Shown one piece after another: positions 1 to 64,000 of a DNA stretch of 64,000 nt. The stretch's first letter is position 1. Each line of letters opens with the position of its first letter. The notes beneath the pieces are model-generated. The model saw only the letters and a list, made by a program, of their open reading frames with translations. It was not told the DNA's origin and made no database searches. Origin of the DNA: Desulfosediminicola ganghwensis (GTDB lineage Bacteria; Desulfobacterota; Desulfobulbia; Desulfobulbales; Desulfocapsaceae); NCBI RefSeq assembly GCF_005116675.2, contig NZ_CP050699.1, positions 1,945,001 to 2,009,000 of the forward strand. Direction: 5' to 3'. The translations under genes were made by a program, and so were the position numbers.

Positions 1-2516
1 GTGAGCAGGTCTTTGAGGTCGATGACCGTATCCTGGTCAAGTTGCAGTTGACCGCTCATGGCGAACCAGTTGTGCCGATTGGTGCGGATCTTCAGGTTCA
101 GGTTTTCCATGGAAGCCTGGTGGGTGATGTTCAGTTTTTCACCCTCGGGCCATTCGATTACTACCTTGTCACGGATAGCCTGAAGTTCGTGAAGAGCCTG
201 GAGGCAGTCATCCGGGTCCTGTAAATGCCATTCCCTGTCGTTTTCCTGCTCGAGATCCATGGCTAAATCAAGGATGGGGCACAACTCTTCAATATCACGT
301 GCCTTTTCTTCTTCAAGGGCGAGGTTTCTGCGAGTCTGAAGACGCTTGCCGTTTACCTCTGCCATGATATTTTCTACACCTTGTCCAGGCTTGAGGTAAT
401 GTCCTCCCTCGGTGAATGGCTTGACAAACATCTCGAGCCTGAAGCCGGTGCCGTAGGGCAGCAGGTGCATATAGATGGTTGAATCAGCCTCGACAAAGGT
501 GATGTCATTACGCTCGTTGCTCAGCCGGTCTGTAGCTATGGCAGAGTGAACTGTCATAAAAGAGGAGATGTTCCCGATGGCGGTCAGCACATGTTCGCTG
601 GCAGATTTGGGGACGGTAAGACCATCTTTGCCGGTAATCTGTGCGATCCGGCGATGATTGTCGCTGATCCTGATCACTTTGATCCGGGTGGGAGTCTCTT
701 TGTACAGCGCAATATTATCTGCGGTGATGGGTTGGGCGAAACAGATATGCAAAAGGTCGCCGCGCTCTTCGACCAACAGTTCCGGTTCACCGGAGATCAG
801 TTCAACCGGGGTGGTCGGCGAGTGGCCAAGAAAGAGCAGAGGGTGGCCGATCATTGCCAGCAGTGCTTTGTCTATATCAAAGTTGTAGTTGACCCCCTGG
901 GTCTCTGCGTTCTGGATTTTTTTGATTGCGTTGCAGATCTTTCGGTCCTGTGGGGTGAGAAAGGTCAGCTTGCTGCTCTGGTAAAGCCGCGAGAGTGAAA
1001 CAGGACGACCTTTGGACCAGTTCCCGGTCGGCAACAGTTTCTGTTCCCTTGGGCTGAGCTGGGCGGTGTTGCCATTTACGTCGATCAGCCAGATAAGACG
1101 GACTGTCTTCTGGGGCTCTTCCTTTGCGGTGGTGGTGGCATGGATAAGTGCCTCAAGACTTCTTTTCCATGGCTCCTCCGGCTCCAGGATGGAAAGCAGC
1201 GGGATGATGCCGAGTTCCTGCTCTATACGAGCGCGGGCCTCTTGGTATTCATCCGACGCGTGCAGGGTTTTGGCAAGTAATTCAGTGAAGATACTGGCAA
1301 AGAGCTGGTAACCGTTTTCTTTGGCCCTGGTGTAGGAGTCGACTATGAAGTTCTCAAGCTCCGGGTCTATGGCACTGTTGAGCCAATACTGACAGAGGCC
1401 GGCAAAGACGGCAGAGAGACTGGAGAGCTGGGTGACATCGTCGATAGCCGGTTCTTCATCGGGTGCAACCGCATTCAGATGCGAGCTCATCACAAAAGCG
1501 AGGTGCTCATAGGCCTCAGTCTCTGTGGAGTTTTGGAAAAGAGTCAGGGTGTTGCTGATCTGGTCTGCAATAGCGCTATACGCCTCTTTCTCGGCACCTT
1601 TGAGCAGGGCGAGAATATAGAACAGACCGGTTGGACCGAAAAATGCTACACGTTCAGAGCCTGTGAGTTCCTGCAGAAATGCTTTGTCCGCATCAAATGC
1701 GGCGATCCCGTTATCGTCGGCGCCAAGCAGAAACTGAACCGTGCCGAGTGCGCCTGTGCCATGGAAGGAATCAGGCGAATTATCGATGAGCTCTCCGGCT
1801 TTGGCAAGCTCTCCGCGAAAGAGCAGTTGATTGAAAAGCAGTCGGCGGAAAGGGATGATTTCATCATCGGTAAGATGTTTGAATTCATTCTCATCCGAAA
1901 GGAAATTAAAGATGTCGGTTGCCGGCTTGAGGTGCGCCTGGCTATGTTGCAAGACACTGCTGAAAAGGTAGAACTGGAACGATGTTGGCAGGCTGCGAAT
2001 CCATTCTGCGTCAAATGGGCTGGTTGCAACCTGAACAGTGGGTGGCATATCGCCTACCAATTCGCTGCATTGGGTGCTTAAAAATTCTGCAGCCTCTTCG
2101 ATCAGATCAAAATCCTGAGTGTATATGCCAATGCGCATTTCCCGAACGGCACGCCAACACCTGGTAGACCACTTTCCGTAATAGTAGGAGACAGGAGCCT
2201 CTTTGCGGATGGCATTTGCGTATGTGGCAAAGGTTCCCTCTTTCACAGCATTCTTGCTTAACACCTCGACGAGTTCGGGGATAACCTGACGCTCGGCGTT
2301 TAACAGCCCAAGTTGTTCGAACTTGGAGAAATAGTGGTTGAGATTCGCTGCAGTAGGGCGGTTTCCTCTTGGATTTTTAAAATCGAGTTTACGCAGGCAA
2401 TTAACCAGCAAGGTAGTATGGGCAGGCTCGTAAACAATTGATAAAAACTGAAGGAGGGACTGCTCAAAAAAAGGAAGTTTATCTAACTGTTCAAGAGGAG
2501 GGGTGTCGGTTGGCAT
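1..2516 (-). CDS. SNF2/SWI2-type helicase, N-terminal part (cut by window edge)
   Basis: Reading leftward from the ATG at 2514-2516, the frame is open for 838 codons to the first base of the window with no stop, so this is the N-terminal part of a large protein. I translated it by hand. It begins MPTDTPPLEQLDKLPFF and is mostly helical with no signal peptide. Near the edge, about residues 815-838, it has the pattern NWFAMSGQLQLDQD...DLKDLL. In bacterial SNF2-family proteins a 'WF.(l/v)sG.l..d......l..lL' stretch commonly precedes the ATPase core. From that I infer an SNF2-type DNA/RNA translocase. The Walker motifs would lie outside the window, so catalysis cannot be confirmed here. The plus-strand ORFs over this stretch are shadows of it. 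Confidence 0.6.
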   Translation of the reverse strand, partial: MPTDTPPLEQLDKLPFFEQSLLQFLSIVYEPAHTTLLVNCLRKLDFKNPRGNRPTAANLNHYFSKFEQLGLLNAERQVIPELVEVLSKNAVKEGTFATYANAIRKEAPVSYYYGKWSTRCWRAVREMRIGIYTQDFDLIEEAAEFLSTQCSELVGDMPPTVQVATSPFDAEWIRSLPTSFQFYLFSSVLQHSQAHLKPATDIFNFLSDENEFKHLTDDEIIPFRRLLFNQLLFRGELAKAGELIDNSPDSFHGTGALGTVQFLLGADDNGIAAFDADKAFLQELTGSERVAFFGPTGLFYILALLKGAEKEAYSAIADQISNTLTLFQNSTETEAYEHLAFVMSSHLNAVAPDEEPAIDDVTQLSSLSAVFAGLCQYWLNSAIDPELENFIVDSYTRAKENGYQLFASIFTELLAKTLHASDEYQEARARIEQELGIIPLLSILEPEEPWKRSLEALIHATTTAKEEPQKTVRLIWLIDVNGNTAQLSPREQKLLPTGNWSKGRPVSLSRLYQSSKLTFLTPQDRKICNAIKKIQNAETQGVNYNFDIDKALLAMIGHPLLFLGHSPTTPVELISGEPELLVEERGDLLHICFAQPITADNIALYKETPTRIKVIRISDNHRRIAQITGKDGLTVPKSASEHVLTAIGNISSFMTVHSAIATDRLSNERNDITFVEADSTIYMHLLPYGTGFRLEMFVKPFTEGGHYLKPGQGVENIMAEVNGKRLQTRRNLALEEEKARDIEELCPILDLAMDLEQENDREWHLQDPDDCLQALHELQAIRDKVVIEWPEGEKLNITHQASMENLNLKIRTNRHNWFAMSGQLQLDQDTVIDLKDLL

Positions 2517-2763
2517 GATTATTATGATTGAATTGATACTCCTGATTATAGCTTCTGTTTTCCCCGAAAATGGAGGGGGAGAAGCATTGCACTATATCAT
2601 CCCCGCCGATGCAAGAGAACCAAAAAAAGGGTAAATTCCCTATTTAATCGGTAGAGCCGTAGCTATTATCAGGTATTACAACCTGCTCGACAGTACGAAA
2701 CTAAAAAGGTTCGGGAGATATGAACTACAAGGGTGTGTATGCTTATAAGTACATATTCTTTAT

Positions 2764-2807
2764 CAAGCAAACAAAATGTCCCTGCTACCACAATAAGTAA
2801 CAGGGAC
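2764..2807 (-). terminator. Rho-independent terminator after ppiD
   Basis: On the minus strand an 11-bp stem (GTCCCTGTTAC pairing with GTAGCAGGGAC, one G-U pair) encloses an 8-base loop and is followed by a T-rich stretch (ATTTTGTTTG). It lies about 70 bases past the ppiD stop. Most of the rest of the 362-base gap at 2517-2878 shows nothing recognisable; it must also hold the promoter of the leftward helicase gene. Confidence 0.75.
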
Positions 2808-2878
2808 GGGAATGAAACATGTTCGGGCAGCCGGAGCTGCAATATTTAATGATATTTCAGTTTATACGCCGAGATTTA

Positions 2879-4774
2879 TTAGATGTTTTTGTTGACCGAG
2901 ACCACGGCGTCTTTTTCAAGGTTGTCAATAAATGCTGTCAGCAGTTCCTGTTGCTTGCTGCGAAGAAGCGCCTGACGGTAAGGTTCAAGATCTTCTTCAC
3001 CGGAAACTTCGGGAGACTGACGTTCTTTTAAGGACATGATGTAGTAAGCACTTCCGACTAGCTCAGGTTCCTCACTGTAGGGTTCAACTTTAGTGAGTTT
3101 AAATGCCTGCTGAGTGAGAGTGGCCGGGAAATTGCTGTTTTCCTGTTCCTGCGCTCTGCGTTGAAGCAGACCGGAGTTGAGTATGGATATGCCCATTTCT
3201 TTGGCAACCTCTTCAAAAGAAGCTTCAGAGGCAAGTTTTACGGTAAAATCCGCCGCGGCCTGGCCGGCCATTTCTGCAGCTTTTTCGGCAACAAAATTCT
3301 CAGTGGCGCGGTCTCGAACTGCCTCAAGCGTTGGAGTCTCGGGTTCCTTGATATCGTCGGCAAAGACGATAGCGTAGCCGTTGTCAGTCTTAATTAATGA
3401 ACTGAGTTCACCTTTTTTAAGGGTAAAGGCTTTGGCAAGGGCCTGGGCATCGAGGGTCACATCTGCTGGTGGAGCGCTCTCGGCGAAGAAGTCAGACTCT
3501 TTCAGGGTTTGGGTTGGATTGTTTTCCGCATACGCCTGAATGGAGCCTGCGCCGATAATGCCCTCATAGGCTCCGTTTGCCATCTGGAAGGCCATTGACT
3601 GCGCTTCTTTATTTTGCAGGGTCGCTACGATTTCCGGGCGGGCGTCATCAAGAGTTTTGGTAACCGCAGGCTGAATCTCCTCCAGTTTAATAATATGGTA
3701 ACCGAAGGCGGTTTTCACAACCTCGCTGACTTCACCGGGTTGCATGGCAAAAACAGCATCACCAAATTCCGGAACCATCTGCTCCTGACTGAAGAATCCA
3801 AGATCTCCGCCTTGAGGGCCGCTGGGGCCTTCTGAATACTGGCGGGCGAGTTCCGCGAAATCGTCACTTGCCGCGGCAAGTTCTGCAATCTCTTTGGCCC
3901 TCTGAGATTTCTCCTGGTGCAGTTCCTCGTTGTCCTGAGCGTTTGCTGTCAGCAGAATGTGTCGTGCGTGGCGCTTTTCGGGGGTGGTGAACTGGCCAAT
4001 ATTATTGCTGTAGTATTCTTCAACGCGGGCGTTGTCGATATTGATTTTCTTGCCGACTTCAGAGAAAGAAAAGTCGAAGTATCTGAGTTTCATCATTGGC
4101 TTGCTGCGGTAGTTGTCACGGACCTCAGCGAACCATGTGGCAAGTTCTTCCTCGTCTACCTTAACGGAGTCGGTGAACTGATCAGGGGTAATGCGAACGT
4201 AATCTACAGCCACCTTTTCGTTTTCCAGACGGTACAGCTGCTGGACTTCGTATTCACTGGTCAATGCGGCGAACTTACTGATCTCCCTGATTGTTTTCTC
4301 AGCGAGCATATCAAAGCGCAGGTTGCTCTCGAACTTGACCGGAGTGAGTCCGTTTGCGGCAAGAAGAGACTCGTATCTTTCAATATTGAACAAGCCATTT
4401 TCCTGAAACTGCGGCATGCTCTTGACTGTTTCCTGAATTTCTTCACCGCTGACGACGATACCCATATCAGCTGCTCCCTGGCGGAGCAAAGCACCCTGAA
4501 CGAGTTGGCTAATAACCTGTTCCTTGACACCAAGAGATTCAGCAAGTCCTTTTGGCAGGGTGCCGCCGAATTGTGCAGCGAGATTCTGATGTGCCCTGTC
4601 GTAGGCCATCTGAAAATCCTGGAAGGAGATTTCCTCGTCATTTACGGTGATAGCCGATTCACGACTTCCATCCAGATTGGAACCAACACCCCAAAAGATA
4701 AAAACGAGTGCTATGATGACGACAATCGCCTGAATAACGATTGATTGGGCTTTATTACGAAGTATCTGCAGCAT
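2879..4774 (-). CDS. ppiD: Peptidyl-prolyl isomerase PpiD (SurA_N + parvulin domain)
   Basis: A 631-residue membrane-anchored periplasmic folding factor. It starts MLQILRNKAQSIVIQAIVVI; residues about 12-32 form one hydrophobic anchor with a short cytoplasmic N-terminus, as in E. coli PpiD. A SurA-like N-terminal chaperone region follows. A parvulin rotamase domain at about residues 265-365 contains RHARHILL, GGDLGFF and AFGYHIIKLEE, the usual parvulin landmarks. Length and order match the PpiD family (about 620 residues). The role, isomerising prolyl bonds and holding outer-membrane client proteins at the Sec exit, is inferred from the family. It is monocistronic: a terminator follows and the upstream gap is shared with divergent dsrC. 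Confidence 0.9.
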   Translation of the reverse strand: MLQILRNKAQSIVIQAIVVIIALVFIFWGVGSNLDGSRESAITVNDEEISFQDFQMAYDRAHQNLAAQFGGTLPKGLAESLGVKEQVISQLVQGALLRQGAADMGIVVSGEEIQETVKSMPQFQENGLFNIERYESLLAANGLTPVKFESNLRFDMLAEKTIREISKFAALTSEYEVQQLYRLENEKVAVDYVRITPDQFTDSVKVDEEELATWFAEVRDNYRSKPMMKLRYFDFSFSEVGKKINIDNARVEEYYSNNIGQFTTPEKRHARHILLTANAQDNEELHQEKSQRAKEIAELAAASDDFAELARQYSEGPSGPQGGDLGFFSQEQMVPEFGDAVFAMQPGEVSEVVKTAFGYHIIKLEEIQPAVTKTLDDARPEIVATLQNKEAQSMAFQMANGAYEGIIGAGSIQAYAENNPTQTLKESDFFAESAPPADVTLDAQALAKAFTLKKGELSSLIKTDNGYAIVFADDIKEPETPTLEAVRDRATENFVAEKAAEMAGQAAADFTVKLASEASFEEVAKEMGISILNSGLLQRRAQEQENSNFPATLTQQAFKLTKVEPYSEEPELVGSAYYIMSLKERQSPEVSGEEDLEPYRQALLRSKQQELLTAFIDNLEKDAVVSVNKNI

Positions 4775-5223
4775 GAGATTTTTCAGTTAGGCTTGGATTA
4801 TGTGTGATGTACCGGGCCATACGCCGGACACATCTCGTAGAATTCATTGAGTAACAAAATAAATGTTGGATTTACTCTTTCTTTTTCTTATTCGCAAGGA
4901 AAAATCAGAAAGGCTACTGTACCATTGTAAGAGAGAAAATGTCAGTAATGTAACCTTTTGGTGCTGGAAAAAGGTGATAAAAAAAATCTTGAGTGATACC
5001 TTAAAAAAGTTGTGGACATATGCCAGATAGGCAGTAAAATCGTCTATTGATATTCCGCAACACGGACGTGTTAGTTTATCACCCGTATATTCGATTCAAT
5101 TCAAGGTTATCGGAATCGATGAATCTGCACGTGTTGGATTTTACGCCAATTGTCGATTAGCATCAATATTTCGCATGGTTGAAGAAGAGTAAAAATGGGT
5201 GTCAGAAATGATCCGTCATTCAC
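4775..5223. other. Intergenic region between ppiD and dsrC
   Basis: About 450 AT-rich bases between divergent genes. I see no ORF, tRNA or strong hairpin here. It should contain the ppiD promoter and upstream control sequences of dsrC. Confidence 0.5.
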
Positions 5224-5252
5224 TTGACAAACCCTTTTCGCTATAGTAATAA
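5224..5252 (+). promoter_or_regulatory. Candidate sigma-70 promoter of dsrC
   Basis: A perfect -35 hexamer TTGACA lies at 5224-5229. The -10 is less clear: AGTAAT at 5245-5250 (15-base spacer) or TAATAA at 5247-5252 (17-base spacer). A strong Shine-Dalgarno (AAGGAGG, 5309-5315) precedes the dsrC ATG. Confidence 0.4.
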
Positions 5253-5321
5253 GCCATATTAGTTTTCAGCAGAGCCTAATAACGGTGTAAGCCATAACAT
5301 AAAATTTCAAGGAGGTTTGAA

Positions 5322-5642
5322 ATGCCAACAATCGAACATAATGGAAGTAGCTTCACAGTAGACGAGGACGGCTTCCTGCTCAAAGGTATGGATGAGTGGA
5401 ATGACAACTGGGTAGATTATGTAAAAGGTGCTGAGGGTATCAGCGACCTGACCGATGAGCATCAGAAAGTAATTGACGCTCTTCAGGAGTACTACAAGAA
5501 GAACGGTATCGCTCCTATGGTACGTATTCTCTCCAAGACCACTGGTTTCCCACTGAAGAGAATCTACGAGCTGTTCCCGTCAGGACCAGGTAAGGGAGCT
5601 TGTAAAATGGCTGGCCTTCCTAAGCCTACCGGTTGTGTCTAA
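5322..5642 (+). CDS. dsrC: DsrC, dissimilatory sulfite reductase sulfur-carrier protein
   Basis: A 106-residue cytoplasmic protein with the DsrC/TusE fold sequence, including the TTGFPLKRIYELFPSGPGKG stretch. Both redox cysteines of true DsrC are present on the flexible C-terminal arm: Cys94 (in GACKM) and penultimate Cys105 (TGCV). In sulfate reducers DsrC takes sulfur from sulfite at DsrAB as a trisulfide between these cysteines, which the membrane DsrMKJOP complex, and possibly soluble Hdr-like enzymes, reduce. As is common, it stands alone, away from dsrAB. A near-perfect ribosome site and a very strong terminator fit a highly expressed single-gene transcript. Confidence 0.97.
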   Translation: MPTIEHNGSSFTVDEDGFLLKGMDEWNDNWVDYVKGAEGISDLTDEHQKVIDALQEYYKKNGIAPMVRILSKTTGFPLKRIYELFPSGPGKGACKMAGLPKPTGCV

Positions 5643-5670
5643 TTCGTAAGAATTTAGATCGCGATTTGAA

Positions 5671-5704
5671 AGGGGGTGCCTTAAGCGGTACCCCCTTTTT
5701 TTTG
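5671..5704 (+). terminator. Strong Rho-independent terminator of dsrC
   Basis: A 9-bp stem, GGGGGTGCC (5672-5680) with GGTACCCCC (5687-5695) and one G-U pair, loop TTAAGC, followed by a run of Ts. Confidence 0.92.
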
Positions 5705-5844
5705 CCCTTTTTTTGAGGCTATGGTCAGGTACGCGAGTTTTTTGCGACCATTGCGCCGGAATTTTAAGGGATCAGTTCACTATTGCCGGTTGGCAAAATC
5801 TTTGCGGCACTATTTTCTGGCCTGAAGGGAAATCGAGGCCCATC

Positions 5845-6630
5845 TTAAGAGTTCAGGTATTCTCTGACCAGTCGGTCATGTACTGACCTGGTAAGGCTCT
5901 GGTAGTCAGGTGTGCTTATCCTGGCCCCTCTAAGTCCACCACGAAGGTTGATTTCGGTGAGATAGATTGTTTTTCCGTTCAACTCTTCATCAAAGAGCAT
6001 CAAATCTATATGGGCGTATGGGAAATCTCCACGCTCCATCACGTCCCTGCAAAATCCTCTGATCTCGTCGGTTATTTCAACAGGTGCGGCTGAACCGCCA
6101 CAATGGAGATTGCGGCGAAAATTACCGTTGTTTATTCGCTCGTACGCTTCCGTGTATTCTCCGAGCAGGATCACGCGAATGTCACGAAAGCCACGGGCCA
6201 GGGGTTGAATGACGAAGGGGAACTCGATATCGCAGAATGTGGCCAGGTTGTAAACATCTTCAATGTTTGAGAACCTGTGAATGCCTATGCCGCTGTTTTT
6301 GCGATCTCTTTTGAGGACTACTTCCGTAACAGAATGACTGGTAAATAGAGATGTTGCTTCCAATAAGCTGTTTGCATCATAAACTGCTACAGTATTGGGC
6401 AACATGAAGTCGCTGTAAATGCGGGCCTGGTGAACTTTTGAACGACTGGTGATCTGCGCGGATGCCGAAGGAATCAGCGTTATACCGCGTTTGAGGAGGT
6501 CAATCAGCAGATGTTCTTCACCCGGGATGAGGCGGAGCCGGCAATTGACTATGTGCCAGGAGGTGAGTGATTGATAGTTTTGAAATAAAAATTCATTATT
6601 GTCGATGACTCTGACTGATTGATCGGTCAA
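5845..6630 (-). CDS. ATP-grasp protein, RimK-like
   Basis: 261 residues with the layout of a small ATP-grasp ligase. VVLKRDRKNSGIGIHRF (about residues 105-121) resembles the ATP-binding lysine and glycine-rich loop. VIQPLARGFRDIRVILLG carries the second lysine/acid region, and NFRRNLHCGGSA is the RimK-type N-x-H-x-G-G loop. YAHIDLMLFDE followed by LTEINLRGGL gives the Mg-binding D...ExN set. Such enzymes join a carboxylate to an amine or thiol through an acyl-phosphate. The substrate cannot be told from sequence. It overlaps the upstream zinc-ribbon gene by 4 bases (ATGA), so the two are translationally coupled and probably act together, the small protein possibly being a substrate or carrier (inference). 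Confidence 0.75.
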   Translation of the reverse strand: MTDQSVRVIDNNEFLFQNYQSLTSWHIVNCRLRLIPGEEHLLIDLLKRGITLIPSASAQITSRSKVHQARIYSDFMLPNTVAVYDANSLLEATSLFTSHSVTEVVLKRDRKNSGIGIHRFSNIEDVYNLATFCDIEFPFVIQPLARGFRDIRVILLGEYTEAYERINNGNFRRNLHCGGSAAPVEITDEIRGFCRDVMERGDFPYAHIDLMLFDEELNGKTIYLTEINLRGGLRGARISTPDYQSLTRSVHDRLVREYLNS

Positions 6631-6869
6631 AAGATCATCTCCGAGAACCGCTGATGATAGGAGGTGAGATCTTCATCGCAGTTTCCGCAAAAGAGTTTGA
6701 TATCTCCCATGGATTGGGAATTCCGGTCTTCAATGGTGAAGCTGCCATCCGGGTTCTGTACATAATGTGTTGTGGTAATGACATCGTCAGTGATCTCAAA
6801 GAAATCCTTGTCATTACCACAAATCGGACATTTAAACCGATTCGCTACTTTGGTTTGAGAAAAAGGCAT
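6627..6869 (-). CDS. Small zinc-ribbon protein
   Basis: An 80-residue cytoplasmic protein with a zinc-ribbon pair of knuckles, CPICGN (near residue 14) and CGNCDE (near residue 61), separated by a predicted beta-rich insert. I do not recognise a named family. The stop overlaps the start of the ATP-grasp gene by 4 bases, and the gene lies 60 bases downstream of the bactofilin gene on the same strand. The four cysteines most likely bind zinc. A role as partner or peptide substrate of the ATP-grasp enzyme is a guess from coupling only. Confidence 0.7.
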   Translation of the reverse strand: MPFSQTKVANRFKCPICGNDKDFFEITDDVITTTHYVQNPDGSFTIEDRNSQSMGDIKLFCGNCDEDLTSYHQRFSEMIF

Positions 6870-6931
6870 AGGGCTGAAGAATAAATTTCTTTCTCAATTG
6901 CCCGTTACTTCACGAATCTGGAAATACCGGG

Positions 6932-7381
6932 TCAGTTTTTCTTGGCCGGAACCTCAACTGCCGGGGTGGTCGCTTTGGCAGCAGGCGTCGGTTTTTTACC
7001 AATAGTCTCGGAAAGCTCTTTGGTAGCTGCTTTAATTTCACCATCGATACTTGCGCCAGGCTCAACAGTAAGGCTGCCTGCTTCAAGTCTGCCGTGAATA
7101 GAGCAGTTTTTACGAGCGGTGATCAGGCCGGCTTGAACGTTGCCTTCAAGGGTGCCGAAGCAGTTGAAAGAACTGGCTACAATGTCACCAGTTACCTTGC
7201 CAGTCTCACTCAATACGAGATGCTCTCCATTGACGTCACCGATAATGGCTCCATCAATTCGGGTTTTCCCCCGGAAGGAGATCTGACCGGTAATAGTCAT
7301 GGTCTTATCGATAATCGAGGCTATAGCTTCGCTTTCTGCCTTTTGCATTTCTTCCTGGGGATTATTTTTTTTTGAAAACAT
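6932..7381 (-). CDS. bacA: Bactofilin (polymer-forming cytoskeletal protein)
   Basis: 149 residues. A charged N-terminal tail (about 25 residues) and an Ala/Lys/Pro-rich C-terminal tail flank a central domain with the repeated short beta-strand pattern of bactofilins: TMTITGQISFRGKTRIDGAI, then TGKVTGDIVASSFNCFGTLE and GRLEAGSLTVEPGASIDGEI. Bactofilins form nucleotide-independent right-handed beta-helix filaments at the inner face of the membrane and scaffold cell-wall enzymes. The gene directly follows an M23 peptidase gene on the same strand, a pairing well known for bactofilins, so it probably localises that hydrolase. The symbol denotes the family only. Confidence 0.9.
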   Translation of the reverse strand: MFSKKNNPQEEMQKAESEAIASIIDKTMTITGQISFRGKTRIDGAIIGDVNGEHLVLSETGKVTGDIVASSFNCFGTLEGNVQAGLITARKNCSIHGRLEAGSLTVEPGASIDGEIKAATKELSETIGKKPTPAAKATTPAVEVPAKKN

Positions 7382-7419
7382 GGCAATGCTATTTGGTTTT
7401 ATCTATTGACGCAAGAAAA

Positions 7420-8418
7420 TTATTTTATGACTATTTTGCTCTTGGTGGCTTTAACCAGTGGCCGCTTGGCCTCTATTGGTTTGAGCAAATTAGCAATTTG
7501 AATATACTTTATCGGGTTAACCGGTTTCCCTCTGTATTTGACCTCATAGTGCAGGTGGGGGCCTGTTGAGCGTCCGGTATTGCCTACCAGGCCGATGAGC
7601 TGTCCGCGCTGAACGCGATCGCCTTTACGCACAACGAAACTGTGCATATGGGCAAAAGATGTAGTGTAGCCATTCAGATGATCTATTTCGACGTATTTGC
7701 CGTAACTGCCGTTGGTGAATGCACGCTTGATGACACCATTTGCTGTGGCGTATATCTTATCTCCGGTCTTGCCTCTGAAATCCAGACCTTCATGGACGCT
7801 GCGCTTGCCGTTGAAAGGGTCCTGTCGCGCACCGAAGCGAGAAGTGATCGGGCCGGTTCCGGGACTGCCGAGGGGGATCTGCTTGATAAGTTTGGTGTAT
7901 TTGTCTGCCTTATAAAGAAGCTCATCCTGTATGCCCGGGTTGGCCTCGATAAAGGGACCACCGCTATTTTGTGAACCTTTGGATGATTTTGGGGCCGGGA
8001 CCTTTACACCGATGTTGTGCATGATCGTTTCTATCAGGACACTGCGTTCTTCGAGCTCACTCACTGCTGTTGAAATAAGAAGCTCTTTCTCCTCTTTGAA
8101 GGCCGCCTGCTGTTCGGCTTTATCCATTCTGAGGGAGGCAATCTGCAGATTGAGTTCGTTGAGTTCGGTGGTGGCTTTTTGTTGAATTTCGCTTATAACT
8201 TCATCGCTGCTGTCTACCTTGGATTGAAGCTCGGCGAGCTTTTTATCCAAGGAGCGATTATTGGTAAAGAGGGAGTAGGAAAAAAGGGAGGATGTTACGA
8301 GAATGACTATTGCTACTGAGGCGGAGATAAGGTAGGTGATGAGCCGTTTAGTCTCCAGGGGGAGTTTGAGCATTTTCCCCTTTTCATCCATTATAATAAT
8401 ATGCAGCCGTTCGTTCAT
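7420..8418 (-). CDS. Membrane-anchored M23 peptidase with coiled coil
   Basis: 332 residues from the preferred start MNERLHIIIMDEKGK (8416-8418); a 30-residue upstream extension is possible but looks unlike coding sequence. One transmembrane segment (about residues 25-47) is followed by a coiled coil (about 60-125) and a C-terminal LytM/M23 domain. That domain has HEGLDFRG (zinc ligands H and D), GNTGRSTGPHLHYEV (HxH) and the closing VNPIKYI. The HxxxD and HxH ligands are intact, so an active DD-endopeptidase on peptidoglycan cross-links is likely. Its neighbour bactofilin probably places it in the envelope and may govern cell shape. Confidence 0.88.
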   Translation of the reverse strand: MNERLHIIIMDEKGKMLKLPLETKRLITYLISASVAIVILVTSSLFSYSLFTNNRSLDKKLAELQSKVDSSDEVISEIQQKATTELNELNLQIASLRMDKAEQQAAFKEEKELLISTAVSELEERSVLIETIMHNIGVKVPAPKSSKGSQNSGGPFIEANPGIQDELLYKADKYTKLIKQIPLGSPGTGPITSRFGARQDPFNGKRSVHEGLDFRGKTGDKIYATANGVIKRAFTNGSYGKYVEIDHLNGYTTSFAHMHSFVVRKGDRVQRGQLIGLVGNTGRSTGPHLHYEVKYRGKPVNPIKYIQIANLLKPIEAKRPLVKATKSKIVIK

Positions 8419-8736
8419 TGTAACTTCTGTTAAAAAGGTTGTACATTGATGAGCCATTGTTACAATATCAACTACATATATCGTGCAAATGACTTGAAAT
8501 TGCCACAAAACCTATATAGCTATACCCAGCAAAGTACAATTTATCAAGCCCAAAAAAGCTCTAAAAAACCATAATGTGCCATGAAGTATTATTATTTTTA
8601 CTTTTTTAGTGGGATTTTTTCCATTTCCACAAAGCGTTAATCATTTTAGGTTGTTCGGACTTTGATGAACTTCTAGCGAAGTTGAATTTTCTGAGTCAAG
8701 TATTTTATTCTTTAACAAATATTCAAACAGAGTGTT

Positions 8737-10575
8737 ATGAGTCATCTGCTCAGCTGCAGCTCGATCAGTAAATCTTTTGGTGCCCAGCAGCTTTTTCGAA
8801 ACATAAGTTTCACCCTTCATGAAGGCGACCGTGTTGGTCTGATTGGCCCTAACGGCTCAGGAAAATCCACATTACTGAGAATAGTTTGCGGCCTGGAAGA
8901 GCCGGACAATGGGCAAATTCAATATCAGAAACATGTACGTTTTTCCTATCTTGCCCAGTCTGATCTTTTTGAAGATGATTTGAGCGCTGCCGAAAACCTC
9001 ATCAAGGCGATGGAAGGCAGCGAATTTGATGAGACGGAGCGCTTACATCGAGCCCACGCACTGCTCAGCCGTGCCGAGTTTGCCGACAGTGATATTGCCG
9101 TGGGGCAGCTTTCCGGTGGTTGGCGCAAACGCCTATCCATATGCCGTTCGCTGCTGCTCAGCCCGGATGTACTGGTGATGGATGAGCCTACCAACCATCT
9201 TGATATTGAGGGTATCCTCTGGCTTGAAAAACTTCTCGGTGGCGGCCTGCTCGAAGGCCCGAAAGCCTGGTTACTGGTAAGTCATGACCGGCGCTTTCTC
9301 GAGAACTGCACCAACCGAATTGTGGAGCTTTCAGCTGTGTATCCTGAAGGTTCTTTTCAGATTGATGGCAGATATTCAGATTTTATCGAAGCGCGGGCTG
9401 CTTTTCTTGAAGGCCAACAAGAGGAGGAGGTACGTCTGGCCAACAAGGTGCGCCGTGAGACCGAATGGCTGCAAAGAGGCCCGAAGGCCAGAACCACTAA
9501 GGCCAAATACAGAATTGACGAAGCCCACAAATTGCAGGGTGAGTTGGCCAAGGTCAAGTCACGTAATCGTGCCTCCGGTGCTGTGCAGATAGACTTCGAT
9601 GCCACCGGCAGGAAAACCAAAAAGCTTCTGGAAGGAAAGGGCCTGACCAAAGGGTATGATGGGCGTACCCTGTTTTCCGATCTCGATATACTCCTCTCAC
9701 CCGGCAGCCGTCTTGGACTCCTCGGTCGTAATGGTTGCGGCAAGTCTACGCTCATGCAGCTCATGGCCGCCGCAGCGGACGAGAACGGTTTCAAGCCGGA
9801 CAGTGGCTATCTGAAGCTTGCCGACAATGTAAAGATTGTAAGTTTTGACCAGAGGCGGGAGAGTATCGATCCCGATGTTACCCTGCGGAGGGCACTGGCC
9901 CCAGAAGGGGATTCCATTGTTTTTCAAGGCCGGTCACTGCATGTGGTTTCCTGGGCCAAGAAGTTTCTGTTTCGCACGGATCAGCTGGAAACGCCGGTTG
10001 GTCAACTTTCCGGCGGCGAGCAGGCACGAATTCTGATTGCCGATCTCATGCGTAAACCAGCAGATATCCTGTTGCTTGATGAGCCAACCAATGATCTCGA
10101 TATCCCTTCTCTTGATGTGTTGGAGGAGAGCCTTACTGAATTTAAGGGAGCGCTGGTGCTGGTGACCCATGACCGGTTCCTGCTCGACAGGGTCTGTGAC
10201 AGGTTGCTTGGTTTTGATGGTAAAGGAGGTGTCGCCTATTATGCCGAGTATGGTCAGTGGATAAGTGATATTACAGGTACCGCAAAAAAGAGCACCGCAC
10301 CGAACACTTCCGACAAAAAGAAAAAGTCTGTCCAGAAGAAAAAGGGCAAATTGTCGTATATGGATCAGCGTGAATATGATCAGATGGAAGAGTTGATCAT
10401 GAACGCGGAAATGGAAGTGGAAGAACTGCAGCAGCGTATGGCGCTGCCGGAAGTTTCTTCTCACCCCAGTGAGGCTGCGGAGTGCTGGGCGAAACTTGAA
10501 AAAGTTCAGATGGAAGTGGAACGACTCTATGGACGCTGGGATGAACTGGAAGAGAAAAGGAACGCAGAGGAATAG
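8737..10575 (+). CDS. ABC-F family ATPase (Uup-like)
   Basis: 612 residues with two ABC ATPase domains and no membrane segments, so this is a translation-type or DNA-associated ABC-F protein and not a transporter. Walker A motifs are GPNGSGKST (near residue 38) and GRNGCGKST (near residue 330). Signature motifs are LSGGWRKR and LSGGEQAR. Walker B motifs VLVMDEPTNHLD and ILLLDEPTNDLD both keep the catalytic glutamate. Between them lies the charged ABC-F linker, and the last 100 residues are Lys/Glu-rich and predicted coiled coil, as in Uup. Such proteins act at the ribosomal E site or on branched DNA. It abuts the next gene without a gap (TAG immediately followed by ATG). Confidence 0.88.
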   Translation: MSHLLSCSSISKSFGAQQLFRNISFTLHEGDRVGLIGPNGSGKSTLLRIVCGLEEPDNGQIQYQKHVRFSYLAQSDLFEDDLSAAENLIKAMEGSEFDETERLHRAHALLSRAEFADSDIAVGQLSGGWRKRLSICRSLLLSPDVLVMDEPTNHLDIEGILWLEKLLGGGLLEGPKAWLLVSHDRRFLENCTNRIVELSAVYPEGSFQIDGRYSDFIEARAAFLEGQQEEEVRLANKVRRETEWLQRGPKARTTKAKYRIDEAHKLQGELAKVKSRNRASGAVQIDFDATGRKTKKLLEGKGLTKGYDGRTLFSDLDILLSPGSRLGLLGRNGCGKSTLMQLMAAAADENGFKPDSGYLKLADNVKIVSFDQRRESIDPDVTLRRALAPEGDSIVFQGRSLHVVSWAKKFLFRTDQLETPVGQLSGGEQARILIADLMRKPADILLLDEPTNDLDIPSLDVLEESLTEFKGALVLVTHDRFLLDRVCDRLLGFDGKGGVAYYAEYGQWISDITGTAKKSTAPNTSDKKKKSVQKKKGKLSYMDQREYDQMEELIMNAEMEVEELQQRMALPEVSSHPSEAAECWAKLEKVQMEVERLYGRWDELEEKRNAEE

Positions 10576-11313
10576 ATGAAGATCGCCTTCTTATCAGATA
10601 TCCATGCCAATATGGAGGCATTACAGGCAGTGCTGGCTGATCTCAAAGAGCGTTGTGCCATAACTGTGCTGGATCGCGTTGTCTGTCTCGGAGATTTGGT
10701 CGGTTACGGACCAGAGCCTCAGGAGGTGGTTGATCTTGTCAGAAAACAGGGCTTTGAAGTGCTGGCCGGCAACCACGAAGCTGCGCTGGCCAATAAAAAA
10801 GAGAGACGGTGGATGAATTTCCAGGCCCGGGAGAATAATATCTCCACTGAGGCCCTTCTCAGCAGGGACAGCCTCGAGTATTGCTGCGTTCTGCCCAGGA
10901 CTTTAAGCTTCGGTACCGCCCTTTGTGTACATGGTTGTCCACCTGATTCGGTGAATGGTTATCTCTACTCAATGAGCAGTGAGGATGTGATAAAACTTTT
11001 CAAGGAGTCTGATTTTACCCGTTTCTTTGTAGGTCACACTCATGAACTGCAGCTGGTTTTTGAGGCTCGGGAAGCGGTTGAGCGTGTTGTGCCTGAGCCG
11101 GGTGAACATCGACTTGAGGCGGATAAAAAATATATAATCAATTGTGGCTCCGTGGGACAGCCGCGGAATGGTGATAATCGCGCAAAATACGTGATCTGGG
11201 ACAGTGAAAGCGATATCCTTGAAATTTGCGCGGTGGAATATGATATTGATTCGACCGTGGTGAAAATTATTAACCGTGGATTTCCAACGGCATATGCCCA
11301 GCGACTGAAGTAG
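10576..11313 (+). CDS. Calcineurin-like metallophosphoesterase
   Basis: 245 residues with the full set of metallophosphoesterase metal-binding motifs in order: DIHAN near residue 9, GDLVGYGP near residue 41, GNHE near residue 67, HGCP near residue 119 and GHTH near residue 155. It resembles the YfcE/diadenosine-tetraphosphatase-like branch of cytoplasmic phosphoesterases. The start immediately follows the ABC-F stop, and a Ser/Thr kinase gene begins 9 bases after its own stop. Kinase and phosphoesterase are therefore co-transcribed. It could oppose the kinase, but the family also cleaves nucleotides and phosphodiesters, so the substrate is open. Confidence 0.87.
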   Translation: MKIAFLSDIHANMEALQAVLADLKERCAITVLDRVVCLGDLVGYGPEPQEVVDLVRKQGFEVLAGNHEAALANKKERRWMNFQARENNISTEALLSRDSLEYCCVLPRTLSFGTALCVHGCPPDSVNGYLYSMSSEDVIKLFKESDFTRFFVGHTHELQLVFEAREAVERVVPEPGEHRLEADKKYIINCGSVGQPRNGDNRAKYVIWDSESDILEICAVEYDIDSTVVKIINRGFPTAYAQRLK

Positions 11314-11322
11314 GGGAGAGAG

Positions 11323-12681
11323 ATGAACCGTGCTGGCAGGTATGAGATTATCGGGCGTCTGGGTCGTGGTGGAATGTCAACGGTGTACAAGGCGCGTGCG
11401 CCGATCACCGGCAGGATAGTTGCTTTAAAAATTCTGCGGCCTCGTGATGAAATTTTTGTCGATCTGGTGGGTGAGCAGAGGCTTCGGGAGATTTTTGTAG
11501 AAGAAGCGCGGATCATGGGGGAGATTTCCCACGATCATATCGCTAAAATTATCGACTGTGATGAGGATAACGGCATACCTTTCATTGTGCTCGAATACTA
11601 CTCCCACTCCATCGGTGATCTAATCGGAGAGGCATATGAAGTCGAATATGACTCCCGTGAGGTAAGTATTGCTCGCACTGTGCACTACACGCGACAGGCT
11701 TTGCAGGGGTTGGAACGTTTGCATTTTGCCGGTATCATTCATCGCGATATCAAGCCATTCAACCTGATGCTCACCGACGATGATCGGGTGAAAATTATTG
11801 ACTTTGGCCTGTCCCGGGTTCGTGGTGAAGAGAAAATGTCCATACCCGGCATGCAGGTCGGTTCACCGTATTATGCCGCGCCGGAGCAGGAGCGTGACCC
11901 TGCGAAAGCTGATGCCCGTGCTGACCTCTACGCCGTAGGTGTGTTGCTCTATCGCATGTTGACCGGTCGGTTGGTCGATATGAGCGCGGAGATAGCGGTT
12001 CCCAGCAACCTGAATAGTGAACTGGACGAAGCCTGGGATCAATTTTTGCTGAAGAGTATTGCAAAAGATCCGGAGCAGAGGTTTCAAAGTGCGCTTGAGA
12101 TGCGTGTGGCACTGGAACAGCTTTTTAGCAATTGGCAGGTTGGTTCAGAGGATCGATGTGCATTGCTATCGAAGAGTAACGGGGCGGCAGCGAGACCAAT
12201 CCCGGCCGAGCCACTGATAGAGATACCTTCACGGATAATGTACAAGGATATGCGGCAGCGTTGCGGCCTGGATGATCTGTTTCGGCCAATACAGTGGTTC
12301 GACCACCCGCTGGAGACGATAAATCCACATTTACTGCAGGACCCTGTAACCGGTCTTTGGTGGCAGCGGTGCGGGAGTGGATTTGCTCTTGATTGGCAAC
12401 AGGCGCATGAATATGTAGAACATTTGAACTTGAATAACTTTCAGGCTAAGAGCAACTGGCGTTTACCAACGGTGGAAGAGCTGGTATCAATTTTGAGAGC
12501 CCCGACCGCCTACAGGGAGTTTTGTCTGCCCCCTCAGTTTGAACCTGGATTACACTGGCTCTGGTCGGCAGATCATTGCACCCAAAAGGCCGCCTGGATG
12601 GCCGATATAATGGAAAGTTATATCGGCAGGCTTGATAAAGACGGGACTGCGACAGTGTGTGCCGTCTCCTGTGACAGGTGA
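11323..12681 (+). CDS. Ser/Thr protein kinase with C-terminal DUF1566 domain
   Basis: 452 residues. Residues about 7-270 are a Hanks-type kinase domain: GRLGRGGMSTVYKA (P-loop), VALKIL (ATP lysine), HRDIKPFNLML (catalytic loop), DFGLSRV and the APE-equivalent YAAPEQE. The C-terminal 130 residues carry a DUF1566/Lcl-type fold (PVTGLWWQRCGSGFALDWQQ ... NWRLPTVEELVSIL), seen in secreted or surface-associated proteins and sometimes fused to kinases. There is no transmembrane segment, so the DUF1566 domain is cytosolic here and may act as a substrate or ligand-recognition module (inference). It is the last gene of the ABC-F / phosphoesterase / kinase operon. Confidence 0.9.
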   Translation: MNRAGRYEIIGRLGRGGMSTVYKARAPITGRIVALKILRPRDEIFVDLVGEQRLREIFVEEARIMGEISHDHIAKIIDCDEDNGIPFIVLEYYSHSIGDLIGEAYEVEYDSREVSIARTVHYTRQALQGLERLHFAGIIHRDIKPFNLMLTDDDRVKIIDFGLSRVRGEEKMSIPGMQVGSPYYAAPEQERDPAKADARADLYAVGVLLYRMLTGRLVDMSAEIAVPSNLNSELDEAWDQFLLKSIAKDPEQRFQSALEMRVALEQLFSNWQVGSEDRCALLSKSNGAAARPIPAEPLIEIPSRIMYKDMRQRCGLDDLFRPIQWFDHPLETINPHLLQDPVTGLWWQRCGSGFALDWQQAHEYVEHLNLNNFQAKSNWRLPTVEELVSILRAPTAYREFCLPPQFEPGLHWLWSADHCTQKAAWMADIMESYIGRLDKDGTATVCAVSCDR

Positions 12682-12833
12682 TTTCTGTAGCGGTAGGTTT
12701 CCCTGGATAAAATTAGAGAATCGTCTTGAGCACTGAGTCATGCTTTGACTTTTTGTTGGCTGTGGTATGTTTTGCTTTCGGTTGCTCTTCAGTCAGGGCC
12801 GTGGCGATGTTGTCAGCTTTTGGGAAAATTTAA

Positions 12834-14660
12834 TTGAGTTTTTGTGGTGAAAATAGAAGTGTGAAGGGTATGCAGGCAGTGGATTCACAGGGGCGTGGGA
12901 CCTTTCTGGAATTGGGGGTTTCCATTCCGGCCTTTTTCTTGTTGCTGCTTGCTATTCAACTCTTATTTACGCCAGGCCTTTTGCGCCAGGGCGCCCATCT
13001 TTACGTTCCATATAAAAAGATAGTCGTTGGAGGAAGCATGGGTAATCCTCCTTATCAATATCTCGACGAAAACAATCAACCGGCAGGATATAATATCGAC
13101 CTTACCAAAGCGGTAGCTGCGGAAATGAAGGTTGAAGTTGAAATCGTTTTAGGTGATCCGATTGAGCTTGAAAGGGAGTTTCTGGCTGGTCATATCGATT
13201 TGTTGCAGGGGGTAACCAGGGCGGATAGCGGTGTCACCAGCTATCCCTTTTTCCGTCATAGCGCATACAGTCAAAAGCTTTTTGCCAACGTTGAGTATCC
13301 TGAACGAGTTCAGTCACTGAATCAATTGAAAAGCGGTAGGGTCTATCTCAGTCGGAAGACACCTCTTCTGGAGCAGATAATCGAAGATTATCGCCATCTG
13401 GAATTTATTCCTGTCTCTTCACACGCGGAGGCTCTCAAGCAATTGAGCAATGGTGCAGCTGACTTTGTGTTGATTACTCACTTGCCAGGTGTGCAGCTAA
13501 GCAAGCAGTTGGAATTTTTTGAGCAGGAACTGCCCAACGCAAGGATCGTGCAGGTCGGTGAATTACGTTCAGAGCTGGGTTATGGCTATTCATCCCGCAA
13601 GGATAATGTTGAGCTTTTGGAGCATGTCCGAGAAAGTTTCACGAATCTTGAACTCAGCGGCAGACAAAAAGAGATCAAGGAGCAGTGGCTCGGGAAAATG
13701 GACAACTCCGAACCGAGCAGACGAGAAAAAAGCGTCCAATTAGGGGGGCTTATTTTCAGCCCCCTGCTGTTGGTGGTCTGTATGGCATTCTATTGGAATC
13801 ATTCATTGAAGAGGGAAGTTGGACGTAGGAGCAGGGAGTTGGCAATACAGCACCACCAGCTTATCCAGGCCGACAAGATGACGTCTCTTGGCATTCTGGT
13901 AGCCGGCGTAGCCCATGAAATAAATAACCCTGCGGCACTTGTGCTCCACAATCTTTCTACCTTAAAGAGAATCTCCGAGGCTTCAAGCGAGGTTCTGGAG
14001 GAGCGATACGCTAAAGAGGGAGATTTTTTCATCGGCGGTCTTCCATATTCCATGTTGCGGCAGGAGAATGCACAGATTTATGGCGAGATGGAGGACGGTA
14101 TGGGGAGAATTGTTCAGATTGTCAACGATCTGAAGGATTTTGCCAGAAAGGATTCGATAGATTTGAGTGAATCGACCTCTTTGAATAGGGTGGTCAAAGC
14201 TGCACTTAGACTGCTTGAGAGTTCACTGCGTAAACGCTTTGCCACCATCCAGGTTAAGTTGGCCGAAAATCTCCCAGATTTTTCCGGCAACAGTTCCAGG
14301 GTTCAGCAGGTTGTTATTAATCTGGTGATGAACGCTGTGCAGGCTGGTGGAGAGCGAGAGTTGGATATCATCGTGATGACTTCTTATGACCAGACGGGGG
14401 GCGAATTGGTGCTGCGGGTTAAGGATAACGGTGTAGGCATAAGCAATGAACAGCTCGTATACCTTTGTGATCCGTTTTACACAACGAAAAGAGAGCAGGG
14501 GGGAACCGGCCTTGGGCTCTCCATATCAGAACAAATAATTAAAGAGCATCGTGGGCGACTTCAATTTGATTCTGAAGTTGGTCGTGGCACGACTGTATCC
14601 ATGTATCTCCCTGTTATGAAAGGCCAGAGTATTGCAGATGAAAAAGACTCTTTATCCTGA
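12834..14660 (+). CDS. Sensor histidine kinase with periplasmic solute-binding domain
   Basis: 608 residues from a TTG at 12834; an ATG at 12870 is an alternative start. A first transmembrane helix (about residues 30-50) is followed by a periplasmic SBP family 3 domain (about 60-285, beginning KKIVVGGSMGNPPYQYLDEN). Then come a second transmembrane helix (about 302-322), a HisKA-type helix with VAGVAHEINNP (phospho-acceptor His near 361) and an HATPase domain (NLVMNAVQAGG, DNGVGI, GGTGLGLSIS). It therefore senses a small solute directly in the periplasm. The response-regulator gene overlaps its end, and a sigma-54 dependent TRAP operon follows, so the likely job is sensing the TRAP substrate, analogous to DctB. 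Confidence 0.9.
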   Translation: MSFCGENRSVKGMQAVDSQGRGTFLELGVSIPAFFLLLLAIQLLFTPGLLRQGAHLYVPYKKIVVGGSMGNPPYQYLDENNQPAGYNIDLTKAVAAEMKVEVEIVLGDPIELEREFLAGHIDLLQGVTRADSGVTSYPFFRHSAYSQKLFANVEYPERVQSLNQLKSGRVYLSRKTPLLEQIIEDYRHLEFIPVSSHAEALKQLSNGAADFVLITHLPGVQLSKQLEFFEQELPNARIVQVGELRSELGYGYSSRKDNVELLEHVRESFTNLELSGRQKEIKEQWLGKMDNSEPSRREKSVQLGGLIFSPLLLVVCMAFYWNHSLKREVGRRSRELAIQHHQLIQADKMTSLGILVAGVAHEINNPAALVLHNLSTLKRISEASSEVLEERYAKEGDFFIGGLPYSMLRQENAQIYGEMEDGMGRIVQIVNDLKDFARKDSIDLSESTSLNRVVKAALRLLESSLRKRFATIQVKLAENLPDFSGNSSRVQQVVINLVMNAVQAGGERELDIIVMTSYDQTGGELVLRVKDNGVGISNEQLVYLCDPFYTTKREQGGTGLGLSISEQIIKEHRGRLQFDSEVGRGTTVSMYLPVMKGQSIADEKDSLS

Positions 14661-16050
14661 TTTTGGTGTGTTGCTCGTCGATGACGAAAGCAGCTGGTTG
14701 AGAACCATCTCCATGACCTTAGCCATTGAGGCGGGTGTAACCAATGTTTATCGCTGTTCAGATAGCCGTGAGGTACGAGGTATTTTATCACAGAATGATA
14801 TCGGTCTGGTGCTTCTCGACCTGAATATGCCTCACATATCGGGTATGGATCTGCTTGCCATGGTTGTCGAGGAGTTCCCGCAGGTAAGTGTCATTGTTGT
14901 CAGCGGGATGAATCAGGTGGATACCGCGGTAAAAAGCATGAAAAAGGGTGCGCTCGATTTCTTCGTCAAAACAGATGATGTCGACAGGCTGATAAAAGGG
15001 GTCCAGCGAGCCTTGAGGTCGACCGAACTGGAGCGGGAAAACCGGCAGATGCGTAGCCGCTTTTTTACAGGAGCTCTGGAGAACCCTGAACTCTTTGAGG
15101 AGCTGGTTACGAGAAGCTCCACGATGTTTTCAGTTTTTCAGTATATTGAGGCTATTGCGGTAAGCTCTCGTCCGGTTTTGATAACCGGGGAGAGTGGGGT
15201 TGGCAAAGAGTTGGTTGCCAGGGCGATACACAAGGCGAGTCGTCGCAGCGGTCCTCTGGTTTCTGTGAATGTGGCCGGTCTTGATGATAATATTTTCTCC
15301 AGCACACTTTTCGGGCACAAGCGAGGGGCTTATACCGGGGCGGAGGAAAGTCGGGGTGGAATGGTGGAACAAGCAGCATATGGGACACTTTTTCTCGATG
15401 AAATCGGAGATTTGAGTATCGCCTCACAGGTGAAGCTTCTCCGTCTGTTACAGGAGGGGGAGTATTTTCCTCTGGGCAGTGATGTTGTGAAAAGAATGAA
15501 TGCCAGGGTCATCGTAGCTACACATCAGGATTTGGCAGCCAGTCAGGCAGAGGGCCGACTCCGTAAAGATCTCTATTACAGGCTTTGTGGACACCATGTT
15601 CATATTCCTCCATTGAGGGAACGTAAAGAGGATATTGCTCTTCTGCTTGATTTGTTTTTAGCGCAGGCCGCTAAGGAATTTGGCAAAAAGATGCCGTCTT
15701 ACCCGAAAGAATTGATACCGCTTCTTGAAAACTATTCATTTCCCGGAAATATCCGTGAGTTTAAGGGCATGGTCTTTGATGCAATGACTCTGCACAAAAG
15801 CAGAATGCTTTCCATGGACGCCTTTAAGCGAGTCATCGACGGTCACGCCCCTGTACATGACAGAGCGACTCTTCAAACCAATTCGGTTTTCAATGATGAG
15901 ATTCAGCTTCCATCACTGAAAGAGGTGGCTTCGCTTCTTGTTGTGGAAGCCATGAAAAGAAGTAGAGGCAACCAGTCTCTTGCAGCACGGTTGCTTGGTA
16001 TTTCCCAGCCAGCCCTCAGTAAAAGGCTGAAAAAGCTGAGTGAAGAGTGA
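14638..16050 (+). CDS. Sigma-54 dependent response regulator (NtrC/DctD type)
   Basis: 470 residues from ATG 14638 (a TTG at 14632 is possible), overlapping the kinase gene by 23 bases. The N-terminal receiver domain has VDDESSW, phospho-acceptor Asp near residue 61 in LLDLNMP, and the conserved Lys in FVKTDD. The central AAA+ domain has Walker A GESGVGKE, the sigma-54 contact loop GAYTGA (intact) and Walker B LFLDEIGD. The C-terminus is a Fis-type helix-turn-helix (NQSLAARLLGISQPALSKRL). All parts needed to activate sigma-54 RNA polymerase are present. A matching promoter lies 292 bases past its stop, before dctP, the evident target. Confidence 0.94.
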   Translation: MKKTLYPDFGVLLVDDESSWLRTISMTLAIEAGVTNVYRCSDSREVRGILSQNDIGLVLLDLNMPHISGMDLLAMVVEEFPQVSVIVVSGMNQVDTAVKSMKKGALDFFVKTDDVDRLIKGVQRALRSTELERENRQMRSRFFTGALENPELFEELVTRSSTMFSVFQYIEAIAVSSRPVLITGESGVGKELVARAIHKASRRSGPLVSVNVAGLDDNIFSSTLFGHKRGAYTGAEESRGGMVEQAAYGTLFLDEIGDLSIASQVKLLRLLQEGEYFPLGSDVVKRMNARVIVATHQDLAASQAEGRLRKDLYYRLCGHHVHIPPLRERKEDIALLLDLFLAQAAKEFGKKMPSYPKELIPLLENYSFPGNIREFKGMVFDAMTLHKSRMLSMDAFKRVIDGHAPVHDRATLQTNSVFNDEIQLPSLKEVASLLVVEAMKRSRGNQSLAARLLGISQPALSKRLKKLSEE

Positions 16051-16081
16051 TTTTGTCTATCTCTGGCAGCACATATTTTTC

Positions 16082-16117
16082 GCGGGGTGGTCCTGTGGTC
16101 GCCCCGCCTCCATTTTT
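16082..16117 (+). terminator. Terminator of the two-component operon
   Basis: GCGGGG (16082-16087) pairs with CCCCGC (16102-16107) across a 14-base loop, followed by CTCCATTTTTAG. Confidence 0.6.
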
Positions 16118-16270
16118 AGATATCCAGAAAGTGTATTCACAACTCCTTAACGGCAAACCCTTATAACTTTTCGAATAGCTATAACCTCCTGTCTTTGCAG
16201 TTAACCCACCTTTATTCCGTTCTTGTTGCATTTTCGTGATTGTTTTTCATGGCGCGCGTTATACCTCTTT

Positions 16271-16307
16271 GCTGTTTACTAAAGTGTGACAAAAATGTAA
16301 AAACAGC
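16271..16307 (+). promoter_or_regulatory. Candidate activator binding site upstream of the sigma-54 promoter
   Basis: An inverted repeat, GCTGTTT (16271-16277) and AAACAGC (16301-16307), lies 35-71 bases before the -24 element. Its position and symmetry would suit the NtrC-type regulator encoded next door, but the binding motif of that protein is unknown. The rest of 16118-16341 shows nothing else clear. Confidence 0.3.
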
Positions 16308-16341
16308 GCTATATCAAGGGTATGGCTGGTCTTTCTCTCAA

Positions 16342-16356
16342 TGGCATGAAAATTGC
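16342..16356 (+). promoter_or_regulatory. Sigma-54 (-24/-12) promoter of dctPQM
   Basis: TGGCATGAAAATTGC matches the sigma-54 consensus, with GG and GC separated by exactly 10 bases. It lies 150 bases before the dctP ATG and immediately follows a sigma-54 activator gene, which strongly supports it. Confidence 0.85.
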
Positions 16357-16506
16357 CAAGTGAAACCCGTAGATTATTTTCGCCGTTGATCGATAAACTG
16401 CGATCAGAATTTCCACCTGTTCTGATGGGAATCGCTATGTGACCAAGACTGTACACAGTTCTGGAGTTTTTCGGGAAGTGGCCTATTCACTTAAAGGAGA
16501 AAGAGA

Positions 16507-17556
16507 ATGAAACGTCGTATTTTAATGAGTTGTCTGACTGCTTTTTGCATCGCAGCAACCAGCGCGAGCATGGCCTATGCAAAGAAATACACATTTACTT
16601 TTGCAACCAATGCGCCTGAAAATACCATGCGAGGCGTTGCAGAAAAGCAGTTTATCGAAGAGCTTGAAAGCCTCAGTGATGGTAAAATCAAGGTTGTGCC
16701 ATACTGGGCAGAATCCCTTGTTAAGGGTAAGGAGATCCTGAAAAGCGTACAGGATGGAGTGGTTGATTTTGGTTTTATCAACATCAACTATTACCCTAAC
16801 CGTCTGTTGCTGAATGGTGCGACAGGTATGCTCGAAGAGGGCCCGACTCAGTATGAAAATATGATTGGTGTGTATGAAGATATCTACGCAACCATTCCAG
16901 AGCTGAACGAAGAATTCCTGAAATACAAACAGCGTCCTGTCTACATCTATTCCGCGCTTCCATACTCCTTCAGTTCCAGAGAGCCGATTAGCAGCTTTAA
17001 AGATCTCAAAGGTATGAAAGCCCGTTCTTCCAGTCGCTGGAAACTTGCTGATCTTGGTTCCATCGGTGCTGTTCCTACCTCCGTTGCCTTCAGTGAGTGT
17101 TATATGTCACTGCAGACTGGCGTGATCGATACTGTTCTCACCAATGTGGATGCCCAGAGTAGAGCAAAGCTTTACGAAGTTGCTCCTAATATCATGGTTG
17201 CTCCACAGATGTGGCTCGCCTTGCCTTTCATGATCACCATGAATGAGAAGAAATATCAAGCGCTTCCTGACGAACTGAAGCAAGTTGTTGCACAAGCTCG
17301 CGAGAATGCAGTTCAGCGTTTTACCGAATACTATCCCCAGACCCTCGAAGACGAAATCAAAGGCATGGAAGCGAAAGGTGCGAAGTTCACCTATGCTTCC
17401 GCTGAAGACATGAAAGCGTGGATGTCTTTGCCTACCATTGAAGAAAACCTCAACACCTGGAGTAAAGAGGTTACGGCTCTTGGTGCGAAATCACCTGAGA
17501 AGATTCTTGAGACCGTATTTGAAATCAACAACGGCTATCTCGCTAAAGAACAGTGA
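16507..17556 (+). CDS. dctP: TRAP transporter solute-binding protein DctP
   Basis: 349 residues with a clear Sec signal peptide (MKRRILMSCLTAFCIAA ... SMAYA, cleavage after about residue 25). The mature part has the DctP family layout: FATNAPENTMRG near the N-terminus, FGFININYYPN in the ligand-cleft region, and an arginine in KGMKARSSSRW where the family binds the substrate carboxylate. The SD AAAGGAGAA precedes the ATG. It captures an organic acid in the periplasm and delivers it to DctQM. The substrate cannot be named; the downstream amidohydrolases hint at an N-acyl or carbamoyl amino acid. It is expressed from the sigma-54 promoter upstream. Confidence 0.93.
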   Translation: MKRRILMSCLTAFCIAATSASMAYAKKYTFTFATNAPENTMRGVAEKQFIEELESLSDGKIKVVPYWAESLVKGKEILKSVQDGVVDFGFININYYPNRLLLNGATGMLEEGPTQYENMIGVYEDIYATIPELNEEFLKYKQRPVYIYSALPYSFSSREPISSFKDLKGMKARSSSRWKLADLGSIGAVPTSVAFSECYMSLQTGVIDTVLTNVDAQSRAKLYEVAPNIMVAPQMWLALPFMITMNEKKYQALPDELKQVVAQARENAVQRFTEYYPQTLEDEIKGMEAKGAKFTYASAEDMKAWMSLPTIEENLNTWSKEVTALGAKSPEKILETVFEINNGYLAKEQ

Positions 17557-17613
17557 TATCAAGCGGCAATGTGACGAACAGAACATTGCCGCTATCTTTT
17601 GAGGATTAGAGAA

Positions 17614-18087
17614 TTGGATAGAATAATTCGAACAATCAATAAGATATGTGCGGAAATGTGTGGTTGGATGATGAGTGTGGTGATGATTCTTCTGATCACT
17701 GATGTCCTTTTCCGAACATTTTCCACCCCGCTGATGGGAGTGGCGGAACTGGCCATGTTTGTGATGGTTGGGACAGTCTACGCTGGTCTGGGCAATTGTG
17801 AAATGGAGCGTGGTCATGTCCGTGTCGGTTCTGTGGTGGAGATGCTTTCTCCCCAAAATCAGAAAAAGGCCATGATTATGACCTATACGCTTGCCACTGT
17901 GACCATCGCGATAGCCACATTTGCCATGTGTGAGAATGCCTGGGCTTCGTTTGTGGATAAGGAAGGTATTGCCGGTGCGATAACCTACAAGCTTTACCCA
18001 GTCAAATTTGTAATGGCAATCGGCATGATAGTGTACACCCTTCAGCTCATGATCAACCTTTACGAAGAAATACGAAAACCGGTATAG
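17614..18087 (+). CDS. dctQ: TRAP transporter small membrane subunit DctQ
   Basis: 157 residues from a TTG at 17614, chosen because GAGG lies 9 bases upstream. Four transmembrane helices are visible, at about residues 15-35, 45-65, 85-108 and 125-147. GVAELAMFVMVG and the following acidic/polar stretch fit the DctQ family. It forms the membrane complex with DctM and helps couple the periplasmic binding protein to Na+-driven uptake. It lies between dctP and dctM with short gaps. Confidence 0.88.
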   Translation: MDRIIRTINKICAEMCGWMMSVVMILLITDVLFRTFSTPLMGVAELAMFVMVGTVYAGLGNCEMERGHVRVGSVVEMLSPQNQKKAMIMTYTLATVTIAIATFAMCENAWASFVDKEGIAGAITYKLYPVKFVMAIGMIVYTLQLMINLYEEIRKPV

Positions 18088-18153
18088 CGTCAGTTTTCAT
18101 CCGTGGAAAAGGAGAGAACAAGTGATGCATTCCGGAACGGAGAATTGATTTAC

Positions 18154-19464
18154 ATGGATTTTACGATAATAGGAACACTGGGAATTCTGGTTCTGCTTTT
18201 GCTGCTCTTCTGCGGGTTGCACATGGGTGTGGATTTTATCCTGGTCGGATTGATTGGTCTGACCGTGATGATCAATTTCAATGCTGCATTATCGCTGCTT
18301 GGCGAAACCCTGTACAACGCAATTGCCTCACCAACGTTTTGTGTTTTGCCACTGTTTATCTTGATGGGTGCCTTTGCCTCAAGGGGAGGCTTTGCTGAAC
18401 TGGCTTATTCAAACGTACATAAAATATTTGCTAAGATACCGGGAGCACTGGCAATTGCTACTTCCATTGGCTGTGCAGTATTCGCTTCAATATGTGGTTC
18501 TACCATTGCCACTGCAACAATTTTCGGCAGGTTAGCCTATCCGGAAATGAAACGGTACAAGTACAATGCCAGTTATTCACTTGGAGCTATTGCGTGCTCT
18601 GGTAGTTTTGCCTGTATGATACCGCCCAGCGGTATGTTTATTCTTTTTGCAATATTTACAGAACAGTCGGTGGGCAAACTCTTTCTTGCCGGAATTATAC
18701 CAGGAATACTTACTGCTGTAATTTACGCCCTCAACATGTTTATTCGGGCAAAACTGTACCCTCAGCTTGCCCCAATCCATCCTGAAGAACTGAAAATTAC
18801 CAAAAAGGACAGAGCTAAAGCCTTCGTAGGCCTTTGGCCAATCATGCTGCTCGCATCATTGGTTATCGGCGGAATTTACACTGGTATATTTACCGCCAAC
18901 GAAGCTGGTGCCGTGGGTGCCATTGGCGCGTTGCTGTTTGGGCTTGTCTATGGAAAACTCCGTAAGATCGAACCGATCAGGGAATCTTTGCGAGAAACTG
19001 CCAGAACAACGGCAATGCTCTTTTTTATTATAGTTGCGGCAATGTATTTTAGCCGTTTTCTGGCAATGACCAGGGTACCAACGGATTTGGCAAATTTTCT
19101 TGCCTCCTGGGACGTGCATCGGCATATCGTTTTTATCTGTGTCATTGCAGTGTGGTTTCTGCTGGGCACCGTAATATATCAGGCGGCGGTCTTCGCTTTG
19201 ACTTTGCCGATTATTTTTCCAGTTCTGGTCAATCTTGGTTATGAGCCTATCTGGATCTGTGTTATTGCGATGAAGCTCAATGAAATTGCTGGAATCACGC
19301 CACCTGTGGGGGTGAACGCTTTTGCCCTGGCAGGGGTGACGAATTCCAGGGTGGAACAGGTCTTTAAGGGAGTATTACCCTTCATTGCCTGCGATATCAT
19401 AGTTGTCCTGATGCTTTTCATGTGGCCTCAGATAGCTCTCTGGTTACCGAATAATATGATGTAA
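18154..19464 (+). CDS. dctM: TRAP transporter large membrane subunit DctM
   Basis: 436 residues from ATG 18154. A GTG at 18103 would add 17 polar residues before the first helix and is less likely; CGGAGA precedes 18154. About 12 transmembrane segments are visible. Family landmarks include LFILMGAFASRGGFAE near the N-terminal third, ACSGSFACMIPPSGMFILFA (the substrate-site Gly/Pro-rich re-entrant region) and GITPPVGVNAFALAG near the C-terminus. It is the Na+/organic acid channel of the TRAP system. A perfect 11-bp hairpin lies about 60 bases after the stop. Confidence 0.92.
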   Translation: MDFTIIGTLGILVLLLLLFCGLHMGVDFILVGLIGLTVMINFNAALSLLGETLYNAIASPTFCVLPLFILMGAFASRGGFAELAYSNVHKIFAKIPGALAIATSIGCAVFASICGSTIATATIFGRLAYPEMKRYKYNASYSLGAIACSGSFACMIPPSGMFILFAIFTEQSVGKLFLAGIIPGILTAVIYALNMFIRAKLYPQLAPIHPEELKITKKDRAKAFVGLWPIMLLASLVIGGIYTGIFTANEAGAVGAIGALLFGLVYGKLRKIEPIRESLRETARTTAMLFFIIVAAMYFSRFLAMTRVPTDLANFLASWDVHRHIVFICVIAVWFLLGTVIYQAAVFALTLPIIFPVLVNLGYEPIWICVIAMKLNEIAGITPPVGVNAFALAGVTNSRVEQVFKGVLPFIACDIIVVLMLFMWPQIALWLPNNMM

Positions 19465-19524
19465 TTGCAATTGAATATAATGCCTGGTGCCTATGGAACC
19501 GGGCTTGCACAATCCTTCCGGTCT

Positions 19525-19558
19525 TACGGGGAGAGGATGCGTTACCACTCTCCCCGTA
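19525..19558 (+). terminator. Hairpin after dctM (terminator or attenuator)
   Basis: TACGGGGAGAG (19525-19535) and CTCTCCCCGTA (19548-19558) form a perfect 11-bp stem with a 12-base loop. No T-run follows, so it may stabilise the dctPQM message or reduce read-through instead of ending all transcription. The rest of the 340-base gap (19465-19803) shows no convincing gene. Confidence 0.5.
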
Positions 19559-19803
19559 GAACCATTTACAACTGCTCTGAATACCTGGGCCAGGAAATGG
19601 GATGATGCAGGTTTGAACTTCAGGTTGGAACTTGTAGAAGCAAAAGGTGTAAATCTTCTGTATACCTTATTTCCTGGCGGCTCATGGAGAATATTGGGAC
19701 TAAAGGCGGGGGAACAATTGTTGCCTCGGTCCAGTTTATCTATCAACGGATACCCGCGATGGTGCCGCTCATCCGGGTGTCCTCTGTGGCAGGAGTGTGG
19801 AGG

Positions 19804-21051
19804 ATGAATGTCGTATTAGGTATCCTCATAGTTGTAATAACAATCTATTTTCTGTTTCGGGAATATGAACCGAGACTCTTGTTGATTGCATCGGGCTTAC
19901 TGATGGCGGGAATTGCCCTGGACCCGCTGACGGTTTTGGACGAGTTTGCCTACAAGATGGCAACAGACAGCCTTATCCAGGCAATTTGCTCATCTCTGGG
20001 ATTCGGATTTGTTTTGCGGGCCACAGGTTGTGAAAAGCATCTATTTGCGGCTTTTTCATGGATTCGGGGATATGGCCTGTTCATTATTCCTCTGGTTACT
20101 CTGACAACCTTCGGGGTAAATGCGATCTTGATGAGCGCAGGCAATACCGCAGCAGCCATTGGCTGCTTTCTCATCCCACTCATGATAAGAGCAGGAATAC
20201 ATCCGGCTGTAGCGGGGGCTGCAATACTCACAGGAACTTTCGGAAGTATGCTCAATCCGCTTTTACCGGTAAACATCTTTGTTGCTGAAATCGCAGGTAT
20301 TGCTGCTGATACGGTTGTTCAGGCACAAAGCCTGTTTGTACTGTTTGGATTGATTGTCGGGGCGGGCTGGCTGGTTATTTATGCCAGGTGGAAGAATGAA
20401 CACGCAATTGATCAGGATACCGAAGATAAAGAAAATCAAAGTACTGAAACGATAAACTGGGGATATGTCATTACGCCCTTTATCCCTTTAGTCATATTGG
20501 TCTTGGGCTCAAGTGGGTTAGTGCCCGATTTACGTATCGGGGTAGCCCAGGCAATGTGTGTGGGTACCCTCTTTGCCCTATTAATTACAAGGACTTCGCC
20601 GAGCAAGGTAACCGAAGAGTTTTTTCAGGGTATGGGCTATGCCTATGCCAATGCAATCGGCTTGATAATCGCTGTAGCGGTTTTTGTTCGAGGTATGAAA
20701 TCTCTGGAGTTAATGAGCTTTTTTATAAGCTGGATGACCACGACTCCCGGCATTGCGAAAGTCGGTGCTGTTGTCGGTCCTTTTATGATGGGGGTGATGA
20801 CCGGTTCAGGTGATGCTGCAGCATTTGCTTTTAGTGAAGTAGTCGCTCCACACGCATTTCTTTACGGCATGGAGACCATGAATATGGGGAGTATGGCATC
20901 TATTGCCGGCGCAATTGGTAGAACGGTTTCCCCGTTTGCCGGTGCCACAATTGTTTGCGCCTGTATTGCCGGAGTAAATCCGGTTGCGCTGGTGAAACGA
21001 AATTTTCCTGGAATAGTTTTGCCACTCTTTTTTATTGGTTTTTTTCTGTGA
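19804..21051 (+). CDS. DcuC-type anaerobic C4-dicarboxylate carrier
   Basis: 415 residues from ATG 19804, chosen for AGGAG 8 bases upstream; longer upstream starts add a non-membrane stretch. It is almost entirely hydrophobic, with about 11-12 helices and a polar cytoplasmic loop near residues 200-220 (DQDTEDKENQSTE). It resembles the DcuC/CitT-like ion-transporter superfamily, including repeated motifs such as GVNAILMSAGNTAAA and a second-half GVMTGSGDAAAFAF. DcuC proteins export succinate or exchange dicarboxylates during anaerobic growth. The gene follows dctM on the same strand and precedes two amidohydrolases, so it may export a product of their reactions (inference). Confidence 0.75.
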   Translation: MNVVLGILIVVITIYFLFREYEPRLLLIASGLLMAGIALDPLTVLDEFAYKMATDSLIQAICSSLGFGFVLRATGCEKHLFAAFSWIRGYGLFIIPLVTLTTFGVNAILMSAGNTAAAIGCFLIPLMIRAGIHPAVAGAAILTGTFGSMLNPLLPVNIFVAEIAGIAADTVVQAQSLFVLFGLIVGAGWLVIYARWKNEHAIDQDTEDKENQSTETINWGYVITPFIPLVILVLGSSGLVPDLRIGVAQAMCVGTLFALLITRTSPSKVTEEFFQGMGYAYANAIGLIIAVAVFVRGMKSLELMSFFISWMTTTPGIAKVGAVVGPFMMGVMTGSGDAAAFAFSEVVAPHAFLYGMETMNMGSMASIAGAIGRTVSPFAGATIVCACIAGVNPVALVKRNFPGIVLPLFFIGFFL

Positions 21052-21151
21052 TAAATGAAGGGCAGGTCGTTTGTCATTTTGAAGTAATAGTATCACTCCC
21101 AGCCCTGCCAAATCTGAGCTGGAAGTGATGGCCTCAGCTTTTGGAGAGAAA

Positions 21152-22456
21152 ATGAAGAACGACCTGACCCAGCTTGCTGGTGACTTAAAGGATAAACTAG
21201 TTGCTTATCGAAGAGACTTTCACCGTTATCCAGAAACAGGCTGGACAGAGTTTCGCACCAGTTCCCAAATAGCAACAATCCTCAATGAACTTGGATACAC
21301 TGTCCGGATCGGGGCGGATATCATACACCAGGACAGCATGATGGGTGTTCCCCCCCTTGAGGAACTTGATATCCACATGCAACGGGCAATTGAGGAGGGG
21401 GGTGATCCTGATCTGGTAAATAGAATGGCTGGCGGCTTGACTGGTGTTGTTGCGGACATGAAGTGTGGACCTGGTCCGATTTTCGCTCTTCGCTTTGATA
21501 TAGACGCGGTGGATATTTGCGAAGCTGAAGACGAAGCCCATTTTCCTTTCCGGGAAAATTTTCATTCTCTGCATTCTGATGCCATGCATTCCTGTGGTCA
21601 TGACGGTCATGCCGCAGTCGGGCTGGCGCTGGCGGAAATACTTTGCCATTACAAAGATCAGATAGCCGGAACAGTGCGGCTGATTTTTCAGCCAGCCGAA
21701 GAGGGGGTTCGAGGGGCAAAAGCGATGGTAGATGCCGGAGTGCTCGAAGGAGTCGAATATATTCTGGGAATGCATCTGGGCTTTTTGTCGCGAACAAAAG
21801 GTCAGCTGATCTGTGGTACGGAAAAATTTCTTGCTACGACAAAGTTCGATATACGTTTTACGGGCAGACCTTCCCACGCGGGTGGTTCACCTGAAGAGGG
21901 AGCCAATGCCTTGCTTGCCGCCTCTTCAGCCGCAGTAAATCTGCATGCCATTACCCGACACAGTAAAGGTGCCTCCAGAATCACTGTGGGTAAGCTTGAA
22001 GCGGGCCTTGGCAGAAATGTCATTCCCCCCAATGCGCTGATGAAGGTTGAAACACGCGGAGAAAGCTCTGAGGTGGATCAGTTTATGTTCGAAAGTGCAA
22101 AGAGGGTCATTGCCGGCGCCGCAACAATGTACGGAGTAGAGTACGAACTCAGCCTGATGGGTGGTACAGGGAGTGGCAGTTCCAGTCGGGCTGCAGTTGA
22201 GAGATTAGCTGCTGCTGCCGAAAAAATAGAATATTTCGAAAATGATCTCCAGGTTGATATCGCTACCATGAGCGGTAGCGAGGATTTTGCTCACATGATG
22301 AGTGTGGTGCAAAATCAAGGTGGCGAAGGTACCTATTGTGTTGTGGGGACAGAGCTTGCCGCAGGTCATCACGACTTCTATTTCGACTTTGATGAAAGTT
22401 GTCTGGTGCCAGCTGTGGAATTGTTGGCAAGCACAGTCATTGAAACACTCTCCTGA
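21152..22456 (+). CDS. M20 amidohydrolase, AbgA-like
   Basis: 434 residues from ATG 21152 (GGAG at proper distance; ATG 21128 is an alternative). The M20D amidohydrolase pattern is clear: YRRDFHRYPETGWTEFRT, FALRFDIDAVDI, the metal site DAMHSCGHDGHAAVGL, FQPAEEGVRGAKAM with the catalytic Glu-Glu, and the late histidine in LAAGHHDFYFDFDE. The long insert between residues 50 and 100 resembles p-aminobenzoyl-glutamate hydrolase subunit A, so AbgA-like is the best sub-family guess. It hydrolyses an N-acyl amino acid amide bond using two divalent metals in the cytoplasm. It lies 100 bases after the carrier gene and 40 bases before a second M20 hydrolase. Confidence 0.85.
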   Translation: MKNDLTQLAGDLKDKLVAYRRDFHRYPETGWTEFRTSSQIATILNELGYTVRIGADIIHQDSMMGVPPLEELDIHMQRAIEEGGDPDLVNRMAGGLTGVVADMKCGPGPIFALRFDIDAVDICEAEDEAHFPFRENFHSLHSDAMHSCGHDGHAAVGLALAEILCHYKDQIAGTVRLIFQPAEEGVRGAKAMVDAGVLEGVEYILGMHLGFLSRTKGQLICGTEKFLATTKFDIRFTGRPSHAGGSPEEGANALLAASSAAVNLHAITRHSKGASRITVGKLEAGLGRNVIPPNALMKVETRGESSEVDQFMFESAKRVIAGAATMYGVEYELSLMGGTGSGSSSRAAVERLAAAAEKIEYFENDLQVDIATMSGSEDFAHMMSVVQNQGGEGTYCVVGTELAAGHHDFYFDFDESCLVPAVELLASTVIETLS

Positions 22457-22496
22457 GGAAGGTGAGTTAAAGCAGCCTGTTTTGGGGAGAATGTTA

Positions 22497-23801
22497 ATGA
22501 ATGGCGAAAGAGCTGAAGATAGAGCTCAAACCGAACACAACCTGGAAGAGAAAGTGGATTTTCGATCTGAGGCACAAAAGCTGTTTTCCGATCTAAAGGC
22601 CACCTCAACTGCCGGTCCGGGAATAACCAGGGAGCCTTTCGGCCCGGGTGAACAGGCAGCTATGGAGCTTATCTCGACCTATGCCGAGAGGAAGGGGTTG
22701 GAATCCTACTATGATGGTGCAGCCAACCTGGTGGTGGTTTTACCCGGAGAAAACAGACAGAAGCCTTGCATCGTATGTGGCTCGCACCTGGACAGTGTAC
22801 CCCATGGCGGCAATTACGATGGTGCAGCCGGAGTTGTCGCTGCGCTCTTGGCCATTAGCAGGATGAAAGTTGAAGGAATCATCCCCCGGCAGGATATCAG
22901 GGTGATGGCGTTTCGTTGTGAGGAGAGTGCCTGGTTTGGTAAACCCTATATTGGCTCAAGTGCGCTCTTCGGGCAACTTTCAGAGCAGGACCTAACCATT
23001 GGCAACCGGGCGGGCAATGAAAATCTTGCCCAGGCGATGTTCCGCTGTGGAGCAGAAACTGAGCGTATCAGCAGGGGAGAAGTTTTGCTGGAACCGAACT
23101 CAATTGCCGTCTACCTTGAGTTGCACATTGAGCAGGGGCCGGTGATGGTGGCCAGGAAATTGCCTACGGCAATCGTCACTGGCATTCGAGGGGCCATTCG
23201 CCATAAAGTCATTACCTGTCGCGGTCAGGCCGGCCATTCCGGTGCTGTTCCGCGGTGGTTGAGGAAGGATGCACTGTTTGCTATGGCTGAACTCATCAAC
23301 ACGCTGGATGAGCATTGGCGGGCATTATTGGAAAGAGGGCTGGATCTTGTGGTCACCTCGGGTATAGTGGCAACCAATGCAGAAGTACATGCGATGACCA
23401 GGATTCCGGATGAGGTTTCATTTTGCCTGGAGATTCGTAGCCAGAGTGTGGACGCTTTGGAAGCGTTTTATCATCTTATGCGAACTGAATGTACCAATAT
23501 CGAGAAGGGCAGAGGAGTCTGTTTTGAATTCGATAGAAAACTCTATACTGCCCCGGCAAAGATCGATGAAGGATGGGTGAACCGACTCAAGGCCAAGTCC
23601 GAGCAACTTGGTTTGCCTGCAGAGACGATACCAAGTGGCGCAGGTCATGATGCGGCGGTGTTTTCCAACATGCAAATTCCCACAGCCATGATTTTTGTCC
23701 GTAACGAAAACGGTTCGCATAATCCAGACGAGGCCTTGGAACTTGATGATTTTCTGGCAGGACTGGAACTGATGTACCATACTCTCAAGGAGCCGTTATG
23801 A
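22497..23801 (+). CDS. M20 carbamoylase (N-carbamoyl amino acid hydrolase / beta-ureidopropionase type)
   Basis: 434 residues from ATG 22497 (GGGGAGA 6-7 bases upstream). It has the hydantoinase/carbamoylase family signature: [19 protein letters not shown], then [16 protein letters not shown] with the catalytic glutamates, [21 protein letters not shown], and [11 protein letters not shown] near the C-terminus. Enzymes of this group remove the carbamoyl group from N-carbamoyl amino acids or open allantoate/ureidoglycine, releasing CO2 and ammonia. The stop overlaps the start of the OPRT gene by 4 bases (ATGA), so the two are tightly coupled, which points to pyrimidine or ureide handling. Confidence 0.87.
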
Positions 23802-24490
23802 AACTGATTTTTCCACCTGAAGATGTGATTGCTGAGTTGACCGCGAAAATGTTACTGGAGATCAACGCAGTCTGTTTCAGATCTGACCAACCGTTCAGAT
23901 TCACCTCGGGCTGGGCCAGCCCGGTTTATATTGATTGTCGCAAACTCATATCCTATCCAAGGATACGTAACACAATTACAGATTTCTCAGCAGCGACTGT
24001 AACCCGGGAGATCGGTTTTGAAACGATCGAGGCGATTTGCGGAGGTGAAACCGCGGGTATACCATTTGCTGCCTGGTTGGCAGACAGGTTGATGTTGCCC
24101 ATGCATTACGTCAGGAAAAAGCCCAAAGGATTCGGGCCGGCATCCCAGATTGAAGGTGATTTCAGCGAAGGTGCGAGAACCCTGCTCGTCGAAGATCTGA
24201 CGACCGACGGTCTGAGTAAGCTTAATTTCTGTAAGGCCCTAAGAGGGGCAGGTTTGAGTGTGAACCACGCCTTTGTTGTCTTTCATTACAATATCTTCCC
24301 AGAAACGGAAGCGCTGTTGAAAGAAAATGATCTGACAATAATTCAGCTGGCGACCTGGTGGGATGTGCTTGAGCAGTGTAAGAAGACAGGCTATTTCCAG
24401 ACCAAAGAGATCGATGAGGTGGAACGTTTTCTTCACGATCCAGTGACCTGGTCAACCGAGCACGGCGGAGCCAGCAGTCCTATTTCGTGA
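23798..24490 (+). CDS. pyrE: Orotate phosphoribosyltransferase, alphaproteobacterial type
   Basis: 230 residues. The sequence follows the OPRT fold: [20 protein letters not shown] (substrate region), [22 protein letters not shown] (catalytic lysines) and the PRPP loop [13 protein letters not shown]. The VEDLTTDG form of the PRPP motif, with the long C-terminus IFPETE...TWWDVL, is the version I know from Rhodobacter/Rhizobium-type PyrE and differs from the usual VDDVITAGT. It makes OMP from orotate and PRPP. Translational coupling to the carbamoylase, away from other pyr genes, suggests salvage of an imported orotate or pyrimidine intermediate, and the whole block may have been acquired by transfer. 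Confidence 0.88.
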
Positions 24491-24523
24491 TTGGTGTAAA
24501 TCCGGGCGGAATCGAGCCGGAAG

Positions 24524-24561
24524 TTTCAGGCAGTAAATAGTTCTGTATTTACTGCCTGAAA
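24524..24561. terminator. Perfect hairpin between pyrE and ltaE
   Basis: TTTCAGGCAGTAAATA (24524-24539) pairs fully with TATTTACTGCCTGAAA (24546-24561) around a 6-base loop. It lies between convergent genes and could act in both directions, although T-runs are short. A direct repeat ATCCGGGCGG flanks it (about 24500 and 24564). Confidence 0.6.
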
Positions 24562-24625
24562 TTATCCGGGCGGGAAGTTCGCATTGACTGATCTTTAAAC
24601 GTTCCACATCCCACCACGATATTTT

Positions 24626-25648
24626 TCACCCTTTCTGCTCAAAATAGCCCTTTATAACCTCTATAACTTTCTCTACATCTTCCCTGCTGATATCAAGATG
24701 GGTGACCAGTCGGGTTTTGGTCCCCACTGAAGCTATAATGCCATTGGTTTTGAGCATTTCTCCAAGCGGAGCAACATCATCCTTGCCTACTGTGAAAAAG
24801 ACCATGTTGGTCTGTGTCGGGTCCTGCAAAACATTGATCTGTTCGATTTTACTCAGCCCTTCGTTGAGAATTTGAGCGTTTGCATGGTCATCGGCCAGGC
24901 GATCAACATTGTTTTTTAAGGCGTACAATCCAGCTGCGGCAAGGATACCAGCCTGGCGCATACCGCCGCCGGCAACTTTTCTCCAGCGTCGGGCGTTATC
25001 GATCAAATCTTTGGAGCCGCAAAGTACTGAGCCGATTGGGGCCCCAAGGCCTTTGGAGAGGCAGATGGAGACCGAGTCGAAGTGGCGGCTGATCTCAGTT
25101 ACATCGACCTTTTGGGCAACCGCAGCGTTGAAGAGCCTGGCTCCGTCGAGGTGCAGGTTGAGTTGGTGTGTTTCGCAGAAGGCCCTTGCTTTGGTAAAAT
25201 AATGCAGCGGCAGGGCACGTCCGTTCTGGGTGTTCTCCAGGCAAAGCAGGCTGGTTCTGGCAAAGTGAAAATCATCGGGCTTGATATGGGCTGCGATCAG
25301 ATCGAGATCAAGGGTTCCGTCATCCGCGAATTCCAGTGGCTGGGGCTGGATGGAGCCCAGTACCGCTGCACCGCCTCCTTCGTATTTGTAAGTGTGGGCC
25401 TGCTGACCGACGATGTACTCATCTCCGCGCTGGCAATGGCTCATAATGGCAACGAAATTGGCCTGGGTACCACTGGCGGTAAAGAGCGCTGATTCGAAGC
25501 CGAGGAGCTTGGCGGCATATTCCTGCAACGCATTGACGGTGGGATCGTCGCCGTAGACGTCATCGCCAACTTCGGCACTGGCCATGGCCTGGCGCATGAC
25601 GGTACTCGGCCTGGTAACGGTATCACTTCGTAAGTCTATGATTTTCAT
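24626..25648 (-). CDS. ltaE: Low-specificity L-threonine aldolase
   Basis: 340 residues of the fold-type I PLP aldolase family. It starts MKIIDLRSDTVTRPS, the typical N-terminus. AEVGDDVYGDDPTVNALQ and the aromatic-binding stretch EYIVGQQAHTY follow. LHLDGARLFNAA holds the PLP-contact Asp, and SICLSKGLGAPIGSVLCG holds the PLP lysine. It cleaves threonine or allo-threonine to glycine and acetaldehyde in the cytoplasm. It is a single gene divergent from the radical SAM gene, with about 100 bases of shared promoter region. Confidence 0.93.
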   Translation of the reverse strand: MKIIDLRSDTVTRPSTVMRQAMASAEVGDDVYGDDPTVNALQEYAAKLLGFESALFTASGTQANFVAIMSHCQRGDEYIVGQQAHTYKYEGGGAAVLGSIQPQPLEFADDGTLDLDLIAAHIKPDDFHFARTSLLCLENTQNGRALPLHYFTKARAFCETHQLNLHLDGARLFNAAVAQKVDVTEISRHFDSVSICLSKGLGAPIGSVLCGSKDLIDNARRWRKVAGGGMRQAGILAAAGLYALKNNVDRLADDHANAQILNEGLSKIEQINVLQDPTQTNMVFFTVGKDDVAPLGEMLKTNGIIASVGTKTRLVTHLDISREDVEKVIEVIKGYFEQKG

Positions 25649-25746
25649 ATGAGTCTCAACAATTAGTTTAGAAAGTGGTAGGCTTTGGATAATAAGAGAG
25701 TAACAGTAGCCGATCAGGTTTGTTTTGTCGATATATGGGGGATGTC

Positions 25747-26694
25747 ATGGAAAGCGGATACCTGAAATTGTATCGAAACGGAGAGCTGGGGGAGCGAATC
25801 GGGAAAAGTCATGGGCTGTTGGAGCAGTGTCGGCTCTGCCCGAGGAATTGCGGGGTAAACAGGTTGGAGGATGAGCGTGGTTTCTGCGGTGTTGGCGCAC
25901 TGGCGGAGGTTGCAAGTTACTCCCCCCACTTTGGTGAGGAATCGGTGCTGGTCGGTACCGGTGGTTCGGGTACAATCTTTTTTTGCGGCTGTAATCTGCG
26001 CTGTGTCTTCTGTCAGAATTACGATATCAGCCATCAACATCCGGGCAGTTGTTATGAGATGGATGATGGCCAGCTTGCGGGAGTGATGATCGAGCTGCAA
26101 CGTCAGGGCTGTCATAACATCAATTTTGTCACTCCGAGCCATCTGGTACCACAGATTCTTGCGGCCCTGCCCATAGCCATCGAACATGGGCTCAACCTTC
26201 CCCTGGTTTACAACAGCGGTGGTTATGATTCACCGGAGACGTTGCATCTTCTGGAAGGAATAGTCGATATCTACATGCCTGACTTCAAGTTCTGGCAGCC
26301 GGAGACATCGAAGCGGTACATGAAGGCAAAAGATTATCCGGAGGTAGCCCGAAGTGCCCTGATTGAGATGCAGCGTCAGGTGGGTGATCTGCAGGTCGAT
26401 AGTCGGAGGGTTGCCACCCGCGGCCTGCTTGTTCGTCATCTGCTTATGCCGGGAGGAGAGGCAGAAACTGAGGAAATTTTACGATTCCTGGCCGAGCAGA
26501 TCTCACAGGACTGCTACTTGAACATTATGGATCAATATCGTCCTTGCGGTAGGGCGGCGGAGTTTGCCGAAATTGCCTCGGGGATCGACCCTGAGCAGTA
26601 TCGGCATGCAGTGGATATGGCCCAATCGTTCGGTTTGCATCGGCTTGATACCAGAGACCTGGGCGGGTTGTTGAAAATGTTGTTCAGAGAGTAG
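25747..26694 (+). CDS. Radical SAM protein, PflA/AmmeMemoRadiSam-like
   Basis: 315 residues from ATG 25747 (GGGGGA just upstream; ATG 25735 is an alternative). An N-terminal cysteine module, CRLCPRNCGVNR ... GFCGVG, precedes the radical SAM cluster motif CGCNLRCVFCQNYDIS (CxxxCxxC). Further motifs are FVTPSHL and YNSGGYD. This layout is that of the PflA-like/'MM_1266-type' radical SAM family related to AmrS, often annotated as pyruvate-formate-lyase activating-like. A true substrate is not known for the group. No glycyl-radical enzyme gene is nearby, so an activase role is unsupported. Confidence 0.85.
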   Translation: MESGYLKLYRNGELGERIGKSHGLLEQCRLCPRNCGVNRLEDERGFCGVGALAEVASYSPHFGEESVLVGTGGSGTIFFCGCNLRCVFCQNYDISHQHPGSCYEMDDGQLAGVMIELQRQGCHNINFVTPSHLVPQILAALPIAIEHGLNLPLVYNSGGYDSPETLHLLEGIVDIYMPDFKFWQPETSKRYMKAKDYPEVARSALIEMQRQVGDLQVDSRRVATRGLLVRHLLMPGGEAETEEILRFLAEQISQDCYLNIMDQYRPCGRAAEFAEIASGIDPEQYRHAVDMAQSFGLHRLDTRDLGGLLKMLFRE

Positions 26695-26789
26695 CAAGAG
26701 CCAGAAGGTTATCTGCCCAAGCTGCCAGGTCTATAAAATAAAAACTGTCGCGACGGGTGGGAGAAAAGGTGTAGATATGTCCACATGAT

Positions 26790-27402
26790 CTTGGTTTGTT
26801 TCGCATGTGGGCGGGCCTCTACTCAAAAGTCGATCCGCACCTGATGTTGCTGCTTATGCAACGCCTTGGCAAGGAGTATGAATTTGGGATAAGTCGGCCA
26901 ACATCGAGTGTATTAAAGCCACAGGAAAAGCGGTGCATTCCGTTCTCAGAACCAGCAACGAGGAGTTGGCTGATATGCAGAGTGCACGCTGTCATCCGGA
27001 ATAACATTATGTAGATCAACTCTGGCCGTCAGATAGCAGGCAGGGTTTGCTGTTCCTGAGGTACACGTGTTTGAAGACTTTGCTGAGCTTTTCACCAGGT
27101 GTCAGCAGCAGGAAGAACGCATATTCATGGGTGATTAGAGTTTTCTGAAGATCCTTGAGGAGTTGTCTTCTCCCATTTGTGCTTTGGTTGAATGTGATAG
27201 TGGGACAATGACCACGCCAGAAGCAAATTCTTCGCGGAGGTGGAGGATAACAGCGACCGGAAGGGAGGTCCTGGCGGCAGATAAAAACCGGCTGAATCTG
27301 TATGATATCGATTGTTGGTTTGGGGGAGTTCGTTTAACTGGAGAAAACCTTTGGTGCTGGAATACGAAAGATCAGTCTGTTACAAAACCCTCACTTGTGT
27401 GA
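26790..27402 (+). pseudogene. Decayed DUF1835/DUF3658-type gene
   Basis: In one frame the sequence reads VPEVHVFEDFAELF..., QQQEERIFMGD, a TAG stop (27136-27138), SFLKILEEL, then RRWRITATGREVLAADKNRL and IDCWFGGVRLTGENLWCWN. This matches my recollection of the C-terminal half of DUF1835 proteins (F.GD..fw..L..L, LT..GR.VL.g..D....ID.WLGG..L....WrW). At least two in-frame stops interrupt it, and upstream homology lies in other frames, so it is broken. The short ORFs here are fragments. It fills most of the 777-base gap between the radical SAM and DMT genes. Confidence 0.5.
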
Positions 27403-27471
27403 GTGGGGTAGCTTTAAAAGAAGCGGCAAGCTGCTTTCAATAAAGATGAATTTACAACAAGCAGGTGTTTT

Positions 27472-28380
27472 TTGAACTATATTACAAAAGATTTAGATCG
27501 AGGCAATTCATCCCTTACGGTTGTCTTCGGTTGGCTTGCAGTTTTCTGTTCTGCATTTTTCTTTTATCTGGCGACAGTGATCATCCGTTGGGCGGAACCG
27601 CACACGGATATTGAAACTTCCTACTTCGTTTTTGCCCGATTTCTTCTTGGTTTTATAGTTGTTTGCGTGTTTCTGCTGATCAGAAGAGAGCGTGTTAAGC
27701 CCAGGAACTATCATTATCTTGTAGGGAGGACAGTCGCTAACAGTGTTGCCGTGTTCTGCTTTTATAAAGCGGTCGAGGTGGGCACAGTCGCCGAGGCGAA
27801 TATTCTGAATATGACCTACCCGCTTTTTGTGGCGCTCTTTTCCTGGTTCGTGCTCAAGAAACAGCGTGATTATGTCGCAATGATCGTGGTCGTGATCGCC
27901 TTTATAGGTATTTATCTTGTGCTTTCACCGGGAACTGCGGATGGCAGGGTAGGGAGCTGGTGGGGGATGTGCTCGGGGATTACCGCTGCTGCGGCGATGA
28001 TTTACCTGAATGTGAGTCGCAGGCATCATGATTCACAAACCATACTGTTTTTCATGTTCGGTCTAGGGTCATTATTCATCTTCATCCTTTTCAGGGATGC
28101 AATCTTCTGGCCGGATAGGGAGGCGTTGTATTACCTGTTTCTCTGCTCACTCGCAGGTGTATTGGGGCAATATCTCCTGACCTATGGTTTTCTTTTTGTC
28201 ACAGCCGTTGAGGGTTCGATAGTCTCTTCCAGCCGAGTGCTCATCGCTGCCGTTATGGGGCCTCTGCTTGTGGGGGACCCGTCTCTTACCGGTGCAGGTT
28301 GGTTGGGAGCTCTGCTCATTTTTGGTTCCAACAGTTTGGTCGCCCTGCGTAAGCAGCCAGTGAAATCAAACAGGGGCTGA
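27472..28380 (+). CDS. DMT-family (EamA) permease
   Basis: 302 residues from a TTG at 27472, the only start before the first helix. Ten transmembrane helices lie in two EamA repeats (about residues 15-150 and 160-292). The first repeat has VGRTVANSVAVFCFYKAVEVG and AEANILNMTYPLFVALFSW; the second has QYLLTYGFLF and SSSRVLIAAVMGPLLVGD. These proteins export amino acids or other small metabolites across the inner membrane, driven by the proton gradient. Substrate unknown. A hairpin follows the stop. Confidence 0.87.
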   Translation: MNYITKDLDRGNSSLTVVFGWLAVFCSAFFFYLATVIIRWAEPHTDIETSYFVFARFLLGFIVVCVFLLIRRERVKPRNYHYLVGRTVANSVAVFCFYKAVEVGTVAEANILNMTYPLFVALFSWFVLKKQRDYVAMIVVVIAFIGIYLVLSPGTADGRVGSWWGMCSGITAAAAMIYLNVSRRHHDSQTILFFMFGLGSLFIFILFRDAIFWPDREALYYLFLCSLAGVLGQYLLTYGFLFVTAVEGSIVSSSRVLIAAVMGPLLVGDPSLTGAGWLGALLIFGSNSLVALRKQPVKSNRG

Positions 28381-29128
28381 TCAGCCTCCCGGTTTATTGT
28401 TGTTTTGGGGAGGCTGAATGGCGTTGTTGCGTGTTTGCAGGCCGTCAATAGAGAGGGTGGGCAAAATATTCTTGAGATGGTTCGTCAATCTCCTGTTCAG
28501 GCTTTTTACTCGGATAATCTTGGTGATGGCTCTATAGCAGAAAATGGTCAGGGCCATACCGGCACATATAGAGAAATAGCTGTTGTATAAATGCCAGATA
28601 GCATCATGCACTAAAGGGTTATCGTTTGTATAGTATGAACCGAAAAAAATCGATCATAAAACGGGAGTGACCAGTCTAGCTGATAGCAAAAAACAGGGCG
28701 ATGGATATCAGGAGAGATTTGCCGGTGAGTTGGTCAATCTTGAACAGCCCGTTCAGGTTATCTGCACTGTTAATAGTGTGATGGGTATTGGCACTGTGGT
28801 TGATCAGAAGCGTAAAATACCCGCTTTTATCATTGATCGGTCCCATCGCGACTACTGTGATTTTATGTCCCTCGCGCAAAGGAATGTCACAATCGGAAAG
28901 TTGGATACTTTTTTCCGTGCCATCTTCCTTGCGGATCCAGAACTCGTGCTTGGTGCTTACACTCGAAGAAACCTGAGCGGCCTCCACAACCCCGCCATTG
29001 GGGCCAACGTAGCCTTCGCCGCCAGATGAAGAAACGTAGGTTTTAGAATATTTTTTCTGGTCTCCAAGGACGGCGCCTGTATGTTTCCAGAATTTGAACT
29101 CTTTTCTTCTGTGTTTGAAATGCTCCAC
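28381..29128 (-). pseudogene. Broken membrane-protein gene
   Basis: The 5' part (29128 down to 28676) encodes 150 residues with KTYVSSSGGEGYVGPNGG, KHEFWIRKEDG, IPLREGHKIT and an incipient membrane helix GKSLLISIALFFAI that stops abruptly at a TAG. About 40 bases on, in another frame, the reading resumes (FGSYYTNDNPLVHDAIWHLY then a helix ICAGMALTIFCYRAITKIIR and a basic tail). Together they would make one protein of about 240 residues with a beta-rich domain and two membrane helices. The stop plus frame change indicate a recent disruption. The family is familiar from enterobacterial genomes but I cannot name it. Confidence 0.55.
28382..28416. terminator. Hairpin after the DMT permease
   Basis: CAGCCTCCC (28382-28390) pairs with GGGAGGCTG (28408-28416) around a 17-base loop, between convergent coding regions. 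No long T-run, so it is a moderate candidate only. Confidence 0.4.
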
Positions 29129-29514
29129 TTCAGTAGTACTTCTGCAACTTCATAAATAGATGGATAAGCATATTTGCCATTACCTTTGTTGATAAGGATA
29201 GTCGCTGATAGTTACAACAGCTTTGATGGTCAGGCAATGGAAGAGTTTTGGCGGAATAGCCTGTTATGATATGAAGGCACGCTTTCCATCTGGCGGCGGT
29301 ACGGGATGTATGACGTGTCTGTAGGAGAGGCCATAATGAAGAGATTTTTCAAAAGGTTATCTTGGCAAATAAATCACATTGAAAACCAGTGAAGTTGTCA
29401 GGCATGGCTGTTTGCTGACAGAATGAGGGCAAACATTATTATTTTATTTCAATTTTTAGACGGATGGCTTAGAGCAAAATTAGTCCTTGGTACTGCTGAC
29501 TGCTGCACATATGG
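29129..29514. other. Non-coding gap
   Basis: 386 bases of AT-rich sequence between the broken membrane gene and the glycosyltransferase. I see no ORF, RNA gene or clear hairpin. Confidence 0.5.
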
Positions 29515-30321
29515 CTATGGCAGAATCACATCCTTGCACTGGGCTGTCTTTTGTGGCCGAGTGGTGTGTTTACAGAGTTCGAACCATTCAGGGTGCTGAT
29601 CAGTGAGCGACCTGTTCATTACTTCCTTGAAAGGATCCAGTCCCGTTGTTTCAACCCCGTATCCAAACCGTCGAATCAACATCGATAATAGGATATCATC
29701 GACATCAAAACAGGGATGTTCTCCTTCTGCCAACGCAGTCCATACGGGTGTTAAGTTCGTATCGGATGCCATCTCCAGGAAAAATGTAAACGGAAAAAGA
29801 ATACCTGCATATCCGGCTACAGTTGGGAGGTCATTCAGCATCCCTGTATCATTAGCCAATACTGTTCGATCGAGGGTAGGTCTGGAGGGCTGCTTAGTAA
29901 TCTTTTTAAGTACTCTTTGGAAAACATTGGGATGCAGGATGATGTCGTCATCAGTGATATAAACATGGGTGACATCATCTTTTATCAAAGGCATATAGCT
30001 AAGCAGGCCGGTGAACTTTGTTGCCGGCCCCATATCTTCACATCGATGAATATCCAGAGTCTCTTCACCGTACTTTTCCTGTAAAAAGCCGGGGTCTGGA
30101 TACAGTTCCCCTGTCCGGATGCTGCGGTAAGGTAAAAACAAGATGATTTTAAAAGGACAACTATTTTTTTGCGCTAACAGGGCATCAAGCACTCGGAACA
30201 GAAAGTTCGATGTGAGTCGTTCCGGAGTGGTTGTCATACAGATGAGCCAGTTACAGGGTTTGTCGTCCCCCCTGGTTCCAAAAGAGTTGAAACCAATCAT
30301 TTTTAGTAATTGCTTATACAT
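29515..30321 (-). CDS. Glycosyltransferase-like protein (GT-A type)
   Basis: 268 residues, cytoplasmic. It begins with the pattern WLICMTTTPERL and later has VTHVYITDDDIILHPNVFQR, an aspartate cluster of the kind that binds metal and nucleotide-sugar in GT-A enzymes. CFDVDDILLSMLIRRFGYGV follows. The overall look is that of small glycosyltransferases of polysaccharide islands; no exact family is certain. It stands apart from the other sugar genes because the IS4-type element and a 600-base gap separate them. Confidence 0.6.
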   Translation of the reverse strand: MYKQLLKMIGFNSFGTRGDDKPCNWLICMTTTPERLTSNFLFRVLDALLAQKNSCPFKIILFLPYRSIRTGELYPDPGFLQEKYGEETLDIHRCEDMGPATKFTGLLSYMPLIKDDVTHVYITDDDIILHPNVFQRVLKKITKQPSRPTLDRTVLANDTGMLNDLPTVAGYAGILFPFTFFLEMASDTNLTPVWTALAEGEHPCFDVDDILLSMLIRRFGYGVETTGLDPFKEVMNRSLTDQHPEWFELCKHTTRPQKTAQCKDVILP

Positions 30322-30472
30322 ATCGCTTTAAGCTACATATGCCTTGCGGCTTCCATCGGCTGTAAATGAAAGCATAGATAATATTTGTTGAAAAAAGCAG
30401 AAATTGTCATGCGGGCCCTATCTCACTTTTGCTTTGAAGAAAATGGTTAACCTGTTCATCTGTACTGATACT

Positions 30473-31736
30473 CACTGCTGTCTCACAAATAATAACGTGA
30501 TTACGGATAAATAAAGGCTCGGAGAGCTTCTTGTGTTATAGTGAATTTGCGAAAAACAATATAATAACAAGGAGATCCGAGCCATGGCTCATTCTAGCAC
30601 AATCCTAAATCAGATTGCTTCATTTTTCCCAAGACATGATTTTGAGAAACTGGCAAGAAAGCATCATCATGGACAAAAGTTTCGCTCCTTCAACAGATGG
30701 AGCCAGTTTCTCGCCATGACTATAGCCCAACTCACTTCCAGAAAGAGCCTTCGTGACTTAGTCAGCAACCTGGCCGTTCAAAAGTCTCGTTTGTATCATT
30801 TGGGTATGAGGCCAACTAGTCGGGCCACCTTGGCTCGTGTCAATGAGCAACAGCCTTATGAGACTTTCAAAGCCATGTTCTTTCAGCTTTTGCATAAGTG
30901 CCAGGCGAATGCTCCGAAGCATAGGTTCAAGTTCAAGGGTAAAATTTATTTACTCGATGCAACGATGGTCAATCTCTGTCTCTCAGTGTTTCCGTGGGCT
31001 AACTACCGCAAAACCAAGGGTGCCATGAAATTGCATTTTGGCCTTGATGCAAGTGGCTATCTTCCAGTCTTCATGGATATGACGGAGGGCAAAAAACATG
31101 AAATCGAATGGGCACGATCTCTTAACCTGCCTGCCGGTTCTTGTGTAGTTTTTGACCGAGGGTTCACCGATTACACTTGGTACGAGACCCTCGACAAACG
31201 CAAAATAACGTTCGTAACACGGCTTAAAAGTAATGCAAAAGTCTATCGCTACGGCAACCGACGTAAACCCGATTCTCCTGATGTTCTTGAAGACCAAAAG
31301 ATAAAAATTCCAGGATATCAGTTCACTTTTCGACGGATTATCTATGTTGATCCAGAAACGGGCATTGAGTATCAGTTTGTGACAAATTCGAGGAAACTCA
31401 AAGCATCAGAGGTTGCTGCAATTTATAAAGAACGCTGGCAAATCGAACTGTTCTTTAAGTGGATCAAGCAACAACTAAAAGTGAAGACGTTTCTTGGAAC
31501 ATCTGAAAACGCAGTACTTACACAGCTATGGATTGCCCTCTGTGTCTATCTAATGCTGTCGTATTTTAAATTCATGGCCAAATTCAAAGGATCGCTCACG
31601 CAACTGCTCAGGCTATTGCAATTGAACATTTTTGAAAGAAGACCGTTGGCTGACTTGTTAAAGCCGCCTGACAAACCAGGAAAAACACAATTTTCGCCAC
31701 AACTTGCATTGTGGAATTAACTATGAGACAGCAGTG
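30473..31736 (+). mobile_element. Complete IS4-family insertion sequence, 1264 bp
   Basis: Perfect 13-bp terminal inverted repeats, CACTGCTGTCTCA at 30473-30485 and its complement at 31724-31736, bound one transposase gene. An exact 9-bp target duplication ACTGATACT flanks it at 30464-30472 and 31737-31745. Intact ends, gene and duplication indicate a recent simple insertion into non-coding DNA. Confidence 0.95.
30584..31720 (+). CDS. IS4-family transposase
   Basis: 378 residues with a DUF4372-type N-terminus (FPRHDFEKLARKHH ... RWSQFLAMTIAQLTSRKSLR) and a DDE RNase-H-like catalytic core. The acidic residues sit in YLLDATMV (first D), CVVFDRGFTDY (second D) and YKERWQIELFFKWIKQQLK. The last matches the IS4 YREK signature, Y-x2-R-x3-E-x6-K. 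No frameshift or internal stop, so it is probably active. SD AAGGAG precedes the ATG. Confidence 0.96.
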   Translation: MAHSSTILNQIASFFPRHDFEKLARKHHHGQKFRSFNRWSQFLAMTIAQLTSRKSLRDLVSNLAVQKSRLYHLGMRPTSRATLARVNEQQPYETFKAMFFQLLHKCQANAPKHRFKFKGKIYLLDATMVNLCLSVFPWANYRKTKGAMKLHFGLDASGYLPVFMDMTEGKKHEIEWARSLNLPAGSCVVFDRGFTDYTWYETLDKRKITFVTRLKSNAKVYRYGNRRKPDSPDVLEDQKIKIPGYQFTFRRIIYVDPETGIEYQFVTNSRKLKASEVAAIYKERWQIELFFKWIKQQLKVKTFLGTSENAVLTQLWIALCVYLMLSYFKFMAKFKGSLTQLLRLLQLNIFERRPLADLLKPPDKPGKTQFSPQLALWN

Positions 31737-31745
31737 ACTGATACT

Positions 31746-32337
31746 AGGCAGTTACCTTAATCTGCAAAGATAACAAATTTTGAAGCTTTGAACAAAGAGT
31801 CTTTGACCAAACGAACTGCGCATTGTGGTTATTTCCCTTGGAGCACTGGCCGTGAGCAAGGGTGGTGTTAAAAGAAAAATGGAATGACTTCATTCTTTAG
31901 GGGTGAAATTACGAATTGAAGATATTTGCTGAAAGTCAGGGAATGGGACAAACTTATCCAAGATAAGCGGTCATCTCAAGGTGACGCTCGTGTGGAATTG
32001 TGTCGAAGTTGAGGTGTTGATTTACTGAGCGTCAAGGTGCTTGCAACCCAATTCTTGGCATAAAGATTGTGTTAGTGTTTGTAGCGGTCCCAGTTCGAAG
32101 TTTTAAAACGGTCACTACTCAATTCCACTCATTTCCTCGAAGAGTTTCATGCTCAAATATAAGAAACTATATTGTCATACAGAACACATATGTAGATTAA
32201 TTTGTTGTATATCAATTACATACATGTTCGATTGTAGGTGATAGCCTGTTAAAGAATGTATTTAGTGAGAAATGGTTCTCGAGTTGGCAGGTATATCCCG
32301 TGACTGGAATTTAGTACATTTGTTGAGAGCGTTGATC
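31746..32337. other. Non-coding gap before glycosyltransferase cluster
   Basis: About 590 bases right of the IS4-type element. No ORF with support, no RNA gene and no strong hairpin seen. It must hold the promoter of the next gene. Confidence 0.5.
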
Positions 32338-33354
32338 ATGAAAATTCTGCATGTCGCTAACTTGCATTTGAGTAAATATGGTAGTCACTTCTACTGTACA
32401 GATAGGAAGATATCTAACGGACTGATTAGAAATGGGCACTTTGTATATGATTTTTCATATCGTGATGTTGCACGATATGAAAGTACGCTAAGAAGTCAAA
32501 TGCTTGGCTCCGCCAAAATGAATAGATGCCTTCTTCAACTTTGTGACAACCTGGAACCAGATATCATTCTTCTGGGAAAATCCGAACTTATCCCACCGGA
32601 GACACTAAAAAAAATACGCCAAAGATATCCTGAGACCAAAATCGCACTTTGGCATTTCGATGCAATTTATAATGAACAGGAAATTAACTATATTGCTCAA
32701 CAACTTTATCATATTCATGCTGCTTTTTTTACGACTGGCGGTGTTGACCTTGCGCGGCTTCGTGAGCAACACAAGGATAAAATTTTTTTCTTTCCAAACC
32801 CGATAGATACCTCTGTAGAAACACTCAAACACTTTAACTTCGATAATTTTGAATTCGATGTGATATTCTGTGGTCGTGACAAAAAAAGGATCGACAGAAG
32901 GCGCTATCTCGAAAGAATGATAAGGATGAATCAGAGGAGGCTATGTTTTTCAATCCATGGAGCACTCGGTCATCCGGTAATAACAGGTAAAGATTACATG
33001 ATGAATCTTCGGAATTCAGCCATGGCTCTGAATTTAAGCGATAGATTTGACATTGAATACTATTCCTCAGACAGAATAGCGCATCTGACTGGCCATGGTT
33101 TGTGCACATTCAGCCCACTTGTGCCTAAATTTCAGAATCTGTATTCGGAGAATGAACTTGTTTATTATGAAAGTCTTGACGACCTTTTTGAAAAACTCTG
33201 GTTTTACAAAAACAATCCAGATAGAAGGAAGAACGTAGCAATGGCTGGTTGGCAGAGGGCCCACAATGATTATTCATCAACTCGGGTGACCGATTATTTT
33301 ATTGATGCATTGTATAATAGAAACCTTGAAAGCTACCACTGGGCCTCGTACTAA
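32338..33354 (+). CDS. Glycosyltransferase (GT-B, CgeB/family 1-like)
   Basis: 338 residues from ATG 32338 (MKILHVANLHLSKYGSHFY); an upstream start at 32272 would add 22 unlike residues. The N-terminal half is a Rossmann-like domain. The C-terminal half has DVIFCGRDKKR, then LNLSDRFDIEYYSSDRIAHLTGHG, matching the donor-binding region of Glyco_trans_1_2/CgeB-like proteins. These act on cell-surface or spore glycans. It is divergent from the two following minus-strand sugar genes and low in GC, like them. Confidence 0.72.
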   Translation: MKILHVANLHLSKYGSHFYCTDRKISNGLIRNGHFVYDFSYRDVARYESTLRSQMLGSAKMNRCLLQLCDNLEPDIILLGKSELIPPETLKKIRQRYPETKIALWHFDAIYNEQEINYIAQQLYHIHAAFFTTGGVDLARLREQHKDKIFFFPNPIDTSVETLKHFNFDNFEFDVIFCGRDKKRIDRRRYLERMIRMNQRRLCFSIHGALGHPVITGKDYMMNLRNSAMALNLSDRFDIEYYSSDRIAHLTGHGLCTFSPLVPKFQNLYSENELVYYESLDDLFEKLWFYKNNPDRRKNVAMAGWQRAHNDYSSTRVTDYFIDALYNRNLESYHWASY

Positions 33355-33470
33355 AATTATTATTCCAATGGATGATTAGATTTTTACCACAGGCATATGA
33401 ATGATATTCCGAGGGTAAAAATCTGAGCCGCAACCCTGAGATTTGACGGAAGGGTATTTTAGGATGAAAT

Positions 33471-34286
33471 CTATCTAATTGATTGGAGGAATATCCTTAG
33501 TTTGAGGCCTATGTATGGCAGTATTTTTTTCCGGTCACCATTCAGAACGAGGCCACTTCTCAGCTTCGAGTAGTGTCGGCGATATATATGGTGATGTCCA
33601 ACTCCAGAACCATTTTCAAAAATTGAATATATCAATCCAAGATCATCCGAGGAATCCACCAGTCGATACGGGTACTGGTTTATCACAGGGAGTATAGCTT
33701 TGGTATACGCTATGGGCCCTGTTACGTTAAGAACAGCAGCCCTCCCCACCTGATCTCTATACTTATCATAGGAATCAATGTTGTTGCAGATCGCTGTTAT
33801 CACACAGTGTAAAAACGGGTGCCCCGAAACTCCTGCAATAAACCATTGCTGAAACTCCCCCTTTGCACTGGATAGTTCATTATGTATTCCCCATCCTTCA
33901 TATGTTTGGCCTAACCCGTTTGGCCAATGAGAGAGATAAAAAATGTCATCATCTCTCAGCACATCACTGAATGGTTTGCTTCCGGAACTCTTTATATCCA
34001 GGTAAACGCCCCCTTCACGATACATAACGAGATATCGAAAAAAATCAGCGCGCGCAGCACCGTAAGCGGGAGCAATTCGATTATAATATGTTATCAATCC
34101 AGGGAAATGGCTTTTTATATAACTCCCCATCTTGAGGTCATTATAGAAACGGTATTCCCATTGAGGATTCAACTCACGAAGATGTCCTATGTTGTCGGAA
34201 ATTTTAATAGGTAAGTTGTCATTGCTGTATACTTGGTGGATAATTCTTGGAATAAATGAGCTAATCGGGCGAGGCACGAGTTTCAT
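33471..34286 (-). CDS. Capsular-type glycosyltransferase with DXD motif
   Basis: 271 residues. It opens with PRIIHQVYSNDNLP and PQWEYRFYND, the start of the 'glycosyltransferase sugar-binding region containing DXD' family (OCH1/TcdA-like). AARADFFRYLVMYREGGVYLD follows, which contains the diagnostic R-x-D-x2-RY-x6-GG-x-Y-x-D pattern. The DXD-equivalent binds the metal and the nucleotide-sugar. GHHHIYRRHYSKL lies near the C-terminus. It probably adds a sugar to a surface polysaccharide. It lies 54 bases downstream of the GT2 gene on the same strand, so the two are likely an operon. Confidence 0.85.
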   Translation of the reverse strand: MKLVPRPISSFIPRIIHQVYSNDNLPIKISDNIGHLRELNPQWEYRFYNDLKMGSYIKSHFPGLITYYNRIAPAYGAARADFFRYLVMYREGGVYLDIKSSGSKPFSDVLRDDDIFYLSHWPNGLGQTYEGWGIHNELSSAKGEFQQWFIAGVSGHPFLHCVITAICNNIDSYDKYRDQVGRAAVLNVTGPIAYTKAILPVINQYPYRLVDSSDDLGLIYSIFENGSGVGHHHIYRRHYSKLRSGLVLNGDRKKILPYIGLKLRIFLQSIR

Positions 34287-34340
34287 GTCATTTGAAAAAG
34301 CAGGCTATTTATCTGCTGTAGTGAATGCTTCATTGAGTAT

Positions 34341-35342
34341 TCAGAGTTTCCAATTAAAAAGTCTTCCACAAACAAGGATCACTGCAAGACGGCCTTGTCC
34401 GATCTTGACAAGCCAACATACCATTCGATATTGGGGACAAAGAGACTTGTAGTCGATTTGTCCCTTATTCGTTACTGAAAGGAGTCTTTCTCGGGCAGAG
34501 GCTATTGTCTCTTGGGAAACTAGCGGTTGTGCCCTGAATGGTGTTTTGATGGTCTCACGGTAAAGAACATTAACCGCTTTCTTTTTTAAAGAACGGTGTT
34601 CTTCCGCTGTCAATCCTTCTGCATGCTGAGCAAAATCAGCAAATGCACAAGCGAACTTAAATTTGGCATCACTGTTATAATTTTTCGAAAGGGATGATTT
34701 TCTATTCCTATAAGAAACAAGTTTGGCAGGGTTGCAGGCTATTTTCTTTGCAGAGCAAAGCACCTGGTAAGTAAACATATCATCCTCGGCACAGGGCAAT
34801 TCTTCGGAAAAACGATGTTTTTTAACTAAATCAGCCAGGTAAAGCTTATTCCACACGACAACATTGACGAGTTCTCTCTGTCGAAAAAACGATAACAATG
34901 GTGACGAACTCGAAAAGGAATTGTGATGTGGGGGGGCTTGAAAAGAGGTGGAAAAATACTTTGCACCTTCAGTAACCGGTTGAAAACCACAACAAGCTAT
35001 ATCCGTATGATGAAGCGTAATGTCATTTTGGAGTTGTTCAAGAAATCTGAAGTATATGAAATCATCACCGTCAATAAACGCGATATACTCCCCTCTTGCT
35101 CTGTCGATACCTTCATTCCTCGCAGCACTTACTCCTCTGTTCTGGGTCCGGACTGTACTAAAGCGTGGATCTTTAGTGCAATATTCTTGCAAAATCTTAT
35201 AGCTGTTGTCCGGTGAGCCATCATCCACACAGATACACTCAAAATTCGTGTATGATTGGTTGGCAATGGACTCCAGGCAACATCGCAGATATTGCTCAAC
35301 CCCATATACTGGAACAATTACTGAGATAAGTCCTTTCTCCAT
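34341..35342 (-). CDS. Family 2 glycosyltransferase
   Basis: 333 residues from the preferred ATG at 35340-35342 (MEKGLISVIVPVYGVEQYL). A longer frame reaches 35414 but adds 24 atypical residues. GT2 motifs are present: VIVPVYG, FECICVDDGSPDNS, NRGVSAARNEGIDRARGEYIAFIDGDDF (metal-binding DGDD) and a C-terminal ED pair in LPCAEDDMFTYQ that fits the catalytic base. It transfers a sugar from a nucleotide donor onto a lipid- or glycan-linked acceptor at the inner membrane face. Confidence 0.92.
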   Translation of the reverse strand: MEKGLISVIVPVYGVEQYLRCCLESIANQSYTNFECICVDDGSPDNSYKILQEYCTKDPRFSTVRTQNRGVSAARNEGIDRARGEYIAFIDGDDFIYFRFLEQLQNDITLHHTDIACCGFQPVTEGAKYFSTSFQAPPHHNSFSSSSPLLSFFRQRELVNVVVWNKLYLADLVKKHRFSEELPCAEDDMFTYQVLCSAKKIACNPAKLVSYRNRKSSLSKNYNSDAKFKFACAFADFAQHAEGLTAEEHRSLKKKAVNVLYRETIKTPFRAQPLVSQETIASARERLLSVTNKGQIDYKSLCPQYRMVCWLVKIGQGRLAVILVCGRLFNWKL

Positions 35343-35810
35343 ATATTTTCTCTCAGACTGACTGTAAAGTAGTACCAAATGCAGATTTAGAGCAGTATGA
35401 GCAACCTGTTGCATCCAACACTCAAATTATTTTTTAACAACTATTCCAATTGTTTATGTAATCAACAATCAGTTAAATAGCCAATGTTTTATGTATCAGA
35501 TTTTCTTGCAGAAAGGGGGGCACCATTTGCGGTCTTCCTCCTTTTCGTTTACCGTGATACAAAGCCACATATTGTAGGGTAGAGGGTGGTTGACTTAATG
35601 TGCACGTAGTTCACGCTCTGTGTATGGTTATTGCGGACTGGGCCTGTCCAAAAAGAGGGGCTAACTACTCCTGTGAGCGGTTTTTGAAGTCAATGGGGCC
35701 GAATCTGCCCTATTATTATTGTGAGTCAGGAACCTTTTAGGTATTGGACTGAAGTAAGGCTCATTGGCAAGGTTCACTTGGGCGGCCTCGGTTTTTGGAG
35801 CTGATAGGGA
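35343..35810. other. Non-coding gap
   Basis: About 470 bases separating the glycan genes from the DNA-repair genes. No supported ORF, RNA or terminator was seen. Confidence 0.5.
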
Positions 35811-36188
35811 TTAGAAATCCTCTTCCTTCGGCCAGAGGATGGAATGTGCAATTGAATCAGCTTCCGGGGTAGTGTCGGGGGGATTCTCTGGCTGCCAGAG
35901 GTATTTTTCAAGATCGACACGGCCATTTTTGAAGATGACTCCCTCTTCTTCCAGCAATAGCCTTTGCAGCTTGCCTTGCCCTTCTGGCAGGGCGATTTTA
36001 CCTACCCTGTTGATTACCCGATGCCATGGGAGGTCGTGTTTTTCTGAGCTTGAATGGAGAATGCGTGCCACCTGCCTGGCGCCGCTGCGGTTACCTGCAT
36101 AGCTGGCGATACTCCCGTATGTGGCAACTTTTCCTTCCGGAATCCTGCTGATGAGTTCGATAACGCGCTGGGTGAAGAGATTGGCCAT
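35811..36188 (-). CDS. Alkyltransferase-like (ATL) DNA-binding protein
   Basis: 125 residues from MANLFTQRVIELISRIPEGK (a longer start reaches 36245). It has the MGMT/Ogt C-terminal DNA-binding fold: VATYGSIASYAG, the arginine finger region GARQVARIL and the active-site loop. The alkyl-acceptor cysteine of PCHRV is replaced by tryptophan (PWHRVINRVGKI), the hallmark of ATL proteins. These bind O6-alkylguanine without repairing it and hand the lesion to nucleotide excision repair. The C-terminal 25 residues are an acidic/proline tail outside the fold. It follows ligA by 77 bases. Confidence 0.88.
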   Translation of the reverse strand: MANLFTQRVIELISRIPEGKVATYGSIASYAGNRSGARQVARILHSSSEKHDLPWHRVINRVGKIALPEGQGKLQRLLLEEEGVIFKNGRVDLEKYLWQPENPPDTTPEADSIAHSILWPKEEDF

Positions 36189-36265
36189 AAGTGAGGTGTG
36201 CGGAACCTGGGAGGGAGGAAGGTGATACGGCACGATTGTCGCCATGCCGTATCCGGTTTGTGAAA

Positions 36266-38469
<2,204 letters not shown>

Positions 38470-38760
38470 GTTGTATCCTTTTAAATTAAGGGAATAGGGG
38501 AAGGCCTGAATAGGCCGGGGATGCCTGGCTAATATACTCTTTTTCAGCAGGCGGACAAAGTGTATTCTCAAAGTGTATATTTCTCACCCGGTATGCAACT
38601 GTATCCGATGTGTTAAGATTGGCTGAGGTGATGAATTTGCCTTGTTCTAAAGGGCTATTAAGGTACTATATTGCTGACTATAATAGAGATGTTACTGGTA
38701 ACTGATGTCTTAAAGATGATTCAATGAAGGGATAAAAAAATTAAAGAAAAGGTCACAGCT

Positions 38761-39774
38761 ATGCATGTTCTTGTCACCGGCGGAGCCGGATATATAGGGA
38801 GTCATACCTGCCTGGAGTTGCTGGAGGCAGGGCATACCGTTACAGTGGTTGATAATCTCTCAAATTCCAAGGAAGAGTCGCTTAAGCGGGTAGCCGAACT
38901 GACCGGGAAAAGTGTGACGTTCCAACACGTTGATCTCCTGGATAAAGCTGCTTTGCAGCGGGTGTTTGCAGGCAGCGAGACTCCATTTGATACGGTAATT
39001 CATTTTGCCGGCCTGAAAGCTGTCGGCGAGTCGGTGGAGAAGCCACTCTGGTATTATCATAATAATCTCACAGGTACCCTCGTACTCTGTGAGGTTATGG
39101 CTGAATACGGGGTGAAGAGTATAGTCTTCAGTTCTTCGGCAACGGTTTATGGTGACCCTGCATCTGTGCCGATCTTAGAAGGTTTTCCGCTGTCGTGTAC
39201 CAATCCCTACGGCCGTACTAAATTAATGATTGAAGAGATTCTGCAGGATCTCAACGTGAGCGATGATGAATGGAATGTGGCATTGCTCAGGTATTTCAAT
39301 CCGGTGGGAGCGCACAAGAGCGGCAGGATAGGCGAAGACCCGAATGGCATCCCCAATAATCTGATGCCGTATGTGTCCCAGGTGGCGGTTGGCAAGCTGG
39401 CGCGGGTGACTGTATTCGGTGATGATTACCCGACTCACGATGGAACCGGGGTACGGGACTATATCCATGTGGTTGACCTGGCTTTGGGTCATGTACGTGC
39501 AATCGAAAAACTGATGGAGAAGCCGGGTGTCGTCATATACAACCTCGGAACCGGTCAGGGGTATAGCGTTCTCGATATGATCAAGGCCTTCAGCGAGGCC
39601 AGTGGCCGTGAGGTGCCCTATGTTATCTCCGGCAGGAGGGCGGGCGATATTGCAGCATGTTATGCAAATCCAGCTAAGGCAAAAAGGGAGTTGAACTGGG
39701 TGGCGGAGAGGGGAGTCAAAGAGATGTGTGAGGACACCTGGCGCTGGCAGACAGCAAACCCGAACGGTTACTGA
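38761..39774 (+). CDS. galE: UDP-glucose 4-epimerase
   Basis: 337 residues of the extended SDR family. The NAD-binding motif is [10 protein letters not shown] at residues 7-16. The catalytic Ser/Thr and YxxxK set are seen in [11 protein letters not shown] and [12 protein letters not shown]. Substrate-side motifs [12 protein letters not shown] and [14 protein letters not shown] are typical of GalE. It interconverts UDP-glucose and UDP-galactose in the cytoplasm, feeding the surface-glycan enzymes encoded to its left. It is monocistronic with a very long terminator stem. Confidence 0.96.
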
Positions 39775-39824
39775 TTATGTAGTACTTGCAGGTTATAGCG
39801 AATTGCGCTCAGCCGTAACTCACT

Positions 39825-39871
39825 AAAAGAAAAGAGGTTGCCCGACTTGATCGGGCAGCCTCTTTTCTTTT
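39825..39871. terminator. Bidirectional terminator after galE
   Basis: A 21-bp stem: 39825-39845 (AAAAGAAAAGAGGTTGCCCG...) pairs with 39851-39871 (one G-U pair) around a 5-base loop. A-run before and T-run after make it work on both strands. Confidence 0.9.
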
Positions 39872-40581
39872 GGTGTACCTGTTGTCGGAAATGACCTGTT
39901 TCCTGCCTCCCGTAATAATTGGAGAGAGCTCATTTAAAAGAGAACGATGAGCAGGCTGTTCCAATTGAGTCATTGTAACTTTATTTACCTGTATCCAGAC
40001 ATAAATGTCGGTTGATGGTTTTTGTGCAAATTGTAACGTCGCAACGATTCGTGGTGGAAAAGGGTGCACTTTTGCTATTTCATTCAATAGCTCGCTGCTT
40101 GATGGAAATTAGAAACCTTGGTTTCATAAATTGCACCTTGTGCAATTATCTCCGTAGTGGTGCGGGTTTCAGGAAACCGGACGAGTTTAAAATTGTATAC
40201 AGATATTGTCTTTAGGCTGTTGTGGGCTGGGATTTCTGATGTTTCATCGTGTTTGGCTGAGATGAGTGGATTGGAAACGTCTATGACACTAATAGGTGAA
40301 AATGACAGTAATGCTATTTGAGCAAGACTATCAATGGATTGTAGAGCTTCAAAAGAGTCTGTGGGTTAAGGGGAAAGTTACTCCTCGGGCGGTATCTGCC
40401 ACGCTGTGACACAATGAGAAACGAGGTTTCTAAAAAAAGAAAAGCAAATAAGACGTAAATACAGTCACTTAGAATGTTTCTTGTGTAAGTGTTCAAAATA
40501 ACAGCTTGAAAGTGCGTTAAGCGAGTGGTAGTTTGCCCTGAATTTAGTCAACCAGGCACATTTTGCACAATGGGAACAATA
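39872..40581. other. Long leader region upstream of the hydrogenase/Hdr operon
   Basis: About 710 AT-rich bases without a supported ORF. At 40112-40178 three short hairpins follow each other: GAAACC/GGTTTC (40112-40125), AATTGCAC/GTGCAATT with a 3-base loop (40129-40147), and GGTTTC/GAAACC (40165-40178). The first and third arms are mutually complementary, so alternative folds are possible. I found no convincing sigma-54 or sigma-70 promoter. Confidence 0.45.
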
Positions 40582-41061
40582 ATGCGCTCAACAATGATTT
40601 TTGGATGTGGAAATGAAATTATGGGTGATGACGGATTTGGTCCGGCTGTCATTGCAGAACTGCATAACAAACACACCCTGCCTGATGGAGTACAAGCCGT
40701 TGATGCTGGTACGCAGGTCAGAGAGTATCTCTTCGATTATGTTTTAAGTGAAGAAGAGCGACCGGAATCAATTATAATCATAGATGCGGTTGATTTCGAA
40801 GGAAAAACTCCCGGTGATGTTTTTCGTATCCACCCCATCGATATTCCTCCCAAAAAAATCCACGATTTTTCACTTCACCAATTTCCCACAGTAAATCTTC
40901 TGCACGAACTCGAACAGCACACTGGTATCCGCGTAGTCATCATAGCGGGCCAGGTTCAATATATACCGGAGGAAATTGCTCCGGGTTTGACCCCAGCGAT
41001 GTCTGCTGCCGTTCCTGTGGCATGTGAACATATAATTCACATTCTTTCTGAACAAAAGTAA
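40582..41061 (+). CDS. Hydrogenase maturation protease (HyaD/HycI family)
   Basis: 159 residues from ATG 40582 (GGGAA 6 bases upstream; GTG 40525 and ATG 40570 are alternatives). It starts with IFGCGNEIMGDDGFGPAV, the family motif GxGNxxxxDDGxG whose Glu/Asp bind the nickel of the pre-processed large subunit. A second metal-binding acid, DA, lies in VQAVDAGTQ, and IIIIDAVDF follows. The enzyme cuts the C-terminal extension after the DPxxxCxxH motif once nickel is inserted. It is the first gene of the operon whose last subunit gene, mvhA, keeps a 23-residue extension after that His, its obvious substrate. The HdrD-like gene starts 15 bases later. Confidence 0.88.
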   Translation: MRSTMIFGCGNEIMGDDGFGPAVIAELHNKHTLPDGVQAVDAGTQVREYLFDYVLSEEERPESIIIIDAVDFEGKTPGDVFRIHPIDIPPKKIHDFSLHQFPTVNLLHELEQHTGIRVVIIAGQVQYIPEEIAPGLTPAMSAAVPVACEHIIHILSEQK

Positions 41062-41076
41062 TTGAGGTGACCGTTT

Positions 41077-42528
41077 ATGATGTACGAATTTAAAGTCAGT
41101 GAGCTGGCCGAGGAATTTGGAGTACATCGGAACACCATAAGAAACTGGATTAACGCCGGAACTCTCTCTGCAAAAGAGGGACCAGGACGCAAGTATCTTA
41201 TGAGGTTTCAGGACTACCAGGCCCTCTGCGAGAAGTTTGGTCGCGAGCCCCTTGTCCGCCCTACCAGCCATGTTGATTTAAAAGCAGTTAAACCGATTGA
41301 AAAGATTGAAAGCGAACAGATCCTGCTCAATGATACCTCAAGCGACTTGGTGCTTGATCCATCATGGGCCGATTCGTGTCTCACCTGTGGATCCTGCTCG
41401 TCCGCTTGTCCGATTGCCGGTGTCGACGGACTCGACCCGCGTAAGATCGTCCGTATGGCCAATTTTGGTATGGATAAGGAGCTGGTTGATTCCAGCTGGC
41501 CGTGGAAATGCACTATGTGTGGCAAGTGTGAAGAGGCCTGTCCTGCCAACATTCAGATCGTAGCACTGATGCGGAAAATTCGTGGGACCAGGGATAGAAA
41601 CCAGGTTCCCGGACCTATCCACAAAGGTGTGCAGATGTGCCTCGAGCGCGGAAACAACCTCGGTATCCCCAAAGACGATTTCGTCTTCCTGTTGGAAGAT
41701 CTTGGCGAAGAACTCGCTGAAGACGAATGTCCTGGGTTCGTGACCCCTGTGGATGTACACGGTGCACGGGTATTGGTAACGGTGAACTCAAAAGAGCCGT
41801 TTGCCGAGCCGGATGACATGAAGTGGTGGTGGAAGATTTTCTACGCCGCCGGTGAGTCCTGGACCATCGCCTCTGAACACTGGGAAGGCGTTAACTGGGG
41901 CCTGTTCTCCGGTGATGACGAATCGATGAAAATCGTTGTCGGCCGCATCGTCGACAACATGCGTAGGCTGAACTGTAAGGTTCTGCTACTACCCGAATGA
42001 GGCCACGCATATTTTGCAACCCGGTCCGGGTTGACCAAATGGTTTCCAGAGGCTCTCAAAGAATTCAAGATTGTCACAGTATTCGATCTCCTGCTCGAGT
42101 ACATCCGTGAAGGACGTATCGAGCTTGACAAGTCTGTGCACAACGTTCCCCTCGCGTACCATGACCCTTGTAACTACGGGCGTAAATCCCTCAAGGCTTT
42201 TGGCCAGGGATACTTTGAGGAAGGACGTGAAGTAGCAAGTGCCTGTGCGGATGACGTACGCGAACTGAATCCAAATAGAAACGGTGCATATTGCTGTGGT
42301 GCCGGTGGCGGTGCCTGGGCAATGCCTTACGCCGAAGAGCGTGTATTTTATGGACGTATCAAGGCCCGTCAGATCACAGAGTCAGGTGCTGAGCTTATTG
42401 TCGCGCCATGCCATAACTGTCGCGACCAGATCATGAAATCGCTCACTAAGGAATATGATCTGGATATTGAGGTGAAATACCTCTGGGAGCTGGTGGCGGA
42501 TTCGCTCATCATCCCGAAAAAACAGTAG
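41077..42528 (+). CDS. HTH-HdrC/HdrB fusion (HdrD-like) selenoprotein, Sec308
   Basis: 483 residues if the in-frame UGA at 41998-42000 is read as selenocysteine 308. Domains: a MerR/excisionase-type helix-turn-helix (residues about 3-55, FKVSELAEEFGVHRNTIRNW), then two [4Fe-4S] motifs CLTCGSCSSACP (about 104) and CTMCGKCEEACP (about 146) as in HdrC. Two CCG-type modules as in HdrB/HdrD follow. In the first the usual PECGHAY reads PE-U-GHAYFATR; the second is complete (HDPCNYG, YCCGAGGG, APCHNC). Without recoding the protein would lose its whole second CCG domain. The GTCC-looped hairpin right after the UGA fits a SECIS. It likely supplies the thiol/disulfide-reducing site of the complex. Confidence 0.88.
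42018..42032 (+). promoter_or_regulatory. SECIS element of the HdrD-like gene
   Basis: AACCCG (42018-42023) and CGGGTT (42027-42032) form a perfect 6-bp stem with loop GTC, 17 bases after the UGA, the distance and G-U apical loop expected for SelB binding in bacteria. Confidence 0.8.
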
Positions 42529-42626
42529 TGCTCACAAGGCGCAACTGAAATGAGGCAAGAATTTGATGCACAGTTCGGAAGTTCCCGGGCTGTGCAGGCA
42601 ACATATATTAAGAGGAGACACCTATC

Positions 42627-45600
42627 ATGCTGGACAATAAGATTGGGTCGGTGATGATCGTGGGTGGCGGTGTCACGGGTATGCAGGCTGCCCTGGACCT
42701 TGCCGACTCCGGATACTATGTCTACCTGATTGAAAAATCAGGGGCCATCGGCGGTGCCATGGCCCAGTTGGACAAGACCTTCCCTACCAACGATTGCTCG
42801 ATGTGAATCATCGCGCCAAAATTGGTGGAGTGCGGTCGGCACTTGAATATTAAACTGATGACTTTAAGTGAAATTACCGCCATCAATGGTGAAGCTGGTA
42901 ATTTTACTGTTACTGTAAAAGAAGAGCCACGTTATGTGGACATGGACAAATGTATCGCCTGTGGAGCATGTACCGATAAATGCCCCAAGAAGGTGGACAG
43001 CGAGTATGATGCTGCCACCGGCAAGCGCAAGGCGATCTATGTTAAATATGCTCAGGCAGTACCGCTGAAGTATCAGATCGATCCGCACAATTGTATCAGA
43101 CTCAAAAAGCCTGGTGCCTGTGGGTTCTGTGAGAAGGTCTGTGATGCCGGTGCGATTAACTTTGATGATACTGAGAAAATTCATGAGGTGAACGTCGGTG
43201 CGGTAATCATGGCTCCTGGTTTTGAGGCCTATGATCCGAAAGATGCAGGCGTCTGGGGTTACGGTGATTATCCCAATGTTATTACCTCGCTGCAGCTTGA
43301 GCGTTACCTTTCGGCTTCAGGCCCGACCGAGGGTCACCTGATCCGTCCTTCCGACAACAAGCCGGTCAACAAAGTTGCGTTCCTGCAGTGTGTCGGCTCC
43401 CGTGACGAGAACCTGTGCGGGAACGGTTACTGCTCTTCCGTATGTTGTATGTACGCCCTGAAAGAGGCGGTGATTGCCAAGGATCACGTTCCCGGCATTT
43501 CCACTTCCATTTTCTATATGGATATGCGTACCCACGGTAAAGAATTTGACAGGTACATGGATCGCGCCAAGAACGAGTCCGGCGTCCGCATGGTTCGCTG
43601 TAAAGTGAACGGTGTTGAGCCTGCAGGTGATTCCGGTGACCTGAGACTATCTTACGTGAATGAGCAGGGCCGTCAGATCGAGGAATACTATGATCTGGTA
43701 GTGCTCTCCGTAGGCCTTCAGACCTCCAAGCAGATGCTGGGCCTTGCAGACGTTGCAGGCATCCAGCTGACCGCCGATAAGTTTGCCGCCACCTCGGATT
43801 TTGCGCCTGTTACCACTTCCCGCGAGGGTATTTTTACCTGTGGTGCTTTCGCAGGGCCCAAAGATATTCCCCAGTCGGTTGTTGAAGGCTCTGCAGCGGC
43901 AGCAGCCGTTTCCCAGGTCCTGGCCCCAGCCCGCCATGAACTCTCCACAGAGGCAACCTTTCCTGAAGAGCGTGATGTCAGCAAGGAAGACCCACGTCTT
44001 GGTGTATTTATCTGCCATTGCGGTTCGAACATTGCCGGCACAGTCGATGTGGCCGCTGTAGAAGAATATGCGGCGACCCTGCCGAATGTTGTTTACGTGG
44101 AAAGAAACCTGTTCTCCTGTTCCCAGGATACTCAGGACATGATCGTCAAGAGGATCAAGGAGCAGAATCTGAACAGGATCGTCATTGCGGCCTGTACCCC
44201 GCGTACCCACGAGCCGTTGTTCCGCGAGACCTTAAAGGCAGCTGGCCTCAACGAATACCTGGTGGAGATGGCCAATATCAGGAATCACAACTCCTGGGTA
44301 CACTCCGATACTCCGAAGCTAGCCACCGACAAAGCCAAGGATCTGGTTCGCATGGCGGCGGCAAAAGTCACCTACGGCACTTCATTGAAGCCGTTCAATG
44401 TACCAATTACCCAGAAAGGCCTTGTCGTCGGTGGCGGTGTCTCCGGCCTGACCTCCGCCTTGAACCTTGCCGAGCAGGGCTTTGAGGTACATCTGGTTGA
44501 GCGTACTGACACTCTCGGTGGTAATGCCCTGCATCTGCAGGACACCTGGAGTGGAGAGCATATCCCGACCAAAGTCGCCAAGCTGGTCGATGCGGTTACC
44601 TGGAATGAGAAGATCATCATTCACAAGGGATTTGAGGTGAAAACGGTTGATGGCTTTGTGGGTAACTTCAAGACCACCATCAAGACCAAAGATGGTCTTG
44701 CCAAGACCATCGAACATGGTGTCGGCATTATCGCAACCGGTGGCTCAATTTACTCACCCATTGAGTACGGCTATCGCAAGATCAAGAAAGTTGTTACCTC
44801 CATCGAATTCGATAAGCTGCACGAGCTGAAAGAGACTCACGTACGAAACGCCAGTACATTTGTCTTCGTTCAGTGTGTCGGTTCCCGCGAAGGTGACGTC
44901 AACTACTGCTCAAAAGTCTGCTGTACTCACTCTGTACAGAGCGCGATCGAGCTCAAGAAAGAAGATCCGAAACGTAATGTTTACATCCTGTATCGTGATA
45001 TGCGTACCTACGGACAGCGTGAAGCGTTGTACCGGCAGGCTCGTAAGATGGGTGTTATCTTCATCAACTACGAGCTGCACGGTAAGCCGGAGGTTGAGGC
45101 GCGCGGTGAGAAGATCGACGTCAGTGTCTGGGATCACGTACTCCATCGTCCGCTGAAGATCGAGGCTGACATGGTTATCCTCGCATCTGCCATCCGACCG
45201 AAGGAAGATGCCAAGAAACTGGCCCAGATCTTCAAGGTACCAGTGGATGGCGATGGTTTCTTCCTTGAGGCCCATGCGAAGCTGCGACCGGTAGATTTCT
45301 CTACCGATGGTATGTTCGTTGCCGGTCTGGCCCATTATCCGAAGCCGATGGAAGAGTCAGTAGCCCAGGCCCTGGCAGCGTCTTCACGTGCTGCGACCCT
45401 GCTCTCCAAGCTCGACATCTCCATGGATGCGGTCAAAGCCAATGTTGATGCCGAAAACTGCGACGGCTGTGCCCTCTGTATCGACGTCTGCCCATACCAC
45501 GCTATCAGCCTGGAAGACGTTGCAGGCACCGAGAAGAAAATCATTTCGGTGAACAAGGCCAAGTGTAAAGGTTGTGGCCTTTGCCAGGGAACATGTCCGA

Positions 45601-45674
45601 AACGTGGTGTCTTTGTAGGCGGCTTTACCACGAAACAGATTAGCAGTCAGATTCAGGCGGCCCTTGCAGTATAG
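42627..45674 (+). CDS. hdrA: Long HdrA flavoprotein, selenoprotein (Sec60)
   Basis: 1015 residues with the UGA at 42804-42806 read as Sec60, in [20 protein letters not shown] where HdrA/Qmo proteins have Cys. The upstream 59 codons hold the dinucleotide fold [17 protein letters not shown], and AGAGGAGA precedes ATG 42627. Order: first FAD module with [14 protein letters not shown] (about 109) and CGFCEKVC (about 165). Then a second HdrA-like unit begins [11 protein letters not shown] (about 459) with FAD fold [11 protein letters not shown] (about 597). Two C-terminal ferredoxin motifs follow, [12 protein letters not shown] (about 945) and [12 protein letters not shown] (about 980). It is thus a partly duplicated HdrA, about 350 residues longer than the methanogen form. 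HdrA carries the flavin that bifurcates electrons between ferredoxin and the disulfide branch. Confidence 0.93.
42829..42843 (+). promoter_or_regulatory. SECIS element of hdrA
   Basis: AGTGC (42829-42833) pairs with GCACT (42839-42843), extendable by a G-U pair, loop GGTCG containing the GGUC core known from E. coli fdhF. It starts 22 bases after the UGA. Confidence 0.78.
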
Positions 45675-45729
45675 GGGGCCCCTGGTCGATGCTGAACGTA
45701 AACAGTGAATGTAACAAGGAGTAAAGCAA

Positions 45730-46149
45730 ATGAGTTTTGAGCCTAAGATCATTGCATTCTGCTGCAACTGGTGCTCCTATGCCGCTGCTGATCTTGCGGG
45801 TATTTCCAGGATGCAGTATCCGCCAAACGTGCGGATTATAAGGGTAATGTGCTCGGGTATGGTTAATCCCGAGCAGGTTCTGGACGCGCTGAATCAAGGT
45901 GCGGACGGAGTTATGGTACTCGGCTGACACCTCGGTGAATGTCATTACCTGGATGGTAATTATAAAGCGATGAGTCGATCCGATATGATCAACACCCTGC
46001 TTGAGGACTTCGGATTCGAAAGTGAAAGATTTCAGATTGCCTGGGTTTCCTCGGCGGAGCCGGACAAGTTTGTAGCAGCTGTGACTGATATGACCAAACG
46101 TGTCAAGCAGTTGGGCCCGATTAACAGTCAAAGTGCCGAGGCGGCATAA
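45730..46149 (+). CDS. mvhD: MvhD electron-transfer subunit, selenoprotein (Sec66)
   Basis: 139 residues when the UGA at 45925-45927 is read through as Sec66. The N-terminal part has [15 protein letters not shown] and RVMCSGMV, the cysteine set of the [2Fe-2S] MvhD/VhuD family. The recoded position lies in the otherwise invariant [17 protein letters not shown], where relatives have GCHxGxCHY. Downstream sequence ([28 protein letters not shown]) is typical of the family, so the UGA is not a true stop. MvhD passes electrons from the hydrogenase to HdrA. SD AAGGAG precedes the ATG. Confidence 0.93.
45944..45960 (+). promoter_or_regulatory. SECIS element of mvhD
   Basis: ATTACC (45944-45949) and GGTAAT (45955-45960) form a 6-bp stem with loop TGGAT, starting 17 bases after the UGA. 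The loop is identical to that of mvhA. Confidence 0.75.
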
Positions 46150-46159
46150 GGAGGTTGAG

Positions 46160-47107
46160 ATGGGAGTTACTACTGCTTTAGAGTGGCTGGGGTCCTGTTC
46201 CGGCTGTGAGATCGCGATCCTCAATATCGGTGAGGATCTGATCCCCATTATTACCGAGGCGCTGGATATTGTTCATGCCCCGGTCCTGATGGATCATAAA
46301 TATTTTGGCCAGACGGGTGAGGGCACAGTGCTCACGATCCCCAAGGCCACGGTTGGTATCGTTACCGGTGGTGTAGCAAACCACGAGCATCTCGAGGTGC
46401 TCGAAGAGATGCGCGCCAAGTGTGATGTACTGATCGCCCTCGGTTCCTGTGCTACCCACGGAGGTATCCCGGCGCTGATGAACGGCCAGGACCTGAAGGA
46501 GAGCTGGGAAGATATTTTCAAAACACCCACCACCGATCCAGGTGCGGAGATCCCCACCATCGAAGTACCCGCACCGTTGGATCGGGTTTACGCCTGTGAT
46601 GAAAAGGTCAAGATCGACCTGCAGTTACCGGGTTGCCCACCTAACCCGGCCCATATCGCGGAAGTGATCTTTTCTCTTCTTGAGAATCGTGATCCTGTAC
46701 TGCCCACCAAGTCTGTCTGCGATAGTTGCCCTGCCAAGCGTGAGGGCAAAGGTGAAGTGAAAGAGATCAAGCGCTTCACCAAAAATGCCAAGTTCAACCC
46801 TGAGGAACCTATCAGCGAGATGCGTTGTCTGCTCGAGCAGGGCTTCCTCTGTCTTGGACCGGTAACCGCAGCCGGCTGCGCCAAGCGTGGTGCGCCCAGC
46901 TGTATTTCCGCGCGCGTTCCCTGCCGCGGTTGTTTCGGCCCCGTACGTAAAGACGGCAATCAGCTGCTTGATATGATGAATGCCCTCGCCAGTAACGGGA
47001 TTGATTTTAAATCAGTGGAAGACAGACGCTCCATTCTGCGCTTCTCCGGCGCCCATGGATTGCTTAAGCCACTGAAAAAACGTGTAGCAGTAGAGGAGGA
47101 GGCGTAG
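46160..47107 (+). CDS. mvhG: [NiFe(Se)] hydrogenase small subunit MvhG
   Basis: 315 residues from ATG 46160, preceded by TAAGGAGG; a longer frame to 46100 overlaps mvhD and is not used. No Tat signal, so cytoplasmic. Cluster ligands: LGSCSGCEIAILN (proximal), GSCATHGG, LPGCPPNP, CDSCPAKREGKG, and a C-terminal set CLEQGFLCLGPVTAAGC ... CRGCFGP. This is the F420-non-reducing/Mvh type small subunit with three Fe-S clusters that wire the active site to MvhD. The next gene starts one base after its stop. Confidence 0.94.
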   Translation: MGVTTALEWLGSCSGCEIAILNIGEDLIPIITEALDIVHAPVLMDHKYFGQTGEGTVLTIPKATVGIVTGGVANHEHLEVLEEMRAKCDVLIALGSCATHGGIPALMNGQDLKESWEDIFKTPTTDPGAEIPTIEVPAPLDRVYACDEKVKIDLQLPGCPPNPAHIAEVIFSLLENRDPVLPTKSVCDSCPAKREGKGEVKEIKRFTKNAKFNPEEPISEMRCLLEQGFLCLGPVTAAGCAKRGAPSCISARVPCRGCFGPVRKDGNQLLDMMNALASNGIDFKSVEDRRSILRFSGAHGLLKPLKKRVAVEEEA

Positions 47108-47108
47108 T

Positions 47109-48557
47109 ATGGGAACTGTACTTAACATAGCTCCAGTCTCCCGCATTGAAGGACACGCGAAAATCGCCATCCATCTCGACGATGGTGGCAATGTGGAGGA
47201 TGCTTTCCTCCACATCCAGTCCCTACGCGGGTTTGAAAAATTTATTGAGGGGCGGCCTGCTGAAGAGGTCCCTCGCATCGTTAACAGGATCTGTGGTATC
47301 TGTCCCTGGATGCATCATCTGGCTTCCAATAAAGCGGTTGATGGTGCCTTTGGCGTTACCCCGACCCCGACAGGTCACAAGCTGCGTGAAATGTGCCAGG
47401 TAATGGCACATATCAACGACAAGATCCTGCACTTCTTCTTCCTGGCCTCTCCTGACTTCGTGCTTGGCCCGGATGCGGACTATTCGGTTCGAAACGTTAT
47501 TGGTGTGGCCAAGGCGGCGCCAGAGCTGGCTACCCAGGTTGTTAAAATGCGTCAGCTCGGCCAGATGATGCTGGAGCGTTTTGCCGGCAAGGCTATTCAC
47601 CCGATCGCCGGTGTGACTGGAGGTTTTGCCAAGCCTCTTCTTGAGAGTGAGCGTCAGGAGTTGTTGAAAGACACACGCACTCTCCTCGACTTCTCCCTCT
47701 ATTCCCTCGATTTCGCCATCAATAACGTTTTTTCAAAGTATATGGACGTTATCAGCGAGCTTGGGAACATTACCACAGGCTTTCTGGGTACCGTCGACCG
47801 TGAAGATGGTTCTCTTCGCATCTATGACGGCAAACAGCGTTTGATGAAGCCTGACGGAAGCTATATTGATTTCGAAGGCGAAGAGTATGCGGATCATCTC
47901 GGTGAGCATGTTGAGCCGTGGGCATATTCCAAGATGCCGTATGCCAAGTCCTGGAACGAGGGTTTTGATCTGAATCTGGCGGCGCCTAAAGGTATCTACC
48001 GTGCAAATACCCTGGCCAGAATCAACGTTTGTGACAAGATCTCCACCCCGCAGGCCAACGCGGCGCTACAGCAGTTCCGTGAACAGTTCGGCAGACCTGC
48101 CCAACAGACTCTGCTCTATCATTATGCCCGTCTGATCGAGATGGTTTACGCCTGTGAGCGCACCATCGAGATTCTCGAGTGGGAAGGCATCACAGATACG
48201 AACATCCGTGCCAAGGTAGAGCCGAAAGCGGGACGCGGTGTGGGTATTGTTGAAGCTCCACGCGGTACCCTGATCCATGATTATGTAACCGATAAAAACG
48301 GTTGTATTGAGAAAGCGAACCTGATTGTGGGCACCACTCACAATATCGCGCCAATGAATATGAGCGTGAAGCAGGCTGCAACTTCCCTGATCAAGGATGG
48401 AAACTACAATGAAGGGTTGCTCAACCAGGTAGAGATGGCCGTCCGGGCCTACGACCCCTGAATGTCTTGTGCCACCCACCGCCTGGATGGCGGTGTACCT
48501 GTATCAGTATCCATCATCGACTCCGAAGGTAAGGAAGTTGATTCGTTAACCAACTGA
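47109..48557 (+). CDS. mvhA: [NiFeSe] hydrogenase large subunit MvhA, Sec451
   Basis: 482 residues when the UGA at 48459-48461 is read as Sec451. The N-terminal nickel-binding motif RICGICPWMHH is intact. The C-terminal motif reads AYDP-U-MSCATH, i.e. DPCxxCxxH with Sec in the first position, exactly as in [NiFeSe] hydrogenases where Sec ligates nickel. After the His, 23 residues (RLDGGVPVSVSI...) form the extension removed by the maturation protease encoded at the operon start. Stopping at the UGA would delete two of four nickel ligands. It oxidises or makes H2 in the cytoplasm. A terminator follows. Confidence 0.95.
48477..48495 (+). promoter_or_regulatory. SECIS element of mvhA
   Basis: CACCGCC (48477-48483) pairs perfectly with GGCGGTG (48489-48495), loop TGGAT, beginning 16 bases after the UGA. 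Confidence 0.82.
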
Positions 48558-48568
48558 TGTTCGAGCTG

Positions 48569-48620
48569 ACCGGGCTTCCTCATGGCAAGAATATCGAGGA
48601 AACCCGGTTTTCTGTTTTTA
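48569..48620 (+). terminator. Terminator of the Hdr-Mvh operon
   Basis: ACCGGGCTTCCTC (from 48569) pairs with GAGGAAACCCGGT (to 48608) with one mismatch, followed by TTTTCTGTTTTT. Confidence 0.82.
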
Positions 48621-48809
48621 GGCAAATCGCCTGTTTTTTCATGATGGAACAGGTGAAATAATGACCCGTTATCTTGTGCTTGCATATGTTCGTTACACCA
48701 TTCGCTTAAATGTCAGCTTTTTTTGATGATGATTTGTCGGATCGTGGTATACTAATGGGCCGAATGCAAGCAGTTGAGGTAGCAGTGTCGCTTGAAAAAG
48801 GAGACCGTA

Positions 48810-49067
48810 ATGCCACAACGAAGTGAGAGGGGAAAGCGTGTTCAGGTTCGGGCTGAGAATCCTTCAGGAGTCTGCGGCTATGTTGACCATATGACAATCG
48901 ATGAACTGAAGGCACGTGCTGTTGGAGATGAATTCGATGCAACCTGCCCTGCTTGCGGCATGTTTCATCTCACCAGGGAGGAGATCGCTCTCCTCGAAAA
49001 AGAAAAAATCACCAGGTCAAAGAATTATGAAGACCTGAGAAAAGAAGCGGAAGAGGAAACTATCTGA
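48810..49067 (+). CDS. Small Cys-containing protein of unknown function
   Basis: 85 residues from ATG 48810 (AAGGAG 6 bases upstream). A basic N-terminus (MPQRSERGKRVQVRAE) is followed by VCGYVDHMTIDELKARAVG and a single CPACGMFHLT motif, then a charged helical C-terminus. The one CxxC plus the Cys in GVCGY could bind a metal. I do not recognise a family. It has its own gap on both sides (252 bases from mvhA, 183 to hypD) and lies between the hydrogenase operon and hypD, so a role in hydrogenase assembly is possible but unproven. Confidence 0.75.
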   Translation: MPQRSERGKRVQVRAENPSGVCGYVDHMTIDELKARAVGDEFDATCPACGMFHLTREEIALLEKEKITRSKNYEDLRKEAEEETI

Positions 49068-49170
49068 TTCCGTCACTTGGTTCCAGACATTGTACGGATA
49101 AGTGCTGTTGGAACATAGTAGTTATCTCCTGATATTTCATCAATTCATGGGGTATCAATGGGAGTTATAA

Positions 49171-49205
49171 TACGGGGCCACTTTCGGCCCCGTAGTTTGT
49201 CTGGT
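49171..49205 (+). terminator. Hairpin between the small gene and hypD
   Basis: TACGGGGCC (49171-49179) and GGCCCCGTA (49186-49194) form a perfect 9-bp stem with loop ACTTTC, followed by a weakly T-rich stretch. Confidence 0.65.
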
Positions 49206-49250
49206 CTGTTTATTGTTTTGAGATAGATCCTTGAAAGAGAAGGTGATGAT

Positions 49251-50306
49251 TTGAGAGATCCGGGACAGTTGCTCGAAAGGCTGCACGAACTTGTCGATAG
49301 ACCGATGCGAATCATGGTTGTGTGCGGTTCTCATAATCAGGCGATTATGCGGTATCGACTGCGTGAAAAACTTCCGAAGAAACTGCTATTGGTGTCAGGC
49401 CCCGGGTGCTCGGTATGTGTAATGCCGGCAGGCCATATAGATGCTTTTGTAAAAGTTGCACTTAAACGCGATGTAATTACAGCTGCTTGCGAAGATTTAT
49501 TGCAGGTCCCGGGTAGTCGTGAATCTTTGGCTTCCATCCGGGAGAAGGGTGCCAGGGTAGAAGTCATAACTTCGCCCAGGGAGTGTCTTGAACTCGCCCG
49601 CTCAGAGCCTGATAAGACGATTGTTTACCCTGCGGTAGGTTTTGAGGCCACTGCACCATCCGTTGCAGAGACTATTTTAGAGGCAGCCAGCGAGGGGATA
49701 GACAATTTCTGCGTTATCCCATCCATCCGTCTGCTTCCACCAACCATAGATACGCTCCTCCGCGACCCTGATCTGGATCTCGATGGTTTGCTCTGCTCTG
49801 ATCACGTCACCACCATATCCGATACTGAAGCGTATGCAGCGCTCGCCAAAAAGCATGATCTCTCCTGTTGTATCGCAGGATTTGATGAGAGTGACATTAT
49901 TCGCGGTCTGATCGCCATGGTGACCCAGATTCAACACGGGGTTTCATTGTTTGACAACAGTTCTGCAGTAATCTATTCATCTGAAGAAAATCAGAATGCG
50001 CGTCGAATGGTGTCGGAGGTCTTCTTTGCCGTGGATACAGCCTGGCGAGGCCTTGGTACCATCGCTGAAAGTGGATTCATCATTCGTGATGAATTGGCGC
50101 TTTATGACGCTACCAGGCGCTTTAATGTACGCTTTTCAGAAGGGCAGGAACGTTGTGCCTGCCACTGTGATATGATCATCTCCGGCCGCGGATTGCCGCC
50201 AGACTGCCCATCTTTTGGTATGGCTTGTACTCCGCAGAACCCGATCGGACCATGTATGATCTCCAGTGAGGGGATTTGCGCATCCTATTTTAAATACAAT
50301 CTGTAA
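49251..50306 (+). CDS. hypD: Hydrogenase maturation factor HypD
   Basis: 351 residues from a TTG at 49251 (GAAGGTGAT upstream). HypD landmarks: MVVCGSHNQAIMRY (near residue 20), LVSGPGCSVCVMPAGHID, YPAVGFEATAPS, and C-terminal cysteines in GQERCACHCDMIISGRGLPP and CMISSEGICASYF that bind the [4Fe-4S] cluster. With HypC it builds the Fe(CN)2CO centre of [NiFe] hydrogenases. The other hyp genes are not in the window. Its position just downstream links it to the MvhA subunit above. Confidence 0.96.
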   Translation: MRDPGQLLERLHELVDRPMRIMVVCGSHNQAIMRYRLREKLPKKLLLVSGPGCSVCVMPAGHIDAFVKVALKRDVITAACEDLLQVPGSRESLASIREKGARVEVITSPRECLELARSEPDKTIVYPAVGFEATAPSVAETILEAASEGIDNFCVIPSIRLLPPTIDTLLRDPDLDLDGLLCSDHVTTISDTEAYAALAKKHDLSCCIAGFDESDIIRGLIAMVTQIQHGVSLFDNSSAVIYSSEENQNARRMVSEVFFAVDTAWRGLGTIAESGFIIRDELALYDATRRFNVRFSEGQERCACHCDMIISGRGLPPDCPSFGMACTPQNPIGPCMISSEGICASYFKYNL

Positions 50307-50401
50307 CCTGCATTTCCTGCTATTTAAAAGCCTGGATATGATTGCCCTGCCAGGCAGGATATGTCAGCAGGCATTTTAAACGCGGTGATCCAGAGACAAT
50401 G

Positions 50402-50442
50402 AAAAACCGGCAGCGGAACTTTCCGTCTGCCGGTTTTTTTTT
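50402..50442. terminator. Bidirectional terminator between hypD and pilZ gene
   Basis: AAAAACCGGCAG (50402-50413) pairs with CTGCCGGTTTTT (50427-50438), with an inner CGGAA/TTCCG pairing, and is flanked by A- and T-runs. Confidence 0.9.
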
Positions 50443-50456
50443 GAACTCCCATCCGA

Positions 50457-50786
50457 TCAACTCCTGACGTCATCTTCCTCCGGTTCGAGTTGGCTGACGA
50501 AGTCGGTCCAGTCCCAGGGGCTGGTCTCTATCTGGGTTCCTATTATCTTGAATTCTCCATTGGTTGATTCCCATTTCTGTGTAACCAGTAGTTTGAAATG
50601 GGCGCCTTTGCCTTCAACTATTACCGAGAGGATGTGTGCGTCTCTGTCGAGATGCCTGGATATATGGTTGAGAGATATACCCAGTTGGGAGATATCGGAT
50701 ACTGTGCCGGAAAAAAAACCTTTCCCGTCTGAAATGTCCGCACTCAAGCCTTGAACGGAGATTCGCTGATATCTACGTTTGTCCAT
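50457..50786 (-). CDS. PilZ-domain protein (c-di-GMP binding)
   Basis: 109 residues from MDKRRYQRISVQG (ATG at 50784-50786). The two PilZ ligand motifs are visible: the N-terminal arginine box RRYQR (RxxxR) and VSDISQLGIS (D/NxSxxG). A stand-alone PilZ domain with a short acidic tail (EPEEDDVRS) would act as a soluble c-di-GMP receptor; the target is unknown. It overlaps the end of a small upstream ORF, suggesting coupled translation. Confidence 0.87.
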   Translation of the reverse strand: MDKRRYQRISVQGLSADISDGKGFFSGTVSDISQLGISLNHISRHLDRDAHILSVIVEGKGAHFKLLVTQKWESTNGEFKIIGTQIETSPWDWTDFVSQLEPEEDDVRS

Positions 50787-50913
50787 AAGTCCACCTGCCA
50801 ATCAGTTGAGGAAGCCAGGATTCCGACGCGATGGTGTGAAATTCGAGAGCCGGATGCTGGCGGGTACATCTAATCTCCTTCTCTACCACTCTGCGGACTT
50901 CCTGATGCCGCAT
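50773..50913 (-). CDS. Possible small protein upstream of pilZ gene (46 residues)
   Basis: A 46-residue frame, MRHQEVRRVVEKEIRCTRQH ... GRWTYGQT, starts at the ATG 50911-50913, behind an outstanding ribosome site (GGAGGGAGGAAC). It ends 14 bases inside the pilZ gene in another frame. I do not recognise the product, which is basic and soluble. The site quality and overlap argue for real translation, perhaps coupling to the PilZ protein. Confidence 0.45.
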   Translation of the reverse strand: MRHQEVRRVVEKEIRCTRQHPALEFHTIASESWLPQLIGRWTYGQT

Positions 50914-51432
50914 AGTTCCTCCCTCCATTTTAGGCTTTATGGGTTCTGAATGCCAAATGGAAAAATGATCAAAATTGGCTAGCGAGCCTGAAAATTCAGA
51001 TAAAAATGCATGCCAGTTCGGTGTTGGTTGACCTAAGCGGTTTGTTTAATCCTGGTGGAATATCTGTACTCATCGATTTGGTTACGAATCAGGTACTTTA
51101 GGGGTATTAGTGACTTCCCCTTCTATACGGCTTATGGATGAACCGTTAACCGACTTTCTGCATCAATGGGGCATCGTTGGAAACGAAGGGAGTTGATAGG
51201 GGCCTGGATGAAAGATATTTGCAGATAACGAAAAAGTAGAGGGGTGCGGTTGCCTCTGAGTTCTATAGAAAAGGCTGATCTTTGATCATGTTAAGATAGG
51301 AAAAGACGATTTGACAAATATGTATAAACCTTTGGGATATTGCCATTGAGATCAGGATTAAATGTATGAAAAATTTAGAAAAGTACTTTGTGAAGTATTT
51401 CCTGGTGAGTGGGGGAATAGAGCAAAAAAATT
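50914..51432. other. Non-coding gap
   Basis: About 520 AT-rich bases between the divergent pilZ and MauE-like genes. No supported ORF, RNA gene or strong hairpin seen. Confidence 0.5.
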
Positions 51433-51894
51433 ATGTCAAAGTATCAGCGAATCAACCGCTGGGTATATAGACTGTCGCGTTGGTTGCTGGCCGGAGTAAT
51501 GATTTTGGCCGGAGTACCCAAGCTGGCCAATCCTGTTGCGTTTGCAGAGATCATTGGGGCTTATGGCCTGCTTCCGGATTTTCTGCTGCTACCGACAGCT
51601 ATTATACTTCCTGTTATGGAGTTGGTAGCGGCGTTTCTCCTGGTCAAGGGGGAAAATGCTGGTCTTTGGATAACAGCCCTGCTCATGATTGTGTTTATAG
51701 CTGTCCTTACATACGGTATCTGGCTCGGATTGGATATAGATTGCGGTTGTTTTGGCCCGGAAGACGCTGAGCATAAGGCCTTTTCAGGTCTTAGAGTGGC
51801 ACTGCTCCGCGATCTGCTCCTTTGTGTTCCGATGACCTACTGCTTCTGGCATTCATATCGATTACTTCCTAATTTATTTGGAGAAAGACCATGA
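51433..51894 (+). CDS. MauE/DoxX-family membrane protein
   Basis: 153 residues with four transmembrane helices (about residues 12-32, 48-68, 73-95, 115-135). LAGVPKLANPVAFAEIIGAYGLLP matches the MauE/DoxX start, and DIDCGCFGPEDAEHKAF carries the CxCFG motif typical of MauE-like and DoxD-like proteins, which face the periplasm and are linked to disulfide or sulfur redox chemistry. The stop overlaps the start of a secreted rhodanese gene by 4 bases, so the two probably form a periplasmic sulfur- or thiol-handling pair. Confidence 0.82.
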   Translation: MSKYQRINRWVYRLSRWLLAGVMILAGVPKLANPVAFAEIIGAYGLLPDFLLLPTAIILPVMELVAAFLLVKGENAGLWITALLMIVFIAVLTYGIWLGLDIDCGCFGPEDAEHKAFSGLRVALLRDLLLCVPMTYCFWHSYRLLPNLFGERP

Positions 51895-52415
51895 AAAAGA
51901 TTTTATGTGCACTGTTGGTAGTTGTTCCGCTGTGTTTTTGCAGTAACGCATTTGCTTTTGGTACGTCAAAGTTTGCAAAAGAGGTTACCACAGAGGCCTC
52001 AGCAGTAAAACTCTCGAGAGAGGTTCAGCGTGGAGGCTACGACGTAATTACCACTGAAGAGCTGCAAAAGGCCATTGAAGCTGATGAAGATTTGCTGATT
52101 ATAGATACCATGCCGTATGAGGCCAGCTATAAAAAGAATCATATTCCTGGAGCAAAGCAGTTTCTCTTCCCGATTCCGGACATGAACGAATGGGATACTA
52201 AAGAAACAGATGGGAAATCGATTGCTGACTATGAAGCACTCCTTGGCCCTGACAAAAATAAGAAGATTGTCGTTTATTGCGGCTTCGTCAAATGCACCAG
52301 AAGTCATAATGGCGCAATGTGGGCGGCCAAACTTGGTTATACCAACGTACTTCGTCACCCGGGCGGGATTTTTGCCTGGAAAGGTGCGAAGTATGATGTA
52401 GCCAAGGTGCAGTAG
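51891..52415 (+). CDS. Periplasmic rhodanese-like protein
   Basis: 174 residues with a Sec signal peptide (MKKILCALLVVVPLCFCSNAFA, cleavage near residue 22). One rhodanese domain follows: YDVITTEELQKAI, LLIIDTMPYEASYKKNHIPGA (CH2A-like) and the active-site loop VVYCGFVKCTRSHNGA. The catalytic cysteine is either that of YCG or the KCTRS cysteine; the loop is longer than the classical six residues. It could move sulfane sulfur or sense thiols in the periplasm. Coupled to the MauE-like gene, with a strong terminator. Confidence 0.88.
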   Translation: MKKILCALLVVVPLCFCSNAFAFGTSKFAKEVTTEASAVKLSREVQRGGYDVITTEELQKAIEADEDLLIIDTMPYEASYKKNHIPGAKQFLFPIPDMNEWDTKETDGKSIADYEALLGPDKNKKIVVYCGFVKCTRSHNGAMWAAKLGYTNVLRHPGGIFAWKGAKYDVAKVQ

Positions 52416-52454
52416 GGCTAGGCCTGATTCAGGTTCACTGCGATAAAAGTTGAT

Positions 52455-52488
52455 AAAGCCACATCCCTTGCGGGATGTGGCTTTTTTG
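52455..52488 (+). terminator. Terminator of the MauE-rhodanese operon
   Basis: AAAGCCACATCCC (52455-52467) pairs with GGGATGTGGCTTT (52472-52484) around loop TTGC, followed by Ts. Confidence 0.93.
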
Positions 52489-52608
52489 TTTGCAGTGAGT
52501 CAATATGGGCAACGTGAGATGCTAATTAAAGAATGCTTCCAAAATGGGACAGTTAGAGGAGCCGAAAATACAAGGGAAACTGGAGGATGTCTGGATAGCT
52601 GTACATAT

Positions 52609-52960
52609 TAGGACTAGTCCTATATCAAGAGATATAGCGTATTATAAGAAAGCGTTAACTGCCAATTTGCAGGGTTTTCTCACATTCAAAATTGATGAAA
52701 ATATCAGAATTGCATGATATGGGACTAGTTCTATATCACGGATAGTTACGCATTATAGGACGTTTATGACGTGGCAGGTTTGTTATTGTAACTTTTTGTG
52801 TTGTGGCATATGATGAGATTTGCATAGCCATTCCGATTACATAGCGGTTATCGAAGCAGCGAAGTTGCTTGGGGAGGTTATGAGGAAGTCGCAATCTTTG
52901 ACGATGAAATGAGTCGAACAGAGTGGGGTTCTGCCCCAAAAAGGGACTAGTCCCATATTA
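52609..52960. repeat. Three palindromic repeats at the entrance of the cassette array
   Basis: The palindrome GGACTAGTCC or a near copy occurs at 52611, 52722 and 52944 (starts of GGACTAG). Copies 1 and 2 share about 40 bases (TATATCAmGrGATA...GCGTATTATA-like). The intervals are 111 and 222 bases. No ORF is convincing in this 560-base gap (52416-52977). This is where attI or an upstream attC would be expected, but I see no complete one. Confidence 0.7.
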
Positions 52961-52963
52961 CAC

Positions 52964-52970
52964 GTTATAT
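52964..52970 (+). other. Core-site-like sequence at the start of cassette 1
   Basis: GTTATAT preceded by CAC, as at other cassette junctions here (CACGTTATGC at 61778-61787). It marks the left edge of the first clear cassette. Confidence 0.45.
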
Positions 52971-52977
52971 TAAAGAA

Positions 52978-53394
52978 ATGACGAAACGTTTCAGCCTAAT
53001 CTCACTGATATTAATGGTAATTATATGTGGGATATTGAGTAGAATTCTCGTCAATGGCTATTTGTCGTACAACTTTTACAGAGAGAATTACAAAAGTATC
53101 GGAGAGTATTTAAAATCAACACTGACTATTGAACATTATTTACTTTGGTGGGATTATATATTTAGCACAAAAGAGAATATATTTATTGTGTCCTTGGTTT
53201 TGCTTCCAATTCTCATGCTGTTTGTCTGTTATTTATGTTTAAGCTATCCTGATTTTATTTTATGGTTTAAAAATAATAGACAAATCAACTACGAATCAGA
53301 TCCATCTGTAAGAAACAAGCGTTCTTTAAAGCATTCCAAAAACGTTAAAAAGCGAAAAAAAAGAAAAAGTAAAAAGAAGAAATATAAAATATAA
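52978..53394 (+). CDS. Cassette 1: membrane protein with Lys-rich tail, unknown
   Basis: 138 residues. Two membrane helices (about 8-28 and 65-90) enclose a polar loop. The last 30 residues are extremely basic (KKRKKRKSKKKKYKI), so the tail is cytoplasmic and may bind nucleic acid or phospholipid. No family recognised. The stop codon lies inside the attC site that follows, the usual compact arrangement of integron cassettes. Base composition is much more AT-rich than the genes left of 52.4 kb. Confidence 0.75.
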   Translation: MTKRFSLISLILMVIICGILSRILVNGYLSYNFYRENYKSIGEYLKSTLTIEHYLLWWDYIFSTKENIFIVSLVLLPILMLFVCYLCLSYPDFILWFKNNRQINYESDPSVRNKRSLKHSKNVKKRKKRKSKKKKYKI

Positions 53395-53449
53395 CCAGTC
53401 ATTTCAAGGGACGCGCAAAAGGCGCGCGCCCCTGAATTTAACGTTAAAT
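53389..53449 (+). repeat. attC site 1
   Basis: Inverse core ATATAAC (53389-53395) and core GTTAAAT (53443-53449, a perfect GTTRRRY) enclose an imperfect palindrome whose centre is GGGACGCGC...GCGCGCCCC. Length 61, typical of attC. Confidence 0.88.
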
Positions 53450-53801
53450 GATGAAAAAGGCATTTGAGTATACATGGGATATCGTTCTTGGGATTTCAAT
53501 AGGAGCAATATTTCTACTTCAAGAAAATGAATTCGTATATTATTTCGTCGTTTTTTTGATATTTTTCAATGTTTATTGGATATTTCAAATATTATTTTCA
53601 CCATTGATTGAATATTCAAAGCATGGCTTATTGATATCCTTTTATTTATCAAACATTGTAATGGGTATTATTTTATCCTTTACTAAGTTCTGGGTACTAG
53701 GAGTGTTCATATCTGTTAAGGTCATACTTGTTCTTATAAAGAATTTATTAGCACTACGTATTTATCGAGATAGAGAAATATACCTAAAACTAAGAAAATA
53801 A
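53448..53801 (+). CDS. Cassette 2: small multi-helix membrane protein, unknown
   Basis: 117 residues with four predicted helices (about 8-25, 29-50, 57-75 and 80-100) and a basic C-terminal end (YRDREIYLKLRK). The start ATG at 53448 (or 53451) overlaps the attC core of the previous cassette and has no ribosome site of its own, so it would be leaderless-like or depend on upstream translation. No family recognised. Confidence 0.72.
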   Translation: MMKKAFEYTWDIVLGISIGAIFLLQENEFVYYFVVFLIFFNVYWIFQILFSPLIEYSKHGLLISFYLSNIVMGIILSFTKFWVLGVFISVKVILVLIKNLLALRIYRDREIYLKLRK

Positions 53802-53806
53802 TAAAC

Positions 53807-53935
53807 ATTTAACAAGACGTTCAAGAGGGACTGCGTGAGGCTCGGTGTTTAAAAATCCCGTGCCAGACCAAAAAGAAATCTAAGTCTAAAAAGTAAATAC
53901 TAGAGGCCCCGCAGCCCCTTAACTCTACATTATAC
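53807..53935 (+). repeat. attC site 2 (long type)
   Basis: Inverse core ATTTAAC (53807-53813), then ACGTTCAAGAGGGACTG and, after a long variable loop, CAGCCCCTTAAC and a degenerate core ATTATAC (53929-53935). At 129 bases it resembles the long Vibrio-type repeats. Confidence 0.75.
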
Positions 53936-53973
53936 ATTAAGAACCTGTTTAGATCCTCGATAAGGGAAATGTT

Positions 53974-54840
53974 TTGAACTCAAAATCTTTACTGAAAACA
54001 TCTTGGAGCGTTCTAAAAAGAGATAAAGAAATATTTCTATTTCAGATAATTTCAGCATTCTGTTGTGTATCAATCCTGTCATTTTTCATTTTGCCATTGT
54101 TCAACCCCTCTGAAAATCTTGTTGAAAGCTTTTTGAACGGTACGTTGTTCGACATCCCTGATAGTGGTGAGACAATAACTGAGAAAATAATCCATTACAG
54201 TAAGTTATTCCTTTTGTTTTCAAGCACATATTTTATTAGTATGTTTTTTAATGTTGCAACGGTTCAATGTGCAATTATGAGAATGAACAAGCAAAATCCA
54301 ACATTTTTTGATGGTATATCTGTGGCCTTCTATCGTTTACCATCTGTACTTTGCTGGAGTTTTTTGTCATCTACAATAGGTTTCCTATTACAGTTTGTTG
54401 AAGAGCGGTCCAATTGGGTTGGTAATCTTATGGCCAAGTTTATAGGCTTAACTTGGACATTAGCATCTTGGCTTGTTCTTCCAATAATGGTGTACGAAAA
54501 GGTTGGGCCTCTTACATCGCTGAAACGCTCAGCCAAAATAATAAAAGGCACTTGGGTGGTAGCTTTGCTAGAAGAATTCACCTTTGGATTATTGATTTCG
54601 GTACTTAGTTCAAAAGCAATATTTTTCCCTTTGTTCGCACTTTTATTCGGCACGTATAAAAGTCTGATTATTGCTGCATTTATCTCAATTTTATATTTGG
54701 CAGTTTTATGGTCTTTCTTTTCAGCACTGCTAACTATTTTTCAAGCAGCCTTATTTTTAACTGTAAAAAATAACGAAATACCTGAAGTATTTAATTCTGG
54801 TGAGCTTGCACGTTTCCAAGTAAAAGAAAGCTCGACTTAA
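53974..54840 (+). CDS. Cassette 3: six-helix membrane protein (DUF6159-like)
   Basis: 288 residues from a TTG at 53974, selected because AAGGGA lies 6 bases upstream. Six hydrophobic stretches are visible. The opening SLLKTSWSVLKRDKEIFLF is characteristic of a family of uncharacterised membrane proteins that I associate with DUF6159. KVGPLTSLKRSAKIIKGTWV in the middle resembles the equivalent loop there. Function unknown. It is the longest cassette ORF in the window. Confidence 0.75.
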   Translation: MNSKSLLKTSWSVLKRDKEIFLFQIISAFCCVSILSFFILPLFNPSENLVESFLNGTLFDIPDSGETITEKIIHYSKLFLLFSSTYFISMFFNVATVQCAIMRMNKQNPTFFDGISVAFYRLPSVLCWSFLSSTIGFLLQFVEERSNWVGNLMAKFIGLTWTLASWLVLPIMVYEKVGPLTSLKRSAKIIKGTWVVALLEEFTFGLLISVLSSKAIFFPLFALLFGTYKSLIIAAFISILYLAVLWSFFSALLTIFQAALFLTVKNNEIPEVFNSGELARFQVKESST

Positions 54841-54860
54841 ATTAAAGAAAAATAAAATTT

Positions 54861-54988
54861 GTATAACAAAGTGTTCAAAGGGACTGCGTGAGCCGCGGTG
54901 TTTAAAAAGTACGAGACAGACCAAAAAGAATATCAAATCAATTAAGTAAATACAAGAGGCCCCGCAGTCCCTTAACTTCACGTTGAAC
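54861..54988 (+). repeat. attC site 3, core interrupted by IS1182-like copy A
   Basis: Inverse core GTATAAC (54861-54867), GTGTTCAAAGGGACTGCG, long loop, GCAGTCCCTTAACTTCACGTT. The GTT at 54982-54984 abuts the IS; the IS bases GAAC complete GTTGAAC. Confidence 0.85.
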
Positions 54989-56822
54989 CTGTAGAAAAAG
55001 GTATTGGTCATAGCAATATCAGGCATTTAGGGTTATATTTAGCTTCATTCGATGGTAATCAACCCCTTAACCCTGCCGAAAGTCGGAAGCCATGGCCAAA
55101 TACAAGCCGTATTCATACGCTCAGGGGATGTTCATACCAGTATTCTTCAGTGAGCAGATACAAAAAGGGACTTTCGAGTACACCCTGAACTATCTGGTCG
55201 ATCACGAACTCGACCTTTCCATCTTTGATGCCAGGTTCACCAACGACGAAACTGGTGCCCCAGCCTATGACCCACGGATCTTGCTGAAGATTATCCTGTT
55301 TGCCTATTCACGAGGTATTACTTCTAGTCGTGCAATTTCCGAGTGCTGTGAAAAAAACATCCTTTTCATGGCCCTTTCAGCCAATACCAGACCCCACTTC
55401 ACAACAATTGCCAGTTTCGTTTCCAGTATGGACAAAGAGGTTGTCTCTCTCTTTCTTCAAGTACTGCTGATCTGTGACCAGCAGAACCTTATTGGCCGAG
55501 AGATGTTTGCTATTGATGGCTGCAAACTCCCAAGCAATGCCTCTAAGGAATGGAGTGGCACCAAAGCCGATTTGACCAAAAAGGTTGAAAAGATAGAGCG
55601 AGCTCTGCACAGAATGATCATCCGTCACAAGTCCATGGATCTTGAGAAGATAGAGCCGGAAGTTCGGGATCATGAAGAGAAATATAAGAAGAAACTACAA
55701 AAAAGTGCTGCCAAGATAAGGGATTGGCTGAAAGACCATGATGACCGACGTGGCAGTGGCGGCAAACCGGTTAAATCAAACATTACCGATAATGACTCTG
55801 CCAAGATGGCCACATCGAAAGGGGTAATACAGGGGTATGTCGGTGTTGCCTCAGTGGACAAGAAGCACCAAGTCATTGTTGGAGCAGAAGCCTATGGGCA
55901 GGGCAGTGAGTCCAATCTCCTTGTACCTTCGCTGAAGTCGATACAGTCTAACTTGGAACAGATAGGCGACCAAGATGTATTTGGTAAGGCCAAAGTTGTA
56001 GCGGATAGCGGTTATCATTCCGAGAAGAATCTCGAGTACCTCTATACAGAGAATATAGATGGGTATGTTGCGGATACTCGTTTCCGCAAACGAGATCCTC
56101 GCTTTGCCACAGCGGAGCGCTATAAAGATCTCCCCGCTTATCACTTTGCGACCAGGGCCGGTGGAAAGCGACTCTTTCGGCCTGAACATTTTACTTTCGC
56201 TGATGATTTGAGCCACGCTATTTGTCCGGCCGGCAAGAAACTCTACCGCAATGGCTGCAACGCCAAGGTGAAAGACTATCAGGCCTACAAGTTTAAAGGA
56301 GCTAAGCGAGACTGCCTCCCATGTCAATTGCGACGTGAGTGTTTACGAAAGCCAGAGAAAACCGAGGCCCGTCAGCTAGCTTACTTTCCGGGGAAAAAGC
56401 GTAACGGTAATGAGCGATTCACAGAGAAGATGAAACGAAAGATTGATTCAACCATTGGTCGAGCAATCTATGGCATGCGACTCGCTGTTGGTGAGCCACC
56501 CTTTGGCCATATACGGTCAACCATGAAACTTGATCGATTCAGTCTTCGAGGAAAACGAAAAGTGAATGCGCAGTGGAACCTGTTCTGCATGGTCCATAAC
56601 CTGAAAAAGATCCACTCGTATGGAGCGGTAGTAGGCAGCTGACAGGTAGATCGTAGAGGAGAATAGTTCCAAGAATGTTCACAAATGGACTTGAGGGCAA
56701 ATAGAGCAAGGTAAAGAACAAGTGGAATCGAAATAGGCGGCTAGGAAAGTAGATTTTTGGAACCCTCCTGAAATCGGTTGAGGGAATCTTCGGGATTTTG
56801 AACTGCCTTTTTCTACAGGCTC
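54985..56822 (+). mobile_element. IS1182-like insertion sequence, copy A (1838 bp)
   Basis: Ends GAACCTGTAGAAAAAGG and, at the right, CCTTTTTCTACAGGCTC form a 17-bp inverted repeat with one mismatch. It is flanked by GTT on both sides (54982-54984, 56823-56825). It sits in an attC core. Confidence 0.92.
55092..56642 (+). CDS. IS1182-family transposase, copy A
   Basis: 516 residues. An N-terminal DUF772-type helical domain (YDPRILLKIILFAYSRGITS) is followed by a DDE core: FAIDGCKLPSNA (first D), a long charged helical insert (about residues 155-215), and VVADSGYHSEKNLEYL (second D). A cysteine knuckle cluster (CPAGKKLYRNGCN, CLPCQLRREC) and the C-terminal catalytic region RFTEKMKRKIDSTIGRAIYG come last. 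It is identical residue for residue to copies B and C. Confidence 0.94.
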   Translation: MAKYKPYSYAQGMFIPVFFSEQIQKGTFEYTLNYLVDHELDLSIFDARFTNDETGAPAYDPRILLKIILFAYSRGITSSRAISECCEKNILFMALSANTRPHFTTIASFVSSMDKEVVSLFLQVLLICDQQNLIGREMFAIDGCKLPSNASKEWSGTKADLTKKVEKIERALHRMIIRHKSMDLEKIEPEVRDHEEKYKKKLQKSAAKIRDWLKDHDDRRGSGGKPVKSNITDNDSAKMATSKGVIQGYVGVASVDKKHQVIVGAEAYGQGSESNLLVPSLKSIQSNLEQIGDQDVFGKAKVVADSGYHSEKNLEYLYTENIDGYVADTRFRKRDPRFATAERYKDLPAYHFATRAGGKRLFRPEHFTFADDLSHAICPAGKKLYRNGCNAKVKDYQAYKFKGAKRDCLPCQLRRECLRKPEKTEARQLAYFPGKKRNGNERFTEKMKRKIDSTIGRAIYGMRLAVGEPPFGHIRSTMKLDRFSLRGKRKVNAQWNLFCMVHNLKKIHSYGAVVGS

Positions 56823-56829
56823 GTTATCT
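56823..56829 (+). other. Right half-core of attC 3 after the IS
   Basis: GTTATCT restarts the cassette sequence on the right of IS copy A and marks the left edge of cassette 4. Confidence 0.7.
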
Positions 56830-56859
56830 GGAGAAAAAAACACTTCTGCTCTTTACGAC

Positions 56860-57132
56860 ATGTCAACTACACTTTTCATCCTATTAATGGGAATAACATT
56901 TGTAACAGCATTCCCATGTGGTTTGCTGATTCTTGACAGCATGGTTAAGGATGGTGTTATAAAGAAACAGATGTCATTTAATAGTATCCCTTTAATTGAT
57001 ACCACTATTAAATATTATGAGCATAGAGAGTCTAAATATGGGAACATTGGACAGCTTGGAACTGTATATTATACGTCATTATTTTTATTGTCCATAGAGG
57101 GAGCCATTTTATTCTTTTTACTGAGTTTCTAA
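56860..57132 (+). CDS. Cassette 4: two-helix membrane protein, unknown
   Basis: 90 residues with an N-terminal helix (about 3-28, beginning MSTTLFILLMGITFVTAFPC), a polar middle (VIKKQMSFNSIPLIDTTIKY) and a C-terminal helix (about 68-90). No recognised family and no clear ribosome site. It is enclosed between the right end of IS copy A and attC 4, in the cassette orientation. Confidence 0.68.
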   Translation: MSTTLFILLMGITFVTAFPCGLLILDSMVKDGVIKKQMSFNSIPLIDTTIKYYEHRESKYGNIGQLGTVYYTSLFLLSIEGAILFFLLSF

Positions 57133-57168
57133 TTTTAACAAAAAGTGAGTGGATATAAAATATAAACC

Positions 57169-57229
57169 AGATAACAAGTCGTTACAAGGGACGCGCAAAA
57201 GCCGCGCGCCCCTGAACTCAACGTTGAAC
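57169..57229 (+). repeat. attC site 4, core interrupted by IS1182-like copy B
   Basis: Inverse core AGATAAC (57169-57175), then CGTTACAAGGGACGCGC, loop, GCGCGCCCCTGAACTCAACGTT. GTT at 57223-57225 meets the IS; GAAC of the IS completes the core. Confidence 0.88.
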
Positions 57230-59063
57230 CTGTAGAAAAAGGTATTGGTCATAGCAATATCAGGCATTTAGGGTTATATTTAGCTTCATTCGATGGTAAT
57301 CAACCCCTTAACCCTGCCGAAAGTCGGAAGCCATGGCCAAATACAAGCCGTATTCATACGCTCAGGGGATGTTCATACCAGTATTCTTCAGTGAGCAGAT
57401 ACAAAAAGGGACTTTCGAGTACACCCTGAACTATCTGGTCGATCACGAACTCGACCTTTCCATCTTTGATGCCAGGTTCACCAACGACGAAACTGGTGCC
57501 CCAGCCTATGACCCACGGATCTTGCTGAAGATTATCCTGTTTGCCTATTCACGAGGTATTACTTCTAGTCGTGCAATTTCCGAGTGCTGTGAAAAAAACA
57601 TCCTTTTCATGGCCCTTTCAGCCAATACCAGACCCCACTTCACAACAATTGCCAGTTTCGTTTCCAGTATGGACAAAGAGGTTGTCTCTCTCTTTCTTCA
57701 AGTACTGCTGATCTGTGACCAGCAGAACCTTATTGGCCGAGAGATGTTTGCTATTGATGGCTGCAAACTCCCAAGCAATGCCTCTAAGGAATGGAGTGGC
57801 ACCAAAGCCGATTTGACCAAAAAGGTTGAAAAGATAGAGCGAGCTCTGCACAGAATGATCATCCGTCACAAGTCCATGGATCTTGAGAAGATAGAGCCGG
57901 AAGTTCGGGATCATGAAGAGAAATATAAGAAGAAACTACAAAAAAGTGCTGCCAAGATAAGGGATTGGCTGAAAGACCATGATGACCGACGTGGCAGTGG
58001 CGGCAAACCGGTTAAATCAAACATTACCGATAATGACTCTGCCAAGATGGCCACATCGAAAGGGGTAATACAGGGGTATGTCGGTGTTGCCTCAGTGGAC
58101 AAGAAGCACCAAGTCATTGTTGGAGCAGAAGCCTATGGGCAGGGCAGTGAGTCCAATCTCCTTGTACCTTCGCTGAAGTCGATACAGTCTAACTTGGAAC
58201 AGATAGGCGACCAAGATGTATTTGGTAAGGCCAAAGTTGTAGCGGATAGCGGTTATCATTCCGAGAAGAATCTCGAGTACCTCTATACAGAGAATATAGA
58301 TGGGTATGTTGCGGATACTCGTTTCCGCAAACGAGATCCTCGCTTTGCCACAGCGGAGCGCTATAAAGATCTCCCCGCTTATCACTTTGCGACCAGGGCC
58401 GGTGGAAAGCGACTCTTTCGGCCTGAACATTTTACTTTCGCTGATGATTTGAGCCACGCTATTTGTCCGGCCGGCAAGAAACTCTACCGCAATGGCTGCA
58501 ACGCCAAGGTGAAAGACTATCAGGCCTACAAGTTTAAAGGAGCTAAGCGAGACTGCCTCCCATGTCAATTGCGACGTGAGTGTTTACGAAAGCCAGAGAA
58601 AACCGAGGCCCGTCAGCTAGCTTACTTTCCGGGGAAAAAGCGTAACGGTAATGAGCGATTCACAGAGAAGATGAAACGAAAGATTGATTCAACCATTGGT
58701 CGAGCAATCTATGGCATGCGACTCGCTGTTGGTGAGCCACCCTTTGGCCATATACGGTCAACCATGAAACTTGATCGATTCAGTCTTCGAGGAAAACGAA
58801 AAGTGAATGCGCAGTGGAACCTGTTCTGCATGGTCCATAACCTGAAAAAGATCCACTCGTATGGAGCGGTAGTAGGCAGCTGACAGGTAGATCGTAGAGG
58901 AGAATAGTTCCAAGAATGTTCACAAATGGACTTGAGGGCAAATAGAGCAAGGTAAAGAACAAGTGGAATCGAAATAGGCGGCTAGGAAAGTAGATTTTTG
59001 GAACCCTCCTGAAATCGGTTGAGGGAATCTTCGGGATTTTGAACTGCCTTTTTCTACAGGCTC
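57226..59063 (+). mobile_element. IS1182-like insertion sequence, copy B (1838 bp)
   Basis: Same length, ends and orientation as copy A. Flanked by GTT at 57223-57225 and 59064-59066. The lines of sequence compared show no differences from copy A. Confidence 0.92.
57333..58883 (+). CDS. IS1182-family transposase, copy B
   Basis: 516 residues, identical to copy A, starting 107 bases inside the element as in the other copies. Intact, therefore presumably active. Confidence 0.94.
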   Translation: MAKYKPYSYAQGMFIPVFFSEQIQKGTFEYTLNYLVDHELDLSIFDARFTNDETGAPAYDPRILLKIILFAYSRGITSSRAISECCEKNILFMALSANTRPHFTTIASFVSSMDKEVVSLFLQVLLICDQQNLIGREMFAIDGCKLPSNASKEWSGTKADLTKKVEKIERALHRMIIRHKSMDLEKIEPEVRDHEEKYKKKLQKSAAKIRDWLKDHDDRRGSGGKPVKSNITDNDSAKMATSKGVIQGYVGVASVDKKHQVIVGAEAYGQGSESNLLVPSLKSIQSNLEQIGDQDVFGKAKVVADSGYHSEKNLEYLYTENIDGYVADTRFRKRDPRFATAERYKDLPAYHFATRAGGKRLFRPEHFTFADDLSHAICPAGKKLYRNGCNAKVKDYQAYKFKGAKRDCLPCQLRRECLRKPEKTEARQLAYFPGKKRNGNERFTEKMKRKIDSTIGRAIYGMRLAVGEPPFGHIRSTMKLDRFSLRGKRKVNAQWNLFCMVHNLKKIHSYGAVVGS

Positions 59064-59070
59064 GTTATGT
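59064..59070 (+). other. Right half-core of attC 4 after the IS
   Basis: GTTATGT, left edge of cassette 5, directly abutting IS copy B. Confidence 0.7.
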
Positions 59071-59085
59071 TTTAAAACTCCAGCC

Positions 59086-59412
59086 ATGAGTAAAAAAATG
59101 GAACACTTAATAATACGTATAAAAAACACAAAAAAAGAACTGCTATGGCGCGCCTTAGGACTTTTGATCGGGTTGTTAATATCCCCAGTCGTGCAGCTTC
59201 TCTTTCTCCTTTTTCAATCACTCGGCCAAGAAACCACCAGCATAATAAGCACACTGGAAGCCATAATGATAATGGGACTTGTGGTGTATTCATTGTTCCT
59301 CTATTTTGAAAATCGTTTCTTATACAAAAGAACCAAAGAACTAGACCCTGGTTACTCAAACGACAACAGGGAATTCGATGAAACTTTTGAGAACATCACT
59401 GAAAATAATTAA
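59086..59412 (+). CDS. Cassette 5: two-helix membrane protein, unknown
   Basis: 108 residues. A basic N-terminus (MSKKMEHLIIRIKNTKKELLW) precedes two helices (about 22-43 and 52-74). The C-terminal 30 residues are acidic (DPGYSNDNREFDETFENITENN). Topology by charge: both termini cytoplasmic. No family recognised. It starts 22 bases after the cassette edge and has no good ribosome site. Confidence 0.7.
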   Translation: MSKKMEHLIIRIKNTKKELLWRALGLLIGLLISPVVQLLFLLFQSLGQETTSIISTLEAIMIMGLVVYSLFLYFENRFLYKRTKELDPGYSNDNREFDETFENITENN

Positions 59413-59473
59413 CATAACGAATAAGGATAGATTGTGATCGCAAAGCGATCCACAATCTTATCCGTGGTTGAAC
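59412..59473 (+). repeat. attC site 5
   Basis: Inverse core ACATAAC (59412-59418) and core GTTGAAC (59467-59473) enclose a long stem: GGATAGATTGTG...ATCGC AAA GCGAT...CCACAATCTTATCC. Uninterrupted and a good GTTRRRY match. It is a different stem family from sites 1, 4 and 7. Confidence 0.88.
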
Positions 59474-59661
59474 AAGCCCGGCTTTTCTCCTAAGGAAATA
59501 TCTTTTGAAAGTAATTACCCTGGAAGGGGGCCTTGAATTCTAGCTGTAATTATAGAGCATAGTTATCCCTTCACCTGACAAGGTGTGAAAGAAACAGATT
59601 GTTTTCATAGACTGCATTACCTCCTGCTGAATTTATGTGAGAGCAGCGTCCAGGCTAATCA

Positions 59662-60714
59662 TTATCCTGATCTGCCGTAGTCGAATCGAAAGCGTATCAC
59701 CAGCATAGCCGCCTTGCATTTTGGGCAGGAATACTTTGGCCTTTGCCGCTGTTTTGGCACTATTGGGGTAAAGACATGCAGTATAAGCTGAATGAGGGTT
59801 CTGATTTTTCTGGCATTGGCGTGCAGAAAACCGTAATCCCGCACGCGTCTGAAGCCTCTCGGCAGGACATGCTTGACCAGGATGTTCAGGAAATCCTCTG
59901 CTTTTACTGTGGAATATCTTAGCTCATCAGTCCTACTGTCACGGTACTTGAAAGTGACATTTCCGTTGTGACTTGCCACAATATTTTTCTCGCTGATGAC
60001 GCCTCGATAGAGATATCTGGCCAGATATTTCAGGGCCGGGAAGCCATTGCCCACGCATTCACAATGGGCAACCCACTTTTCAGGCAGATTTTGAGGCAGG
60101 GACAGGCCTGTTGATTTCAGCATGTCGAGGAATTTGCCGCGGAAGGTTTTGGCCAGGGCAAATCCATTGAAGAGATAGTCATTTTTCACCTTTCTCCACT
60201 TGCCGAATCGTTTATCTATACCGCCGCCAGGGATGAGTACATGAATGTGGGGGTGAAACGAGAGGTCTCGCGCGTGGGTGTGCAGGATCATGGTCATGCC
60301 GATCTCCGCTCCAAGATGTTTTGGGTTCGCAGCAAAGGATCTAAGGACTTCAGCGACGCATTTGAACATCAGGGAATAGACAGTTTTCTGGTGCCCGTAT
60401 GCCAGGTATCGCAGTTCATATGGTAAGGTAAAGGTGGCCAGGAAGTAGGGGACCGGCATGAGCTTCGCCTGCTGTTTATCAAGCCAGGAACTGGTCTGGT
60501 GATTGAGGCAGGTTGGGCAGTGGCGGTTGCCGCACGAGAGGGGGCGCCATTCTCCATGCTGGCAATCAGGGCATCGTGCATAGAGTTCGCCAGATTGAGG
60601 GGTTCGACACTGCTGTATGTCCCTCAAAGCCCTCAGTTGCTCTGGGATGGCATTGCCGCCATGACGAATCATGTACAGGTCGAAGTATTTGTTGATGAGT
60701 GATTTAATGTCCAT
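59662..60714 (-). CDS. IS91-family transposase (HUH, Zn-binding N-terminus)
   Basis: 350 residues. The N-terminal zinc module [20 protein letters not shown]...C is typical of IS91/ISCR transposases. The HUH motif is [12 protein letters not shown]. The catalytic tyrosine region is [18 protein letters not shown]. The C-terminus ends with a second cysteine pair, CPKCKAAML. It nicks one strand and moves the element by rolling-circle replication. Its start overlaps the end of the frameshifted recombinase by 11 bases. Confidence 0.92.
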
Positions 60715-61620
60715 GTTGCTTCCTCGTTGGGTTCAGCTCCATGGAATTGATCAGCTCGTTTATGGTGGCAATGCTATCCTTTTCCGCGGTGTAGGTGAGC
60801 TGGGCGTAACGGGCAGTGGTTGTGGGGCTTGAATGCCCGAGAAGTTCCTGGATGTGGCGAAGGCTTAAACCCGCTTCGAGGAGGTGGGTGGCAAAGCTGT
60901 GTCTGAGGGAGTGGATGGAGACTTTTTTTTAATGTTACAGGCTGCAACCACCGCTTTCATGGCCTGCTGGGTGGAACCGATGTTCATGTGAGAGGTTGCC
61001 CTGATGATGGTTTCAGCAGAGCCTCTATAGTTTGGGAAAAGCAGCTTGGGATGGCGATGATCCTGCCAGAGAATGCGTAATGCCTTCAGGGTTCGATCAG
61101 GCAGTGGAACCAGACGATCTTTATGTCCTTTGCCTCTGCGGATATGTACCCGTCTGCGATTGGCATCGATATCTCCGATCTGTAAAGAAAGTGCTTCCTG
61201 TAAACGCAACCCCATGGAGTAAGTAGTAAAGAGAAAGACCCGGTAACGGAGTTTGCGCGTGTTGTGAACAAGTAAGGCAACTTCTTCTCTAGTAAGGATA
61301 TCCGGGATTGTTTTCACAGTTGGTGGCTTGACGATATTGAGCCATTGCCAGTCCTGCTCCAGGACGTGCTTCCAGAAGAACATCAGGCCGAGCCTGTCGA
61401 GCTTTACCGTACTCCAGGAATAGTTTTCTACCAGACGGGTAAAATAATCTTCGAGCTGCTCCACCGACAGTTGATCTGGGCAACAATCAAAATGTTCGGT
61501 AAGACGACGAACAGCCCGGGCATAGGCGCTGATAGTTGCCTGACTCTTGCCTTGAAGCGTAAGCTTTTTCAGGTGCCGATCGTAAAGGATTTCAAAACGT
61601 TTGGAATCTTTTGCCTTCAT
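60704..61620 (-). CDS. Tyrosine recombinase with a -1 frameshift at an A8 run
   Basis: The zero frame (61620 down to 60865) gives 251 residues: SAM-like N-domain, then the catalytic domain with Arg in [13 protein letters not shown] and [11 protein letters not shown]. It goes wrong after CNIKKK. Shifting -1 at the A8 run (plus-strand T8, 60923-60930) continues perfectly as [18 protein letters not shown], then [20 protein letters not shown], with the HxxR, H and catalytic Tyr, to a stop at 60704-60706, 305 residues in all. The run reads A_AAA_AAG in the zero frame, the dnaX-type slippery heptamer. So this may be programmed frameshifting or a simple indel. SD AAGGAG precedes the ATG. Confidence 0.82.
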
Positions 61621-61701
61621 GGTATACTCCTTTTTCTGTAAGTGTCCGGAATTGGACTCTTTACTGAAGTATACTCAAGACCTCTGCCGCGTAGCGGCTT
61701 C

Positions 61702-61787
61702 GTTCAACCAGTCAATCAACCGGACCAGAATAAGGATCTGATTTTTAAGGCCAACTCACTGGCTGGCCGGTTATCTTCACGTTATGC
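61702..61787 (+). repeat. attC site 6
   Basis: Inverse core GTTCAAC (61702-61708) followed by CAGTCAATCAACCGGACCAG pairs imperfectly with CTGGCCGGTTATCTTCAC and core GTTATGC (61781-61787). It closes the IS91-bearing cassette and opens the next one. Confidence 0.65.
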
Positions 61788-61804
61788 GAATTTAGATAAT
61801 ATAT

Positions 61805-62158
61805 ATGCTGATTGGAAATTTAATTGAGAAGTGTAAAGTTACTTCAAATAGCAAGTTCGGTCTATATGTTGAAGTAATTATTGCTATCTTTATAATCATT
61901 TTTTATCTAATGATTAAATATGCATTTAATCCAAATTTAACGAATTTTTGGAAAGGGGAGAAAGGATTTGAAATATTCCTATTTTTTGTCACCTTTGGGG
62001 CAATGCATATTTTATCAAGACACGTATTGGCATACGCATACAATCTTCAAAAGAAAATATTTTTTGTGGTGCCAACTGTAACACCCCAAATGAATATAAT
62101 TATTGGCATCGCAAGTTTGGCGTTTGCAACCACCATACTAATTACTAATAAAATATAA
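61805..62158 (+). CDS. Cassette 6: three-helix membrane protein, unknown
   Basis: 117 residues with three predicted helices (about 20-42, 55-78 and 92-113) and short polar loops. It begins MLIGNLIEKCKVTSNSKFGL. No family recognised. The start lies 17 bases after the attC 6 core, and the TAA lies just before the inverse core of attC 7, giving the tight packing of a gene cassette. Confidence 0.7.
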   Translation: MLIGNLIEKCKVTSNSKFGLYVEVIIAIFIIIFYLMIKYAFNPNLTNFWKGEKGFEIFLFFVTFGAMHILSRHVLAYAYNLQKKIFFVVPTVTPQMNIIIGIASLAFATTILITNKI

Positions 62159-62159
62159 A

Positions 62160-62220
62160 GCATAACAAGGCGTTCCAAGGGACGCGCAAAAGGCGCGCGC
62201 CCCTGAACTTCACGTTGAAC
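62160..62220 (+). repeat. attC site 7, core interrupted by IS1182-like copy C
   Basis: Inverse core GCATAAC (62160-62166), GCGTTCCAAGGGACGCGC, GCGCGCCCCTGAACTTCACGTT. GTT at 62214-62216 meets the IS and GAAC completes the core. Nearly identical to sites 1 and 4 in its stem. Confidence 0.88.
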
Positions 62221-64000
62221 CTGTAGAAAAAGGTATTGGTCATAGCAATATCAGGCATTTAGGGTTATATTTAGCTTCATTCGATGGTAATCAACCCCTT
62301 AACCCTGCCGAAAGTCGGAAGCCATGGCCAAATACAAGCCGTATTCATACGCTCAGGGGATGTTCATACCAGTATTCTTCAGTGAGCAGATACAAAAAGG
62401 GACTTTCGAGTACACCCTGAACTATCTGGTCGATCACGAACTCGACCTTTCCATCTTTGATGCCAGGTTCACCAACGACGAAACTGGTGCCCCAGCCTAT
62501 GACCCACGGATCTTGCTGAAGATTATCCTGTTTGCCTATTCACGAGGTATTACTTCTAGTCGTGCAATTTCCGAGTGCTGTGAAAAAAACATCCTTTTCA
62601 TGGCCCTTTCAGCCAATACCAGACCCCACTTCACAACAATTGCCAGTTTCGTTTCCAGTATGGACAAAGAGGTTGTCTCTCTCTTTCTTCAAGTACTGCT
62701 GATCTGTGACCAGCAGAACCTTATTGGCCGAGAGATGTTTGCTATTGATGGCTGCAAACTCCCAAGCAATGCCTCTAAGGAATGGAGTGGCACCAAAGCC
62801 GATTTGACCAAAAAGGTTGAAAAGATAGAGCGAGCTCTGCACAGAATGATCATCCGTCACAAGTCCATGGATCTTGAGAAGATAGAGCCGGAAGTTCGGG
62901 ATCATGAAGAGAAATATAAGAAGAAACTACAAAAAAGTGCTGCCAAGATAAGGGATTGGCTGAAAGACCATGATGACCGACGTGGCAGTGGCGGCAAACC
63001 GGTTAAATCAAACATTACCGATAATGACTCTGCCAAGATGGCCACATCGAAAGGGGTAATACAGGGGTATGTCGGTGTTGCCTCAGTGGACAAGAAGCAC
63101 CAAGTCATTGTTGGAGCAGAAGCCTATGGGCAGGGCAGTGAGTCCAATCTCCTTGTACCTTCGCTGAAGTCGATACAGTCTAACTTGGAACAGATAGGCG
63201 ACCAAGATGTATTTGGTAAGGCCAAAGTTGTAGCGGATAGCGGTTATCATTCCGAGAAGAATCTCGAGTACCTCTATACAGAGAATATAGATGGGTATGT
63301 TGCGGATACTCGTTTCCGCAAACGAGATCCTCGCTTTGCCACAGCGGAGCGCTATAAAGATCTCCCCGCTTATCACTTTGCGACCAGGGCCGGTGGAAAG
63401 CGACTCTTTCGGCCTGAACATTTTACTTTCGCTGATGATTTGAGCCACGCTATTTGTCCGGCCGGCAAGAAACTCTACCGCAATGGCTGCAACGCCAAGG
63501 TGAAAGACTATCAGGCCTACAAGTTTAAAGGAGCTAAGCGAGACTGCCTCCCATGTCAATTGCGACGTGAGTGTTTACGAAAGCCAGAGAAAACCGAGGC
63601 CCGTCAGCTAGCTTACTTTCCGGGGAAAAAGCGTAACGGTAATGAGCGATTCACAGAGAAGATGAAACGAAAGATTGATTCAACCATTGGTCGAGCAATC
63701 TATGGCATGCGACTCGCTGTTGGTGAGCCACCCTTTGGCCATATACGGTCAACCATGAAACTTGATCGATTCAGTCTTCGAGGAAAACGAAAAGTGAATG
63801 CGCAGTGGAACCTGTTCTGCATGGTCCATAACCTGAAAAAGATCCACTCGTATGGAGCGGTAGTAGGCAGCTGACAGGTAGATCGTAGAGGAGAATAGTT
63901 CCAAGAATGTTCACAAATGGACTTGAGGGCAAATAGAGCAAGGTAAAGAACAAGTGGAATCGAAATAGGCGGCTAGGAAAGTAGATTTTTGGAACCCTCC
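62217..64000 (+). mobile_element. IS1182-like insertion sequence, copy C (cut by window end)
   Basis: Same left end and internal spacing as copies A and B. At 1838 bp it would end near 64054, so the last ~54 bases lie outside the window. Confidence 0.92.
62324..63874 (+). CDS. IS1182-family transposase, copy C
   Basis: 516 residues, identical to copies A and B, complete within the window. Confidence 0.94.
   Translation: MAKYKPYSYAQGMFIPVFFSEQIQKGTFEYTLNYLVDHELDLSIFDARFTNDETGAPAYDPRILLKIILFAYSRGITSSRAISECCEKNILFMALSANTRPHFTTIASFVSSMDKEVVSLFLQVLLICDQQNLIGREMFAIDGCKLPSNASKEWSGTKADLTKKVEKIERALHRMIIRHKSMDLEKIEPEVRDHEEKYKKKLQKSAAKIRDWLKDHDDRRGSGGKPVKSNITDNDSAKMATSKGVIQGYVGVASVDKKHQVIVGAEAYGQGSESNLLVPSLKSIQSNLEQIGDQDVFGKAKVVADSGYHSEKNLEYLYTENIDGYVADTRFRKRDPRFATAERYKDLPAYHFATRAGGKRLFRPEHFTFADDLSHAICPAGKKLYRNGCNAKVKDYQAYKFKGAKRDCLPCQLRRECLRKPEKTEARQLAYFPGKKRNGNERFTEKMKRKIDSTIGRAIYGMRLAVGEPPFGHIRSTMKLDRFSLRGKRKVNAQWNLFCMVHNLKKIHSYGAVVGS

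Follow-up and report, generated by a model that had tools for sequence, protein, structure and literature searches.

The window analysed here, a 64-kb stretch of the genome of Desulfosediminicola ganghwensis, carries five genes on one strand in the order HdrBC-like (GlpC-like), HdrA, MvhD, MvhG and MvhA, and all of them except mvhG contain an in-frame UGA. Judged from sequence and comparison, these four UGAs are selenocysteine (Sec) codons of one Hdr-Mvh operon, a reading that is based on the four in-frame UGAs, on a hairpin under selection downstream of each and on the presence of SelB, tRNA-Sec and SelD in the genome. The product of the five genes is very probably (we would put it at about 93%) an H2-linked Hdr-Mvh complex in the cytoplasm of a Desulfosediminicola-like sulfate reducer, and the genes constitute a further member of the four-selenoprotein glpC-hdrA-frhD-frhG-frhA operons, whose gene order they match. 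Hydrogenase maturation genes on either side of the operon support this assignment. Operons of this kind were described in 2006 (PMC1794560) and reviewed in 2026 (PMC13188914), and one more case is added here. The core of the original prediction, one Hdr-Mvh operon with four Sec codons, was right.

The coordinates of the features are collected in Table 1. Relatives were compared in 81 rows, namely the window and 80 homologous genome loci kept from 146 relatives, many of these loci being cut by contig ends or being without the later genes.

Table 1. Operon genes, their neighbours, in-frame UGA codons and SECIS-type hairpins, in positions of the window. Sec rows are those with UGA at the site.
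Feature	Position	Strand	Details
Hydrogenase maturation protease (HycI family)	40582..41061	+	directly upstream of the operon; PF01750 80.9 bits, TIGR00072 125.6 bits (above cut-off), both run on 40525-41058; start in the ORF listing GTG 40525
HdrBC-like (GlpC-like) selenoprotein	41077..42528	+	N-terminal helix-turn-helix (HTH), HdrC-like ferredoxin, degenerate CCG module with Sec308, intact CCG module
UGA, Sec308 of HdrBC	41998..42000	+	LLLPE-U-GHAYF
Hairpin, HdrBC	42017..42033	+	CAACCC-GGTCC-GGGTTG; all six pairs in 57/67 Sec rows, 0/13 non-Sec
HdrA selenoprotein, 1015 aa	42627..45674	+	two HdrA-type flavin halves, single chain; family models and alignments
UGA, Sec60 of HdrA	42804..42806	+	TNDCSM-U
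Hairpin, HdrA	42828..42844	+	GAGTGC-GGTCG-GCACTT; all six pairs in 52/54 Sec rows, 2/13 non-Sec
MvhD selenoprotein, [2Fe-2S] subunit	45730..46149	+	PF02662 189.5 bits
UGA, Sec66 of MvhD	45925..45927	+	VLG-U-HLGEC
Hairpin, MvhD	45944..45960	+	ATTACC-TGGAT-GGTAAT; all six pairs in 43/44 Sec rows, 2/16 non-Sec
MvhG, hydrogenase small subunit	46160..47107	+	family models (VhuG homologue); no internal UGA
MvhA, hydrogenase large subunit with Sec	47109..48557	+	PF00374; NF041785 VhuA 479 bits, below cut-off 800
UGA, Sec451 of MvhA	48459..48461	+	nickel-ligand position, DP-U-MSCATH
Hairpin, MvhA	48477..48495	+	CACCGCC-TGGAT-GGCGGTG; mean 5.75/7 pairs over 52 Sec rows, all seven in 8
HypD, hydrogenase maturation	49251..50306	+	downstream of the operon; TIGR00075 346.8 bits, above cut-off

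The positions and frames proposed for the four UGAs were all confirmed, and the alignments with homologues run on beyond each of them, as had been claimed. The claim that each UGA takes the place of a conserved cysteine also holds in homologues with solved structures. Sec60 of HdrA and Sec66 of MvhD each align with Cys in two solved chains, Sec451 of MvhA does so in one (9SW2; a second MvhA alignment stops short of the site), and U308 of HdrBC falls opposite the leading Cys of the CPHC motif in mycobacterial EtfD. In MvhA, Sec takes the first of the two Cys positions in the C-terminal nickel motif DPCxxC, which is a feature of [NiFeSe] hydrogenases.

A hairpin had been postulated after each UGA, and SECIS-type hairpins were indeed found to start 17, 22, 17 and 16 nt after it in HdrBC, HdrA, MvhD and MvhA, respectively. 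This location directly 3' of the UGA is the bacterial arrangement, and it is retained where Sec is retained. No Rfam match was obtained in the window at gathering scores, and therefore the hairpins were judged by comparison among relatives. Among codons for the same residue, the third positions of Sec rows were identical to those of the window in fractions of 0.91, 1.00, 0.99 and 0.89 inside the hairpins (HdrBC, HdrA, MvhD and MvhA) and of 0.46, 0.51, 0.56 and 0.37 outside them. Pairing is reduced in non-Sec rows, but the contrast is a matter of degree since an average of 3.1 to 4.4 of the 6 pairs persists in these rows; in the MvhA hairpin, for which no non-Sec row exists as comparison, the outermost two pairs are frequently unpaired. 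Mean free energy over the 54 nt that follow the site distinguished Sec and non-Sec rows incompletely (HdrBC -15.6 versus -12.6, HdrA -12.8 versus -10.0 and, in the opposite direction, MvhD -11.1 versus -14.0), the fixed pairs and wobble positions being clearer.

A check of the genome for selA, selB, selC and selD had been suggested, and three of these were found: tRNA-Sec (selC, 75.4 bits, cut-off 47), selB (384.7 bits, cut-off 242) and two copies of selD, both above cut-off and with one TGA apiece. Neither TIGR00474 nor PF03841 gave a match for selA in the assembly, where the place that selA occupies in a sister genome is N-masked; the syntenic neighbour of this place adjoins a masked stretch of 7.5 kb. 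Matches to selA were obtained in 33 of the 38 genomes of the relatives search (own genome included), 32 of them above cut-off. SepSecS, considered as an alternative route to Sec without selA, was absent from the matches in the genome. ARAGORN found no tRNA genes in the window.

If the UGAs were true stops or assembly errors, the genes would be broken or shorter, and the lack of a visible selA would fit such a reading. Nevertheless these UGAs are found again in many independent genomes, each is followed by conserved protein and conservation of the hairpins extends to silent positions, so that comparison practically refutes this explanation, to which we give almost no weight. Genome-wide reassignment of UGA to another residue (Trp or Cys), instead of local recoding to Sec, would equally keep the frames open, as would any code in which UGA specifies a residue. 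However, MvhA itself terminates in UGA (48555-48557), which is thus also used as a stop, complete hairpins accompany the in-frame UGAs and tRNA-Sec, SelB and SelD are present. Moreover, relatives without UGA mostly have an aligned Cys: every one has a Cys codon at the HdrA and MvhD sites, and the 14 at the HdrBC site have 9 Cys, 2 Ser, 1 Leu, 1 Thr and 1 unreadable codon. We regard reassignment as extremely improbable and retain the reading as Sec. A codon-score scan of the window for further UGA-containing genes returned three UGAs, none of them among the four known ones, and thus had no sensitivity.

By homology, H2 would be split or formed by MvhAG at a nickel site in which one ligand is Sec; the electrons would reach the flavins of the double HdrA by way of the [2Fe-2S] cluster of MvhD, and HdrBC would hand them on to a thiol/disulfide or other partner, an acceptor that we infer. 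Flavin-based bifurcation with ferredoxin, or confurcation in reverse, is likely by analogy, being carried over from the homology of HdrA and MvhD. These two partners lie within one gene cluster and are close to chains of solved Hdr complexes (E 1e-189 to 1.5e-158 against five chains for HdrA, 8.4e-52 to 3.4e-30 against six for MvhD), which argues against a four-Sec set without bifurcation, that is, a plain reductase of disulfide or another acceptor with H2, or a mainly H2-forming enzyme. Such a set, which we consider somewhat unlikely, would agree with the single CCG module of the HdrB-like half, with the similarities of HdrBC to other proteins given below and with the available part of the description of D. 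ganghwensis, in which autotrophic growth by hydrogen oxidation is stated not to have been observed.

The canonical HdrB of the HdrABC-MvhAGD complex has two complete CCG cysteine sets. In HdrBC the second module is intact (C365, C406, C407, C445 and C448 in 41/41 rows), whereas in the first the CC site is not Cys and Ala or Ser replaces the second Cys of CxxC, with only the Sec site (37/41 rows) and a non-canonical C300 (40/41) remaining. Since this first module has lost its canonical cysteines except the Sec site, HdrBC is an HdrC-HdrB-like fusion and not a canonical two-cluster HdrB. The original prediction had assigned one Sec to the disulfide-reducing subunit; the UGA and Sec308 are there, but in a fusion of this type with one intact CCG module. 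Its architecture is common to the Fe-S subunits HmcF, TmcB, DsrK and EtfD. The nearest family models are HmcF, TmcB and DsrK (202 of 750, 184 of 735 and 140 of 400 bits), and as these scores are far below the curated cut-offs HdrBC is none of these proper. By fold it is nearest to EtfD (Z 26.1, rmsd 3.0, 367 aligned), the HdrB chains giving Z 18.8-19.9.

The original prediction had held that Sec forms of HdrA, MvhD/VhuD and the hydrogenase large subunit were known. Such forms have been reported, including Hdr and hydrogenase proteins of archaea (PMC1794560), but the literature already covered the four-Sec operon as a whole as well as its parts (PMC1794560, PMC13188914). The operon of Syntrophobacter fumaroxidans and Desulfotalea psychrophila (PMC1794560, PMC13188914) has in common with the window the gene order, the four Sec families, the UGH motif of GlpC and a duplicated hdrA, a likeness drawn from the published description and not from sequence comparison. 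In the window the two HdrA halves form a single chain with two Rossmann halves, to which 5odc_A aligns in three stretches in shuffled order. The motifs of GlpC (PE-UGH-A), HdrA (CSM-U, CxxU) and MvhA (DP-UMSC, UxxC) all match the table of PMC13188914, whereas FrhD/MvhD is given there as CxxU and the MvhD of the window (GUHLGEC) has no Cys three residues before the Sec.

With regard to the archaeal hdrA-frhD-frhG-frhA operons and HdrABC-MvhAGD complexes (5ODC, 8RVU), HdrA, MvhD and MvhA are homologous to solved chains and MvhG to VhuG by family model. Unlike in archaea, no separate two-CCG HdrB is present, its place being taken by the HTH-HdrC-HdrB-like fusion, and the hairpins lie directly 3' of the UGA. 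In the available part of the account of Desulfobacterium autotrophicum HRM2 (PMC2702500), also a sulfate reducer, a Sec HdrA1 is clustered with a Sec hydrogenase (hdrA1-mvhA2DG) as in the window, but HysAB adjoins; a Sec HdrD (hdrD4) is listed in the same part, where it is not placed in that cluster.

Among the 81 rows the HdrBC site is UGA in 67, and 40 have UGA at all four sites. The Hdr-side sites (HdrBC, HdrA and MvhD) tend to agree with one another (of 60 rows readable at all three, 45 have only Sec, 11 only non-Sec and 4 are mixed), and the hydrogenase Sec is kept, the MvhA site being UGA in 52/52 rows where it was read. Sign tests for joint exchange gave 3 of 4 for HdrA-MvhD and 4 to 5 of 5 for HdrA-HdrBC, too few independent pairs for significance. 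The pattern could also result if a Cys-type gene cassette were exchanged as a whole, and Cys-type hdrBC-hdrA-mvhD clusters without mvhGA on the locus do share assemblies with four-Sec operons (L084 with L066, L086 with L071; MAGs or uncultured bins). However, grouping all 13 non-Sec HdrA rows into a single clade is rejected in the Hdr tree (AU p 1.4e-18), where support for separating the L083 from the L109 group is only weak (p 0.038), and the two hydrogenase-bearing groups are also apart in a separate MvhG+MvhA tree. Cassette exchange seems rather unlikely compared with repeated codon change in place. Three Sec sites seemingly lost (or gained) together in several lineages, with the fourth always UGA where read, amount to a natural experiment, which would let the role of Sec in HdrBC, HdrA and MvhD be separated from that at the nickel site.

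The N-terminus of HdrBC contains an HTH_17 domain (PF12728, 33 bits, cut-off 27, residues 6-45), and its model over residues 1-55 resembles BldC (6ama_A; Z 6.2, rmsd 3.0, 54 aligned), perhaps only as a common arrangement given Z < 8. It is tempting to imagine HdrBC as combining redox catalysis with DNA-binding regulation in one chain, a speculative proposal that we hold to be improbable. The first module would have given up its cluster, and a lone Sec308 selenolate in it, perhaps with Cys300, would form a selenosulfide with a disulfide substrate; the three Hdr-side Sec would be tuned and exchanged as a unit, and the HTH would let the operon respond to the redox state of the complex. In the literature listings scanned at the level of titles and abstract starts, none announced either the HTH fusion or the joint Sec exchange. 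As a lead, the presence of an HTH on an electron-transfer subunit is testable at little cost.

In the window, the run from the HdrBC (GlpC-like) subunit to the hydrogenase large subunit carries four UGA codons which can be read directly in frame, one each in HdrBC, HdrA, MvhD and MvhA, just where the original prediction had put them. Since MvhA terminates at a UGA of its own (48555), this codon doubles as a stop within the operon.

Features of the operon and of the mobile elements in the window
Feature	Position	Strand	Remark
Hydrogenase maturation protease	40582-41061		precedes the five-gene run
HdrBC (GlpC)-like gene	41077-42528	+	in-frame UGA, U308
hdrA	42627-45674	+	in-frame UGA, U60
mvhD	45730-46149	+	in-frame UGA, U66
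mvhG	46160-47107	+	no internal UGA
mvhA	47109-48557	+	in-frame UGA, U451
hypD	49251-50306		downstream of mvhA, short ORF between
DDE transposase copies	55092-56642, 57333-58883, 62324-63874		PF13751, PF05598
IS91-type Y2 transposase	59662-60714	-	between DDE element copies
Tyrosine recombinase	60865-61620	-	beside the IS91-type gene

This operon is a further, newly found case of a published four-selenoprotein kind. A glpC-hdrA-frhD-frhG-frhA operon was described in 2006 for Desulfotalea psychrophila and, in three similar versions, for Syntrophobacter fumaroxidans; GlpC, HdrA, FrhD and FrhA are the selenoprotein families among its products (PMC1794560). A 2026 paper terms it a four-selenoprotein-gene operon with the motifs UGH, CxxU and UxxC (PMC13188914), all of which occur in the window operon; however, CxxU is given there for FrhD/MvhD, whereas the window MvhD reads GUHLGEC. 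A related cluster is reported for Desulfobacterium autotrophicum (PMC2702500), and archaeal forms are treated in PMC9312934 and PMC11227280.

The claim that each UGA replaces a cysteine agrees with alignments to solved homologs, which run through the Sec site with Cys opposite it in HdrA (5ODC, 8RVU), MvhD (8RVU, 8RVV) and MvhA (9SW2); in HdrBC, U308 pairs with the first Cys of the CPHC motif of EtfD (9OJN). The genome, a single contig of 5,653,142 bases, was expected to encode selABCD. This was borne out for selC, the tRNA-Sec (75.4 bits, cut-off 47), for selB (384.7 bits, cut-off 242) and for selD, found twice above cut-off with one in-frame TGA in each copy; selA gave no match with TIGR00474 or PF03841, nor did SepSecS with PF05889. 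In the search of relatives, 33 of 38 genomes gave a SelA match (32 over cut-off), a set that includes the D. ganghwensis genome itself. In the sister genome a 722-aa gene comes after selA; its best match in D. ganghwensis (45% identity, 3920594-3922492) abuts a 7,500-base run of N, and the same is true of the one other congeneric genome that lacks a SelA match. We therefore infer that selA is hidden in the masked stretch, its expected place, rather than missing. The selD pair (L017 and L018) lies at G000:C1:3466679-3467602 and 4914234-4915163, and a further HdrBC paralogue with 38% identity and one in-frame TGA is found at G000:C1:3140434-3141624.

The four sites were read in 81 loci, namely the window and the best 80 of 146 HdrBC relatives fetched from named bacterial genomes. 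As had been claimed, a hairpin is seen behind every UGA of the window, starting at +17 (HdrBC), +22 (HdrA), +17 (MvhD) and +16 nt (MvhA), with the apical loops GGTCC, GGTCG, TGGAT and TGGAT. All six pairs are formed in 57/67, 52/54 and 43/44 of the UGA loci (HdrBC, HdrA, MvhD) and in 0/13, 2/13 and 2/16 of the non-UGA loci; the latter still form 3.1, 4.4 and 3.9 of the six pairs on average. The MvhA hairpin has a mean of 5.75 of seven pairs over 52 loci, the two outer pairs being often open, with no non-Sec locus for comparison. Third positions of same-residue codons equal those of the window at 0.91, 1.00, 0.99 and 0.89 inside the hairpins (HdrBC, HdrA, MvhD, MvhA), against 0.46, 0.51, 0.56 and 0.37 for codons within 90 nt that lie outside; these loci share ancestry, and the pairing and codon counts are no independent trials. 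From the pairing and the third-position contrast we take the hairpins to be under selection at the RNA level. Free energies by themselves give a mixed picture between Sec and non-Sec loci.

Of the 52 loci readable at all four sites (order HdrBC, HdrA, MvhD, MvhA; U, UGA), 40 are UUUU, six CCCU and three UUCU, while another residue at HdrBC is followed by CCU in two and UCU in one; the MvhA site is UGA in 52/52. The first three sites are readable in 60 loci: 45 all Sec, 11 all non-Sec and four mixed. Where HdrBC lacks the UGA (14 loci), four loci have a residue other than Cys, namely Ser in L083 and L090, Leu in L116 and Thr in L119, and L111 is unreadable. On a quick tree of 70 loci (HdrBC, HdrA and MvhD, Sec columns removed) the state changes 5, 5 and 6 times, respectively, and on 64 loci 5 times each. 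The 13 non-Sec HdrA loci fall in five places, and their union in one clade was rejected (AU p 1.4e-18). Separation of the L083 from the L109 group is weak (p 0.038); on an MvhG+MvhA tree of 56 loci these two groups, both hydrogenase-bearing, stand apart again. These counts and placements suggest that the three Hdr-side sites tend to switch jointly, whether by loss or by gain, while the nickel-site Sec is retained, with too few independent pairs for formal tests; the trees are quick and have long branches, and sampling started from close relatives of a single gene. Among 96 genomes sampled from the order, an HdrBC match of at least 59% identity occurs in 18 (one TGA inside in 12, none in six), so the gene is patchily distributed. 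L084 (from 3005) and L086 (from 10001) hold Cys-type hdrBC-hdrA-mvhD clusters and lack mvhGA at the locus; their assemblies also contain a four-Sec operon (L066 and L071, respectively), and the Cys-type clusters may be selenium-free isoforms.

HdrBC is composed of an HdrC-like ferredoxin and an HdrB-like half, and its nearest relative among the records searched is that of D. flagellatus (90% identity). Among family models it scores best with HmcF, TmcB and DsrK, in each case under the cut-off, and the predicted structure (pLDDT 83.6) is closest to EtfD (Z 26.1, rmsd 3.0, 367 aligned), followed by HdrB chains (Z 18.8-19.9). Canonical HdrB has both CCG cysteine sets. In 41 loci picked from the 81 (HdrA match behind in 35, absent in six) the second module keeps C365, C406, C407, C445 and C448 in 41/41; in the first, the CC site is non-Cys and Ala or Ser occupies the last CxxC site; Cys or Sec stands at the Sec308 site in 37/41, and the non-canonical C300 is retained in 40/41.

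From the families concerned, the MvhAG NiFe(Se) site would split or form H2, and electrons would pass through MvhD to the HdrA flavins, from which HdrBC and then a second acceptor of the putative complex would receive them, with ferredoxin probably taking part in a bifurcating or confurcating scheme. D. ganghwensis IMCC35004 (5.7 Mb) is reported not to grow autotrophically by oxidizing hydrogen (PMC8497536), so H2 may serve it as an additional donor or as a sink.

An HTH_17 domain is fused N-terminally to HdrBC, an Fe-S electron-transfer subunit (41077-41260), and is kept in operon-bearing relatives. It scores over cut-off at residues 6-45, and the modelled fold resembles a winged HTH (BldC nearest, with a modest Z of 6.2). 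The 35 loci with HdrA behind bear it, as read directly in about half of them and judged in the rest from HdrBC matches that begin at residue 1 to 5. In ten more distant loci (L120, L122-L130) the HdrBC match begins at residue 77 or later and no match to this operon's HdrA lies behind it (weak matches of other kinds occur in L128); no more than 47 in-frame residues precede the match, the HTH is absent in nine, and L130 is truncated by the end of its contig. Elsewhere in the window, a 516-aa DDE transposase gene occurs in three near-identical copies within 9 kb, which are 99-100% identical over a 300-nt reference stretch and 91-100% over a shifted one.
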